Of a DNA stretch of 64,000 nt, positions 1-64,000 are shown in pieces. The DNA is taken from NCBI GenBank assembly GCA_019787685.1, contig JAHNUO010000027.1, positions 62,001 to 126,000 on the forward strand, written 5' to 3'. Every line of letters begins with the position of its first letter. Positions within the stretch are counted from its first letter, which is position 1. Below the pieces are notes generated by a model. That model ran no database searches and was not told the origin of the DNA. It saw only the letters and a program-made list of their open reading frames with translations. The stretch comes from Chiua virens. Lineage: Eukaryota; Basidiomycota; Agaricomycetes; Boletales; Boletaceae. The translations under genes were made by a program, and so were the position numbers.

Positions 1-227
1 AAGTCATCATTAATTCTTGAAATTTTCTCTTCGAAGTACTTGACGTTGATCAACGTGGTTCGCTTCAGAGCATTATTGAAACTCCCCGACCAATGGGCGG
101 TTGTAGCGTTAGAGCCATGATCATGATCATGGTGGCAGAGCACAACGGAAACTTTGGCAGTGATTGCATCTCAAAGCTTCAATCTCACAACATTAATTTC
201 GCTGCTGCTTCACGTTCTTGTCTTCCA

Positions 228-1156
228 ATGGCTGTAAATCATGAGACGTGGACGCTCCTCAGTAAGTACTGCTTCTTAGTCGTGAGCCTCCCATTGATCG
301 TGGTCCTCAGATAAACAGTTGCTAGCAGCAGCCCGACAAGATGGGAATGTCGAGGAACTATTGACGAGCTCGGAACACAGAGACGAGGATGACAACTTTC
401 TTTTCGACATCAACTGCACTGACACGTAGGTTCTTCAACTTGCTCGGACCCCGTCCATCCGTTCACCATTGTTCTCGGGGACGATGCGTCAGCTTTGGAA
501 ACACGCGTTCGCACCCCGTTCTATACTATCATCGATCTAGCGCTGATATCCCGTCCTTCAATGATCAGCTCTCCACCTCGCGTACGTCCACCTCGTCACG
601 TCCTATTTTTCGGCTTGTCTTACACGAATTTGCACCATCCTGTTCAATAGCGTCATGAGCGAATCGATCGAGAACATCAACCTCTTCATCGAAGCCGCTG
701 GATGCGACGTCGACCCTCAGAACTCTGCAGGCAACACACCCCTGCACCTTGCCGTCAAGATCCCAGATCGAGAGACTCGTCACGCAATCGTATCCGCCCT
801 TGTCGAGATCGCTGGCGCTGTTGATTCGTGCGTGCTACTCCGACACCCCTCTGATGACACGCGCTAACTCGCCTTTGGGTCTCCCTTTGATGAATGTCCC
901 GAACGGATCTCTAAATCAGTATCCGATTGAGCAACAAGGCGGGTCAGACGCCCAACGCTCTCGCGAAAATTTACTGTCCAAATGATACGGAGGTAGTCTC
1001 GTTGACGACCCCACCTGCACGAAAGGTAAATGACATTCTCGGAAAAGATGATTATGCAAGTGGTGAGTCGGCCAAGGCGTTCGTTTTGCACACCGCGTGG
1101 ATACTGATCATGTACCCAAAGACGGCGATGATGGTCCAGGATCAGAGTCTGAATGA
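228..1156 (+). CDS. Ankyrin-repeat protein, 176 aa, seven exons
   Basis: I spliced this gene as 228-261, 311-425, 493-506, 569-581, 651-827, 920-1062 and 1122-1156. The exons total 531 nt, exactly 177 codons including the stop. The product has an N-terminal helix pair (QLLAAARQDGNVEELL), then two ankyrin units with the hallmarks GNTPLHLAV and GNTPLHLAVKI, then a third ending in AGQTPNALAKIY, and an acidic Ser-rich tail ending GPGSESE. Ankyrin repeats bind other proteins. The short single-array form resembles yeast Yar1-type proteins, but no partner can be named. Two exons of only 14 and 13 nt encode most of the first repeat, and the phases join cleanly through GNT-PLHLA. The donor at 507 (gttcgc) is weak. 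The start is the first Met in frame with exon 2. Confident as an ankyrin protein, less so about the first exon. Confidence 0.8.
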
Positions 1157-1269
1157 GGGCAAGTTTAGACACCATACTGCAACCGAGTGCATACATTCAA
1201 TTTGTGTCATTATCTCGTGGTCAATAGGTGGTTGTGCCGGCGACCGCGGTGTAGGTGTCTTGAATGACA

Positions 1270-4005
1270 GCCACAAGGTCGGAGAGGCCCTGCCACGTGT
1301 CACATCTCCGTCCGTGGATATGGCAGTGTGAGGAGTGACCAGCAACGACACCGAGCCTCTACAACATACGGCATAACAGAAAATGGTATTCTTAACATCC
1401 TTCCCGTTGGTATCTCATTGAGCTCGTCGTCTAAACATCATCTTGGCAGTAGTACTGGCCCCGATCGTAAACGCTAACCGGAAATTCTATGGACGTGTCA
1501 CATTCTCCTCCAACTTGATATCATAATTCATGATCAGACGATGTGGGCCAACGTGGTTTTGAGCTCACCTGCGGCAAAAAACCGACCGGGACTGTCCAAA
1601 CAAGGTATCAACACCGGAACATCCGAGTCAGCGCCAACGCGAAGCAGGCATACCATGCATGTCTGCCATGCCCAAACGGCAAATATTCTGGAGAAGTGGT
1701 GACGACCTGATAGGCTTTATGTCTTCCCCATCCTCGCGCATATTTGCAAACCGGGACGGATCAAACTTGTATGGGTTACTGTACAGTGCGTCATCGTAAT
1801 GTAACGCAACAAGGCCTGCATGGGTCCTGGTGCCCCTCGGGATCACCGGTCACCCTCTCGTCCGATAGCACAAAGTCCTTGATGGCCTTGCGTGCCAAAC
1901 CCACTGGAGAATAATAAGAATAAGTGAGCCGAAAGAGCCATGCGTGAAATAAGAAAAAAAAGTCTACAGAGGACCATCGACTTCATGCGTACGGTCTCTT
2001 TAAAGAAATTGTCCAATTTGTGCACCTTTCCCAAGGACATTCTCGACCATCCCTGTCTTGATGATAGTCTCAAATTCTCTTCCGCGGACTCCGGGGCCGT
2101 ACGGCCAGATTGTACAGCACGTATGTGAAACCTGGCATGCAGTAGTCTGACCAAGAGACCGAACAGAATCATAAAGTCCGGATGTCTGTATAATGCAGTA
2201 GGTGAAACGATCTTCACAAGCAGAAGAGACAAAGAACACACATGCATAACAGCAAAATTGACCGACAAGATATAGTGCGTCAAGGTTTCCACACTGACAT
2301 CTGACGCAGCTTCGTCCATCAGCCAGGATAAAATATTGTTCTACAGGAGAACGGATATGAGAACAGGCATGGATCGTAAACAAAGCACACGAACAGGTTT
2401 TTCGATCCAATCACCTCCATACTCATTTAAATACTTCCGCCGCTCCCCAACTATCGGATGCAGATGCGTTGCACCTCACATTGTGTATTTCGGGACGTTC
2501 GTCAGGAACGGGCAGCTGCACTGTGACAAAGCTGATACCAGATTGCTCTCCCACTGCCACCTTCGTGATTTGACGGTGATATCGAAACCCAACCCATTTT
2601 GATTTGATGCGGATCCAGATGATCATAGGCGCGATTGATCCGAGCTGCTATAATCCCAACAGGGCTCCGAGAGTTCAAAATGTCTCAGTGACTTTAATTG
2701 CAGTAACAAGATTGAAGAGACCCAACCACGTGTCATATCTCATCTCGTCTGTGACTGTGGCTATGGTAATGTGAAGAATGACTGGTAATGACACCTTTCA
2801 AATAGTGACAGAGAGGGTTGTGAAGAAAACACGCAACGTTAAACAAAAGGGTACTTCAATGTGGGCTCTTCAGCGAGCTCGCCGTCTGAACAACACCTTG
2901 GCAGTGGTATTAGCCCCGACTGTAGCTGCCAAACGGAAACTCGATGGACGCGTCGCATTTTCCTCCAGCTTGAGATCATAATTCATGACGATATGGGCCA
3001 ACATGGTTTTGAGCTCAGCTGCGGCGAAAAAACGACCGGGGCTGTTCAAAAAAGGGGGAGAATCAACACCGGAGCATCAACGGTGATCGAAGCAGAGTGG
3101 GCATACCATGCATGTCGGCCATGCCCAAATGCCAAGTATTCCGGAGATGTGGTGACAAATTGATGTTTTACGCCTTCCCCATCCTCTTCGCGCATGTTTG
3201 CGAACCGGAACGGATCAAACTTGTATGGGTTACCGTACAATGTGTCATCGTAATGCAACGCAACGAGGCCTGCATGGATCCTTGTGCCTTTGGGGATCAC
3301 CCTCCCGTCAGACAGCACAAAGTCCTCAACGGCCTTGCGTGCCAAGCTCACTGAAGGATAGAATTAAATGTGAATCGGAAGGACCTTGAATGGAATAAAA
3401 AGAATGTCTCACAAACGTTGATAGACTCCATACGTATTGTCTCCTTAAAGAAGCTGTCCATTTTGTGCATCTTTCCCAAGGACATTCTCGACCATTCCTC
3501 TTTCTCGAGGACAGTCTCAACTTCTTCACGGAGAGGTCGTGCGTACTGAGGATTCGCCGCTAGATTGTACAACGCGAGTGTAAAAACCTGACATGCAGTA
3601 TGACCAAGAGACTAAACAGGCTCGCAAAGTCTGACATACGTTGGATGTCGTCTGTATAATGCGGTGAGTAAGGCGATCGTCACAAACACAAACAACAGAA
3701 TACGCACATGGATGGCAGCAAAATTGGTCGCCAATACGTAGTCCGTTAATATCTCCGCACTGATGTCTGATCCAGCTTCATCCATCAACCAAGATAAAAG
3801 ATCATTCTACAAGGGAATATATATGTAAGCCGCCGTGGATCGTCAGCGAGGCACACAAACGGGTTTTTCGGTCCAATCACTTCCATACTCATTCAAATAC
3901 TTGCGCCGTTCCTCGACAATCGGACGAAGATGCGCCGCGCCGCGCCTCGTGTTCTTCGGGACGTTCGTTATGAAACGGGCAGCTACACTGTCAAAAGATT
4001 GAGAG
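1270..4005. repeat. Direct tandem duplication of about 1.25 kb (1270-2535 and 2710-4005)
   Basis: The second half of the P450 gene plus about 130 bp of its 3' flank occurs twice in the same orientation. Matching landmarks are the cgtgtca and aatgacacc/aacgacacc flanks (near 1300-1355 and 2730-2795), the shared 3' coding end, and the block ending at the cgggcagct sequence (near 2510 and 3985). The copies have diverged by many substitutions and indels, so the event is not recent. Only the downstream unit (2710-4005) is attached to a full gene. Confidence 0.75.
1415..2535 (-). pseudogene. Truncated, frameshifted cytochrome P450 copy
   Basis: This is a degenerate second copy of the C-terminal half of the P450 at 2870-4987. 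Recognisable pieces on the minus strand are AASDVSVETLTHYIL (I-helix side), GTRTHAGLVALHYDD, PYKFDPSRFANMRED and PGRFFAAGELKT after the heme cysteine. Homology starts only near 2535, so the membrane anchor and first half are absent. The reading frame shifts just before the FGHGRHA region, where the intact copy reads SPEYLAFGHG. A four-base insertion after the LAHIV segment creates a stop. The last coding stretch still resembles the intact gene up to the stop at 1415. With several frame breaks and no N-terminus it cannot make an active enzyme. It is a remnant of a local duplication. Confidence 0.85.
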
Positions 4006-4987
4006 AGCCCCGTGGACACGAAACTATCAAGGACGCACGGTTTCAAGAACTCGGGGAAGAAGCCAATTGCGAGTGAGCCCGTAATGACATCAACGGTATG
4101 TTGGATGTTAAGATCGATGAAATCAGGGTTACGGCCTACGACGAGAGGTCAAAAACGCAAGGAAACTCCGTGAAATTCTCACAAACTGGCAGACCAACGA
4201 ATATCCTATTAGTGGCCCTGGCCACGATCTGCTGCACAGTGTTCAATGCCGGTACCGCTTTCCACTCTGTGTTATAGGGTATGAACGAACTGTCCCTTCT
4301 GAAAAGAGAAGCGTGTCACCGTTATCTTTCAGAACCAGAATCTCATCGATTGCGATGAAAATTTCCTCGCGTAAAGTAGAATAGAAGGTCCCAACATTTC
4401 GAGTGAGGTGTGAGCGCACCACATCGATGTGGAACGGATTGCGTTGAGTCTCAACGCCCAATGTGAAGTTGGATTCAAAATCCTGTCCAAGAGCGCCTCA
4501 GGAACAAGTAACACGAACAGAAAGTAATGTGTCCCACTTCCATAGCGGCCTCCACGAAAGAAAGTTCCTCGTCACGTGCACTTCGCACTTCTTCTACATG
4601 TGCGCGTTCGGTCACAATGATGATCCAGTGGTAGAGCGTCGCTATCTTGAACGGAGCACCCTTATACTGCAAATTTCAAAAGTTTGCAAACACGCCGACT
4701 TGTGGGAATTGTTGGCCTACCTTTTTGTATCCTTCTTGGATTACTGCCTCAGCGTTCGTCATATACTTGATAGCATACCACCACGAGCCAAGCCAACTAC
4801 TCGATCCGACTGTTGGAAACGCATTCAGCTGAACAGAAATTGGAGCAAAGTGTGAAAAATGGATGTGTTGTTAACCTACGTTTGGTCGCCGCGAAAAGTG
4901 TCGCAATACAACTAAGGCTGCGGCAACACCTGCAACAGCATACGATGCCGACACACTAGAAGGAGGGTCTAAGATCGTCCACTGCAT
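2870..4987 (-). CDS. Cytochrome P450 monooxygenase, membrane-anchored, multi-exon
   Basis: A heme-thiolate monooxygenase, probably bound to the ER membrane. The N-terminus has a hydrophobic segment (SASYAVAGVAAALVVL) followed by a basic SRRPN stop-transfer. Later landmarks are DLLSWLMDEAGSD before the I-helix region, the K-helix ExxR as FKETIRME, PYKFDPFRFANMR, and the heme signature FGHGRHACPGRFFAA. The last is completed across an intron that splits the cysteine codon (TG|C), so the heme ligand is intact. An intron with donor gtgaga near 3409 restores the frame between RMESINV and LSLARKAVEDF. The C-terminus reads TAKVLFRRRAR. The sequence resembles the large basidiomycete P450 families whose members end in an AAKVxFRxR motif; the substrate is unknown. 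I chose Met 4987 because it directly precedes the anchor; an upstream in-frame Met at 5092 is possible. Confidence 0.85.
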
Positions 4988-4992
4988 CTCAT

Positions 4993-5008
4993 GAGAGAGA
5001 GAGAGAGA
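4993..5008. repeat. (GA)n microsatellite
   Basis: Eight GA units lie just upstream of the chosen P450 start codon, probably in its 5' untranslated leader. No function is implied. Confidence 0.8.
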
Positions 5009-5339
5009 CGTTACGTGTGAGTTATGGATGGGGCCCTTGAATAATGATTCGGTGAGTAATAAAGTGACCGCTAGAGCGCTCGGGGACACCACGCCGTAGC
5101 CAAAACGTAGTGATCGGTTGGCTGTGCATGTGCCATAAGACTCATCGACATTCTGTTCACTGTTGGGTAGAATGACTTGCCTGTTCGATGGTGGTTCGTG
5201 TTAGACGAAGACACTTTGAACTTTGATAGTCGTGGGAAACTATCTCGATCACACTTCAAATCATTAGCTCAGGTCGAGCACTGCAAGGCTTGATGATACC
5301 CGTCCATCGAGTACACCCCGCCCTGCCACGATTTCCATA

Positions 5340-8300
5340 ATGTCGACACTCAATAACCCATTTTCATTCGACGCAGATCCGGATGATGACGAAGGAGGTT
5401 GGCAAGAAATGCCTGTCGTCAAAGATGAATTCGCAGGCGGCCTTGACGAAGAGGATCAACGCAAATACCACTACGTTCCCAAGAAATCGGCGTCGCATTC
5501 GCATTCAGACTCGAGTGGAAACGCAACGGGAGACCTCATCGATTTCGATGACAAAGGGACCCAATGGCGAACGAAGACGGAACAAAACGAGAGTGAGTAT
5601 ACCCGGTTACGAGGGGACGAGGAGGATGAAGCGGATGAGGTACATCTACGGACGCGGTATCTCTTCGACGAAGATAAGGCGATGACGCCGCTGGGTCAGA
5701 TGCAGACAACGAAGAAGATGCTCACCGAGGCTCAACGTATTGCGTACGTCGGTCTGTGTGCCCTCACTGCCAAGGAGATGGTGCAAGCGATGAAGAATAC
5801 GCGCAAGAAAGAGCTCAAGGATGCTATTCATAGCATGGAGCTCTGGGCGTTGAAGGTGATGGGGCGACTTTACTACCATATGGATCTCGAGACTGCAGGT
5901 ATCTCATTCGTCATTCCATCCCTCTTCCTGCAAAATAATCTATCCACCCTAACACATTTCCGCAGAGCAAAAGATGATCGACAGCCTTGCGTTGCATGGC
6001 GTGCAAGCCAGCGATCTAGCCCCCTCTTTGATGACGACACACACGATCGCTAATCCAGAATACGATCCTGTCGAAGCCAAGAAACTGGAAATGGAGAAAG
6101 CGTCCCACCCGACAGGACAGGACATCAATCTTGCACCTTCCAACCCCCCAGCAGGCCCCATGCCGCCTTCATCACCAACTACACCCCAATTTCAAACGAC
6201 GGCTCGTGTCCTGGAAAACACGTCCGTGGCTTCGTCATCTCTACCTGGTGTCACCATGACACTGTCGTCCATTGACAAGGATGTCACGCTTGACATTCGA
6301 TGGACAGTCTTGTGCGACTTGTTCCTCATCTTAGTTGCCGACAGTGTTTATGACGCCCGTTCACGCGTGCTGCTAGAACATGTCGCTCTGAAACTCGGCC
6401 TTGGTTGGATTGACGTCGTCAAGTTTGAGCGGCGCGTCACCGAAGCGCTCGAAATTCAGGAGGGTACCGAGAAGTTGGAAAACCAGGATATCATCGAAGG
6501 ATCTTCCAAGGCTGCACGGAAAAGACGATATATGATGATGGGCCTTGCAACCTTAGGTAGGTGATTCGAACATTGGTAGCCATTACGATCAATTCACTTT
6601 AGTTTGCAGGGGGTGGTCTCGTGATTGGGCTGTCAGCTGGGTTGTTGGCTCCTGTCATTGGTGCCGGCCTCGGCGCTGCGTTCGCAACTGTCGGTATCTC
6701 AGGGACGACAGGCTTCCTCGCTGGTACAGGAGGCGCTGCAGTGATCACGACAGGTGGGATATTGACAGGCTCCAGCATCGCTGCACGTGGTATGGCCAGA
6801 CGGACTCAAAGTGTGAGGACTTTTGATGTACTACCTCTTCATAATAACAAACGAGTGAGTTGCATATTGACTGTACCTGGGTACGGATGGCGTTTTTGTC
6901 TCCTTGACCCCGCTCATATATTTGTAGGTTCATGAGTGGCAAGATAGATGACGTACGACTACCTTTTAGCGTGCTAGATCCCATTGTCGGGGATGTATTC
7001 AGCATTCTTTGGGAACCTGAAATGATCCAAGAAACCGGGAGTGCCCTCAAGATTTTGACGGGCGAGATTTTGACTCAGCTCGGTCAGACGGTACTGCAGC
7101 ATACTGCCATGACAGCATTGATGGGTGCACTGCAATGGCCTATTAGTGAGTTACCGTTGTTTTGTTGTCTGGATCCCGTAAAGGACTAACCATCCCACTA
7201 GTCCTTACAAAGCTAGGTTACCTCATCGACAACCCTTGGAGCAATGCCCTTGATCGAGCACGCGCAGCGGGAAGTGTGCTTGCGCAACTATTATTACAGC
7301 GGCATCTTGGGGTTAGGCCGATCACATTGATTGGCTTCTCGCTTGGTGCTCGTGCCATCTTTTATGCGCTACTAGAACTCGCTAAGGCAAAGGCTTTCGG
7401 CATCGTGCAAGACGTCTTCATTCTTGGCGCCACGGTCACTGCCTCGCAAAGCACATGGTGCAGTGCTCGGAGCGCTGTTTCGGGCCGATTCGTGAATACG
7501 TATGCAAAGAACGACTGGGTTTTGAACTATCTGTTTCGCGCAACGAGTGGGGGCCTTAATTCCGTAGCTGGGCTGAGGCCGATAGAGGGTATACCTGGAT
7601 TGGAGAACGTAGAGGTGACGGACAAAATTGCGGGTCACATGAGTTATAGAACCTTCATGCCACTCATTCTTGACCAACTGGGGTTCCCAGTGACTGCGGA
7701 TTACTTTGACGAACCTGTGGTGCGTATTACACACTCATTGGCTCAAGCGGCGCTGTTCGCATGGTGATTGATTTAATGGAACAGGAACCCGACTTTGAAG
7801 GAGACAGAGTGGTGATTCGGGAGGAGACTGAAGAGGCCAAGCCGCAGAAGCAAGGATGGTTCTCGAAGCGCCCAAAGACGTCACAATCTTCCGCCGCCGC
7901 TTCTCGACCTCCTTCCGCTGCCTCTTTCGGTTCCTCGAGGAGAAAAGCGCCCTCGTCCAAGTCACAAGAAGACGACCTCCCCCCTCGGACAGATAGCGTT
8001 CCGAGTCCCGTACCTTCTGGTCCAAAAAATACCAGTGGCGCATCTGACCCCGGATCCGATGTTCCTGTCCATGCCGGGTTTGACTTAGCTGCTATGAAAC
8101 ACATGATCGGGGAGGCGGAGCGTCGTCCCGAGCAGCTAGTTGTTCCACAGACTAAACCAGATCAGGACGCCTCAGTACCGCCTACGTTATCTTCTGAATC
8201 AGGTGGACCGTTATCATCCCCAATAAGGCAGACTGGGACAGCGACTGGCGCTGTCAGGCCAATCCCTTATGACGGCGATCACGCAGCCACATCAGACCGG

Positions 8301-8777
8301 AACTTGTCTGACACGCTGGGTTCCGCTTTCTCCACTTTGACAGTGAGCCACAGAGAACCCTATGGAACAATTGAAAAGGCGCGCGGGGAATGGGAAGCGA
8401 AAGTTTCCGCACAGTCCAGTAATACCTTATCTCGGCCGACCTATCCACCCAACATGAACTTGAACCCGCTAGCGTGGCCTTCTGCGAAGCCTGTGGGCAG
8501 CGCCCAGGAGACCACGTTGGGGAACCCCTTTGCAGGGTCGACTGAAGGATTCTTGTTAGGGAGTTCTACACACCGTCCTGCATCGTCGCCTTACCCACAC
8601 GATCGGCTGGGCGGCCTGGGCGGGGAGTCTGCTTCTGCAGCCTCACCAGGTCTATCCTTTGGCTCTCCCGATGGGAAAATCACGTTTCAAGGCATGGAAC
8701 CAGATCCATGGAATACGACTGCCGAGTTTAGGAATGCGACGGGGAATGGTCTTGGTATGAATCCTTGGACCATGTAA
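5340..8777 (+). CDS. DUF726 alpha/beta-hydrolase protein (TMCO4/Mil1 family), 1049 aa
   Basis: Exons 5340-5898, 5966-6556, 6610-6880, 6928-7145, 7202-7719 and 7785-8777 total 3150 nt with no internal stop. The N-terminus is acidic and low-complexity, then a helical region runs to the hydrophobic hairpin near residues 385-445 (GLVIGLSAGLLAPVIGAGLG), which is probably membrane-associated. The hydrolase core follows, with the family landmarks DDVRLPFSVLDPI, VFSILWEPEM and the nucleophile elbow GFSLGARAIFYAL, whose GxSxG serine is present. The catalytic-side HMSYR motif is also visible. The C-terminal 330 residues are Ser/Pro-rich and look disordered. Yeast Mil1 (YFL034W) and animal TMCO4 share the domain; Mil1 is linked to medium clathrin adaptor binding and lipolytic activity, but substrate and partner here are unknown. 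Family assignment is secure. Confidence 0.92.
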
Positions 8778-9830
8778 TCTCGGGTGCTTCTTGGCTTGGC
8801 GCGTATGACGGACGTATCATGCGAGTTACGTGCAGTGTAATGTGCTTCTGAATGTTCATGCATAGTTTTCGCCTCCTCGCAAAAAATCGGGGGACACACG
8901 CGTAGTTCATGTCGGTTGTGTGTACCTGACAGATACTCGAGTTATTCTCAGACCGCGGGTTGAGAAGGGCATCGACTTGCGCACATGTCGGGTTGACTCC
9001 TGTGCTCGGAGATTCAGCCTGGTAAACGGGCGATAGGGAGGCTGCCGATGCATTGTGAAATACTCGTCGATTGATCCGCCGCCGTCGCATGCTCGTATTC
9101 GTTTCTTATGGTTCGGCAGTGGGCTGAATCGAACAAAAGGGACAATGAAAGCCTAACCAAGATCGTCTTGTATGTGCGCGTCATGGCCGACAACGACGGC
9201 CGCCAATGCACCGCCCACGAACGGCCTCGACCTATTTGTCCCATTTATCCATCTGTTTGTTTCTTATCTCATGTCCAGTTTTCGTCTCCGGAAATTTTAA
9301 ATAATTAAACCCGGGTATCGGTCACACAGAAAAAAAAACAAAAGGGGGAAAAAGAAGCTGTGAGAAAGTTTTTTGGTGGCAACATGACTCTCCACTGGTA
9401 TGGAATGCGTCTTTTCTGCCATTCGAAAGCCCACGCTTGTGTGCTTTGACGCGCGAGCGGCAGCTCCGCCGCATCATGCCAGAAACAAGTTGCTATGGCC
9501 CTGTCCATGATGGATACCACCCCGCTCGGGCCAGGTGGGAGCTCCCTTGATTAACGATGGCAACAAGACTGACATGACCGTGACAATGGCTTGGTACGCG
9601 ACCGAGTGGACTCACTCCATTGCACCGGGAAACAACCACCACATGGGTGGTCTACCCACGAAAGCGGGAAAAGGAATTCTTTTTTTGAAACGCTGTGACG
9701 CGCTGTGCTTGAAAATGCGCATCAACGTGTTTTACCGCAACGTTATTTTGAATCTCCGACCTTATGAAAACTCCGAGGCCGGGTCCTAAAATGGAGTTGT
9801 TGGCGTTACGTTCCGCTATTTTTTTCTGCT
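8778..9830. other. Intergenic, no gene recognised
   Basis: The ORFs here are short and without family resemblance. The stretch holds the 3' end of the DUF726 gene, an A-rich run near 9328-9342, and the upstream region of the next gene. Confidence 0.6.
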
Positions 9831-9831
9831 T

Positions 9832-9840
9832 GATATAAAC
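9832..9840 (+). promoter_or_regulatory. TATA box (gatataaac) followed by a CT-rich tract
   Basis: A TATA-like element is followed about 35 bp downstream by a long pyrimidine-rich tract (about 9868-9925), the usual layout of a strongly expressed fungal promoter. It lies about 160 bp upstream of the next coding region on the plus strand. Confidence 0.55.
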
Positions 9841-9992
9841 CCCGGCCTCCTCATAAGCAGGTACCCGGGCCCACCTCCTCTCGTGCCAAATCCCTCTCCC
9901 TCTCTTCCTCGTCCCTCTGTTTCGTCATCGTGTTGTCCCTTCTGCGTCTTGGTGGTTAACGTTCTTATTCTCGTCGACACGATCTTTGGTCC

Positions 9993-10718
9993 ATGCGCTC
10001 AATCCTCAAGCATCCCCAAATATCTGATCTATATTGTCACCAACAATGTCCAGAACCGTTTCCCTTTGCAACATCCTCGACTGTTAACGTCTCGCCCCAC
10101 GTCCACTTCCCCCCCACTCCGACCCTCACATCGACCTTCATCACCCATTCCTCCACCGTATATGACCGTACTCCCGCTGCGGTCCTTCCCAACACCTGTG
10201 CCTTGCCTGGTCGTCATGAAAGAGAAATAATCGAACCGTCTTGCCCTCGTCGTACGCGTCATTTATGGAACTGGGACGCGGAGGGTCCTCAGGGGAGTTA
10301 TTTCCACCCTCGCGGGTCAGCGAGCGAGTCTTCAGGTTGATTCACCCTATTTCTCCGTCTCCTGCGCGATGCCTAACGATCTCTCCTCCATGTGCTCGGT
10401 TTGATGTTTTATTGATCAGAATCGGACGACTCGGACGTCTTACAAACCCCACCTGAGCCATCGCTGGAGCCTCCGATCGCCGTACGGTTTGGATGTCGGA
10501 ATACGAGTAATCCAATGTCGCCATATTCTCCATCCGAGGAAGAGATCCAATCTGCGCTGTTCTTCCTACCCCACGCGCCAGTTACACCATTGACGAGAAA
10601 AGGCACACGCGGGTCGCCTAGTTTGGGACGTCGGGAAACTGCCGATGGGCGGATACAGCGTCGTAATGATTTCGCCGTTCCCACTCTCGACTTTGAAGGG
10701 TGTTTGGGTGGCTTTTGA
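9993..10718 (+). CDS. Conserved low-complexity basidiomycete protein, two or more exons
   Basis: Two blocks in the same gene are joined by an intron at 10336-10419, giving SASESSE then SDDSDVLQTPPEPSLEPP. Conserved-looking segments are VHFPPTPTLTSTF, YDRTPAAVLPNTCALPGR, GSYFHPR, and MSPYSPSEEEIQSALFFLPH, ending DFEGCLGGF. From memory, mushrooms carry a Ser/Pro-rich protein with this string of motifs (PPTP, SPNxCALP, YFHPR, SFLPHPP); its function is unknown. No catalytic domain or membrane segment is visible. The start is uncertain: Met 9993 is in frame, but another ATG at 10046 opens a different frame (SLCNILD) that would fit a typical start if an unseen short intron or frame correction exists before 10090. 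Confidence 0.6.
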
Positions 10719-12030
10719 CACGGTAGAATGACACGGGCAACAGCATCGTGTTTGCTGTCCTTTGTCTGTGATGTTTGATTTGACGATTAGGTGACGGAAT
10801 TGATACCCCCCACGCATGCGTTAGCTTGATGTATTATCACCGTTCGTTGGGACCTAGACATAAAAGTTTTGACACGGACAGTAGGCCGTTGTATTTTATA
10901 TTGTTTTCTTGGAAGCGTGGTGTTCGACGAGGATTTGCGAGATATTTTTGAACATTCATTGTGGCGTATCAACGGTTCCTCCGATTTCCCCGCGCCGAGT
11001 GATATTAACAGCACCATTGGAAGCGGTGGGAAGTGCGATATCAAAATTGTAGACACAGGCTTTGGTGCTGCGATCAAATGAACGTTATGAACCCCAGATA
11101 GAAGCCTGATGGATGGCGCACATGTCAGGTGGTCTGTTATGCCAAATTAACACTAGAACCACAGAAACCGAACATGTTGGGCTAAGCTTAATCTCCTGGT
11201 TGACTGTCCCGAATGATCAGTCGTCGTGCATAAAATCCCTCACAACTTACCAAATCTGAGGTGCGTTTCTAGCTCATCCCCTCGTGATCAAAAAGTGGAT
11301 CATCGCGACCAAGTGACGAGATCGGCGGCGATTTGATTTTCTGGCACTACCAAAGTAAGACACAAGCATAGTGATGTTCCGAGCAAGATCAAGGGGTCCC
11401 AGCGCGAGCCATCATGCAGGGCTCCCCAGGCCCCTGCTCGGATTCCATTGTTACTATACTTGGTTTCAGTGGCCGCGCACGGCTGACACCTTCGTCTATT
11501 TGTAAAACGTTGCTGTGGTGCGCCTACCATCGTTTGGCAAGCGATCCTGACTGGGTAACTGCCTCGCGAGTGGACAAATTGGAAGCGAATATCCGTCATG
11601 ACGTGACGGTCGATAGCGAGCCTATCGCAACCCCCAGGAGATATTGCTGTGGAAAAGGCAAGATATCAATATGATTCAATTGAACCATTTCCAGCGAGGA
11701 AGAGATACGCCTTCATGTTGGGCTGTACCCTTCACCACCACACAGGGTTATCTGTGGAGTTTGCTGATCTAAGTGGCGGGGTAGAATGTGCATGTCTGGT
11801 GTGCTGTTTATTCAGGGATGACGACTGCGTGTGTTTGAAAGTTCCGAGCCAAACAAGAGGCGGTCAGTGCGCAAGTCGCATCAACGAAAGCGTGGGAAAT
11901 ACATAATTCCATCCCCCCGAATCCTCTCACAACATCCCTTTTGTTCCGCAACCACCATCACACACCGTCATCCGTCCTCGCTTTTCGTCAATCACTTCCT
12001 CATCCACAACTAACTTTTATTTCACATCAA
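10719..12030. other. Intergenic, no gene recognised; contains the histone H3 promoter
   Basis: Several 70-100 codon ORFs exist, but none has compositional or motif support and none splices into a longer frame. The last 150 bp are CT-rich and precede the H3 start codon closely, as expected for its leader. Confidence 0.55.
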
Positions 12031-12783
<753 letters not shown>

Positions 12784-13099
12784 ATCGTATTTCACTCAAA
12801 GTCTTGTTGTATTCAACGAGTTTGTGTCTTCGTTTGTTCGTTCTCTGTCTTTCTATTATGTCCGTCTATGATACAAACGACGTAGTATGTACGATTGCCT
12901 CCCCTCAACTCTACCGTTACTTTTTTTGGTGTGTCCATTGACCCACAATGTGGGCTTGTTTCACTACATCGTATTACTATGATGGTTTTGGGCTATGTAG
13001 AAGAAAAGCATCTGTATTCGCTTTTGTAGATAAAATACATTGGTGCTACAGACATACCCTGTGGTGCTGGCCAGGTTGTCGGGACCAATGAACCTCCGA

Positions 13100-15065
13100 T
13101 GTCACTACCTTGATGGCCTGGCCAAGATGCTGGGTCCGGGTATATCGGATCTCGCTAAAGGGCAACTTGTGTTGGGATGTAAACCAACGTTGGTGATCTA
13201 GACCAAGTTTCGTAAATGAGCGGAAGCAATGGTTCAAGGAATGAGGATCGCACCGTCGAGGCATTGCACATGGCAGCAACGGGCACGCAAACAGGTTCTC
13301 GGCCAAGATGTTTGTCACTGGGACGGCCATGAGTCCAGGGACAGGGACCAGGGGTTCCCCCTGACGGACACTCACCCGTGTCGAGGTACAGGTCGAAAAT
13401 GACCACTTCCTTGCTCGTGGCGCCCGGGACGTAATACCAGCACGGGTCGCTGATGCACGGGCCTTCGACGTAGTCCGTGCTGCATTCGCATCAGTGTCCG
13501 GCCGGGGTGAGAAAGGGATGGACGTACTCGTGATGTGACCCCGACAGCGTTTTCAAAGAGAAAACGTTCAATAGGTTTCGTTCACGCTGGACGTGTTTGT
13601 ACGAGGTCCGACCTAGGAAGCAACGTGGTCGGTGAGTTGGCCAAGTGCATGGTCCCAATAGCTGCATTCGAGAGGGACGGTCAGTTCCTTAGTGCCAAGA
13701 TGTTACGAGTGCCAAGACCCACTTCTGAGTGACGTCGATGGGGAACTTGACGTCGATGAAGATGATGTTGGGCCATGTCACGCTGTGGTGAAGTCAATGT
13801 CAGTAATCGGTTTGTTGAGATCGGGAAAGCGTACTTGATCACAGCGCCGTTGCTGCCGGTCCAGCTCTTGAATCAGGCAGCGTACCATCTGTGGTTCTAG
13901 AAGGGATATCAACGATGAGTGAGAGGCGTATACAGAAAGCGCATCTACCATGATCGTTCAAATATGGAAGCCGGTTATGGGGATGATCCACGAGCGGTGG
14001 ACTCACAACACGTTCTCCACCGACGAGACTTGTCCGCCATCACCAAGGGAACCAACAGAGAGCCCATGAGAGCCTTCACAGTAGTTGTTACTGTTGGCAC
14101 GAGAAGACGTCAGTGTACTACGACTCGAGAAGACATGGAATTGGGACAACCCACCATGTGGTGTTCTTTGCGCGACGACCGTCAAGCAACCGTCGCTACT
14201 CACGACATGATTGCATTCGAAGAACAGGTTTGTCCTACGTGTTGAAAGGGAACGACTGGGCAACGCTTAGCACACGACCTCTTCTAGGATGGATCCGAGT
14301 TTTCACAGACCTGGCCAAGATCGTGTTGTTGTAAACGTACAGATTGCTAGATCCAGTCGTAAGAAAATTCCACGCGATCGGCTACCAGCAGACCATCATG
14401 GTCATTCGATCAAAAACGTTCACATCCAAACACGCGCGGTGTGCACAGACCTTGTACATCTTGACGTCCCTGATGACACCAGCATCGATGTTCCCAAAGA
14501 GCCGACCGTAGGGCCGATTGCCTTGTTGCATGATATCCCACCACTACTAGCCCGGTTAGTCTTTTTCCCCTCGTCCGCGGACGCATGTAAACTGCTTGTC
14601 GACCGTGGCCATCGATCCAGCCCCAGCTGGGATCGGTCGTCCCACGGAGAGTAACGTTACTTCTACCTGTCCTAGCCATTCATGAGAAGAAAAAAGAAGT
14701 CCACAACAGCTCGTGGACAGATACACACCAAGTCCCTGAATAATTCTTCGGACATCCGAACATCAGTACCCACCCCCACCACGAGTATTCATAATAGGCA
14801 CAGAGGGAAACTCACCGCTGCGCCAACGTAACGTTGCACTGTTTGGATGCTCGCAAGACAAGTTCCCTTTGATGGCCACATCCACGTTGGTCAGGTTTGG
14901 GAAAGTGATGGGAGACCCGAAGGAAGCGTCGGATGCGTATTCCGATATGGCAGCCGTGAGTGCCGGGGTATCGACCGCGCTGTCGATGTGTGGGACAATG
15001 AACGTCGACCATGCGTTGGTCAGTCCGGCATAGCATGCTAGTGAAGTCGCTGTGGTACGCAACAT
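13100..15065 (-). pseudogene. Decayed GH28 pectinase (polygalacturonase/rhamnogalacturonase type)
   Basis: The minus strand begins with an intact signal peptide and N-terminus (LRTTATSLACYAGLTNAWST, then DTPALTAAISEY and FPNLTNVDVAIKGNLSC), the usual opening of secreted GH28 pectinases. Downstream homologous pieces lie in different frames: VTLRGTTDPSWGWIDGHG, NLFFECNHVV, EGSHGLSVGSLGDGG, FKSWTGSNGA, FPIDVTQ and ISDPCWYYVPGA. Catalytic motifs are wrecked. The FPFNTDGF block is broken right after NT by a stop and frame shift. The DDC motif reads SDGC. The codon expected for the RIK-type arginine is TGA at 13873-13875, which CGA would become after CpG deamination. A further frame change splits the last block (LAENLFA versus VAAMCNAST). 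It was a secreted pectin-degrading enzyme and is now non-functional. Confidence 0.8.
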
Positions 15066-16191
15066 GGATACTCTGGGCGCTTTCGAGGAGGGGTTTTAAA
15101 CGAATGCGATGGGTCGCGCTGATACTTGTACATGCATGCTATCGTGCGAGCCAAAGAGGGGCGGATACATGGGCCCAAGAATGTGCCTTCCTGAAGGACA
15201 TGTGACATCGTACAGTTGAACTCACCGACATGACACTGTGAGAGAGATGAAGGTGTTTTTGCGGGGAAAGAAACTGGGGAACATTGGCATGTTCTCCAGC
15301 GCTGGATCCAAGCCCGATGCGGGCGTAAGACATGTCCTCTGCTTCAAGTGGGCGTACTGCGTACAAGTCGACGGCGGCACGTTGGCGCTGGGAGCAAGAT
15401 GAGGACCGGGAGAAACGCCGAGTGCTCAAAGTTCTTCCTCGGACCGTTGGAGATTCTGCGGATCCGCAGGGTGCACGGCAGCCTCGTCGGCAGAACAGTT
15501 GGATGTAAAAGAAAAGAATTCACATCGTTCGAAACCTGGATCCGGTGACTGTTCAAGTATCCCGTCATCGCACTGCCTAGAACTCTGTCGCAAAGAGCAT
15601 AACAAACAAAATAAGTAAGGCCGTTCAGGACGCGTACAAAACTGATGACGGAAGTTACGGAACAAGTCGTCCTTCGTTCCCTAGCCTCAACAATCAATGC
15701 AAAAAGCCGGCGCACGAAAGAGAACGAAAGTTCGTGACGAACTCACTTAGTCCCCGAGCTGACGATGTGCATGGCGACTCGGAACACGACAAACAATTTG
15801 TGAACCAGTAACAGCTCGACCATTAGGAGTTACCGAGGACTCGGACACTCACCTATAGCACTGGGGATGTCTGCTTTGACATGGAACTTTAACTTGGAGG
15901 ATCGTCCAAGTCGTGAATTTGCAGGGGCCCATCGATGGTATATAGTACGAATGCGTCAAGTGGCGAGGTTCCAAGTCTTTTAGGTCATATCGAGACCAGA
16001 GATATTTCTCGCTTAACACAGACCAATGTCAACACAGAAACTTAGGAAAACTCTGATTACCAAAATCGCATAAGGTTGCAGAACACTGACAAGGTATCTT
16101 CCACGAAACATCCGGATGCGTACAGTTACAAGAATGAAGAATACTTGATGCATATGCTGGATCAAAGTTGTGAAGTTCCGCCATCGATCAT
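15066..16191. other. Intergenic, no gene recognised
   Basis: Only short, unsupported ORFs on both strands. It may contain the upstream region of the pectinase remnant. Confidence 0.55.
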
Positions 16192-18297
16192 CTAGTCGAC
16201 CCACTCCGGTTCAACCTTGAGTTTAGCCTTGGGCCAGTATTTGCCGTCTTGTAATCCATCAGCTTCCATTCGAATCTTGACCGTCCGGTGGAGCTTTATC
16301 GCGACATTCTCGTTCTGCTGCCTAGGGATATGTCTCCCCTGGCCCATGTTGACACTACACAAGGACGTCAACAAACCACCCGTGTAACATGGAGACCGAG
16401 CTTACACCAAGTCATCATCCCACTTGTCATCATCATCTCTCTGATAACGCAACTTTTGAGGTATGACTTCAAGGATCCACCAGTACGGTGAGGCCACTAA
16501 TTGGTCGTACAACGGACAAAGGGCGTCTGCGAGATCTTCTTGTTCCTCACTGACGAAAGTTCCGCCATCACTGTAGGCAACAATACTAGAGTCATTGACG
16601 ACCTGCGGCGCCGGGATGGAATAGGCCTTAGCGGACGCTGGCGAACCGGGCGGCGAAGGAGGGGGCGGCGTTTGAAAGACCGGCGGAGGTCGCTCAAGGA
16701 CATATGGATATACTGAGGCGGGATCCATGCCGATATCTTTGAACACAGAACGGTGGAACATGATGCCCGTGTTGACGCGGAAGCACTCTCTGATCATCCA
16801 CCGTAATGAGATACGCGCCAAACTATTACGTGTACCGTTCTCGACAGATCCTCCGCCGACGTCTGCTTAACGCGTCAACACGTCAAATTTGGTCTAGACT
16901 GACGGACATACCACAATGGACACCGGCAAACCACACCTCCTCAGCATCAGTCTGAGTGAACGTTTGAGAATACCGTTCTTCGAGTTCCGACAAAGATTGC
17001 TCGTGAGGGTGACTCGAGTGCTGGCCATTCATGTGCTTCTTAATAACATTTGGTAAGGAAGGTACCGGGATCTTCTTAACACTGAGTGGCATCTCATGGC
17101 GCCTGAGTCCACGATTGCGATCCTCTTCTGTTGATCGGTTGAAGTGGTTCGCCTTGAATCGGCTGTCAAAAAGAAAATTGGTCAATCATATTACTGAAAG
17201 AGGGGGAAAAGATGTAGCATACACTCTACGCTCATCTAGCGACAGAGCATGTCTGAAGACCCGGATGTTATCGTCGGCCTTCGTGAACGGCAATGTGCGA
17301 GGAATTACGCCGACGGAACTGACCGTATCCCTAATAGGTTCCAAGGATCAGGTGTCCGCCGCGCATATCGTCTTCTAGAACTTACCAAACACCAACAAAG
17401 TCAATATTGACGTTGATGGAAAATGCCTTTTTGAAGGCGTTGCTTTGTTCCCAGCCATCATTATCTTCCTTGGTATACATCTTGTATGCGAAAGGGACCT
17501 GCTGATGATTGCATCGAGGCAACAGACCGACTTTGTGGATCCTACAACAGAACTGTTCAGCGACGTGAAGCAGTCACATCACACGCGACTTACATCCCAG
17601 CTAGCGCACGGGCCGTATAAGCACCTCTCGAGAACCCAAAGATGCAGATTTTGTCACCCGCATCATCTATACAAAACGAGGTCAGCTGCCAAGATCGAAT
17701 TCGAAGAAGTTCTGCGTACAATTCTGCATTAGGAACTCATAGCCGCCTGAAATTATTATTTTGTGAGTCCTGGTAAGTCCAAGGGGAAAGGTTCCTACTT
17801 ACCCATCACATGAGCATTGAGAGAACTTCCAATCATCATGTCGAGGGTCTTCATTATCTTAGTCCAACCTGGGGTCGCTATCTGAGGGATTGTGTAGGTA
17901 CCAATCCCCGCCTACAGAAGGGAGTGCTGGGTTAAAACCACTCTGAATCTCATGTGGCGAGCAACCGACCTGGTAATAAACCATCTGTTGATTCGGATCA
18001 TCCTTCTTCAACATGGAGAAGAATTGGATGATATTCGAATTCTGTGGAGAATGCATCATGAGACAGGTGAAGTCGTGTCCAAGAAGAACCTACATCCGTG
18101 TCGAACTGGTCACCTGTGCCATCAAAACAGAGAACTAGCGTGCGATGCGTATGCACAGGAGGTATTATTTCGTTTGTGGCATCTGGAGACTGAGGCGCAG
18201 ACGCCGAGACTTGGCCATCAGGTGAAACAGTCAATGGGGAGATCAGCGGTTTGTCGCTGGGCGGCAGAGTTGGGAGTTGGGGAGCACTATTTGCCAT
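16192..18297 (-). CDS. DUF2235 alpha/beta-hydrolase-like protein, multi-exon
   Basis: The N-terminus is Pro/Ser-rich, followed by the family-defining opening RTLVLCFDGTGDQFDTD. The exons continue with GIGTYTIPQIATPG, the nucleophile elbow GDKICIFGFSRGAYTARAL (GxSxG serine present), WDTVSSVG-type context near 17290-17390, the FKANHF block, EVWFAGVHCADVGGG (joined over the intron at about 16909), and RISLRWMIREC. It ends GRHIPRQQ and KYWPKAKLKVEPEWVD. DUF2235 includes bacterial type VI phospholipase effectors (Tle1), but the fungal members are uncharacterised, so lipase activity is only an inference. All key blocks are in frame after splicing with ordinary GT-AG introns. The Ser/Pro insert before VSEEQEDLADALCPLYD is typical fungal spacer. 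No signal peptide is seen. Confidence 0.88.
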
Positions 18298-19566
18298 AGT
18301 ACAAGTAGATGATAGGAATGCTACCAGCTAGATGCCTCATTTCTCCCTGCCTTTTAATATTCGTGGAAAGAATGGAAAGCGTAAAAGGAACTGACGGCCC
18401 TGTTCGTTGGACCCGAATAGCGGGTGTAATTAGACTCGGCTAGACCTTTCCCATGGCTCCACAAATAAATTAGCGCTCAGGTGTCACGGCGGACCACAGC
18501 CGACCTTATCGGCCAGAAGGAGTAACCAGTGGAAACATAGGAAACTACCTTTCAGCCAAAATCACACTCGATGCTACTAACTCCTAGAATCATTAGGCTC
18601 AACTTGATTCTCAGCCTGCCAGTTGTGAATTGGCCAATGTCAGCTGAGTCATCATGCTGTTTATGTGCTAGCCGCCTCAGTGCCAGCTGGCGCACTTACC
18701 ACACTGGCATATGTCTTACCAGAAGCTTCAACGGCAACGTTCAACGTTCAGGCTGTACCGTATTCTGACGGCGTAACTAGAATCTGACCACTCTCTCGGA
18801 GCAGCGTGACTTACATCTTGGTGCTTCGCTGCTTCTAGACTTTGATAGTGCGACGTTAACACTTCAACGACCGGGATTCTATTGTGCCGGAGTCGGGTGT
18901 TGACGTACCCGGATTCAACGAGAACGTGCTCGAGCGATCGGGCGAAGCAAGTGTAAGTACATAGCATGACCGTCAATCACCGGCGTATCATCTGTGACAT
19001 TTCGAGATCTTGCGGAGTTATAGCTGTTCTACCCCAAACTGAGCAGCTTTCGTTTGCTGTGCCCAGCTGCAGCGCTTGACTCAAACTGCCACGTCAACAT
19101 CTGAGGTGCCAAGGATCTGGAGCTTTCGGTCGGTACGTGGGGTACCCGGGTATCGGCTAGACAACTTCCACGGCTCCGAGAATGTATTTACGTTTCAACC
19201 TGAATGAAACGGCAGTTTGAGACTAGTCCTTAAATTACTTAGTTCAATGAACCTAGATCATGTCAATCCTCCTCGAGATAGACTCAACATCTGGACCATG
19301 AATAGGTGATCATGAACCAGCTGACCGCAAGGTTGGTCAACTCGGAAAGGAGTTATTTGCGAGTTGACACTCACCAAAGTGGCCTTATAGAGTCAATGAC
19401 TTGTAGTTCTCCGTTGGGCACAAGATATGCTTCCATCAGGCAATGCGAGCCATCAACATGGAGTCTGCGCATTGAGATTCGTTGAGACGTCAGGGAAGTC
19501 AAAATAGCAAACCTCGAAGAGCGGGTCAGATTTCGAGGGTATTAATAGCACTCATTGTCCGAGTAC
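18298..19566. other. Intergenic or degenerate, no gene recognised
   Basis: Contains only short ORFs with no family signal. The first 200 bp are the upstream region of the DUF2235 gene. Confidence 0.5.
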
Positions 19567-20681
19567 TCAAGGTTTCCTTGGCGGAGCGCCTGTTACACAT
19601 CTCCCCGCTACCATGCTTCCAGCAGAGAAAGCAGGTCGTTCGAGCCGGTAAGCTTCTGCTTGGTCGATGAAGAATGACTCTGCGGTCGGGTACCAAGTCA
19701 AGACACTTCTGAGGTACGAACAGCCAGGGGACTTACGCTCAGTCCATCTTGTACATTTTTCCGGATAGAACGGTAAGAGTATCTCAGTACACGATAATAG
19801 CTCCGCATCCCTTTGAACTGACCGAAGGAGCACAAGCCCAACCAAACAGCGACCTTCGAAAAGCTTGAATAGCATGTTGCGGCGTTGACTTGCATTCATC
19901 ATTGTGGAAGTCGGGCCTTCGCAGCAATCATAGCGTACTTAGGCCATTCAGGGATATTGTCGTTCAGTGCAGTTAACTCCGTTAAAAGAAGGGTCCAGTT
20001 CGTATCATTTGTTGTGTATACTCGTTCGTGCGGTGAAGCAAGTCGCCACGATACTCTGGGCGATAATTGAAGACATGACTGCCCGCTCGCGCTGTCGAGG
20101 CGACGAACGACATATCCGATCACAATGTCGACCGTGAGGGTGATGCGCATAAATAGGTAGAAGACAATTCCATGGTCGTGGTATTCTGCGTTCCAACCAT
20201 CGTCATCCGCTGTCGGAGGGGAGATTCTCTGACGAATAATGACACTCAGTCTCTGTGACTTCAGCACGCCTTTCCGCCATTCCCGCTATGTTAGAATAAC
20301 CTCGACCCAGGCACAGAAAGACACTTACCAGAAACATCTGATGACTGGACCGAAAAGCTCGTCCACCCAGAATTCACTCTGGCAGTCTTTAATCCCATTC
20401 CTTTGGTCCAAGTCACGTCATATTCAACGAAGTTACAGCTTGAGGTATATATCCATGATCCTGAAAGGAAACGCTTAAGATGACACATATCCAAAGGTGA
20501 CTGACATGAATTTGAGGATGAGCCTGTGGAAGGGAGGGAATGATATGGTCATGAAATCCGTATCAATAGCGGCGGGACCACTTAGTAAAAGTGTGCTTAA
20601 GAAGTAACTTGGTATTGCACGGACTTTGCCGGCAACTTGCTGACATAAGGACTCCGGAGTGCGGCACCTAGCGACACGCAT
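19567..20681 (-). CDS. Possible uncharacterised spliced gene, low support
   Basis: On the minus strand, open blocks are separated by plausible short introns. The first starts MRVARCRTPESLCQQVAG and runs to FHRLILKFM. The second contains WIYTSSCNFVEYDVTW and ends at a gtaagt donor near 20331. The third contains WNAEYHDHGIVFYLF and RVYTTNDTNWTLLLTEL. The last contains YSSFSKVAVWLGL with a strong gtaagt donor near 19737 and ends CVTGAPPRKP. Two adjacent stops interrupt the third block, so either an intron is missing from my model or the gene is decayed. I recognise no domain. The support is good splice signals and consistent strand only. Confidence 0.25.
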
Positions 20682-20760
20682 CTTGGACCTTAGATTGTTC
20701 CGAAAAGCCGCAGTGTCCCACTTCTGTCTTACTCAGTGTCATTGTGTCAATCTTATCCTT

Positions 20761-23700
20761 ATGGCTGGTTTGGAAGAGAATCCCCCAGCGCAGAAAGAAC
20801 GCAAAAAGCCAGGTCGAGTACCCACCTCTTGCGCTGAATGTCGACGGCAAGTGTACCTTATTTGCAACTGAAACATATTGACTCGGGCACTGTGCGTTTC
20901 CCACACTGTTCTTTTGTAACAGCCTCAAGCTTCGTTGTGATCGCAGGGTCCGTTTCTTTGTTCCAGCTCACTGAAAAACTGATGGGACTGGTTGAAGGTT
21001 CCTTGCGAGAATTGTTCCAAGCGCGGATGCGGAAGCATTTGTCCCACCGGTAAGGACATATTCTTGCAGTCTGAGCTCTTTCCGGGACTCAGATCTTCCT
21101 CGAAGGATCTTTGACCACAGGGAAAGGCAATCGGTACGCGTTCTGGATCTTTAATCGTCGAATGATATGTAACATACTCTCCTCAGCCTCGTCCTCACAA
21201 ATACCGCAGAATTACACAACAGGATCGATTTAATGTCTGCACGCATTCGCGAGCTCGAAGAGGCTCTTCGACATGCGCGGGCGCACAAATCTGATGAACC
21301 AGATGTTTTGTTAGACGTTTCGCAAAGCAACGCGGAGAAGTCCTTGTCAGACCCAATTCGCGTTGGTGGACCTTCTTCCGGAACTGAGGCCGAGTCTTTC
21401 ATCGATGCTTTTGGTATTTCATCCTAGCGTTTCACGGGTGCTGTATTGTGACACAGTCATCAGGAACACTCACTATCGGTACCCGCGGAGAAACTAACTT
21501 CATGAGTAGTACAGCCAGAGCCGAAGTATGTATGCACTACAATTTACCGCAAGGTGTCGAATTCTCATCTCATCTCCTGCACGCTCCCAGTACCTTCTTG
21601 GGGTGATTTCGTTCTCCTGTCTGCCCGTGGTAGCTAATCCGAATGTTGTGTTTTAGCGTCCCCTCAAAAGGACGCCAACGTGGGCGACGCTGATCCAGAA
21701 GTCACGTCTACCAGCACGTGTGATAAACGCTTCAATACTCGACCATGACTTCTGCCCAGTTGATAACGAGTTGCGGGAACTCGTGATGCGTCACCTTCCC
21801 CCGCTATCGGAAGCCCTCCGGCTGTGTGAGATATACTTGGATTGGGGTAAAACATTGTTTGTATTCGTGTTTTTCCCCGAGAAAAAAGAGCTGACAAGCT
21901 CGCCAGGTGGAACCCGCTCTCGTATCACGAGTTAGTTGACGAGATAGTCGGGAGCGTCTACCGCGCGGAGTGAGTAGGCCATTCACATCTCGGTTCGAGA
22001 ACTTATTTCTTTCCGTAGCTCTTACGAGTCCATACCGGGTCCTCATGCCCTATCGCTTGTTTTTAGTATTTTTGCTCTTGCGTCACTGTTCGACTTGAGT
22101 CGGCCCGCTTACAGTATAGAAGCTTACGAGTACTATATATTATCCCGCGTATCGCTGGAGTTTAGCTCCCCCTGCGCAACCGCCACACTGCAGACGGCCC
22201 TCACAATGGTACGCTCGTCTTTCAAGTGCATATTTCAGGGTTATATGACCGTAACACAACTGAGACAGCAAAATACTCTACAATGGCTCGATTTAAGTGA
22301 CTTGGAAATGGACCCCAGTCGGACGTATATCTTTGCAGGCTTAAGCGTCAAGATAGCATACCGAGTGAGTGCCTTTTGGACCAATTCAAATTTATGCTCA
22401 CCCCTGCGCAGATGGGACTTCGTATGTTTCCTTGCAGTTTGCCCTAGTCATGCTTCCAAACACACAGAAAGACCTTCATAGTGCACGCTTTCAGCTTGAG
22501 AGAAGTGTTGTTCAGAAGCGGAGTACTCTCTTCTGGCAAATGTTCTTCCTGGACACAGTGCTCGTGAGTGTACAATCCTATGGAAATATCTGACTGATCC
22601 TTGTACGCGGCTAGAGCTTTTTTGCCGGACGACCCCCAAATGTCTCGTTGGATTGGATAGATGCGCCATATCCTGACGATGAGTTCTTGGTGAAGAACGA
22701 CAAGGGAGAGTTAGAAATGAGTTGTAAGGATGATTTGGCCATTAGTAGCTGGTTGATGTTAACTTATCATGATAGGGCGCTCTTGGTCTTGGAGATTTTC
22801 CAAACTATTGCACGAAGTATTGGTCGCTGCATTTGGCGCAAAGATCCCCACATACAACACAATTTTAGAACTTGATCGGAGAATTCGCGATTTTCCGATT
22901 CCGTCGCATCTGCAGCTTCACTCTGTAACCGACACACGAGGTGGACCTCAACTCATCTTGCAGCGGCTTCTCGTTCTCACAATGAAAGAGTCTGGCAAGT
23001 AATGTCCTACGTGATCTACCAGGTGTCAAGCTCATGGTACCTCCCAGTACTACTCAACATCCATAGGCGTTATTTCTCACAAGCATTGCAAGATTCTCCC
23101 ACCGACCTCTTGAAGCATAGATATGGTCCCTCTGTCATGGCCATGTATCGCTCTGCGTGGCGACTGATCGTCACCCATTCTACTGCCGTGGAGTGTATTC
23201 CAGAAGTCGCAGCGAGAATACCGATCTTCTGGTCTCAAGCATTTTCAGCTGCAGTGCGTTATTCGAAACCCATGACTCGGATTGCCTGATTGCGATTTTC
23301 GTAGATCGTTATGTGCATGATTGTAACTCGTGCACCCAGTTCAAACATGGCCGCGTCATCTTTACACGAGATTGACGTGGTGTATGAGGTGTTCAAGGAG
23401 GCGGCGCCAAATACCAGAATTGCCACTACCATTTTAGTATGCTTTTTCGTTCCTCTCCGTAGATTTCGGAGTCTGACGCCTCGTCTAGGAGCATCTCGAG
23501 AAAGTATGGCGCAAGAGTCATGAAAACGTTTACCATCCCCGTTCGGAGTGTATCCTGTCTCGAGCAGAGCTTGATAGAGTTGGAGGTGGCTCGACAAGCC
23601 TTATTTCGAAGACCACCAACAACGCACCTTCACCCACAAGCATCCCCTCCACAGCGTCTTCGCCCGACCCGACCACACCGTACTCGTGTTCGGGCAACCT

Positions 23701-24034
23701 CACGAATCCCTCATGCGTCTCCAATTCCTCGTTGGATCTATGGTCATCGAGCGTTCATCCGAGGATCATGCAAGATATGCAGAGCTTCGACGGATTTCAG
23801 GCGCCGTCCACTGCTACTGATGGACCCGCTTATGCTCCTCCTGAACGATTTTCACCATCGTTGATAGACACGCAGTTGAGCCAGTTCTGTCTGGAGGCGG
23901 AGAAGGCACAACAAGCCTTGAATCCTTTCCATGCGGCGCAACCACAGCCATTTCACGCTGTGGGAGAGATGCATGCGCCTGATACCGTGTTGGACCCTGC
24001 TTGGCAGAGCTTCATGGAACAGCTTGGATTCTGA
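20761..24034 (+). CDS. Zn(II)2Cys6 fungal transcription factor with Fungal_trans domain
   Basis: A nuclear DNA-binding regulator. The binuclear zinc cluster is assembled from three exons: SCAECRR, LKLRCDRR and VPCENCSKRGCGSICP, giving all six cysteines in the usual spacing. A linker GSLTTGKGNR follows, then a coiled-coil (TAELHNRIDLMSARIRELEEAL) that should dimerise. The middle homology region shows RELVMRHLPPLSEALRLC, the block around SIFALASLFDLSRPAYSIEA, YLDLSDLEMDPSRTYIFAG, FWQMFFLDT, FFAGRPPNVSLDWIDAPYPDD, and MKESG near 22985. The C-terminus is Ser/Pro/Gln-rich and ends WQSFMEQLGF, a likely activation domain. Many introns interrupt it; the first uses a GC donor (gcaagt, 20847). Target genes are unknown. 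No metabolic cluster is beside it, so a pathway-specific role is not indicated. Confidence 0.88.
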
Positions 24035-25196
24035 ATACGATTTCTTGCAAACGGTGTAGGTTTAGGTTGTACTGATAAATTTATGTAATTGCTTCGTATG
24101 GTTGTATGATATGCACAGTACAATGATCAGGTGGCGTTCCGGCGGTTCGGCATACACTCGATCGATCAGAATTAGTGGTATTTCATCAGCTCAAAGCGCT
24201 AGTTGTGAATCTTGTGACACATCCAACCGAGTGAACCGTGAAAGATGCAGGAATGACTTTGATTTGCGGTTGCAACCACCACTTTGGTAGCATCAGAATC
24301 ATGACGATCCGTGCCCGGTGGCGATCAGGACGATCTCCTGCAACTCACGCACTGTCACGCAAATGGTACGAACGAACCCTTATCTGGTCGGCTAAATCAT
24401 AATATGCAGGCTGTATCATAATCATTGCGCCACTGCGCCACATATTGCTGGTACTGGGTGAAGCGCTGACAGCCCAGCGGGAGATCTAAAAATTGTCGCC
24501 AATAGACGCAGAATCGACGAGATTTCTTATCTATTCACAGATCGTATGAGATGGTCCATCATGATATCGCTCGACCGACTCCGGGAAATCGGGCGTTCAA
24601 AGAATACGACTTACAAATTGTTCTGCGCAGCCGGCGCTCACAGGATGGCATGGACTCGTTATGAACCCATGAATCGCCATAATAACGCACTCAATACAAA
24701 AAAGGAGACTTGGGTAGAGCATCGACACAGCATGGCACGGTTCCCCTGCGGCAAGGTAAGCAGTTCCGTAAACTCCTGAGGCGGTGCGCTAACGTGGTCA
24801 TCAAGTTTCTCACTAGAACTCGACGAACAAGAGCTAGGTGCTGTTTTTTAATAACAACTTTGCTCGAGCAGCAGTTTTGCTTCCCACATACCGGTCCAAT
24901 GAGCGAAGGTCTTTTTTTCAACAATTATCGATGTTGGATACAGGTTACACATCATTGACCTTCGTATAGTTCCGAGTCACTTTTCCACGAGCATAGCGGC
25001 TGGTGCCACACGTCAGGTCGAGGCGCCTTTCGACGAGCTTTCCTAATGGAAGACAGCACACAAATTTTCAAATGGGTCTCGTAAGGATCTCAAATGCCCC
25101 GCGACTTATTCTTGGAAAAATTCCCTTCGGGCCTGGGTATTTAGATGGCCGGATCCGCAGAGGCAACAACTCATCAATTACGCCTAAAGACTCGGA
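24035..25196. other. Intergenic, no gene recognised
   Basis: Short ORFs only. The final 70 bp hold a TATA-like gtatttag (about 25137) that fits the next gene on the plus strand. Confidence 0.55.
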
Positions 25197-26576
25197 ATGC
25201 TTCCTCCTCCCCTCGATTTACCTCTCGCGGCTGCAAAGTTCTCGCTCAATTCCGCTGGCGTAGCGGGCTTTTTTGGTGGTGAAGAAGCCATCTCGGCGAT
25301 GGCTACTGTCCACCTTTACGAAGGGAGACGATGGCTGGGATGGTTCAATTCCCCAGGCAGTTACACTATCGCGAAACGGTTTGGTAGGATGGCCAATTCG
25401 CGTTTCTGGGACGGGTTGTTTCCCGGCTCGAACGACTCGCCAGCCGTTTCGTTCGAGCTGGATGGCAAGAAAGGACCCGAGTACATTGCGCCGTTGTCTG
25501 GGACGACAATGCGCACAGGGCACCTGGCGTACCTGACGATGAAACGGGTCAAGGAGATAGAAGACAAAAAAGTGATACAGGCCTGGAGGACGACACGATC
25601 TGTCGACGTTGCCTACCTTCCCATGAGTAGTGTTGACTATCAAAAACCTGTCAAACGTATGCCCCTCGAAGGCGCTCTTTACGGGCTCATTCCAATCTCT
25701 GTCAGCATCTTCACCTGCATCATGTGTGGGATGGTCGAGGACTGGATCAGCTTCTCCATGATCCTGTTCGGCATCATTTCTAGTGGCTTGGCTAGCTGTT
25801 TCATCGGCGAAGGATTGCCTGTCCTTAAGTCTGTGGTTAATCCAGCCCAAGGTTCTCCTCCAGGGCATGGTATATTGCTGGGATCGGACGGGGTAGTGGT
25901 AATCAAAGGGAAAGAACGAGATGTGAACGCCATCACAAAGGGCCGTTTTGATCTCAGGACGAATCAAAAAGGCGGAGACGTAGAGAAAGGCCCCTCGAAC
26001 CATTACCACGCCATCGGCGTATGTTCTCTTCTTCTCCTCTTCCAATTCCTCCTCCAGCTTCTCGTGATCCCCCAAGGAACCCTCTTTGGTCAGACTATGT
26101 TCCTCATCTCGCTTGGCGTGTCTTGGGGGTATAACTCATATCTATCCTCGTTGGAGAAGGAGAAGATACAGATGGATTTGCTCTTCGAGATCCTCGGGAA
26201 CCCGAAGATGCAGCGGTTCCGCGTTGGTACGCGGACGGCAATGACGACATTTGCTTGTTTGTTGTTGTTCCATAACGCCCAAGTGTCGATTTACGAAGAA
26301 GACCGGGAGGAGACTATTGAGGGGATTCTCCACTCGTGTGTCTCAAACGACACACGGGTATGGAAGCGGTGGAGGGCCAAGGTGACCAAGCAGCTGCTGA
26401 ACATCGACCCCCAGACAAAATCCCTACCCCACTTGACGGTCGACCAGGAGGATAATCTTTCCGAGTCGGATCAAAACCTCTTGGAGGAGTTGCTTCACGA
26501 TGCACGTGATGCGTTTGCAGGCTATTTCAAACATTCCGAAGAACTGCCATCCGATTCTGCGGTCGAGGCAGAATAA
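25197..26576 (+). CDS. Uncharacterised multi-pass membrane protein, 459 aa (paralogue of 33941-35323)
   Basis: A single-exon gene. The soluble N-terminal third contains AGVAGFFGGEEAISAMATVH, LYEGRRWLGWF and LSGTTMRTGHLAYLTMKRVK. Hydrophobic segments follow at about residues 162-202 (two spans around a short EDWIS turn), 271-300, 300-316 and 345-360. The C-terminus is soluble and charged (DTRVWKRWRAKVTKQLL, then acidic). There is no recognisable enzyme motif. A paralogue of 460 aa lies 7.4 kb away in opposite orientation with the same blocks in the same order, so the protein is under coding constraint. I do not know a function. Absence of introns, unlike nearly every other gene here, is notable and shared by both copies. 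Confidence 0.85.
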   Translation: MLPPPLDLPLAAAKFSLNSAGVAGFFGGEEAISAMATVHLYEGRRWLGWFNSPGSYTIAKRFGRMANSRFWDGLFPGSNDSPAVSFELDGKKGPEYIAPLSGTTMRTGHLAYLTMKRVKEIEDKKVIQAWRTTRSVDVAYLPMSSVDYQKPVKRMPLEGALYGLIPISVSIFTCIMCGMVEDWISFSMILFGIISSGLASCFIGEGLPVLKSVVNPAQGSPPGHGILLGSDGVVVIKGKERDVNAITKGRFDLRTNQKGGDVEKGPSNHYHAIGVCSLLLLFQFLLQLLVIPQGTLFGQTMFLISLGVSWGYNSYLSSLEKEKIQMDLLFEILGNPKMQRFRVGTRTAMTTFACLLLFHNAQVSIYEEDREETIEGILHSCVSNDTRVWKRWRAKVTKQLLNIDPQTKSLPHLTVDQEDNLSESDQNLLEELLHDARDAFAGYFKHSEELPSDSAVEAE

Positions 26577-26858
26577 AGTTGGTTTCACTTCGAGATTGAG
26601 ACTGCATTTCTGTATTATGCTTAGAGCTATCGGGAGCAAGGCTTATTGTAGGAGTATGGATCAGATTTGTAACGCTAATGGATGCTACACATGTAACAGT
26701 ATCTCAGACCGTGACGAAGCCAACCTAATTTAGACGTAGCTAGAAGCTCACACTGTAAACCGTGTTGGCACTGGCAGTTGCGTGTAACAACCAGTGATTG
26801 ACAAGAGCATGTACAGGATCTAGGGGCCACGTGAGCACAGCGAGGAAGGACGAAAATG
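26577..26858. other. 3' intergenic between convergent genes
   Basis: Convergent ends of the membrane-protein gene and the F-box gene. No feature seen. Confidence 0.5.
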
Positions 26859-28695
26859 TCACTGACCATCATCCTCCACCATAAGATCCTCTTCTTCAGA
26901 TTCCGAGTCGTCCCAGCCATCCACAAAACCATCCTCGTCATCATCCACATCACCTATGAACGGAAATATCCCGAAACCAGGTGCATCGTGACCCTCGATA
27001 GCATGTGCATGGTGACCCGCGATCAGCGCGCTGTTTGCGCGTGATGGCGGGTAGGTAAAGTAGATTGCATCGTGCGTGATCTGCAGACAGGACATGGAAG
27101 AAAGAGAGCGCTCGTCGTCAACCTTGGATAGTCGACAGACGGACACGCCCGGTTCGGGCGGTCGGCCGGCAGTCAAGCGCTGGAAGTGGAAGTCGGGGGA
27201 GATGACATATATACCTTTGCGCTAGAACGGGACATTAGTCAGGTGTTGTCAGCGCAAGCGTTGATCTACACACGTACTGTAGCAAGGGCAAACTTTCCGT
27301 TTTGGCCGCCCACCGCCAAGTAGTACGAGATATTTGCATCGCCTGAAAATGGAGCAAAATTAAGCGTGAAGACGAGGTCCCTGTGATGGGTAGGATTGGA
27401 TGCTGCGAATAGGCGCTGGAAATCAGGGAGCATGACTAGTCTGCCGCTTGAAGTGAGGACTGCAAGATCACTCCCTGCTGCTGATACATGACCTAGAAAA
27501 AAAGCATCGTTGGCAATCACAGACCTTACAACTCAAAAGAACAAGGGCATACATGCCATAAAGTGTCCACCGTGTAATGAGCTAGAGGAATCATGGTTAT
27601 GCAAAAGTAGTTGGGGGCGGACAATGGTTGATGTTAGTCCAGTAGAATGTGGTAGTACATCCCACGCTGCACTGGATAGTTCCACAGGAAAAAGCTGGTA
27701 TAGCAACGCCCCACCTTCCCTAGCGAAGATTCGCAGTCCAGTCCCACCGCAGATGAACACATACAAGTCGTTAACTTCAACATAATTGATGGAGCCCAAC
27801 TGGACGCCGTGGTGCGGTCGCTGAATATCTCGGATGACTGAAATCATTTGTGACCTCGGAATATCCCATAGATACGCGTTGTTCTTTGCTGCGGCCAGCA
27901 GGGTTGGGTATGAAAAACGGAATGCACGAGCGTTCTCGGGCATCTGGAGAAGTGCCCAGGCTTTAAAATGACCTCGATGAGTCTCATCCGAACGAAACTT
28001 TTCCGCAGACTGCACAGATACTTCAAGCATTTGTCTGTCTGGAAGTGATGTTTCTGGTTGTTGATTACCATTTGCGTGAATGGTCAATCGCCAGACTTCC
28101 TTGCAGTTGTCCAGCCGATTGAAAACGATGTAACCCCGGTCGTATTCACAATGTGCATAGCGGACGGCGTGATTCTGAAGGTGAATTGTATGAGACCCGG
28201 GGGAAGAGAACACAGGATACTGGTCCTGACCGAGGGAAGTGCCCACAAGACGCGATTATTTTTGACGTCGCACACGGTAAGACCGCCTGCTTGGGAGGTT
28301 GCAATGACGAAACCCAGTTCGTAATCAACTTTTATGCGATGCACGACGGACCCCGCCTCCGACAATTCACGGATGACAGAAGGCGCTTTGCCATACCAGC
28401 CCCTTTCGATTCCCAATTGTCTCCGGCCTGGAGATGAGTCGATTAGCGAGAGTCAATGCCCGACGGCAAAAGCGAGCAGACAGTATGTCTTCCAGTCAAT
28501 CGGAATGAAACCTGCATGAAGCTGGTCCTCGTCGATGAAACGGTGGACAATTGCGGCATTTCTGTACACAGTGGGTTCGTTGGTCGTAATCAAGGCATTC
28601 CAGTCGCGCGATACCAGAGTGGTAGAATACAGAGAATGTAGAGGAAGGTACGATATCGTATGCAACGCGATTTCTGCTGGCAATTTGTGCAACAT
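26859..28695 (-). CDS. F-box protein with WD/propeller-like C-terminal part
   Basis: It probably recruits substrates to an SCF ubiquitin ligase through Skp1. The F-box is the opening LHKLPAEIALHTISYLPL followed by LYSTTLVSRDWNAL. After it come spliced blocks with repeated beta-strand character: VVHRIKVDYELGFVIATS, GGLTVCDVKNNRVLWALP, AYLWDIPRSQMISVIRDI, GSINYVEVNDLYVFICGG and SAAGSDLAVLTSSGRLVML. These look like a degenerate propeller. The C-terminus is strongly acidic (DVDDDEDGFVDGWDDSESEEE). I start at Met 28695 because the F-box begins immediately; a longer frame upstream has no homology. It is divergent from the phosphotransferase gene with about 200 bp between starts. The substrate is unknown. 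Confidence 0.82.
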
Positions 28696-28897
28696 GGTGA
28701 ACGAAGACCAAATCTTAGTCCAAGCTGACTCAATGACGCTTATTCGCACAGATCACGTGACAGCAGAGATATTTAAATTAGGTGTACGTTGCCAGTTTTG
28801 TCCGAGCCAACTACTTAGTTTCCCTCCACCCTTAGAAGTTTGTTCTCACTTCTTTTCCTTCTACCATTCAATTTGGTACAGTGACCACGCGGTGACT
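28696..28897. promoter_or_regulatory. Bidirectional promoter, F-box gene / phosphotransferase gene
   Basis: Only 202 bp separate the two divergent start codons, so both promoters must share this space. A possible E-box-like cacgtg on either strand (gatcacgtgaca, about 28751-28762) lies in the middle. Confidence 0.6.
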
Positions 28898-30643
28898 ATG
28901 ACCTACATCTCACCCACTGCGTTGAATAATCTCAAAAAATACTCTTACAAGGCTGTGGACAAGTATGTTATGGTTTGCTCAAATCCGTGCAATATACAAA
29001 CTCACTGAGTGACTACTCGCTCAGGTCTCTTGTATCACAATACGTCCTTGCACCCTACTGGAATTGGTTCATCACTCTTTGGCCGCGGACAGTTGCACCA
29101 AATACAGTATGCTTTCAGCTCGAATTATCCTGCACCGATGGAATTGACACCGGGTGCAGATAACCCTTCTAGGGCTAGCAATCGTCGTATTCAATCTCCT
29201 TACGCTTCTGATTTATGATTCATTGTACCTCACCGACAAGGATGGTCCATTTGGTCCTCCTCAATGGGTATATCTCACGTGCGCGTTTTGACATGTTATT
29301 GCTTGGTGCTGTGCTCATATAATACGTAGGTGGGCCCTTGGTCTCTTCATGTACCAGACGTTTGATTCTGTAGATGGGTGAGGGATACCGTGTCAGTCAT
29401 GAAAATACCTTCTGCTCATCCAGGGTCTCACAGTAAACAAGCCCGCCGGACTGGTATGGCTAGTCCGCTTGGTGAATTATTCGATCATGGTATGTATGTA
29501 ACAACGTCCATCCAGCACCGCCGCAGCTCAATACCGATTGCTAGGTTGTGATGCTCTCAACACAACGGTAAAGCGGTCTTTTTGAACTTGAGACAATGAT
29601 TTTCATGTCTTATTATAGCTAGAAGTTATATTGGCTGGCAGGGCTCTTAATCTAGGTCGTTCTTGGTGGACTGTTGCGTCGCAGATTGCCACCCTTGCCA
29701 ACTTTTACCTGACGACGTGGGAAGAATGGCATACCGGGATACTGTATCTTGGACCATTTTCCGGACCCGTTGAAGGTATTCTTATGATTATATTCATCTT
29801 CATCATTTCTGGACTCTTCGGTGAGTGTTTGTTTTTAGTTCAATTATCCGGACTAAGCCTTGTAGGACCCTCATTTTGGGACCAACGTCTCCTCACTTTC
29901 ACTCGGCTTGACGCTATACCACGAATTGTCGAAGTTGTCCCTGATATCGGTCTCAACGAAGCCTTCATGGTATTTGCTGCCTTCGGCCTGGCTTTTAATA
30001 TTGTTTCCAGGTATTATCATGCCTATTGAGTCTAATGAACCTTACTGATGCCGCTGGAAGCTACTGGAATGTATGGAAGGCGATGCGAAGTACTGGAAAA
30101 TCTATCCTGAAGCCCCTGATTTCCCTTCTTCCCTTCATCGTGTCGGTATCACTTCTGGTTTTATGGCTCCTTCACCCGTCATTCCACAACTTCACTATCC
30201 TACAATCACCTCTTTTCCTCCCATTCATGTGTGCTTGGGGTTTGCAATTCGCGCATCACGTTGGGGAGATGATATTAAGTCATGTTACTAATACACCTTT
30301 CCCATGGTGGAACTTGATGTGGATATGGAATGCTATCGGTGTCTTCGACGCCCATCTCCCTAATCTGCTTCATAGGTATGTTTTATCTAACATCGGTGTT
30401 GTATTTTGTTCACATCCCTCTAGGACATCTATCATCCAATCAACACCGAAACGCACCGCGATGTTTGTTTACCTGACGCTTGCGGTCTCATTCCTGATAT
30501 ATGCCAGGTTCTGTATCCTTGTAATTCGGGACATCACGGAATACCTTGGCATTGGGTGCTTCACAGTGCGTAAGAGGGATGCTGAGGGAAGTTGGCACAA
30601 TACCCACGATAACCAGCAAGATGGATTTTCGAAACGCTTGTGA
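28898..30643 (+). CDS. EPT1/CPT1: Ethanolamine/choline phosphotransferase (CDP-alcohol phosphatidyltransferase)
   Basis: Integral ER/Golgi enzyme that transfers phosphoethanolamine or phosphocholine from the CDP-alcohol to diacylglycerol, the last step of the Kennedy pathway. The N-terminus (ALNNLKKYSYKAVDKSLVSQ, then VLAPYWNWFITLWP) is typical. The catalytic CDP-alcohol motif DG-x2-AR-x8-G-x3-D-x3-D is complete once introns are removed: DGKQAR, then GELFDHGCD. The second DG|K junction crosses an intron at about 29379-29430. Hydrophobic spans continue with TLEVILAGRALNLG, GILMIIFIFIISGLFG, ILKPLISLLPFIVSVSLLVL and TAMFVYLTLAVSFLIYARF, about ten in all. The C-terminus is short and polar. Which head group is preferred cannot be read; many fungi have a dual-specificity enzyme. 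Confidence 0.92.
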
Positions 30644-31610
30644 ACGCTCATGTTTCATGTTATAGTTTGTCTCACGGCGATAGCACACCTCACTAGATTA
30701 TTATTAGATTATATCATACCTTTTGGTGCCCATCTGAAATAATGCGATTAGCGTTGGACTGGCAGGACTTGAATGGTCTGGGACCAATCGTCAACGGCAG
30801 CAACGCAGGGGTGAACTATCTGGACTAACCTAGCTTGACTCACTCAGTCGCATTTCTTTCGCCAAAGTAAACCCTCATCTGAATTTCTCTCAACTTTTCC
30901 GATTCATTTGGCACGTGTGCTCCCAGGCTCCCGCGCGGTCAGCGAAGTGTCGAATCCGTTTAATCCACACTTTAATCTGTCGAACCGTGCCTAACATCTT
31001 CTAGTTGTCAGTTATGTGCGACAGGCTGTCTAGGTGGCCACGTGGCGTCGCAGTCGGTATTGGAAGTTTTCCTTGGACCGACCGCAGAAGGTTAGAGTTA
31101 CATATTAATTTAGTACTGAACATCGATCGCCTATTTCTTTCTCTTCTGAAAACACCCCAAGACATGCCCGCGTGGCTCGCTTGTCCCGGTCAACAGAAAT
31201 ACCAGTGCCCTCCGAGTCTGCAGATTACAAAGGCAATTAACTCGTTTTGTGGTACCGACGCGGCTTCTGTAGTATTTATCGCTTAATTGACTCCGGGTCG
31301 AAACCCTTACTGACTTGTCACAATGCCCGCGTGAGTCTCGGACGGTAAACCTCGCCGATCTCAGTGTATGAAGTTGAGGGGTTCGATTGCTTGTGGAACC
31401 GTGAATTCTTGTTTCATCTCCCATTTTGCGGTTTGTGGTTTCCCCCGAGGCTGTCAATGGATCTTCGCAACGTCCTTGTACCGTTCGGCCCGACACCTCC
31501 GATAAGTCCGTCCTTCGCCAGCTTTCTACCAGAGCAAGGAAAGATTGGCAAGCTCTATGGTATCTTGCAAAACATACACAGTACATCCAAATCTCCACAT
31601 TAACCGGCGT
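30644..31610. other. Intergenic, no gene recognised
   Basis: A 63-codon plus-strand ORF ending at 31614 (TSDKSVLRQLSTRARKDWQA) looks protein-like but has no visible start context or partner exon. A T-loop-like ccgggtcgaaaccc near 31293 does not fit a tRNA. Nothing here is supported. Confidence 0.5.
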
Positions 31611-33883
31611 CTAAATGAGTCGACCACTCGACCAGTTGGCGTACGTCGACGTCTGTTTGATCCAGTCGGCGAGCTCTTCCCGTTTGACTTTTACCCCCAG
31701 ATCTGTCGCCTGCACCTTGACCTTTTTCCCCTCGACGAATTCCCACTTTTGCTCCTTGACCACGACCAAGCCTTGTTTCAGCTCGTCACCGCCCAGCAGG
31801 ATATCAAACGGCACCTCGTCCCTCTCCGCAGCCGCGAACTGTGCCGGCAGTTTCGGTTTCCGCTTGGCAAGGAAATCCGTCTGAAAACCCGCCGTTCGTC
31901 GTCACTATATCACCCAAACGCGGAGTACGAAACAACCCTTGCCTTGATTCCGGCCTCTCTCAGCTCTTGGACCAACCTGATCCGCTCCTCGAGCAGCCCT
32001 TCGCCCACGGCGATCACGTACGCCATCGTTTCCTTGCTCCGCATGCCTTTTTCGACCCACTTGGGCCATATGAGGGCGAATATGCGATCGAGCCCGATGC
32101 TGACACCGATACATGGACATTGGGTACCCTTCTTTCCTTCACCCGCGGCGGCAGACGTGAAGGCACCGACGAGGTTGTCGTACCGGCCACCAGCGGCGAT
32201 GGAGCCCACGCCCACTTGAGACTCGTCCACTTCTTCCTCCTCTTCCGCATCTTCCATTTTTGCTTTTTTAGGTTTCTTTTTGGGGGCTGGGGTAACGGAT
32301 GTGAGGGTTTCGGATGGCGTTGATGGAGGATCATTGGGGGAAAAGCCGGGTGGCGCTGAGGCTGCTACAGTAGCTTCGTAAATGATACCGGTGTAGTAAT
32401 CGAGACCGCGTGCCAACGACATATCGAATGAAATCTGGCAATGTGTAAGAAATTTGCTCAAAGGCATTAGTTTCGGCATACATTATTGAGTACGTTGTAT
32501 GCTCCGAGGAACGTGAACAGCAGTTCCATTTCAAGAATACCGTCTTTTGCACGGAGATTGGACATCAATGCATCATCGGCTTTGAGTTGGTCTAGTAGGG
32601 ATGGTCCGCCTGTCCGGTCATTCAGCATCACTCTGATAATCCACAGAACGTTTATAGAATAGTCGAAGAGTATCTCACCTTTGAGTTTGACGTACTCTCC
32701 AATCTTGTCCGCAGCCTCGGGACTCAAACCCTTCTCATCCGTCATTTCTTTCTTGACATCCACCCAAGGTAGCTGGCAAAGCACGAGTCAAGAAACGATT
32801 GTGGAGTAATATTCGTGTATGCACCTTGTCGAGCTTGTCTACGGCAGACGAAATCGTACGTATCTTCTCCGGTGGGACGCCACACGTCTCGAAGATCCCA
32901 TCCAGTATTTTACGATTATTGATCTGCCGCGCAAAATGTTCAACACGCTACGACAGAGATCTACTGCACCATCTTACCTTGACCATAAACTCACCCACGT
33001 CCAACCGCGTCAATATCGTGCAGAGCAAACTCACAATCTCTGCATCAGGAATCATGGGATCCCATGCACCGACGATATCCAAGTCCTAGTGACATTGGGG
33101 CGCGGTCATTTCGGAGAGATGCAAGTATAGACGCGAGGACGTACCGCCTGCATAAATTCTCTCATCCGCCCCTTGGACATGACAGGATTATCCCTCCGGT
33201 AAACTTTCCCCACCTGCCAAATCTTGCCTTGTATTGTCGCGCCTGACATGGCGATGTGCCTTGCGAGCGGGACGGTGTGATCGTACCGCAACGCCAACTG
33301 TTCCCCGCCTTGGTCTATCAGATCGAAAATAAGCTTCGAGTCCTCTCCATATTTGTCCGTCAAGACATCTTTACGCTCGAAGACCGGCGTGTCCAGACAG
33401 CTCCCGCCGTACGATGCAAACACGTCCTTGACGATCCGTTCAATGTGTTCGCGACAAAACATCTCGGCCGGTCCATAGTCTCGGGTTCCCTAACGAAAGT
33501 AAAACGTCGAGTTCAGTCACCCCTCGGGATCGATATCCCCCGATCGTAGGGCAAGTAGAGTTGAAAAGGTGCAGACGCACCTTGGCGGTTTTGAGCAGCA
33601 GTCGACCCTTTTTCTTCCCATCTTTGCTCTCGCTTGGGCCAGCAGCCGAGTCGGCCTTGCCGATCGCGCCCAGTGTCCTTTTGAGCTCGCCGAGTTTCTT
33701 TTTGGCAGCGTCCAGCGCGGTTGGGTCTGTGTTTTGTAGTCGGAGCTCGTTGACGAGCGTTGTCTGCTGTGCGATCTCTGTGGTAAGGGACTCAGCGGTG
33801 GACATTGTGCGCGCGCGATGGTGGATGAAGGATTGCGATCGATAAAAGCAAGTCCGGCGCAGCACACGAGCAGCCAACATCAA
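31611..33883 (-). CDS. HTS1: Histidyl-tRNA synthetase, cytosolic and mitochondrial
   Basis: Charges tRNA-His. Two in-frame starts are visible. Met 33883 begins a basic leader ([18 protein letters not shown]) that fits a mitochondrial presequence. Met 33805 begins the cytosolic form. A WHEP-type helical hairpin follows ([20 protein letters not shown] to [13 protein letters not shown]), then a Lys-rich linker and class II catalytic blocks: [37 protein letters not shown], motif 2 with REFMQADLDIVG, the histidine-binding [21 protein letters not shown], and motif 3 [12 protein letters not shown]. The anticodon-binding domain contains AYVIAVGEG and [15 protein letters not shown] low-complexity acidic/basic insert ([18 protein letters not shown]) sits between RGLDYYTG and the GGRYD block. 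Introns are GT-AG. The single gene with alternative starts matches yeast HTS1. Confidence 0.95.
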
Positions 33884-33940
33884 TCAGACCGAAACGGATA
33901 AAATAGCTGACTCGGACTTGACACGACGTTAGGACCCGGA

Positions 33941-35323
33941 TCACCCCTTAGCTGCCTCGTTATTATTACTACTAGAGTACATCGTCCAGTTGTCAAGATA
34001 CCACTCGAACGCCGCACGCGCATCACCAAGGAGTGTGAGCAGCAAGGCTTTTTCCGTCTCTGAAAGTGTTCTGTCCTCGTCGCCTATGGTCAACCGAGAC
34101 AACGAGACGTCGTCAGGGCTCATGAGTTGCTCGACGACCTTGTCCATCCATCTCTTCCACACTCCGCGAGTTGAATTGATAAATGGGAGACATGCATTCA
34201 AGATTCCAAGGCGACGGTCTTGTCCCTCCTGCGCACAGGAATCCTCAACGTCGTCGAAGAGCAAGATACACACGAGGACGGCCATCATTGGCCTCGTCCC
34301 AACACAGAACCTGTGCATCTGTGGGTTCCCGAGTGTCTGAAAGAGAAGCTTGGCTTGGATTTTCTCCCTGTCGAACGTGGAGAGGAAGTAATTGTACATC
34401 CACGATGCGGAGAGTGAGACGATGAACATGATCTGGCCAAACAGGGTTCCCCGCGGGATGAGAAGAAGCTGGAGGATGAGTTGTGTGGTGAATAGGAAGA
34501 GACATAGGGCCCCAACCGCTGAGTAGCTCCGCTGAAGGCCACGATCAAACTTGTTTTTTGTCTGCAAGTCGGTGTCCAGTTCGAATCGCCCTCTCGTGAT
34601 GGCGTTTACACCCCCTTCATCGCCCTTGATCACCAGCACAGTATCCTCCCCGAGCAAAACTCCAGGTGGAGGATCCGCCGCTGAGTTTCGGATGGGTTCT
34701 TTGATTTTGAGTCTTCCCTGGCCGACAACAAAGGTGGCCAACCCGCTCGCGGCCATCCCGAGCAAAATCATGGAGAAGCTGAACCAGTCATAGACCAGTG
34801 CACACATGACACAGGTCACGGCACTGATCACCATCGGAACGAATCCGCTTGGCGTACGGGATAGGGGAAGTCGTTTAAGTGGGGCATGGTAATCAACGGG
34901 GCCCATGTCAAGATACGCAACGTTGATCGGATTCGTCAACCTCCCCGGAATCAACACCTCCTTCACTTCTTTACTGCGTTTCACCGCGAGGTATGCCAGA
35001 TAGCCTGTGTGCATCATAGTTCCCGACAAGGCTGCGATGTAATTGGGGCCCATTTTGCCATCGAGCCCTAACCCCAGTAAGACGGGCGGTGGGCTCTTTG
35101 GTGGGAATAAGCCATCCCAGACACGTGTATTTGCCATCTGTGAGAAACGCGCAGCGAACGAAAATGTTCCCGGGCAGTTATACCATCCAAGCCATCGTCT
35201 GCCTTCGTAAAGGTGAACGGTAGCCATGGCAGAAATAGCTTCTTCACCGCCGAAAAAACATGAGACTCCAGATAGGTCGAGGGTGAAATGGGAGGATGCA
35301 AGAGGTAGGCTGAGAGGAGGCAT
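33941..35323 (-). CDS. Uncharacterised multi-pass membrane protein, 460 aa (paralogue of 25197-26576)
   Basis: A single-exon paralogue of the 459-aa protein at 25197, on the opposite strand. The same blocks recur: SGVSCFFGGEEAISAMATVH, LYEGRRWLGWYN, LSGTMMHTGYLAYLAVKR, DYHAPLKRLPL, YDWFSFSMILLGMAASGLA, GEDTVLVIKGDEGGVNAITR, LLLIPRGTLFGQIMFIVSLS, GNPQMHRFCVGTRPMMAVL, and VWKRWMDKVVEQL. Hydrophobic spans fall at the same positions. I chose Met 35323 because the opening PPLSLPLASSHFTLDLSG aligns with PPPLDLPLAAAKFSLNSAG of the other copy, and a TATA box lies about 45 bp upstream. Met 35353 would leave only about 15 bp to that TATA box. Function unknown. Confidence 0.85.
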   Translation of the reverse strand: MPPLSLPLASSHFTLDLSGVSCFFGGEEAISAMATVHLYEGRRWLGWYNCPGTFSFAARFSQMANTRVWDGLFPPKSPPPVLLGLGLDGKMGPNYIAALSGTMMHTGYLAYLAVKRSKEVKEVLIPGRLTNPINVAYLDMGPVDYHAPLKRLPLSRTPSGFVPMVISAVTCVMCALVYDWFSFSMILLGMAASGLATFVVGQGRLKIKEPIRNSAADPPPGVLLGEDTVLVIKGDEGGVNAITRGRFELDTDLQTKNKFDRGLQRSYSAVGALCLFLFTTQLILQLLLIPRGTLFGQIMFIVSLSASWMYNYFLSTFDREKIQAKLLFQTLGNPQMHRFCVGTRPMMAVLVCILLFDDVEDSCAQEGQDRRLGILNACLPFINSTRGVWKRWMDKVVEQLMSPDDVSLSRLTIGDEDRTLSETEKALLLTLLGDARAAFEWYLDNWTMYSSSNNNEAAKG

Positions 35324-35365
35324 CGGTTGTGCTAATGACCAGAATCTTCTCATTTGCCGGATCAA

Positions 35366-35377
35366 TTTTTATATAAG
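35366..35377 (-). promoter_or_regulatory. TATA box (ttttatataag, read on the plus strand) of the membrane-protein gene
   Basis: A clear TATA element about 45 bp upstream of Met 35323 on the minus strand. It decides between the candidate start codons of this gene. Confidence 0.6.
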
Positions 35378-35399
35378 TCGTCGAAGCAATGCAAAATCT

Positions 35400-36606
35400 G
35401 GAGAACCCGTTTTGGGTAAGCTCAGTTCTCGAGGCTTATGCACACTCTGGTTGACTCAACGCACCTTGCTAGGGGCCACCTCAGCGTAGTCTTAGTGAAA
35501 AGGAAGAGTATGACAGGAAGCGGCATTCTTTGTCACCCACAGAAGAACCAAGGAGCAATACCCCATCGGGATCGATGGCCCTTAAGACGGCTTCATCGCC
35601 ACCACAAGATCAAGCACCGACTCGGAGTGGTCATAGAAAAGCGAAAAACAAAACATTTGCAATTACGCACCAGATTTTCGTTCACTGACTCAATGAATCA
35701 GCCGACACCCAAGAGGAGGGGTGTACTTGGTGTCAGGCGAGCCATGTGCACCATGCTATCCCTGAACCTTCCTCTGACACTGTATCATGGCGATCCACGT
35801 ATTAGGCTGATTCAGATGAGGAGTCCAAGACTGCAGTTACCTTGGTCCTGGGCGTCCAGGGACGAGCGACTGTGAAAGACCACGACTGTACTTGAACGTT
35901 CGAAGACGAACAAGACGGACCTGGACACGCTTGTTGGTCCTCGTGTCCAAGGTCGTTTAGACTCGTCTACGATTCCTACTGAGTACATAAGTGTCATAGT
36001 GTTACTACTACTGAGTTACGATGAGGTCAAGTCGGAGGTTTGTGAATGTATGTCACTGTTTTGGCACCAAAAGTGTGCCACGGATCCGCTCAAGTTCGTT
36101 CTCTTCACGTTCATCGACCACAACGACGACGACGACGTCAACAAGAATACCTCAACAATGGATGACGGTACGTCCTCAGCATCAGCCCCGACGGCGACGA
36201 CAATTTCTGCATTCGATATTTTCTGCGGCAACACTTCGCCTCAGTAGTACCAGCACACGTTCTCCCACCGCGCTTCAGCACTTGGGTTTGAAACGACACT
36301 GAGGATTCATGACTCTCCCTTGTTTTCTTTCTTTAGCTGGTGGTCAGCTCAAGGCTGACGTCTTTTTCATTGCGACGCCCGCCTTTTCCTTTTCCGCCTC
36401 TAATTTCTTTCGGCACTTCAACACAATTCTCACCGATTTTACTCCTGTCCTCTCCTCTCCAAACCACCCGCCGATGAATCAACGTTGATATATCTTCTCT
36501 TTCATTCGCAAACCCCCCGTGGTCCTCTTCTTTGTCTTTTTCCCCTTCAGCTTGGAACTCCCAAGATATCGCGCCTTCTGGGATCAGCATCCCGACTGAC
36601 ACAAAT
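35400..36606. other. Intergenic, no gene recognised
   Basis: Contains small ORFs only. The last 280 bp are pyrimidine-rich (ttttcttt and cctttt runs), fitting the leader and promoter of the RRM gene. Confidence 0.55.
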
Positions 36607-37500
36607 ATGAATGGTGGCCCGCCTCACGGCGACGAACCCAGCTGGAATGGCGGGGTTCGGTCACCTGGCCGTGATCGCGGTGGCGAGCCTCCCCGCCGCT
36701 CCAGCCGAAGCAGGAGTCCAGGACGCGATGACCGAGGGTACGCTCTTTCCCATTTCACTGTATACCCCATAATAACCTCCACCTTTACTCCTTCCTGAAA
36801 ATTTTTACGCAGCCCTCGCGAAGGAGGAGGCCTCAACCCAGGAAACAACCTCCATGTTTCTGGTCTGAGCCACCGAGTCGATACCCGCGACCTTGAGCAA
36901 ACATTTGCCAAGATTGGCCGGGTACGTCGTCTTGTTTCCGCATCTCCTACAGTGTGGGATTACTGACAAATGTTTTGCTGCAGGTCAAAAAGGCGTCCGT
37001 CATGTACGACCCACATACCCGTGAGTCTCGTGGGTTCGGTTTTGTCACCATGGAGACAGCCGAGGAAGCGGACGCCGCCATCACCGCTCTCAACGCGACC
37101 GAGATTATGGGTAAAATCGCCACAGTTGAAAAGGTGACATGATAATATACCGTGTGTCGTCAGTGCTGACTCTCGGAACGTCTTTTACAGGCTCGACGTG
37201 GGCGTGCACGGACTCCTACACCTGGACGCTACTATGGCCCACCAAAACGCCACGACTGTAGGTTCTGTGTTTGTTTGCGTTGAAACGTTGGACTGAGCTC
37301 TCAATCCAGACGAGCGACCCTATGATCCCAGGCCATATGACAGCCGTTACTCGCGCGACTATGAGCATCGAGGTGGGCGTGCAGGGCGTTCTGATGACCG
37401 CCCACGCGACCATGATCGTGGTACCTACCGTGATTACGACCGAGGATACGGCGGACGCGACTACGACCGCGGCGGCCGTTATGACGACAGGAGGTACTAA
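36607..37500 (+). CDS. RRM protein with RS- and RD/RY-rich flanks (Tra2-like splicing factor)
   Basis: An RNA-binding protein probably acting in splicing. The N-terminus is Arg/Ser-rich (PPRRSSRSRSPGRDDR). The single RRM runs from NLHVSGLSHRVDTRDLEQTF (RNP2 = LHVSGL) through KKASVMYDPHTRESRGFGFV (RNP1 = RGFGFVTM) to AITALNATEIMGKIATVEKA. The tail is PTPGRYYGPPKRHD followed by a long Arg/Asp/Tyr/Gly-rich stretch ending RYDDRRY. The RS-RRM-RS layout and the GNNLHVSGLS context match transformer-2 type SR proteins. GT-AG introns split the RRM and tail, and the reading frame continues across them. Confidence 0.87.
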
Positions 37501-37956
37501 CGCTGCAGGACACCGCACACGGTTGAGTATCGACCTCGGTTTTTATTGATAAAATCGGTCTCTTTTCTCGTACACTTAACTGTTGCCTTTTGTGCTGGCA
37601 TCTCTGTGTATTGACAAATGTCTCGAGCTGAATACGATTGGCTTTTTTATCGGAGATGGTGGATATAAGTAGTTTGTTTTTCCGCAAATTGTACCAAGGC
37701 GTTAGAGCCCCTTCAAGTTGGACTTTCAGGTCCCTCCGGCTATGTTCAGCAATTTGTTCCGACCAGTGGGAGCTAGACTTTCCGTGATGTCGAAAGTATA
37801 ATAGTATCTTTCTCGTCGACCTCACTCTGAGGACGCCGTCCGGCACTCGGACCGGGTCCTGCCGCTTGTGGGCAGGTGCCGCGTTGCAAACCATGAGCTT
37901 GCAGCGCTTTAGCCTTTAGCCCTGACCCAAAAGTTTCAAGTTTCAGTAATAACACC
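37501..37956. other. Intergenic between RRM gene and NACHT-WD40 gene
   Basis: It holds the 3' end of the RRM gene and the short promoter of the next gene. No element stands out. Confidence 0.5.
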
Positions 37957-40900
37957 ATGAATATAGATAATCCAGCTCAGCTTCCAGATCATCCATCGTA
38001 TGTGTAATTGTTTTCCTCGTCGCCATGTTGCAATACGCTAGTGTCTTACTATAGGGCGAATACAATCACCATCCGAGGTAGGTTTTGAAACGCCTGGTAT
38101 TGGGTCCTAAATTGCGAGCTAACTGTCTTCTAGACATCGAGATCCGGACTCAAGAACAGCGCAAGGTTTCGAGGCAATACGTCGTCCAGTTTTCTGTAAA
38201 CGGTATCTTAAAGTCAACGAGGAGAGCAAAGGAGGAAAATAACCGGGTTTCCTGGGGCGAAATACTACATTTGTGAGTGCAGGTACTTTTCTTTATTCCC
38301 GGGAGTTGAATAGCGTCAGCTATGGAGACGATCGTTCTGTCTTCGAAGTCAAGGTTTACCAGAAGCGTCGCGGCATCGGAAGGGACAAATTGATTGGATT
38401 TATTCCTAGTAGTAACACCATCAGTGGGGTTCTGGAAAGTTTGCAGGACGGAGGTACGAAGACGTTCTCTCTCGCACGTGCCACCCACTTATCTCTATGA
38501 TTGAAGTGTTCGAACAGACCCTTTTGAAGGATACCTCCGGAGGACCCGATATCTCGGGAATTACGATCAAGTTTGCTTTGATTGTCAGCTTTCCCGAGGG
38601 AGCTGGTGGAAGGCAGCTTCAAGCTACGGACCATGTCGCTCGGCCGGCCGAGTTGCTCGCTGGTGCCATTCCCACCCCCGTTGCCATACCCTTCATTGAT
38701 TCGACGGTGGACGCTGGAACGATCATCTTGCCAAAGGTACGGACGTCTAAGGATGCGTGGGATGTCTTGTTGGAGCGGGTTGAATTACTTAACAAGATCG
38801 TGGTCAATACCGAAGAGGTATTCAGTGTTCACCATCTCACGCCTGACGCTCTAAACTTAACACAGGTCCACCCATATGCGTCGCTGGCTTGGTCGGTTAT
38901 GTCCGCCGTAGACAAGGTCTGCTTGTCAACACTTATCATGTCCATGATATTATTACTCATCGCCGTAATGATTCACGCAGGTATTCCTGAACCAGAAACC
39001 TCGCCACGATCGAATTGTTCACTTAATAGGCGCGATGAACGACGTCCTCGCATTCGTTCATGACGCCGAGCCCCTGAAGAAGATTGAGTTGCAAATCGGC
39101 ACAATGCTGCTTCTAGTCCAACAAGTGACGGAGTGCGGGTTCTTCATTACCGAAGAACAGAACTTCTGTCAGTCATGGCGAGTGGTGTAGAGGGATATTC
39201 ACGACTTATCTTTGTTCCAGGGATTCGAACGGAATGGGATATCGCCGACGAAAAGATCACGGCCTACGAGCTCAAGTTGCAAGAACTCGAAACTGCATTC
39301 CTGGAGGGAGTCACTTTGCAGGCTGGACTGACTGTGGTTCGTATGATAAATGTTCGGGAACCCATTGGTATGTTCTATACTCGTCCTTTTGATGGGCTGT
39401 TGATCAACGAAAGATTCAGCGGAAACCACCGACCTGAGCAACGGGCCTTATGGTGCTAAGTATACGCAGGAGAAGCAATGCCACCCTGGGACACGCGAGG
39501 TCTTACTCCAGGAAATTTGCGACATTCTCAATGACCCCGATCCGCATGCCCCGCGAGTGTGTCTGCTCACCGGCGTTGCTGGATCAGGCAAGTCTGCGGT
39601 CGCTCACTCAATTGCTCGGCTGTATGATGGACAAGAAAGGCTCGGTTCGTTGTACTGCTTCTCAAGGATGGACGTCACGAAGCAGAATCCACGAAACTTC
39701 TTCAGCACTATCACTCGTGACCTCTGTGACCGCGATCCTCATTACAAGTCTGCTCTTTGTGGTACCCAGGGAGAAGATCCATTGTTTCTCGCGATGACCA
39801 CCCCGTCAGAACCCAGGGAAAACGTTCATGCCATTGGGCCCATCATCATTGTTGTCGATGCCCTCGACGAAAGCGGAGACCGAGATGACCGGCAACAATT
39901 TCTGGCCACGTTGTCAAAATGGGTCCGCGGACCTAACTTGCCGACTGGGCTTCGCTTCCTGATCACTGTTCGCACCGAGAGTGATATCCTCGCCGCGTTT
40001 CCGTCCGGCCGGTACGTCACTCATAAGCACATGAGTGACATCTCCGATGAAATAGTCGACAAAGACATCGAGACCTTTATCTACCATTCCCTTCGCCATC
40101 CAGAACCCGCATCAACCTGGCCTGATCATGAGGAGTGCAGACTGCTTGCCCAACATTCACAACATCTGTTTCAGTGGGCTGCGACCGCCTGCAAATTTAT
40201 TCAAGGCATTGGTGTTGTCAGACTCGACCCATCGAAGCGGTTTGAGATAGTTATGCAAAACGCCACCCGTGCTGTCCCTCACCACCTTGATGAATTGTAC
40301 GGGTGCATATTAGGTCAACTCCTCTCCACCGATGATGCCCGGGAATCCTTTCGAGAGTTGATGACCATTGTGCTTTCCCTCAAGGAGCCCCTTCCGTTCG
40401 ACTCACTTTCCGCCTTGTTTTCCGCTGACAAATTCCTGAACATCCGAGATGTCATGAAACCCATGGGATCACTACTGGATGTACTTGATAGGGATAAGCC
40501 CATCCGACCACTCCATACCTCACTCTACGACTTCCTTCTCGACGAGACCCGTAGCTCCATGTTCCATGTTCCTATCCAACCCCAGGATTCTCTCACACTT
40601 GGACGGGCATTACTTGCCTGCATGCGCAAGATGCTCAAGTTCAACATCTGCGACCTCAAGGATTCCCGACTCTTGAACAACGCAGTCCCTGACCTGTCAA
40701 GTCAGGTGACGAAGGCCATTCCCCTGCACCTCTCATATTCATGCCAGTATTGGATGGACCACTTTGCACACATACACTGTGCCCCAGGCCTGCTGGATGA
40801 AGTCACCCTTTTTTTCAAGACCTACCTTCCCTACTGGCTCGAAGCCATCAGCCTCCTCTCCCATTCCTCACCACTGTCCACTATGTTAGCTGCCCTGAAA

Positions 40901-43136
40901 ACATGCACTACCCTGATGACTTGGGCTAAGGTGAGATGGACTCATAATGAAGTGATCAGTACTAAACAAGGGATACCAGGATCAAGAGATAGCTGCTCTT
41001 GCATCAGATGCATGCCGATTCATCCAAGTGTTTGTTCCCATCCTGCAAGCATCTACTCCCCACCTATACTTGTCAGCAATGCCACAGACACCCACTATGT
41101 CCCCTCTATATGAGCTTTGGCAATCTCGACTCTTGATGCATGCCTCCACCACCTCTGGACAGCCATCTAACTGGCCTGTTGAAGTGTGCATCCTGCAAGG
41201 TCACAGAAATTCAGTTCAGTGTGTTGCCTATTCCCCAGATGGCAGGCATATTGTCACTGGTTCTTGGGACAACACCATTAGGGTGTGGGATGCAGCCACT
41301 GGTGAGACTGTGGCAGGTCCATTTGAGGGGCACACACATGTGGTCTTGTCTGTTGCCTATTCCCCAGATGGTAGGCATATTGTCTCTGGCTCAGGTGATG
41401 AGACTGTTAGGGTGTGGGATGCAACCACTGGCAAGACCATGGCAAATCCTTTTAAGGGGCACAGAGATTCAGTCTTGTCTGTTGCCTATTCCCCAGATGG
41501 CACCCATATAGTCTCTGGCTCAGAGGACAACACTGTCAGGGTATGGAATGCAACCACTGGTGAGACTGTGGCTGGCCCATTTGAGGGGCACAAAGGTTCT
41601 GTCCAGTCTGTTGCCTATTCCCCAAATGGTACCCACATTGTCTCTGGCTCAGTGGACAAGACCATTAGGGTGTGGAATGCAACCACTGGGGAGACTGTAA
41701 CAGGTTCATTCAATGAGCACACAAATTCAGTCTCCTGTGTTGTCTATTCCCCAGATGGCAAGTGTATTGTCTCTGGCTCTTCAGACAAGACTATCAGAGT
41801 ATGGAATGCAATCTCTGGTAGGAGTGTGGCAGGTCCATTTCATGGGCACACAGAGCCAATCACATCTGTTGCCTATTCTCCAGATGGCAGCCATATTGTC
41901 TCTAGCTCATGGGACAAGACCATTAGAGTGTGGAATGCAACCACTGGTGGTGCTGTGACAGGTCCATTTGTGGGGCACACAGATATAGTCTGGTCTGTTG
42001 GTTACTCACCAGATGGAAGGCATGTTGTATCTGGTTCTGAGGACAAGACCATCAGGGTGTGGGATGGAACTGCCAGGTACAATGTTGCCATGGAAGGCCC
42101 ATTTCATGGACACAAAGATTCAGTTTGCTCTGTTACCTATTCCCAAGATGGCAGGCATATTGTTTCTGGCTCAAAGGACAAAACCATCAGGGTTTGGGAT
42201 GTGACCAAAGGTCTAACTGTTGTAGGTCCTTTTGAAGGACACACAGATCTGGTCACCTCAGTTGCTTGTTCACCTGATGGCATTCATGTTGCCTCTGCCT
42301 CTGCAGACAAGACCATTAGGATTTGGGATCTGATGTCTGGTCAATCTGTTGGAAATCCACTCAAAGGGCATACAGGCCATATTCTCTCTATTGCCTACTC
42401 ACCTGATGGGAAGCATATCATCTCTGGCTCTCAGGACAAGACAGTTAGGATCTGGAACACAGGAACTGGCCAATTTCTTTCACTTATTGGTCATCTGGGC
42501 TGGGTTATCAGCATTGCCTTCTCATCTGATGGCATGCATATAGTCTCTGGCTCAGAAGACAAGAGTGTTAGAATTTGGACTATCACTGGCACCTGTGTGG
42601 CAGGTCCATTGGAGGGACATGAGGATTCTGTCACATCTGTTGCATATTCACCTGATGGTATGCATGTTGCTTCTGGCTCTTGGGACAAGACCATTAGGGT
42701 TTGGAATGTGGGCACTGGCAGGCCAATTACAAAACCACTCCAGGGACACACAGATCCTATCAGCTGCATCACCTATATATCTCATGGGAAGTATATTATT
42801 TCTGGGTCTTTTGACAAAACTATCAGGGTTTGGGATGCAACTAGTGGAGAACATGTGGCTGGCCCATTCTCAATACATTCATCTCCCATCACCTCTATTT
42901 CCTACTCCCCTGATGAAGTTTACATTGTATCCTGTACTTGGGATAAGACCATAAAGGTTTGTACCACACTTACTGGTAAGTTTACAATGGTTGCATTTTT
43001 GATTCCAAAGAATGTTGATAATGTGGATGCTCTATCAGGTCAAATAAGAGAATACCCACTCTATATGGTCTCTGGTTCAAGTGATAGGGCACCAAGAATT
43101 TGGAATGATATCACTGGTCAGTACCTGATAAGTTAA
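37957..43136 (+). CDS. C2-NACHT-WD40 protein (NWD, fungal NLR-like)
   Basis: STAND ATPase of the kind used by fungi in non-self recognition. The N-terminal exons spell a C2-like domain (DIEIRTQEQRKVSRQYVVQF, SVNGILKST, SVFEVKVYQKRRG, ITIKFALIVSFPE). Helical blocks follow (WDVLLERVELLNKIVVNTEE, HPYASLAWSVMSAVDKV, ETAFLEGVTLQAGLTVVRM). The NACHT domain has Walker A GVAGSGKS (39572-39595) and Walker B IIIVVDALDES (39841-39873), then TGLRFLITVRTESDI and a winged-helix-like IRPLHTSLYDFLLDE. An intron at 40931-40979 joins TWAK to DQEIAALASDACRFIQ. From about 41190 there are at least 14 WD40 repeats, and the frame stops at 43136. The codons change abruptly from CpG-rich to CpG-free near 41130. The P-loop to HAIGP spacer is shorter than I remember for the family, so a small deletion is possible. 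Confidence 0.9.
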
Positions 43137-44025
43137 CTCCAAGAATATCCTGGTTCACTCTCATTTGTTCCTTGTTTCCCAGATAGCAGGCAACTCATCT
43201 CTCACTCTGTGGGCAACATAATTATGGTGTGGAACACAACTACTAATGTGCCTGTCACAGGGTCCATTGAAGGGGCACACAGCCACAGTCTCCTCTGTTG
43301 CCTATTCTCCAAATGGCAGACATATTGTCTCTGGGTCTCTGGACAACACTATTAGGATGTGGGACATAACCACTGGTAAAGCTGTGGCTGGTCCATTCCA
43401 GGGGCATACAAATTTTGTCTTGTCTGTTGCCTATTCTCCAGATGGCAGGCATATAGCCTCTGGCTCTTTGGACAAGACCATTAGAGTATGGGATGCAACC
43501 ACTGGAGAAGTTATGACAGATCCATTTGAGGGGCATACAAATGCAGTCTGGTCTGTTGTCTACTCTCCAGATGGCAAGAATATTGCTTCTGGTTCTTCAG
43601 ACAAAAGCATTAGAGTGTGGAATGCAACCACTGGGGAAACTGTGGCAGGTCCATTGAAGGGGCACACAGATGTGATCTACACCATTGTCTATTCCCCAGA
43701 TGGCAGGCATGTTATCTCTGGCTCAGGGGACAGGACCATTAGAGTATGGAATGTGGCCACTGGTGAAGCAGTGGCAGGTCCATTTCAGGGGCACACTGGC
43801 CCAGTCTTTTCTGTGGCATATTCTTTGGATAGCAAGTGCATTATCTCTGCATCTTCTGATTCTGTTAAAATTTGGAAGGCCCAAGAGCTCTTTTCCTTTC
43901 CTGATTTACATATAGATGACCACTGGATCAAATCCTCCAATGGTGCTTGCTTTGGCTGGATCAGTCCTTATTGCACCCCTTACCTTCCTCTACATTCTTT
44001 GGTTATATCCTCTGACAGAGTTCAT
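41129..44025. other. CpG desert over the WD40 repeats (2.9 kb without CG)
   Basis: I checked every line of this interval for CG and found none. The bounding CpGs are at 41127-41128 and 44026-44027. The NACHT exons before it and the siroheme synthase gene after it are rich in CpG. TG and CA are abundant here, as expected if methylated CG had decayed. Confidence 0.9.
41190..43135 (+). repeat. WD40 tandem array, about 14 repeats of 129 bp, nearly identical
   Basis: Repeats of 43 codons share the frame SVAYSPDGRHIVSGS, xDKTIRVW and NATTGETVAGPFxGH. Several neighbours are almost identical at nucleotide level (for example the stretch gttgcctattccccagatgg recurs). Differences concentrate at a few residue positions. 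The last units before 43136 are more divergent (TWDKTIKVC and SSDRAPRIW). The array probably forms two seven-bladed propellers or one variable propeller surface used for recognition. Confidence 0.9.
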
Positions 44026-44082
44026 CGACTTAGTATCAACAGTTCCTTGTTTGGAGAATCATGGATTGCTTGTTGGAAATAG
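43137..44082 (+). pseudogene. Continuation of the WD40 array, cut off by a stop and a frameshift
   Basis: After the stop at 43134-43136 the same frame continues as a WD repeat remnant (FPDSRQLISHSVG, IIMVWNTTTNVPVTG). One extra G in cacagggtcc (about 43257-43266) then shifts the frame. From 43246 the shifted frame carries five clean repeats (GHTATVSSVAYSPNGRHIV onward). It ends in the family's usual non-WD tail: DDHWIKSSNGACFGWISPY, ISSDRVHRLSINSSLFGE and SWIACWK. The full protein thus once ended at 44082. A GT-AG intron over 43117-43182 could bypass the stop but not the extra G, and it would remove recognisable repeat sequence, so I prefer decay. A sequencing error at the G run cannot be excluded. 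Confidence 0.65.
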
Positions 44083-44361
44083 TTGTCCTATTCACTACTG
44101 CTTCTGTTCCTCTTTCCAATTTTTGTTCACAATGACATAGCTACTATGCAGGATGAATAGAGAGTAACATTTCCACATCCATGTTAGTAACCATCAGATT
44201 CCTAGCACTACCCAACAACTACAGGCAGTTAATGCATATAACGAAGAATAACCCCTTTCAGCCACCCAATTCGAGAGGACAGAAAGTTACTCGAAAAACA
44301 CACCAATACAGTAACGGGGCCTGTTACCTTCGAGAGGCGGTTCGTGACCAGTTTACCACCG
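44083..44361. other. 3' intergenic between convergent genes
   Basis: Convergent ends of the NWD gene and siroheme synthase. CpG reappears here. No feature seen. Confidence 0.5.
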
Positions 44362-46309
44362 TCAAAGATCCTCCCATCCAGCACCCAAACCTTCCCAAAC
44401 ATCCCACTTCCGACCCCCAAGCCACCTCGCGACGCGCTCTCGATCACGCCGTTCCAGCGCCTCCACACACTCCTCGACATCCTCAAGCACCCCCTCCCAT
44501 GCATCCCCGCCCTCCCCCTCCCTCCGTCCAAATGCCAACACCGCCCACCCAATCACGATCATCCCCGGCGGTCGCTGCTCCCCAACACCCGCCAACGCAC
44601 CCTCGACATTTTCGAGCGTCGACACGAGCACCCTCTGATCCGGCATCGACCCCCGTTCCACGATCGCGATCGGGAGGTAGGCCGGGTACGCAGTGCCATC
44701 ACGTCGTCCTCCGCCCTCGATGTCTGGGTCAGCCGACACGAGGGCACGCACCACCGAGCCGAGCCGGGCGACGCCCATGAGCACGAGCACGGTGCGTGCT
44801 CGGTCGTACCCCGGGAGCGCGACGGATTTACCGTGCCGCCCGACGCCGGTGCAGACGATAAAGGACTCGGCCACGCCGCGGTGGGTGACGGGGATGCCTG
44901 CACAGGCGGGTGCGGCGAGGGCAGAGGAAAGGCCGGGGAGGACGAGTGGGGTGAAGCCGTGGGTGCGGAAGTAGGCGAGTTCTTCGCCGGCGCGGGCGTA
45001 TACGATCGGGTCACCTTGTTTTAGCTGGTGACGAGTGGAGATGTGAGCACGGGATATCATATGGAATGGAAGGACGTACCCTGACGACGGTTAATCCGCG
45101 GCTGGCAGCCTCTACGGCGGCTTCCATCATTTCTATTTGAGCACCGTCGGCGTTTCCGGGGAATTTGCGTGCAATACGCACTTCTATGTGCGGTGGAATC
45201 AGCTCGAGGACAGGGGCTGGAACGAGTTTGTCCGAGAGAACGATGTCGGCGTGTTTCGTCAGCGCCTTGTGTGTCGCGAGCGTGAGAAGCGATGGGTGAC
45301 CTGGTCCAGATCCAGCAAGGATAATACGGCCTTTGGTAAGAGGACGGGTAAGATCGAGTCCATGCTGTGATCTTTTCTCGATCGTCGAGAGAGTGGGCGT
45401 CATCCCGTCGTGTGCGACCTGGCCCTCCAGAACCTCTCTCATCTCACGTTCTGACATCATCGCGAGGCGCGAGATCGGCCAATACTCGCTGACCTGCACG
45501 ACCCATCTCATCTGACGTTTGACAGCCTCGACGGCGCTCTCCTCCAAAGCAATCCCGGGAACCCGAATAGGAACTGGACGGTTTGGCGTCGCGGTGCTGT
45601 CTTCGCCTTCTTCGCTGGGGACGTCGTTCTCTTTGGCGATTTTCTTCGCCATCCGTCTCAGCTGTCCGACGTTTGTCACGGCAGTCCCGACCTCCTTGGG
45701 CAACGCAGCGACGATGTCCCTCCGTATTCGCCCTGCGAGCCGACATCCTTCCCCATTGGTGGTCACCCCAATCTGCAAGGGACTCTTGGAGGACGAACCG
45801 GGGTCAACGAAGCGATGTGTTGCTGCGAAGGAAAAGTCGCAGAGGTCCGGCATGTCCGCGACATTGATGGGAATACGGTGGGTGCGACATACCCTCGCGA
45901 GATGGGTCGCCCGGAGGCGTGCGGTCGAGGCTCCAGGCGATGTTGAGATGGTGTCGGTGACAGATACCAAAGATACATGGGTATTTGCAAGATAGTGATC
46001 CAAAGCGACCACGTCCCGGTTTATTTTCAACGTGTTGGCGGCCTGAGAATTCGGATGGGGCTCGGGAACGGGCAGACTGTCCCAGTCAAGCACGTCGAGT
46101 TGGCCATGCTCAGCGCGCCATCGTAACTCATCGCAGACTGCGCCTAGACCACCGCTGACCATGACTTTTACGACGGCGTCTGCTTCAAGGGAGGCATAAG
46201 CCCTGCTCGCTGCGAGCGCGTCCCCTCCAACGATGAGAACGGATTTGGTGGGCATTCTGAACGAGAGGATGAGAGACGCTCCGCCCATAGGTGGTGGGAA
46301 TGGATCCAT
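44362..46309 (-). CDS. MET1: Siroheme synthase: Met8-like N-domain fused to uroporphyrinogen-III C-methyltransferase, 630 aa
   Basis: Makes siroheme, the cofactor of sulfite and nitrite reductase. The N-terminal part has a Rossmann nucleotide-binding start (KSVLIVGGDALAASRAYASL) and the DLCDFSF block of Met8-type precorrin-2 dehydrogenase/ferrochelatase. The second half has the SAM-dependent tetrapyrrole methyltransferase signature ILAGSGPGHPSLLTLATHKAL, then ADIVLSDKLVPAPVLELIP, RLKQGDPIVYARAGEE, LVLPGLSSALAAPACAGIPVT and TRTVLVLMG-like strands. One intron (45025-45079) splits LTVVR and LKQGDP. The two exons give 1893 nt. Yeast keeps MET1 and MET8 as separate genes; the fusion resembles bacterial CysG. 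The methyltransferase half is certain. Activity of the N-domain is inferred. Confidence 0.9.
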
Positions 46310-46456
46310 GGTGGTTGTTGGTGAAGCGTCTGGATGAGAAAGATCATGGTTTCATGGGATCTACGGAACCCGGCGCGCTTGATAAAAATGACGGCGTGAT
46401 CATGAGCAAGCAGATGATTATGTCAGCTGGAAGCCGCTTGGAATTGCACCGAGTCC
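46310..46456. promoter_or_regulatory. Bidirectional promoter, siroheme synthase / SRP14
   Basis: Only 147 bp lie between the divergent start codons, so the two genes must share promoter sequence. A tgataaaaatgacgg stretch lies near 46380 and could act as a TATA-like element for SRP14; this is only a guess from composition. Confidence 0.5.
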
Positions 46457-47185
46457 ATGCAGCTCGTCGACAGCGCTACGGTGAGCGATCGTCTGTACCT
46501 CTGAGACGCGATGCCGACACACCATTTTTGCAGTTTCTCAAACAGTTGACTGCGTTGTTTGAGTCGACAAAAGACAAGGGGACGATATGGCTGACACACA
46601 AACGATGTCGGTTCTTGTTCGTGCTACTCTTCCAAAACTGATCGTGTCGTGTGTAGTAACTCATGATGGCGAGGACGCTACGATGGGTGATGCAAGCCCG
46701 AACAGCAGCAAGGAATATCCGTGTCTGATTCGTATCACAGACGGCAAGAACGCCCAATTTTCTACACACGTAAGTCCTTTCTTCACATCGGGCTGCAGTG
46801 TGTCCTGATCCCCACCACTACCGATCCCCTTTTACATCTCCTCACTCTCCCTGATCGTATGCGTCGCCATCCTGATCGCGCGTGCTCACACGATTCGGTC
46901 ACCTAGGTCATCCCCTCCGATCTCCCAAAATTCCATGCTGCCTATGGCAGTCTTCTGAAAGCATCCTTTACGACGCTCCGAAAGCGCGACAAAAAGCGCG
47001 AAAAACAGCGTGCGGAACAACTAGCAAAACGAAAACAACGGATGGTAGAGCCTGTCGTCGTCGATGGGCCCAAGCGCGGGAACGGCCGACGGAAGCGGCA
47101 GAGAAAGGTGAAAGCGGCAATACGACAAGAGCAGGTCAAGGAGCGTGTGGCGAAACAGGAGGAAGAGAGGGCAAAGACATCGTGA
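46457..47185 (+). CDS. SRP14: Signal recognition particle 14 kDa subunit, 162 aa, four exons
   Basis: Part of the SRP Alu domain that pauses translation while secretory proteins are targeted to the ER. Exons 46457-46480, 46534-46606, 46657-46769 and 46907-47185 total 489 nt. The protein opens MQLVDSATFLKQLTALFEST, then GTIWLTHKRL, YPCLIRITDGKNAQFSTH, DLPKFHAAYGSLLKASFTTL and RKRDKKREKQRAEQLAKRKQ. It ends in a long Lys/Arg-rich tail. The start is fixed because the eight-codon first exon is spliced directly into FLKQLT. The basic C-terminal extension is longer than the animal protein and typical of fungi. Confidence 0.92.
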
Positions 47186-47698
47186 TGACGGCGAGTTATG
47201 AGGGAGTGCGTGAGACCTTGGTACTAATCGCGACGAGATCATGAAGTTCGGTTGTTACGCTGGGTACATTCGATTAAAACTCTATACGTCATCTTACAAA
47301 TAGAGATGATCACTCGAACGGTACATATAGTCCGGAATCAGGTAGTAATATAATCCTGGCTCGAAGCGCCACTGCAGCCGTTGCACAGCGTTCGCGTCAC
47401 GTCGGTTTGTGTGATTCTACATTGCACGAGCGTTCGGTGCGACAAATGGCAAGTCCAAGTCCGAGCTTGCTTCGCCTGACCCGCATAGCACCACCGAAAC
47501 GAGCCGTTGCTTATCTCAATCCGAAGGTTATACAGTTCGTTCGACCTGAACGTCAAATGCACAAGGTAGTCTATAAACAGGATCTGACAGAATAAACAAG
47601 GATTGTGCAGATACATCAACATGCTCGATATATACCAATATATGCACTATCTACACTCATCCCGCCAGCATCGGGAAGAGCCACCACATGCGATTCAG
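47186..47698. other. Intergenic, no gene recognised
   Basis: Convergent 3' regions of SRP14 and the homeodomain gene. A short plus-strand ORF at 47407-47595 has no support. Confidence 0.5.
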
Positions 47699-48736
47699 TC
47701 ATGCACTTCTCCGACCGAGTCCACACAGTGCCAACGCCGCACGCATCATATCGTCATCCTGTAATCCACCCTTGTCCCCTTTCGGTGTCCACGTTCCCAT
47801 CACCGTCGATGCTGACGTAGGCGCAAACTCGGGTGGAGGAAGACGTGGACGCGTCCGTGTCACACCCTTCCCGCCCTGCCACCTTGCCGCGCCCAGCGCG
47901 CCAAGACTCCCCTCGGGTGTCACCGCCTCATGGTCGTCTTCCTCCGTCTCGTCCCCCTCCCGCTCGTGATTCGGATGCCGTCCATCCGCGTGCGCATGCC
48001 CCAGGTCGCACGGCCGCCGCCCTTCCTTATCCGCCAGCCTCGCCGCGGCACACGCCCATTCGAGCGTCCGGGTGCTCCCCATAAACTCGACGAGGTCTCG
48101 GGAGGGGGGCGACGCGGGTGGGGCGAGTGGCGAGGAAGGCATGTTATCCCATAGGGATGCGCGCGGGTTGTGTGGTTTCGTGGGTGTGCGCGGTGGTGGG
48201 AGGCGGGACTCGGACCGGGTGGCGATTCGATCGAGAGAAGGGCGGGGACGCGGTGGGGTGATTTTGCGACGGGGTGTGTGGATGTGCAGGGAAGACGTGG
48301 AAAGAGATGCGGAGAGCGTCCGTGTGTGGGGTCGGATGGCATGAGTCGGCGGAGATGCATAAGCGAGCAACGGGGAAGAGGACGAGGGCAGGGGGAATGG
48401 CACACCGCGGTGCCCGTCCGGGGGCTGGTTCGTCGCGTGGTGCAGTGCGACCTTGCGCTCTGTCTGACGCTTATTTTGGAACCAAATGGTCACGGACTTC
48501 ATTTCCCTGGTGCGGGCGTCAGTCGCATCGAGCGAAATGGAAAAATAATATACGTACATGCCCGCAGCTTGTGCGACGGCGTCGCGCTCTTCACGCGTTG
48601 GATGGGACGTTTGGTGGAAGAGCTGCTCGAGCATCATCAGCTGTACACTGCTGAATCGTTTGCGTGTCCGACGGGCGGTGTCGTCGGAGGATATGCTCGC
48701 TGCAGACGATGTCCTAGAAAGTGTGGAGGACTGCAT
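47699..48736 (-). CDS. Homeodomain transcription factor
   Basis: The homeodomain starts near residue 22: RRTRKRFSSVQLMMLEQLFH, then THPTREERDAVAQAAGM-like spacing, and the recognition helix MKSVTIWFQNKRQTERK, with the invariant W-F-x-N and R visible. It is completed by an intron (donor gtacgt within GGCAT|gtacgt, about 48509-48559) that yields AGMEMKSV. The long C-terminus is Ser/Pro-rich with RTLSASLSTSSLHIHTPRRK and an acidic EGDETEEDDHEAVTPEG. The protein ends LCGLGRRSA. It belongs to the single-homeodomain group of mushroom regulators and has no sign of being a mating-type HD1/HD2 partner (no paired gene). Targets unknown. Confidence 0.88.
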   Translation of the reverse strand: MQSSTLSRTSSAASISSDDTARRTRKRFSSVQLMMLEQLFHQTSHPTREERDAVAQAAGMYVYYFSISLDATDARTREMKSVTIWFQNKRQTERKVALHHATNQPPDGHRGVPFPLPSSSSPLLAYASPPTHAIRPHTRTLSASLSTSSLHIHTPRRKITPPRPRPSLDRIATRSESRLPPPRTPTKPHNPRASLWDNMPSSPLAPPASPPSRDLVEFMGSTRTLEWACAAARLADKEGRRPCDLGHAHADGRHPNHEREGDETEEDDHEAVTPEGSLGALGAARWQGGKGVTRTRPRLPPPEFAPTSASTVMGTWTPKGDKGGLQDDDMMRAALALCGLGRRSA

Positions 48737-48914
48737 GCTCGACGTGAGCGACGACGAGGAACAAGTTAGTTACTGAAGTGAGACAACTTGGCCGTATTTA
48801 AGCTGCTGTCAATCTTGCAAACCAACGACGCGTCCCTCACGTGATCGCGTCCCATATGACTGAAATATTGACAATTGGACAAGTATGTATTCAAGTAGGA
48901 CAAGCGTAATTAGA

Positions 48915-50169
48915 TCAGGCATTACCAGGCTTTTCCTTGCCGCGTGGTCGCTCTTTGATGACCATCTTGTTACTTAAAGACGGCCCTTTGGGTCCAGGTT
49001 TGCGTGTACGGTTCCCCTTGGTACCCCAACCCCATATCGACACTGGATGTTTGTTGGACTTGGATTTACCACGTCCACCTCCATGGGGATGATCGCAACT
49101 ATATCATCATCAGTAACCACAGCCGTTGAAGAAGCAGAATAGCATACGCATTCATGGCGACACCTCGTACACGGGGTCTCCAGCCTAGCCATCGATTTCG
49201 CCCCGCTTTACCAAGGTTGCGGTCGTCCCACAAGGGATTACTGACCCTTCCGATGCTCGCAGCGCAGTTCGACAATACTTTGCGCACTTCACCGCTCTGA
49301 AGTCGAATATGGCTGTATCGACCATTCTCCTCGTGGTGCACCACCTGTGCAAATGTCCCGGCAGAGCGTACGAGAATGCCTTTGCCTAGCGGGTCGAGGG
49401 AGACATTGTGCACCATGGTCCCGGTCGGAATAAGCTTAAGAGGGACGCAATTACCGAGTTTGATAATCGCCCCACGCAAAATTCCAATGAGCAACGCGTC
49501 CGACGTCGTCTGGTCCTTGGCCGGCTTTGCAATCTCATCCACCGACCACGTCTTCTTTTCCCTGTCTTCATTCCCAGTGTCATCCTCGACACCACGCACG
49601 GACTGGACCAGCGACGACGATAAACCGCAACGATAACTCTCCACGACGTCTCCGGCTCTCAGTCCCTCTGGAGCCAGGATATACTTCCACTTGGCCCTCC
49701 CTTCCACATTCGGATCTCTCCCCTTGACGAGCGCAATATGCCCCGACCGCCCGGGGTCATACTCGATCCGCACTACATCATACGGCCCAGGTTCCATCCG
49801 CGAGAAATCCACTATCCGGATCCGCCTGCGATGCCCACCACCCCGGAAGCGCACCGTGATGCGCCCGGTGTTGTTGCGTCCACCCTTTTTGCGCAGGGCG
49901 ACGGTGAGGGCACGAACGGGCTTGCCTTTGTAGAGGTGTAGATTGAGAGGGCGGCGGAGGTGACGAATGCCGGGGGTGATGGGTTTGTAGGTTTTGAATT
50001 CGGTGACGACGGTGTCGTAGGAGGCGATGGTCTCGCGGGTCGTACGGGCGGCGTAGGTACGCGTAGGTGTCCACGACGTGCGCAGCGCTGTCGTCGTCGG
50101 CGTCGGGCGGGACGTTGACGAGGCTACCAATTTGCGCAGGAGACTCGAACCTGCCCGTAGACGAAACAT
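48915..50169 (-). CDS. RML2: Mitochondrial ribosomal protein bL2m, 401 aa
   Basis: Large-subunit protein of the mitochondrial ribosome near the peptidyl-transferase centre. The two exons are 49148-50169 and 48915-49098 (1206 nt). The N-terminus is a presequence rich in Arg/Ser/Thr ([20 protein letters not shown]). Ribosomal L2 blocks follow: [59 protein letters not shown], and a GCVPLK-like [20 protein letters not shown]. The conserved C-terminal end is [18 protein letters not shown], with the functionally important His in the DHPHGGG loop intact across the intron. An acidic, charged insert ([18 protein letters not shown]) occurs in the middle. Confidence 0.93.
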
Positions 50170-50250
50170 GGCGTAGACTGAGTAGCGTCACTACAAATTT
50201 CTTTTGGCTTTTGTTTGGCACTACACAAACAGACGCTTTGCAAAAACCCA
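50170..50250. promoter_or_regulatory. Bidirectional promoter, bL2m / RVB2 (81 bp)
   Basis: The start codons are only 81 bp apart, the tightest divergent pair in the window. There is no room for two separate promoters. Confidence 0.6.
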
Positions 50251-52043
<1,793 letters not shown>

Positions 52044-52280
52044 ATGACCGACTTGCAGCTTGTTTGTCTGTTTCATCTGTAAAGGTGCGGTATCGATATA
52101 ATGTATTCGTGACGCGACGGGGAACTTGGCGACTGTTGCGCTTCTGAGCTTTTTTTGCTAGTACGGGTGGAATCATTGAAACGGGGTGGGGGACCCAAGA
52201 CTGGATTGAATTCCTGGCAGTGCAACGCTGGATCTGTGTCAGAGAGTGCTCACATCCACTTGGTAGCACTCCCACTCTCG

Positions 52281-52481
52281 TCAAGGCGCGTACTTTGGGA
52301 ACGTCGGCGCTGACGCCAGTGGCCCCAGGAACATCGCCTTAATCGCACTCTCCCACATCAGCTCCTCTTCTCGCTGACGCCCGTCGACGATGCTTCTCTT
52401 GACGACAGGATTCTCGTTCTTCTCTTGCCGGTCCATTTGGTAGATGGACTGGCCTGGCCGTCGCGTTACTATTCTTGGCAA
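52281..52481 (-). CDS. Possible 66-aa small protein, low support
   Basis: A short open frame starting MPRIVTRRPGQSIYQMDRQ and ending FLGPLASAPTFPKYAP. The C-terminal half has a coherent helical then Pro-rich character, and the frame stays open in a region with nothing else. No splice partner or homologue is known to me. It could equally be a chance ORF. Confidence 0.25.
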   Translation of the reverse strand: MPRIVTRRPGQSIYQMDRQEKNENPVVKRSIVDGRQREEELMWESAIKAMFLGPLASAPTFPKYAP

Positions 52482-54531
52482 ACATATTTTCGGTCCTAGG
52501 CACGTCGCGGTAATTATCGCGTGTTCTAGACCTTGGGTGGTCGCCGTGCGGCGTGTGTTACTCGGTCACGACGATCACTCCTAGTTGCCTCGAACTGACA
52601 CCCATTGACCTTTCAGAGTCCTGATGATCGGCGGATCACGCGCAGGACCGTTTGTGACGCTGTGATGAGAGACCTCGTCGTCCGAGCACTCATTTCCGAA
52701 TGTTTTCTGCAAGCCCAGTACCAATGCATCGCGATCTGAGTCTTTCGCGCCTTGATCGAGCACACGCGCGGATGTCCGGGGTACATGTACATGCTACGCC
52801 GGTCATCCAGAATGAACTTGACCATATCCCTGTACTGATGTCAACCGCTTTCATGTGTCACGTCGAGCAAAGCGTCGTCGGTGTTCCGATGCCCCTATGA
52901 GAGCTCAGCCAGGTATACACCGTCCCGCTTCGTTTGCCGATGTCTTTCGTTGGGCGTTGATAGTGAGCCCCACTCGGACACTGGCACACGACGATGGTGA
53001 CACAAACGACTGGCAGAAACACACACCTTACTTGGATCCATTTGAAACACGGTCCAAAACGAGACGCGATCATGATGCCTCCCGTGCGCAGTTTAGGTCT
53101 CGCATCAGCATAGTCATGCATCATGATGGTACCGATGATGCTCACCCTCAGGCTATTGTTTATCCTATCAGGACGAGTTCAGGAACAGGATACGATGATC
53201 GGGAGATATGTATAAGCTCACGACGATGATCATGGGACGGTGCCGCTCTCTTGGGCGTCATAGTATTGGATAACGTACTCGATGGACAAGCTTTGGCTCG
53301 GATGAAAGGTGGTGGCTGCCAGTGTTTCAAGGATGAAAGTTGCGTGCACGCACATACGTGTCGAGTGCCCCCTGCTGCCGTGCATAATATCCAAGTAGTC
53401 CACAACATGATCAAGCTTGCACGTGGGACTATCCTCAAACGACGTTCCACATTCAAATCTGTCAGACAATGGTGGCTACTCCATACTGCTGCCACTTCCC
53501 CCTACCAACTCCCCGTCATGTGTATGAACACCGAGCCTACTCCACTGCAGTGTGGAACATGACCGGTGAAGACGGCGGTTGTTTTAAGAATCAAAAGTGC
53601 ATGCACTAGTATATATGGGTCTACCATTGGTCACGGCGCAGCCTGCGCTCGTATCGCGTGGGAGGCCCCTGGACCGCGTTTGGGGCACGAGTGACCCAGA
53701 AGGTTGGCCATTGGCAAAGGCACGGATTTCATTTGATGGTCCAATCATTCAGGGCGTCCCGCGCTCGTCTCGTATGTAATGGTTCTTTGTTTTTGACTGA
53801 CATAGCTTTCAACCCATTTGTGATTAGATGTGACATGCGCGTACCTTGGCGCTCCGCCGTCACACTGTGCATACGAGTGCACCACAGGAATCGTGCATTT
53901 CTGGGGTATAGTGGCAGGCTGGCACACGTGGGCCAAGAAGCGGACGGGGAGTGGAAGCCGGACCCCTAGCTAGGGTCCTAGGCCCATCCGCATCAGTCCT
54001 TGTCCTTTCCCCTGGTACAAACGCACTTTATCCAGCGAATCTCGATCCGACTACCCCACGTTGCTGGTAATCAGTACACACGCGAACGCTGTCTTTCCGT
54101 GCATATAGGGATAAGGAACCATTTGGTTCCTTGTCTAAATGGATCTATTTGCGGCTGGCAGACTGGTGGTTAACCGCACTACATTGGCCGACCATTTCCA
54201 TCAGCATGCGGAGTATATATCACCATGGCGCTCTTGGGAAGATTGTAACTCACTGCGCGGGGTCGCAATGCGGAGAAGCCCCGTAGGATAACGAAGCCCT
54301 GCCCCAGCGTCGATGAAACACGTTAGAGGCAGCCAACGCCGAGACACCCTCGTTTCAGCTGGCGCGAGCAGGTCCGCTTGGCGTGCACGTCACGGTTCCG
54401 CGGGTATATTAGGTGCTGTGTGGTCAGCGAGGTTGGCTAGTTCAGTTTCCTCATTCTGATTCTGCCTTCGTTTGTCCGCTGAGACACCGCCTATCGATCA
54501 CATTTAGCCAAAACAACGCATTTCGACGATC
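52482..54531. other. Intergenic, no gene recognised (2 kb)
   Basis: Only short ORFs on both strands, none extendable by splicing. A TATA-like gtatatta near 54404 precedes the next gene by about 130 bp. No terminal repeats or transposase fragments were recognised. Confidence 0.55.
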
Positions 54532-55205
54532 ATGCGATTCTGGTTCGAGCGAAAACCGGGAAACCGGGAGGCACAGGGCTCGCCGGTGAACGCATCATTA
54601 CTGTCACGCGCGTTCAGCCGCCCCAGACGCGAGACAAGATCGCGTCACCAGCGCCGGGTACGTCATTCGTGTCGTACCAGCACGCCCGAGACTAGAATTG
54701 GTCGCCCGTTGACGCTTGCGCACGACAGATGAATACATGCGAAGCCGAATCTGATGGCCAGTCCATCGCGTTCTCCGAGACGAGCACCCTGGTACGTCGT
54801 TCTCGTGCACATTCTCGTCTTGCCAGTGCTGACCCTACGCACGGCAGATCGAGTATAATAGTCACTCATTGCGGGTAAGTCTGTCTGATCAGACAGAGAC
54901 GCACCAGTGCTAAGGCCGGACCTGTCCAGATCACTATGGCCTTTCAGGAGAACGACCCCGAGGTTCGAAATGCGATTTATAATCAGTACCTTGCAAATCC
55001 GTCGTCTGGCGACGAAACAGATGTAAGACGCCGTGATAATTGCATAGAAAGACTTGCAAATACTGAGGTCATCTAGGAACAGGAGTTGGACCCTTACGAA
55101 AGGGCATGGGATTACACGTCATCGAAGCAAGGACGAGCATCGTCGTCGTGTTGGCGACGGAGTAAACGTGCGCATACCTTGGCGCCAGGGACCAAGGTTG
55201 ACTGA
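54532..55205 (+). CDS. Uncharacterised small protein, 145 aa, five exons all in phase 0
   Basis: Exons 54532-54657, 54729-54791, 54848-54874, 54930-55022 and 55077-55205. Each intron starts gtacgt, gtacgt, gtaagt or gtaaga and ends cag or tag. Every junction is in phase 0 and the frame stays open to the TGA, which is very unlikely by chance. The protein is basic at the N-terminus (FSRPRRETRSRHQRR), then has EAESDGQSIAFSETSTL, then a motif-like centre VRNAIYNQYLANPSSGDETD, and the conserved-looking ELDPYERAWDY. It ends in a basic tail. There is no signal peptide, membrane span or known domain. I do not recognise it. It may be a nuclear or RNA-associated small protein, but that is a guess. Confidence 0.65.
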
Positions 55206-55294
55206 TGGATAAACACCAGAGATAGGAGTGATCGGTCATGTATGATGGTACCACGAAGGTGTACTCACAATGACATGTATAGAACTGTGTATGA

Positions 55295-56369
55295 CTATCC
55301 GAATCGTTGTTTAGCAAGTTGTTGAAACATGTCCATGGTTGCCTTCTCCTTTTCTCGCATCGCATCAGCACGTTCGCGCACGGTTGCTCCCTTGTCTTCT
55401 CGTGCCGCAAAACGCTTCTCTTCAAAACGCTTCCGTGCGGCATCTCGTCGTGCGATCCTATGGTAGACGGTCAGTAACGAACAGGGCGAGAAACTAGACA
55501 CATACTGGTCCTTGAAAGTATCACCACCGCCAAGCAACGTCGATTCGTCGGCTTCATATCCATCATCTCCTTTTTCACGAAATGCACGGTCGTTCTCTCT
55601 CCGCGCGCGCTTTTTCTCCAACATCCCCTCTCGACCCACTTCTTTCGGACCGACCGTATCTTCTAGACGGTCCTTTGCTTCTGCACGATCCCGTTTTCGT
55701 TTCAAGTGGCGCTCAGCTGTTTGGTGCTCGGATGCGGTTTCTCTCGCGAGAACGAGGTCCGACGCGGATGGGAGGGTGGGCCCGACGATGCGACCAGAGC
55801 CACTCGCGGTGTTGCGGCCATGACCGCTGCCATCCTTGGAGGAGTGGTGCGTTGCCGAACCAACCTCCTCGCGTGCGGCACGCAATGCATCGACATCCGC
55901 CCTCGATTCCTTGGAAACAAACGACCACTTGTAAGCTGTTTGGTTGGCGGCGGACCCTGCCATCGCCGCGGCGTCATAGTACAACCCCCCTTTCAAACAG
56001 GTCAAGAAATCCACAGGACTGTGATCTGGTCAAACGCACTCGAGAGTCTTCCCTTGTTCCAGGCCCGGACGAATTTACGGAAATAGCTGTGATAGGCGCA
56101 CCAAGAGTCAACGGTACAGCGATAGAACGGGTGGATCTGATAATGCACACCTCCGCGCTTTCTCGCTCGAGAGTTCATCAAAGTACTGTTGATGTTGAGC
56201 TCAACGTGTCTGACGAGTCTGTGGGACTGACCTTGTGCTTTTCATCTTTGAGCCATACTCTGAATTCTGTATTCTTGAGAAAGTAATCAGACTCGGAAAT
56301 GGGGGAAACACCGTCTGGAAGAGAAGAGTCTCGGTCTGGGGATTGTGAGCGATCGGGCCGGTATGGCAT
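55295..56369 (-). CDS. Conserved Arg/Lys/Glu-rich protein with an SDYFLKNxEFRxWL motif
   Basis: The N-terminus has PISESDYFLKNTEFRVWLK, then after introns KYFDELSSEKAR and YFRKFVRAWNKGRLSS. This three-part module (SDYFLKNxEF, KYFDEL, FVxxWNxGKL) recurs in a family of small nuclear-type proteins in fungi and animals whose function I cannot name. The next block is NQTAYKWSFVSKESRADVDA, followed by a highly charged tail: VGPTLPSASDLVLARE, HLKRKRDRAEAKDRLED, and coiled-coil-like RRDAARKRFEEKRFAARED to MDMFQQLAKQRFG. The junction after GRLSS is unclear: the 17-nt gap between a possible donor and the acceptor before PVDFLTCL is too short for an intron. It is either a different splice or a small deletion. 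Confidence 0.72.
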
Positions 56370-56842
56370 GGTTCTAAGGAAGTGGCTTTGCGTTGTTTGG
56401 TTGTGTTAATTTTACAAGGCCTTTCCTAAATATAGACATAGCTAACTAACTGTGACAAATAAGCAAACAAATATTCTCAGTGATTTATGATCGACTGATA
56501 CTACTATCAGAAACTCATCATGGAAGTGGCTGCGATTTCCAAGTACGATGTGCATCTTGTATTTGCACCGCATTCTTATAGATGATGAGCCGACTTACGT
56601 GTTTGTAGGATTATTTGAGGAATATATGTGACCCCTGTTCCTTCATCTCGAACCGAATTAACACGCCGCCTAATGTCCTATGCTGGCATTGAGCGTTGTT
56701 ATTATGCAATGTTGCCGAGGGCTTACTTATACTTATCTCTGCCGAAAAGGCAGTCGCCGCGAATGCACTGGGTATTTTTTCCGTGCGACGGAGAACCGGT
56801 CAGGATCGGAGACTTTTAAACTCGAACCACCACCACCACCTC
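56370..56842. promoter_or_regulatory. Divergent promoter region, charged-protein gene / ENT transporter
   Basis: A 473-bp interval between the start of the minus-strand charged-protein gene and the plus-strand transporter. The left part is AT-rich (about 56400-56520). No clear TATA element for the transporter. Confidence 0.4.
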
Positions 56843-58431
56843 ATGACTAGTTCCCAACCGGCGAATTATCGCACCATCCCTCCCTCTGAGGACCATGCCA
56901 ACGCTTCCGATAGCCACGAGGACGGAGGCGCAGGAGACGAGTGGCAAGTTGAACATGGCGCCAAATGGATCTACTTCGTACTCGGCTGCGCCATTCTCCT
57001 GCCTTGGAACGGTAATACCGTTCTCCCAAGTATGCTCGGCGATAGTGTGCTCACGAACTCGCCCAGCTCTGACCAACTCGATGTCCTTTTTCTTGTCCCG
57101 CGTGGCTGGCTCTCCTTACTACCCGACCATTAGCTCGTACCTGGCTAGCGTCTACACCTTGGGCAAATTATTCTTCCAGTTTTACTGCACACTGACCTCA
57201 AGGAAGGTCTGTAGATCTCACCAAATAAATGACGAGTATTGATTCTCTTGGATATGACAGTCATCTGCGTCTCGGCGCATATTCGCTTCCATGAGTGTTA
57301 CCGTAGTGCTCGTCGCACTTTTGTTCACCAGCACGTTCATTCGAGGCACAGCAGCATCATTCGTTGCATTTTCTCTCCTCGTCGCAGCTGCTATGGCAGT
57401 CACGAACAGCTATCTCACTACAGCCGTCATGGCTGGTGCAGCTATACTCGGCCCAGAGTTCCTGAAAATGACCTTGGCGGGGCAAAGCGCTATCGCGGTG
57501 GTAGTCAGCGTCGTACAGCTGGCGAGTGCCGTCATTTCTCTTTGGGGCAGCAAGCCTTCAACATCCATCTCATTGGAGCTGTTTGGAGGCAATGTCAAAG
57601 ATAGCCGCGCTGAAGATGTTGCTGCACGCATTTTCTTTGGTGTTGCCACCCTCTTCGTCCTCGTCTCCCTCTTTGCCTATGCGTGGTTGCAGCGGCAGCC
57701 CTTCTACAGACAAGTCACCAGCCCTCTCGAAGGGCGCCGCCGCGAGATTCCCTGTGGCGAAATAGATGAGCGGACCGGATTAGTTGCAGATAACCGCCCA
57801 AAGACCCAGACGCAGGACTCCTCGCGTTTCTTCAAGGTTCTCAAACAAAACGCTGTCTTCATGTTTTGTATTTCGTACTCTTTCCTGGTCACTCTTGTAT
57901 GTGTCTACTTTGATCATCGCTCTACTCTCCGATTGACATAACTTTGGGCAGTCCGTCTACCCTGCGATCACTGCCCGCGTTCAATCCGTCGACCCACGGA
58001 TCCATCCCATGCTTTTCACCGCGGTCCACTTTGTGATTCAAAACAGCTCGGATCTCCTTGGACGACTCACCTGCTCTCGCCCTTTCTTGGCTATCTGGGA
58101 TCCCAAGAAGATATTGGTGTTGGCTTTCCTGCGCACGGTCTTTGTCCCCTTGATCCTCCTCTGCAACGTCTACCGACCCACAGCAACAAACCTGATTTCT
58201 CCCGTCATCGATTCCGATGTCCTTTACATGCTCATCATCTTCTGCATGGGTTACTCGCACGGCTATGTCACCACCCTTGCTATCCTTGGCGCCTCCTCTC
58301 CTGAGCGCAACCCCGGGCTGAAAGGTGGTCACGAAGATGTCGATATCGTCGCCGCCATGTCTGGCTCGTTCGTCATGGTCGGGCTTGCTTCTGGCGCCCT
58401 CGCTAGCTTTGGTGTACAGGCTTTGATTTGA
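56843..58431 (+). CDS. Equilibrative nucleoside transporter (SLC29/ENT, Fun26 family)
   Basis: Moves nucleosides or nucleobases across a membrane; fungal members such as yeast Fun26 act at the vacuole. The N-terminus is acidic and cytosolic. Transmembrane segments follow: WIYFVLGCAILLPWN (the ENT helix 1 signature), MSFFLSRVAGSPYYPTISSYL, VTVVLVALLFTSTFIRG, SFVAFSLLVAAAMAVTNSYL, IAVVVSVVQLASAVISLWG, RIFFGVATLFVLVSLFAYAW, VFMFCISYSFLVTLSVYPAI, then the ENT motif FVIQNSSDLLGRLT, ILVLAFLRTVFVPLILLCN, MLIIFCMGYSHGYVTTLAIL, and GSFVMVGLASGALASFG. The substitution pattern (LLPWN, DLLGR, GYSHGY) is family-typical. Several GT-AG introns lie in the first 500 bp; the exact splice around 57013-57080 is uncertain. 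Confidence 0.88.
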
Positions 58432-59378
58432 TCTTGTTACGAGACTGCAGAGAACGCTTCGACTGACTTTCTTTTCGTGAACGTGAACGTGTACATATGC
58501 CCGCGCACATGCCCGATAATTGATGATAGAAAATGTGCTTGAGCCTTGCGCTAGCGCAGTCTTGCAGCACCCTCCCAAACGATTGAGACCCGAATTGCTG
58601 AACTTCTGCCGTGATTAACACCTTCGAACAACGCTCCAAAAAACGTACTGGGGTGTGTTCGGTACATACGGCATCATTGAAAGTGATTCCGATCGGAGAT
58701 GATAGCGGCTTTGGACAGAAGCTGTCAAGGGTATGGCAGTGTCAGAGGTTGCCGTTGCCAGTCGCACTGCATGTTTTTCCGTTTTTGGATGTGCGTGGAT
58801 CCTTCCTTTATGGGATCCGACAGGGTAGCGGTGAGTCCGTGATGTCTCGAAGGAGAAGTCTTAGTCTTTCACACTTGGAAAAATCGTACCAGCTAGAGTC
58901 TAGCTCATCCTAGGGCTACAGCTAGCCAGTCGATCCAGGTCGTCTCTCAAACCTATGGCAGGCACTTCTGGTAAACATGAAGATCGCCGGCAACGATAGC
59001 GGCCATGCACTTGCAAGCAAGCCCATAATTAATTATTAAATCATTGGCACAATCATGAGATTAAAGATCTCGAAATTGGCGAGGAACGTGCAGTCACCAG
59101 ACATCAGTTTCAATCCACTCCGCGACAAGAAATGAGTGTATGAGTCACGGAGCCATGATTGCATGAGGTGGCGCATGACAGCATGGAGTGCTAACATAGT
59201 AAAAAAATCCAGTACGACAACAGACGATGTACACGCCATTTGTCATTTTAAATTGTTGTCTCGTACGGTACAGGCGTCATGGTTTGAGGTGCATTGTCAA
59301 CAACCGACACAGTGCGGGCTTCCCGAGGGAGCGCGTGCACACGTTTCAACGAGACACGTTCTAGCGCACATCATCAAT
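58432..59378. other. Intergenic, no gene recognised
   Basis: Contains the 3' ends of two convergent genes. Only short ORFs without support. Confidence 0.55.
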
Positions 59379-59893
59379 TCACAGAGCACCCAAATCAAAT
59401 ATGGCAGACGCACCGCCCTTTTCCTTTGCAGCGACGTGCGCTTCATGATTGCGCTTCACCCGGTCCAAGAATTCTTGCCGGCACTTGGAGTGTTTGACGT
59501 GCTCAACGCGGAGGTTGACACGCTTCTCGATGTACCGGTTACCAACGACCTTGTAGACAATGACACCGACGGCATGTTGTGTCACGTTGTAGACGATGCC
59601 AGTTCGTCTGCGATGTTCATCTTGAGACGGTTGTTTAGTGGAAATGCATGAGGAACGGACGAACCCATGGTAGTATTTGTGGGGCATGCCCTTTTGTTGA
59701 GCGGCGTTGGCCTTGATGTCGACGATGTCACCAACGCGGTAGTTGATGAGGTAGGTCGACAATTTAACGGGGCCATGCTCTAATGTGCTCGTCAGGATCC
59801 CAAGGCACGTAGAGATGGTACTCGACAGTTACCCTTGAAGCCCCGTTTGAACATGTCGCGCGTGCGCGCACGATAACCGAATGAGTGAGGCAT
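59379..59893 (-). CDS. RPL21: 60S ribosomal protein eL21
   Basis: Component of the cytosolic large ribosomal subunit. It begins MPHSFGYRARTRDMFKRGFK, then an intron leads into EHGPVKLSTYLINYRVGDIV, DIKANAAQQKGMPHKYYHG, and a further exon KTGIVYNVTQHAVGVIVYK, VVGNRYIEKRVNLRVEHVKH, and RQEFLDRVKRNHEAHVAAKE, ending ASAIFDLGAL. All blocks of the eL21 family are present, and introns are short GT-AG ones. It is divergent from the uS4 gene (210 bp apart), so the two ribosomal proteins probably share control. Confidence 0.95.
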
Positions 59894-60103
59894 CTTGAGG
59901 AATTCTGCGTTGTGATTGTCAGCAACGACGACGGGTGTTTTCTAGATGGACTTACGGTGTCGGCGTCGTCTAAGTCGGTGTTGAGGATGGTGTGAGTAGA
60001 TGAGTCGGGTATCTCCGGTGGCTTGAGTGGTACTGTACAGTTGTGGCGCACACTCAATCCCCGTCCCAATTGGTCGTATACTGACAGTCCCTCCTCAAGA
60101 AAA
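59894..60103. promoter_or_regulatory. Bidirectional ribosomal-protein promoter, eL21 / uS4
   Basis: The 210-bp spacer between two divergent ribosomal-protein genes. Shared control is inferred from arrangement; no known ribosomal-protein motif was identified with confidence. Confidence 0.6.
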
Positions 60104-60905
60104 ATGCCCAGGTAAGTATCCTCATCGTGCACCACACCGTACATCGTGCTGATTCGTTCACCACAGGGCACCACGGAACCACAGCAAGACGTGAGTGTCG
60201 TCGATCTAGCAGCAATACATCGGGGGGACTTACATATCACACAGTTACAAGGTCCCTCGTCGAGCATTCGGTTCAGCTCGTCTCGATGCCGAGTTGAAGG
60301 TACCCTTATCCACCACCATCGCGGTCAAGGGATGACTGACATATGCATGTGTCTAGCTTGCCGGCGAGTACGGCCTTCGCAACAAACGCGAGATCTGGCG
60401 CATCGGTCTCATCCTTTCAAAAATCCGTCGTGCAGCCCGTGAGTTGCTCAAACTCGATGACAAGGACCCCAAACGTCTTTTCGAGGGTAATGCCCTCATC
60501 CGTCGTCTCGTCCGAATTGGTGTGCTGGACGAGACCCGTATGCGTCTTGATTACGTGTTGGCATTGAAAGTCGAGGATTTCTTGGAACGCCGGCTACAAA
60601 CTCAGGTGTTCAAGACGAACCTCGCCAAGAGCATTCACCATGCTCGTACGCTTATCCGACAACGCCACATCCGGTAAGAACGAATTCTATTGGAAGAGAA
60701 ACCAGGAGCTCATGTGACCTCTTGTAGCGTCGGAAAACAAATTGTCAATGTTCCATCTTTTGTCGTTCGTCTCGACTCACAAAAACACATCGACTTTGCG
60801 CTTACTTCGCCATATGGAGGTGGACGCCCTGGTCGTGTCAAGCGCAAGCGTGCTGCTGCAGCTGCCAAGAGAGAGGAGGGTGGCGACGAAGAGGAGGAAG
60901 AGTAA
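60104..60905 (+). CDS. RPS9: 40S ribosomal protein uS4 (S9), 193 aa, five exons
   Basis: Small-subunit ribosomal protein that nucleates 40S assembly. Exons 60104-60111, 60167-60190, 60245-60299, 60357-60673 and 60728-60905 total 582 nt. Spliced order: [60 protein letters not shown], then the S4 RNA-binding domain [56 protein letters not shown], ending in an Ala/Lys/Glu tail GDEEEEE. The first exon has only eight bases, and the start is set by the splice MP|R. All key S4 residues are present. Confidence 0.95.
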
Positions 60906-61434
60906 ACTTTTTTTGTTCATTTACTTGTTTCAGGCTCTATGTCCATGTCATTTCTCATCATGATGTCCTTTCATGCCATGGGCATATGCCAAAACGACGC
61001 CACGGCTGTATCGGTCTGACTTATGTTCGTGCCTCAAGAATATTCTCCTTTCTATCGGACAAACGGTCTTATTTCGAGGTTGCGTTACCGCAGTGTACCG
61101 AGTATACTTCCGAATCAACATCGGCTGCCATCGTTAACACCGATATATCGACCTTCCGTCGATCGGCGTTTGAGGCGAGTCCCTCTCCCGAAACGATCAA
61201 CAATATTGGTACTGAGATACATGCGGGGTAAATGACATCAGTACTCATAATAGGGAGGACGCGTACACGTGAGAGTGTGGACATTCAAGCTCAAGCTTAA
61301 GTTTAAGTTGTTGTCTTTCTGATTCCATTCTACCTAATCTCATATGCGAGGCCCTTTTTACAAATTATTGACCATGCTTACAGGCCTCCAACCATCTTCC
61401 ACTACCATTCATTTAGTACCCCATGATTACTCCG
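60906..61434. other. Intergenic, no gene recognised
   Basis: Contains the 3' region of uS4. Composition becomes AT-rich and CpG-poor towards the right. Confidence 0.5.
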
Positions 61435-63431
61435 AGTCCAACCTTGGCCTACTTCCTGCCCACTGCATTGTCTGTGTTGATTGGTGTTCCCTCAATAGGG
61501 ATGGTCCTTCCCAATCACTGGCAGCCCTTGCCATATTTATCAACTTAGACTATTGTATGGACCATCTATGTTTGATGCCAACAGGCACCATTAAGATATT
61601 TGTCTGTAATGCCAAGAAGATATATTTCTTGGTTGAGATGATCACTCAAGCAGAGGATGTGATTACTGTGTGTTAGGCAGAGTGATCTGGACTTGGAAAG
61701 ACATTGGAATAGATGTGGATATGAAAGTTGGAATATGTATTGAGTGTTCTGACTGTTCCAAGTGGTTCCCAGCTTCAGTCTGTAACTCAGGCTGGTTCCA
61801 AACTGTAAACAAGTATAAATTTTTACTGTTTGCTTCTCAACTCACTTTTGGTTCATATGTCATTTATGCTATGATTCATCAACCTTGCTTTGTTACAGCC
61901 ACAATGTTCTGTTCCTTTCCCAGTTATGTTTCATTACTTGTTCAGTTCATTTGTTGCCAACCATATCCCCTTCAGTACACCACATTTGGTAGACTTTTTC
62001 CTGCTTCTTGATGTCCAGGCTTCAGTCTGATTCTGTATCCAGGTTGATCCAGGCTAAGGGTCATCACCTGCCTGCCACCACCTCTTCCTTTTTTTTTTGT
62101 TCCTTGATCTTCTGACTGTGCACCCTTTGGACTTTGGATCCACATGGATTATTTTTATATTAGTATTAATAATTCAAGCTGTCACATCTAACATCTACAT
62201 ATTGTTTTGAAACTCCTTTGTTCCATCCATCATCAGCCCAACCTGCCACAATTTTGCCTATCTACTTGTATTACAATGAAGAGGCAAGAGGTGTAAGCAC
62301 AACCTTCATCATTGGCACACCCCCACAAAAATTAGTCAACATGCCCACCTGCATTGTGTAGTATACCACACAACCATGACACAGTGACTCTACCCTCAAC
62401 CAAGATATGAAGTTTACTGACATGGTACATTCATTAAAAGGTCAAACATGATATGTACAGTAACTCCAAAAACTGTTGCAATAGCTAAATGCAATGCAGT
62501 GTGTGAAGTGCACTGCAAACAGGGGTGAGAGTTTCACTTAGGTCTGGTGGGATGAAAGATAGTACTCATGTTTGGCTACAAATTGGCCATTGGGTCATGT
62601 GATTTGGTTCCCAGGATCCCAAGATATGAATATTTTAAATCAATGACCCCATTGTAATGATTTTGTACTTGTAACTTGAGACATAGAATCTCATATGTAT
62701 TTATCAATGGATATTTGGTCTTTTTTGTGCTACAAACAAAGATATACATGACTACATTAAAACTGAGTTTGAAAATATACACACACTTTGTGACTTCATG
62801 TTATGTCACCATGAAATGTCTTTCTCCCCTTAGGAGAGTAATCAAGCTTTCTTGAGATACTGCCAAAGCTATTTGAAGGAGTTTGGGTCCAGAGAATGTA
62901 TAGACCAAGTCACAGACCCACATCACCACTTATTATGCCATTGGTGGATCTTTTAAAAGGATTCACATGGCCCTATGGGCAACCCTGGACCCCTCTTCTC
63001 CTTTGATGCCTCTGTTGCCTTTTGTCCTTGCCACCTGAATTACTGTCAGTTGGTTCATGTAGTTAGTATGAGCTTGATGAGTGAAGGAGGTGTGTTGTTT
63101 GCTCTTTCTCTTTCTTGTTCTTTCTAATGTTGTATCAGTTACTGTGATTACTCATGTCCCTAGGTGTAAGGGTCATATCTGAGGTGCAGGAAATGCTGAG
63201 CAAACACTATGTTGACTTTAGTGTTCTTTGACAGCATTTTGACTAAATTACCCAGGCTGTATTCAGACTGATGCTACAAATACAATGCTTTTCATGTGGA
63301 GGTCTCTCACATTGTCTATTGCTTTTGTTTTTGTTTTATGGGTTTGGGCTTAATTGAGCAAAATGAATAGCTTACTCTTAGGTCTATGCTTAAAAATCAC
63401 TTGGATGACATGTACACAATAAGCATCTTAT
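61435..63431. other. CpG desert, AT-rich, no gene recognised (2.0 kb)
   Basis: I read every line and found no CG between the CpG at 61433 and the one at 63432. The tract has only weak ORFs (for example one with CIVCVDWCSLNRDGPSQSLA) and no recognised domain. It abuts the LTR-like edge at 63489, and its composition matches the WD40 desert at 41129-44025. It probably represents an old repeated element or a heterochromatic flank. Confidence 0.8.
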
Positions 63432-63488
63432 CGCACATGATCAAGATGCCGTGGAGCAAGCCACAGATGCCGACGGGTACTGAATAGT

Positions 63489-64000
63489 TGTTACGATACC
63501 GACTTTTCCTCACTTAACAACTCCAACGTTCAACTTATTCTAAAACATATATGCCTCATGTCAAGGCTGTCCAAAGGATCATATCCGATTGGCTGCCACA
63601 ATAACACAGCATCCATCACCTCATGCCCTTATCTATTCATTTCCCTTATCACTGACTCATCACCGGCAGTGCAAGGCTATGCTCTTATCTATGACTCATA
63701 TCGATTCACACCTTATCATCCAATAGGATACAGTATGCTTATCTACGTAGTTCATACTCAGATTAGAACTCCGATATCCATGTAGTATATAAACCCCATG
63801 AATGACAGCCAGAGAGCTCTAACAAAGTTCTCTTGGAGTTTTCGCCTCTTCACTGGACTGAACCCCCTCTTCACTCAACCACTACAACTTAACAGTCTAG
63901 TTTTGTTCTAGGTTGTTTCATTAGAACTTTGTTGCTTTTCTTCGCTGTTGATACTACTGTCAAGTCCCTCGACCTCGTCGTAGCTGTCTTATCACTAAAC
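63489..64000 (+). mobile_element. Putative LTR edge (5' part), runs off the window
   Basis: The sequence starts with TGTTACGATACCGAC, an opening typical of Ty3/gypsy-type LTRs (TGTTACGA), and CpG content returns here abruptly. It contains a strong TATA box (tatataaac, about 63786) followed by an untranslated-looking leader with repeated ttctctt and cttcact motifs. The 3' end and any primer-binding site lie beyond the window, so this is only an LTR candidate. Confidence 0.45.

Follow-up and report, generated by a model that had tools for sequence, protein, structure and literature searches.

CpG loss over the WD40 repeat arrays, and normal CpG in the NACHT halves, of an NACHT-WD40 gene family in Chiua virens

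Repeat-directed mutation and fungal NACHT-WD40 genes

Methylation directed at repeated DNA occurs in fungi, as in the de novo methylation of Coprinus, itself a mushroom, and the MIP process of Ascobolus; to our knowledge, those cases concerned experimental repeats and left no mutation footprint in receptor genes. The NWD genes of Podospora anserina share the NACHT/WD architecture considered here, and repeat-directed mutation of their WD40 arrays has been proposed as a supply of mutations (PMC1805685). That 2007 paper called the selection-free WD sample limited, with eight of its nine sites mutated (CpA), and left open whether arrays trigger hypermutation; it also describes two pseudogenes whose NACHT parts carry RIP mutations of the CpA type, whereas their WD parts are unaffected. 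Chiua virens presents the reversed image: the WD part is stripped and the NACHT part spared, and this at CpG. A possible RIP of the Podospora NWD repeats is mentioned elsewhere (PMC2873952). WD repeats prevail in basidiomycete NLRs, and the conserved ones were called prone to RIP in a paper whose accessible text contains neither "CpG" nor "methylation" (PMC4986451).

A CpG-biased C-to-T signature like the one below has been described in transposons, in species that have a Masc2-type DNMT1 but lack RID (PMC4352252), and in genome-wide SNPs, where it was more frequent near repeats (PMC4014442). As far as the accessible parts of those two papers extend, the present case differs in affecting NLR-like genes with open frames, over one half only, almost completely, and within bounded margins. 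In a literature search, with most subscription papers outside its reach, CpG loss limited to the repeat halves of NLR genes was nowhere described, and nothing was returned on CpG depletion together with tandem repeats or on NACHT together with cytosine methylation in basidiomycetes. The Podospora question, that is, whether mutation is directed to the repeats of NLR WD40 arrays, was then addressed with nine selection-free sites; here 4,650 synonymous sites are available, the NACHT half serves as an internal control within the same gene, and outside controls were added. Methylation calling and a survey of other mushrooms can now put this question to a direct test.

A CpG-free tract in one NACHT-WD40 gene

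The window (the whole stretch of 64,000 nt that was analyzed) contains 4,009 CG dinucleotides. The longest distance between consecutive CGs is 2,899 bp (41127 to 44026), followed by 1,999 bp (61433 to 63432); the gaps ranked third to sixth (216, 176, 130, and 111 bp) all adjoin the first, and elsewhere no gap exceeds 108 bp. At the mean density of the window, about 181 CpG are expected in 41128–44025, and none was observed; 200 shuffles within 1-kb blocks of the window produced CpG-free gaps of at most 235 bp. In 500-bp bins, the ratio of observed to expected CpG (o/e) was 0.00 throughout 41501–44000; the preceding two bins (from 40501) gave 0.40 and 0.06, and the bin after 44000 gave 0.75. 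All remaining bins gave 0.75–1.41, except the last five (from 61501), which gave 0.00–0.58. A preceding sequence-only reading had reported both the absence of CG and the CpG-rich neighborhood, and both were borne out, the latter outside the two CpG-free tracts and their edges. It had also placed the tract exactly over the WD40 part, with a sharp switch near the start of the repeats, and in this it was mistaken: CpG thins from about position 40710, 0.4–0.5 kb before the first repeat, and recovers only from 44242, and the tract therefore consists of the array plus margins (Table 1).

Three open frames were read as what is probably a single NACHT-WD40 gene on the plus strand, with predicted introns. 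An NACHT NTPase domain is present (PF05729, 37.3 bits against a cut-off of 26.7), as are C-terminal WD40 repeats distributed over two frames. No Pfam match to an N-terminal effector (e.g., HET) was found in the two upstream frames tried, under an exon structure that is itself predicted. The repeats, which had been taken as almost identical, proved to be only about 73% alike in this gene, their best self-match averaging 0.73 over 90-bp windows and TRF giving 73–74% (rows 41202–42320 and 43261–43824).

Table 1. Positions of the gene parts and CpG-poor tracts within the window
Feature	Coordinates	Strand	Remarks
NACHT-bearing open frame (stop to stop)	39404..41113	+	PF05729 at residues 51-194, PF24883; CpG normal until ~40700
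Whole CpG-poor tract	40701..44250	.	300-bp windows, o/e below 0.2
Upstream margin, non-repeated linker, CpG nearly gone	40710..41160	+	CGs at 40710, 40840, 41016, 41127
First WD40 open frame, 726 aa	40956..43136	+	14 PF00400 stretches
Stretch without any complete CG	41128..44025	.	neighboring CGs start at 41127 and 44026
WD40 repeat array, 129-bp units	41161..43860	+	from within-locus self-similarity; 0 CpG vs 148.9 expected
Second WD40 open frame, 286 aa	43222..44082	+	5 PF00400 stretches; frame differs from the first, predicted intron
Downstream margin, C-terminal end and 3' flank	43861..44242	+	single CpG (44026) before 44242
Second CpG-free tract, multicopy transposon-like DNA (comparator)	61434..63431	.	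0 CpG vs 78.0 expected

The gene family and its comparators

The genome (48.3 Mb in 136 contigs) was searched at the DNA level with the window tract as the query, yielding at least 48 matches, which correspond to 27 gene-like loci, one fragment on contig C24, and five short matches of 107 bp. Twenty-seven is a lower bound, and NACHT-WD40 genes too unlike the query (e.g., L038) do not enter it. At 24 of the 27 (the window, L015–L034, and L039–L041), both the array and the NACHT half were read, the latter being measured in the interval 0.7–2.6 kb ahead of the array (in L039, only 1.1 kb). Because several of them are alleles on homologous contigs or recent copies, these 24 loci do not count as independent. 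Contig C6 and the window contig C27 are homologous (95.7% over 10 kb).

All 24 arrays gave a CpG o/e of 0.000–0.031, totaling 28 CpG against 2,663.6 expected (44.67 kb; pooled o/e 0.0105), whereas the 24 NACHT halves gave 0.95–1.20, totaling 3,127 against 2,990.3 expected. Array pieces of the three further loci, 700–800 bp each, contained no CpG where 49.0, 45.0, and 41.0 were expected. The division proposed for one gene, a CpG-stripped recognition half and a spared NACHT half, is thus seen in 24 loci, with the array pieces of three more in agreement. The loss is strong and general within the family members found; it is claimed for these and not for every NWD receptor of the genome because L038 is an NWD gene without it.

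Most of the family arrays contain about 13 units of 129 bp, and 19 WD40 stretches were recognized in the window gene. Repeat self-match was 0.91–0.97 in 13 of the 24 members read; the repeats of the window gene, L015, and L041 are merely 67–73% alike, yet these arrays are fully or almost fully depleted. Dinucleotide o/e in the arrays was 1.92 for CA, 1.45 for TG, and 0.49 for TA, a CpG-specific loss with gains of TpG and CpA. There was no preference for TpCpG among the residual array CpGs, as 15 of the 28 are preceded by T, and five of the 28 share their surrounding letters with related loci. Classical RIP targets CpA and raises TpA, and the same dinucleotide values led us to reject it as the source of the depletion. 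Nor was its rule that unlinked duplicates longer than 1 kb and of 80% identity are mutated (the threshold is that quoted in PMC1805685) obeyed by the nearly identical NACHT halves described below.

At more than 0.85 kb upstream of the first repeat, the pooled o/e mostly stays near 1; it is 0.5–0.8 between 0.8 and 0.45 kb, then falls from 0.52 to 0.18 in a single 50-bp step and stays at or below 0.14. Behind the last repeat, it climbs from 0.11 to 0.83 over 300–500 bp, with L016 and L017, which are CpG-poor behind the array, omitted. Gene by gene, the upstream edge lies at 315–695 bp (median 518; 24 of 24 genes) and the downstream edge at 325–960 bp (median 445) in 20 of 24, the other four being CpG-poor to the end of the stretch examined. 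The loss therefore extends about 0.5 kb beyond both ends of the array. Since o/e is already about 0.7–0.8 starting 0.8 kb upstream, and CpG sites of the duplicated NACHT halves show a slight excess of transitions (below), the NACHT half is not wholly spared and its edge is more than one step. Margins of similar size in the coding linker and in the 3' end and flank point to a process acting at the level of DNA or chromatin.

Among WD40 genes, at least five places lie outside the family (150 of 1,524 candidates scored). Four of them (L035–L038) were examined; the fifth, C40:94222, scores identically to the match of L038. L035–L037 are WD40 genes with no NACHT match at those places, and L038 (contig C11) is an NACHT-WD40 gene with degenerate repeats (self-match 0.42–0.49). 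In 300-bp windows, all four gave 0.68–1.50, i.e., no loss, and the possibility that CpG is equally low in other genes, which the sequence-only reading had itself raised against its claim, did not hold. An ankyrin gene with diverged repeats (L043, one of 67 ankyrin matches) gave 0.79–1.32. Polyubiquitin (L042), with introns and four tandem units of 66–82% identity, keeps its CpG (o/e 0.46–1.20 by piece), leaving unsupported the idea that any tandem gene is depleted. A TPR profile search found three weak matches in the genome, and a search for the RNA polymerase II CTD family found no match, making it uninformative as a tandem control.

Nine NACHT halves on contigs C32, C43, C9, C46, and C127, of which L021, L023, and L029 share a contig, are 96.3–100% identical over about 1.9 kb and have o/e values of 0.95–1.08, with 135 of 231 CpG columns invariant; that any duplicated DNA is depleted was rejected on this basis. 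CpG transitions exceed others among them 1.1–3.1 fold in the ten 300-bp bins that lie over 0.6 kb away from the array (bins closer to it have only two CpG columns each). Ten pairwise NACHT comparisons gave a ratio of CpG to non-CpG transitions of 0.9–1.8 in eight, and of 2.9 and 3.4 in pairs involving L023. Dispersed duplication thus fails to call the process down at the strength seen in arrays, although a weak effect on the NACHT copies may exist. Because the NACHT duplicates and the four-unit polyubiquitin are not depleted, neither duplication nor a short tandem array suffices, and the proposed trigger by repeat recognition calls for refinement.

CpG-poor tracts of at least 400 bp were surveyed over 314.7 kb (the window plus L010–L043). 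They comprised the 24 arrays, DNA of the multicopy tract (window, L010, and L011), and flanks behind L016, L017, and L039, which are unannotated, that of L039 being joined to the array. Transposon-like DNA is therefore depleted too (window 61434–63431, L010, and L011, the last carrying the transposase-type domain PF01498), albeit from few elements examined. The C24 fragment (L044), which has about three WD40 units, one more reversed, and stop codons around, had no CpG in 1.6 kb; it was dropped as a test of few repeats because its surroundings are CpG-free as well and it does not discriminate. What was observed directly is that CpG is lost, how far the loss reaches, that TpG and CpA rise, and that the family loci read show the loss whereas the controls do not.

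For every array and every NACHT half, synonymous positions were counted in its longest open frame, giving a total of 4,650 test sites in the arrays. Among third positions occupied by C or T before G, C was present in 9 of 3,090 in arrays versus 873 of 1,731 in NACHT halves; before bases other than G, the arrays had C in 3,686 of 5,812. NCG made up 7 of 1,560 NCR codons in arrays versus 507 of 1,001 in NACHT halves, and arginine was encoded by AGR in 468 of 479 array codons versus 116 of 685 NACHT codons (CGN in 569 of 685). CpG context thus shifts the odds of C to T about 600-fold and those of G to A about 400-fold in the arrays, as opposed to about 1.3–1.4-fold in the NACHT halves; the 400–600-fold values presuppose that gene conversion is unbiased and that equilibrium has been reached. 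In mammals, methylated CpG mutates about ten-fold faster than other sites.

Proposed mechanism and competing explanations

We consider it probable that the arrays have undergone CpG methylation and C-to-T decay, directed at them as at transposons, and to near saturation. The genome would treat the WD40 arrays of the family like transposons, and CpG cytosines would change to T on both strands (CpG to TpG or CpA) until almost none remain, the most likely route being CpG methylation by DNMT1-type and/or DNMT5-type enzymes and then deamination. The array itself would be the target, with a spill of about 0.5 kb per side, and purifying selection would pass synonymous changes and leave arginine on AGR, so long open frames persist. 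A CpG-free array would then offer nothing left to methylate, and it is for this reason that it could stay repetitive, recombine, and be expressed. Four parts of this account are inferred: that the chemistry is methylation, that repetition (with tandem arrangement favored) triggers it, how arginine came to be on AGR, and that silencing is escaped. Methylation is suggested by the CpG-only loss on both strands, by the similar state of transposon-like DNA, and by the presence of cytosine methyltransferase genes. Matches to PF00145 occur at three places in the genome. L013 has a BAH domain above the cut-off, L014 has BAH matches under the cut-off in two pieces beside the catalytic part, and L012 has a PF00145 match without further classification. 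DNMT1 and DNMT5, with CG preference, are usual in Basidiomycota, and RID, which has no BAH domain, is seldom found there, according to PMC7862722; in most Basidiomycota, CpG methylation is restricted to transposon-rich regions (PMC13297926).

Several observations weigh against this account. The polyubiquitin gene shows that tandem repetition is insufficient at a size of four units; copy number and tandem arrangement are confounded, given the very large number of WD40 units; the repeats of the window gene, L015, and L041 fall under the 80% quoted for RIP; and the duplicated NACHT halves show a slight excess of CpG transitions (1.1–3.1 fold by bin; 2.9 and 3.4 in two of ten pairs), with o/e sagging from 0.8 kb upstream. 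Taken further, the data may tentatively be read as a RID-independent, CpG-specific hypermutation that senses long tandem arrays in ordinary mushroom genes and has run near saturation on the NWD family found, leaving its arrays hardly methylatable; we hold this possible but somewhat short of an even chance. Were it correct, a self-exhausting genome defense would be tolerated by a receptor family whose codons are confined to a CpG-free alphabet and whose arrays remain repetitive, recombining, and expressible. The results suggest that a defense against transposons is able to recode one half of a receptor family while the frames stay open, and that it is not summoned by duplication alone.

The trigger might instead lie in how often the WD40 unit occurs across the genome, or in its sequence (e.g., guided by small RNA), rather than in its tandem arrangement, which we regard as rather unlikely. 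At about 13 units in the majority of the 27 loci, the unit would number several hundred; dispersed multicopy DNA is just as poor in CpG, and the C24 remnant is CpG-free with only about three units. However, that remnant sits in CpG-free surroundings, and NACHT halves present at nine places on five contigs with 96–100% identity were spared, though nine copies are of course far fewer.

Selection against CpG offers a quite improbable alternative to directed decay: methylated arrays would be silenced and CpG-free variants favored, making the loss an adaptive evasion and not a product of directed mutation. It accords with near-complete loss within coding sequence, with the long open frames (the WD40 frame is open for at least 1.9 kb in 22 of 24 loci, with shorter frames in L024 and L041), and with constraint on the NACHT half, where dN/dS was 0.0–0.50 in all eight pairs tried (few changes). 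For the arrays, two young pairs gave dN/dS values of 2.34 and 2.17, and the remaining six of eight gave 0.31–0.63, again on few changes. Against this alternative, the non-repeated flanks on both sides are depleted, transposon-like DNA is depleted as strongly, and the broken WD40 fragment on C24 is CpG-free, although its surroundings are likewise.

An assembly artefact, in which methylated CpG was miscalled as TpG or CpA in a long-read assembly, would be just as CpG-specific and methylation-shaped, but was rejected as highly improbable because miscalls cannot make AGR out of the CGN codons and would have placed Cys, Trp, His, Gln, and TGA stops at arginine positions, whereas the WD40 frames are open. 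Codon usage or WD40 protein constraint alone, which the sequence-only reading had raised as its own alternative, has virtually no chance of being correct: the array protein is indeed poorer in arginine than the NACHT half (3.5 vs. 7.6%), but the synonymous sites contradict it, drawing synonymous codons for the 1,971 bp in-frame window array from NACHT usage produced 142.8 CpG on average (minimum 117 in 300 draws) and shuffling its own codons 47.4 (minimum 32 in 500 draws) where none is observed, and WD40 frames outside the family carry 86 (L036), 85 (L037), and 207 (L038) CpG.

Elsewhere in the window, the frame at 45011–46351 has 97% identity to the uroporphyrin-III C-methyltransferase of Chiua virens.

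Homologous contigs and gene counts

At least some of the Chiua virens genome is represented in the assembly by homologous contigs, as demonstrated for C6 and C27 (the latter including the window), and the gene counts therefore take in alleles. Matching hits lead us to suspect that C8/C17 and C9/C43 are further such pairs.

CpG-free remnant and insertion-like piece

The broken NWD array remnant on C24, L044, has no CpG across all 1.6 kb; it retains about three WD40 units plus one reversed unit.

Coordinates of the two CpG-free features
Feature	Location
L044, broken NWD array remnant	C24:424500-426099
1,431-bp piece in the second CpG-free tract	window 61517-62947

The 1,431-bp piece is present on C27 and missing from C6, with ATC at either border. 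Its surroundings lack CpG on both contigs, and the piece itself is likewise CpG-free although the C27 and C6 flanks are 98.7-99.4% identical; its CpG loss therefore probably predates its insertion.

Divergence of arrays and NACHT halves

In the young pairs L021/L022 and L026/L030, dN/dS exceeds 2 in the arrays, where transversions outnumber transitions (55 vs 36 and 60 vs 31, respectively), whereas the NACHT halves show the opposite bias (11 vs 27 and 10 vs 38). As a guess, the array pattern might reflect a shuffling of units or else diversifying selection. The L018 and L019 copies are 98.9% identical in their NACHT halves but just 91.5% in their arrays.
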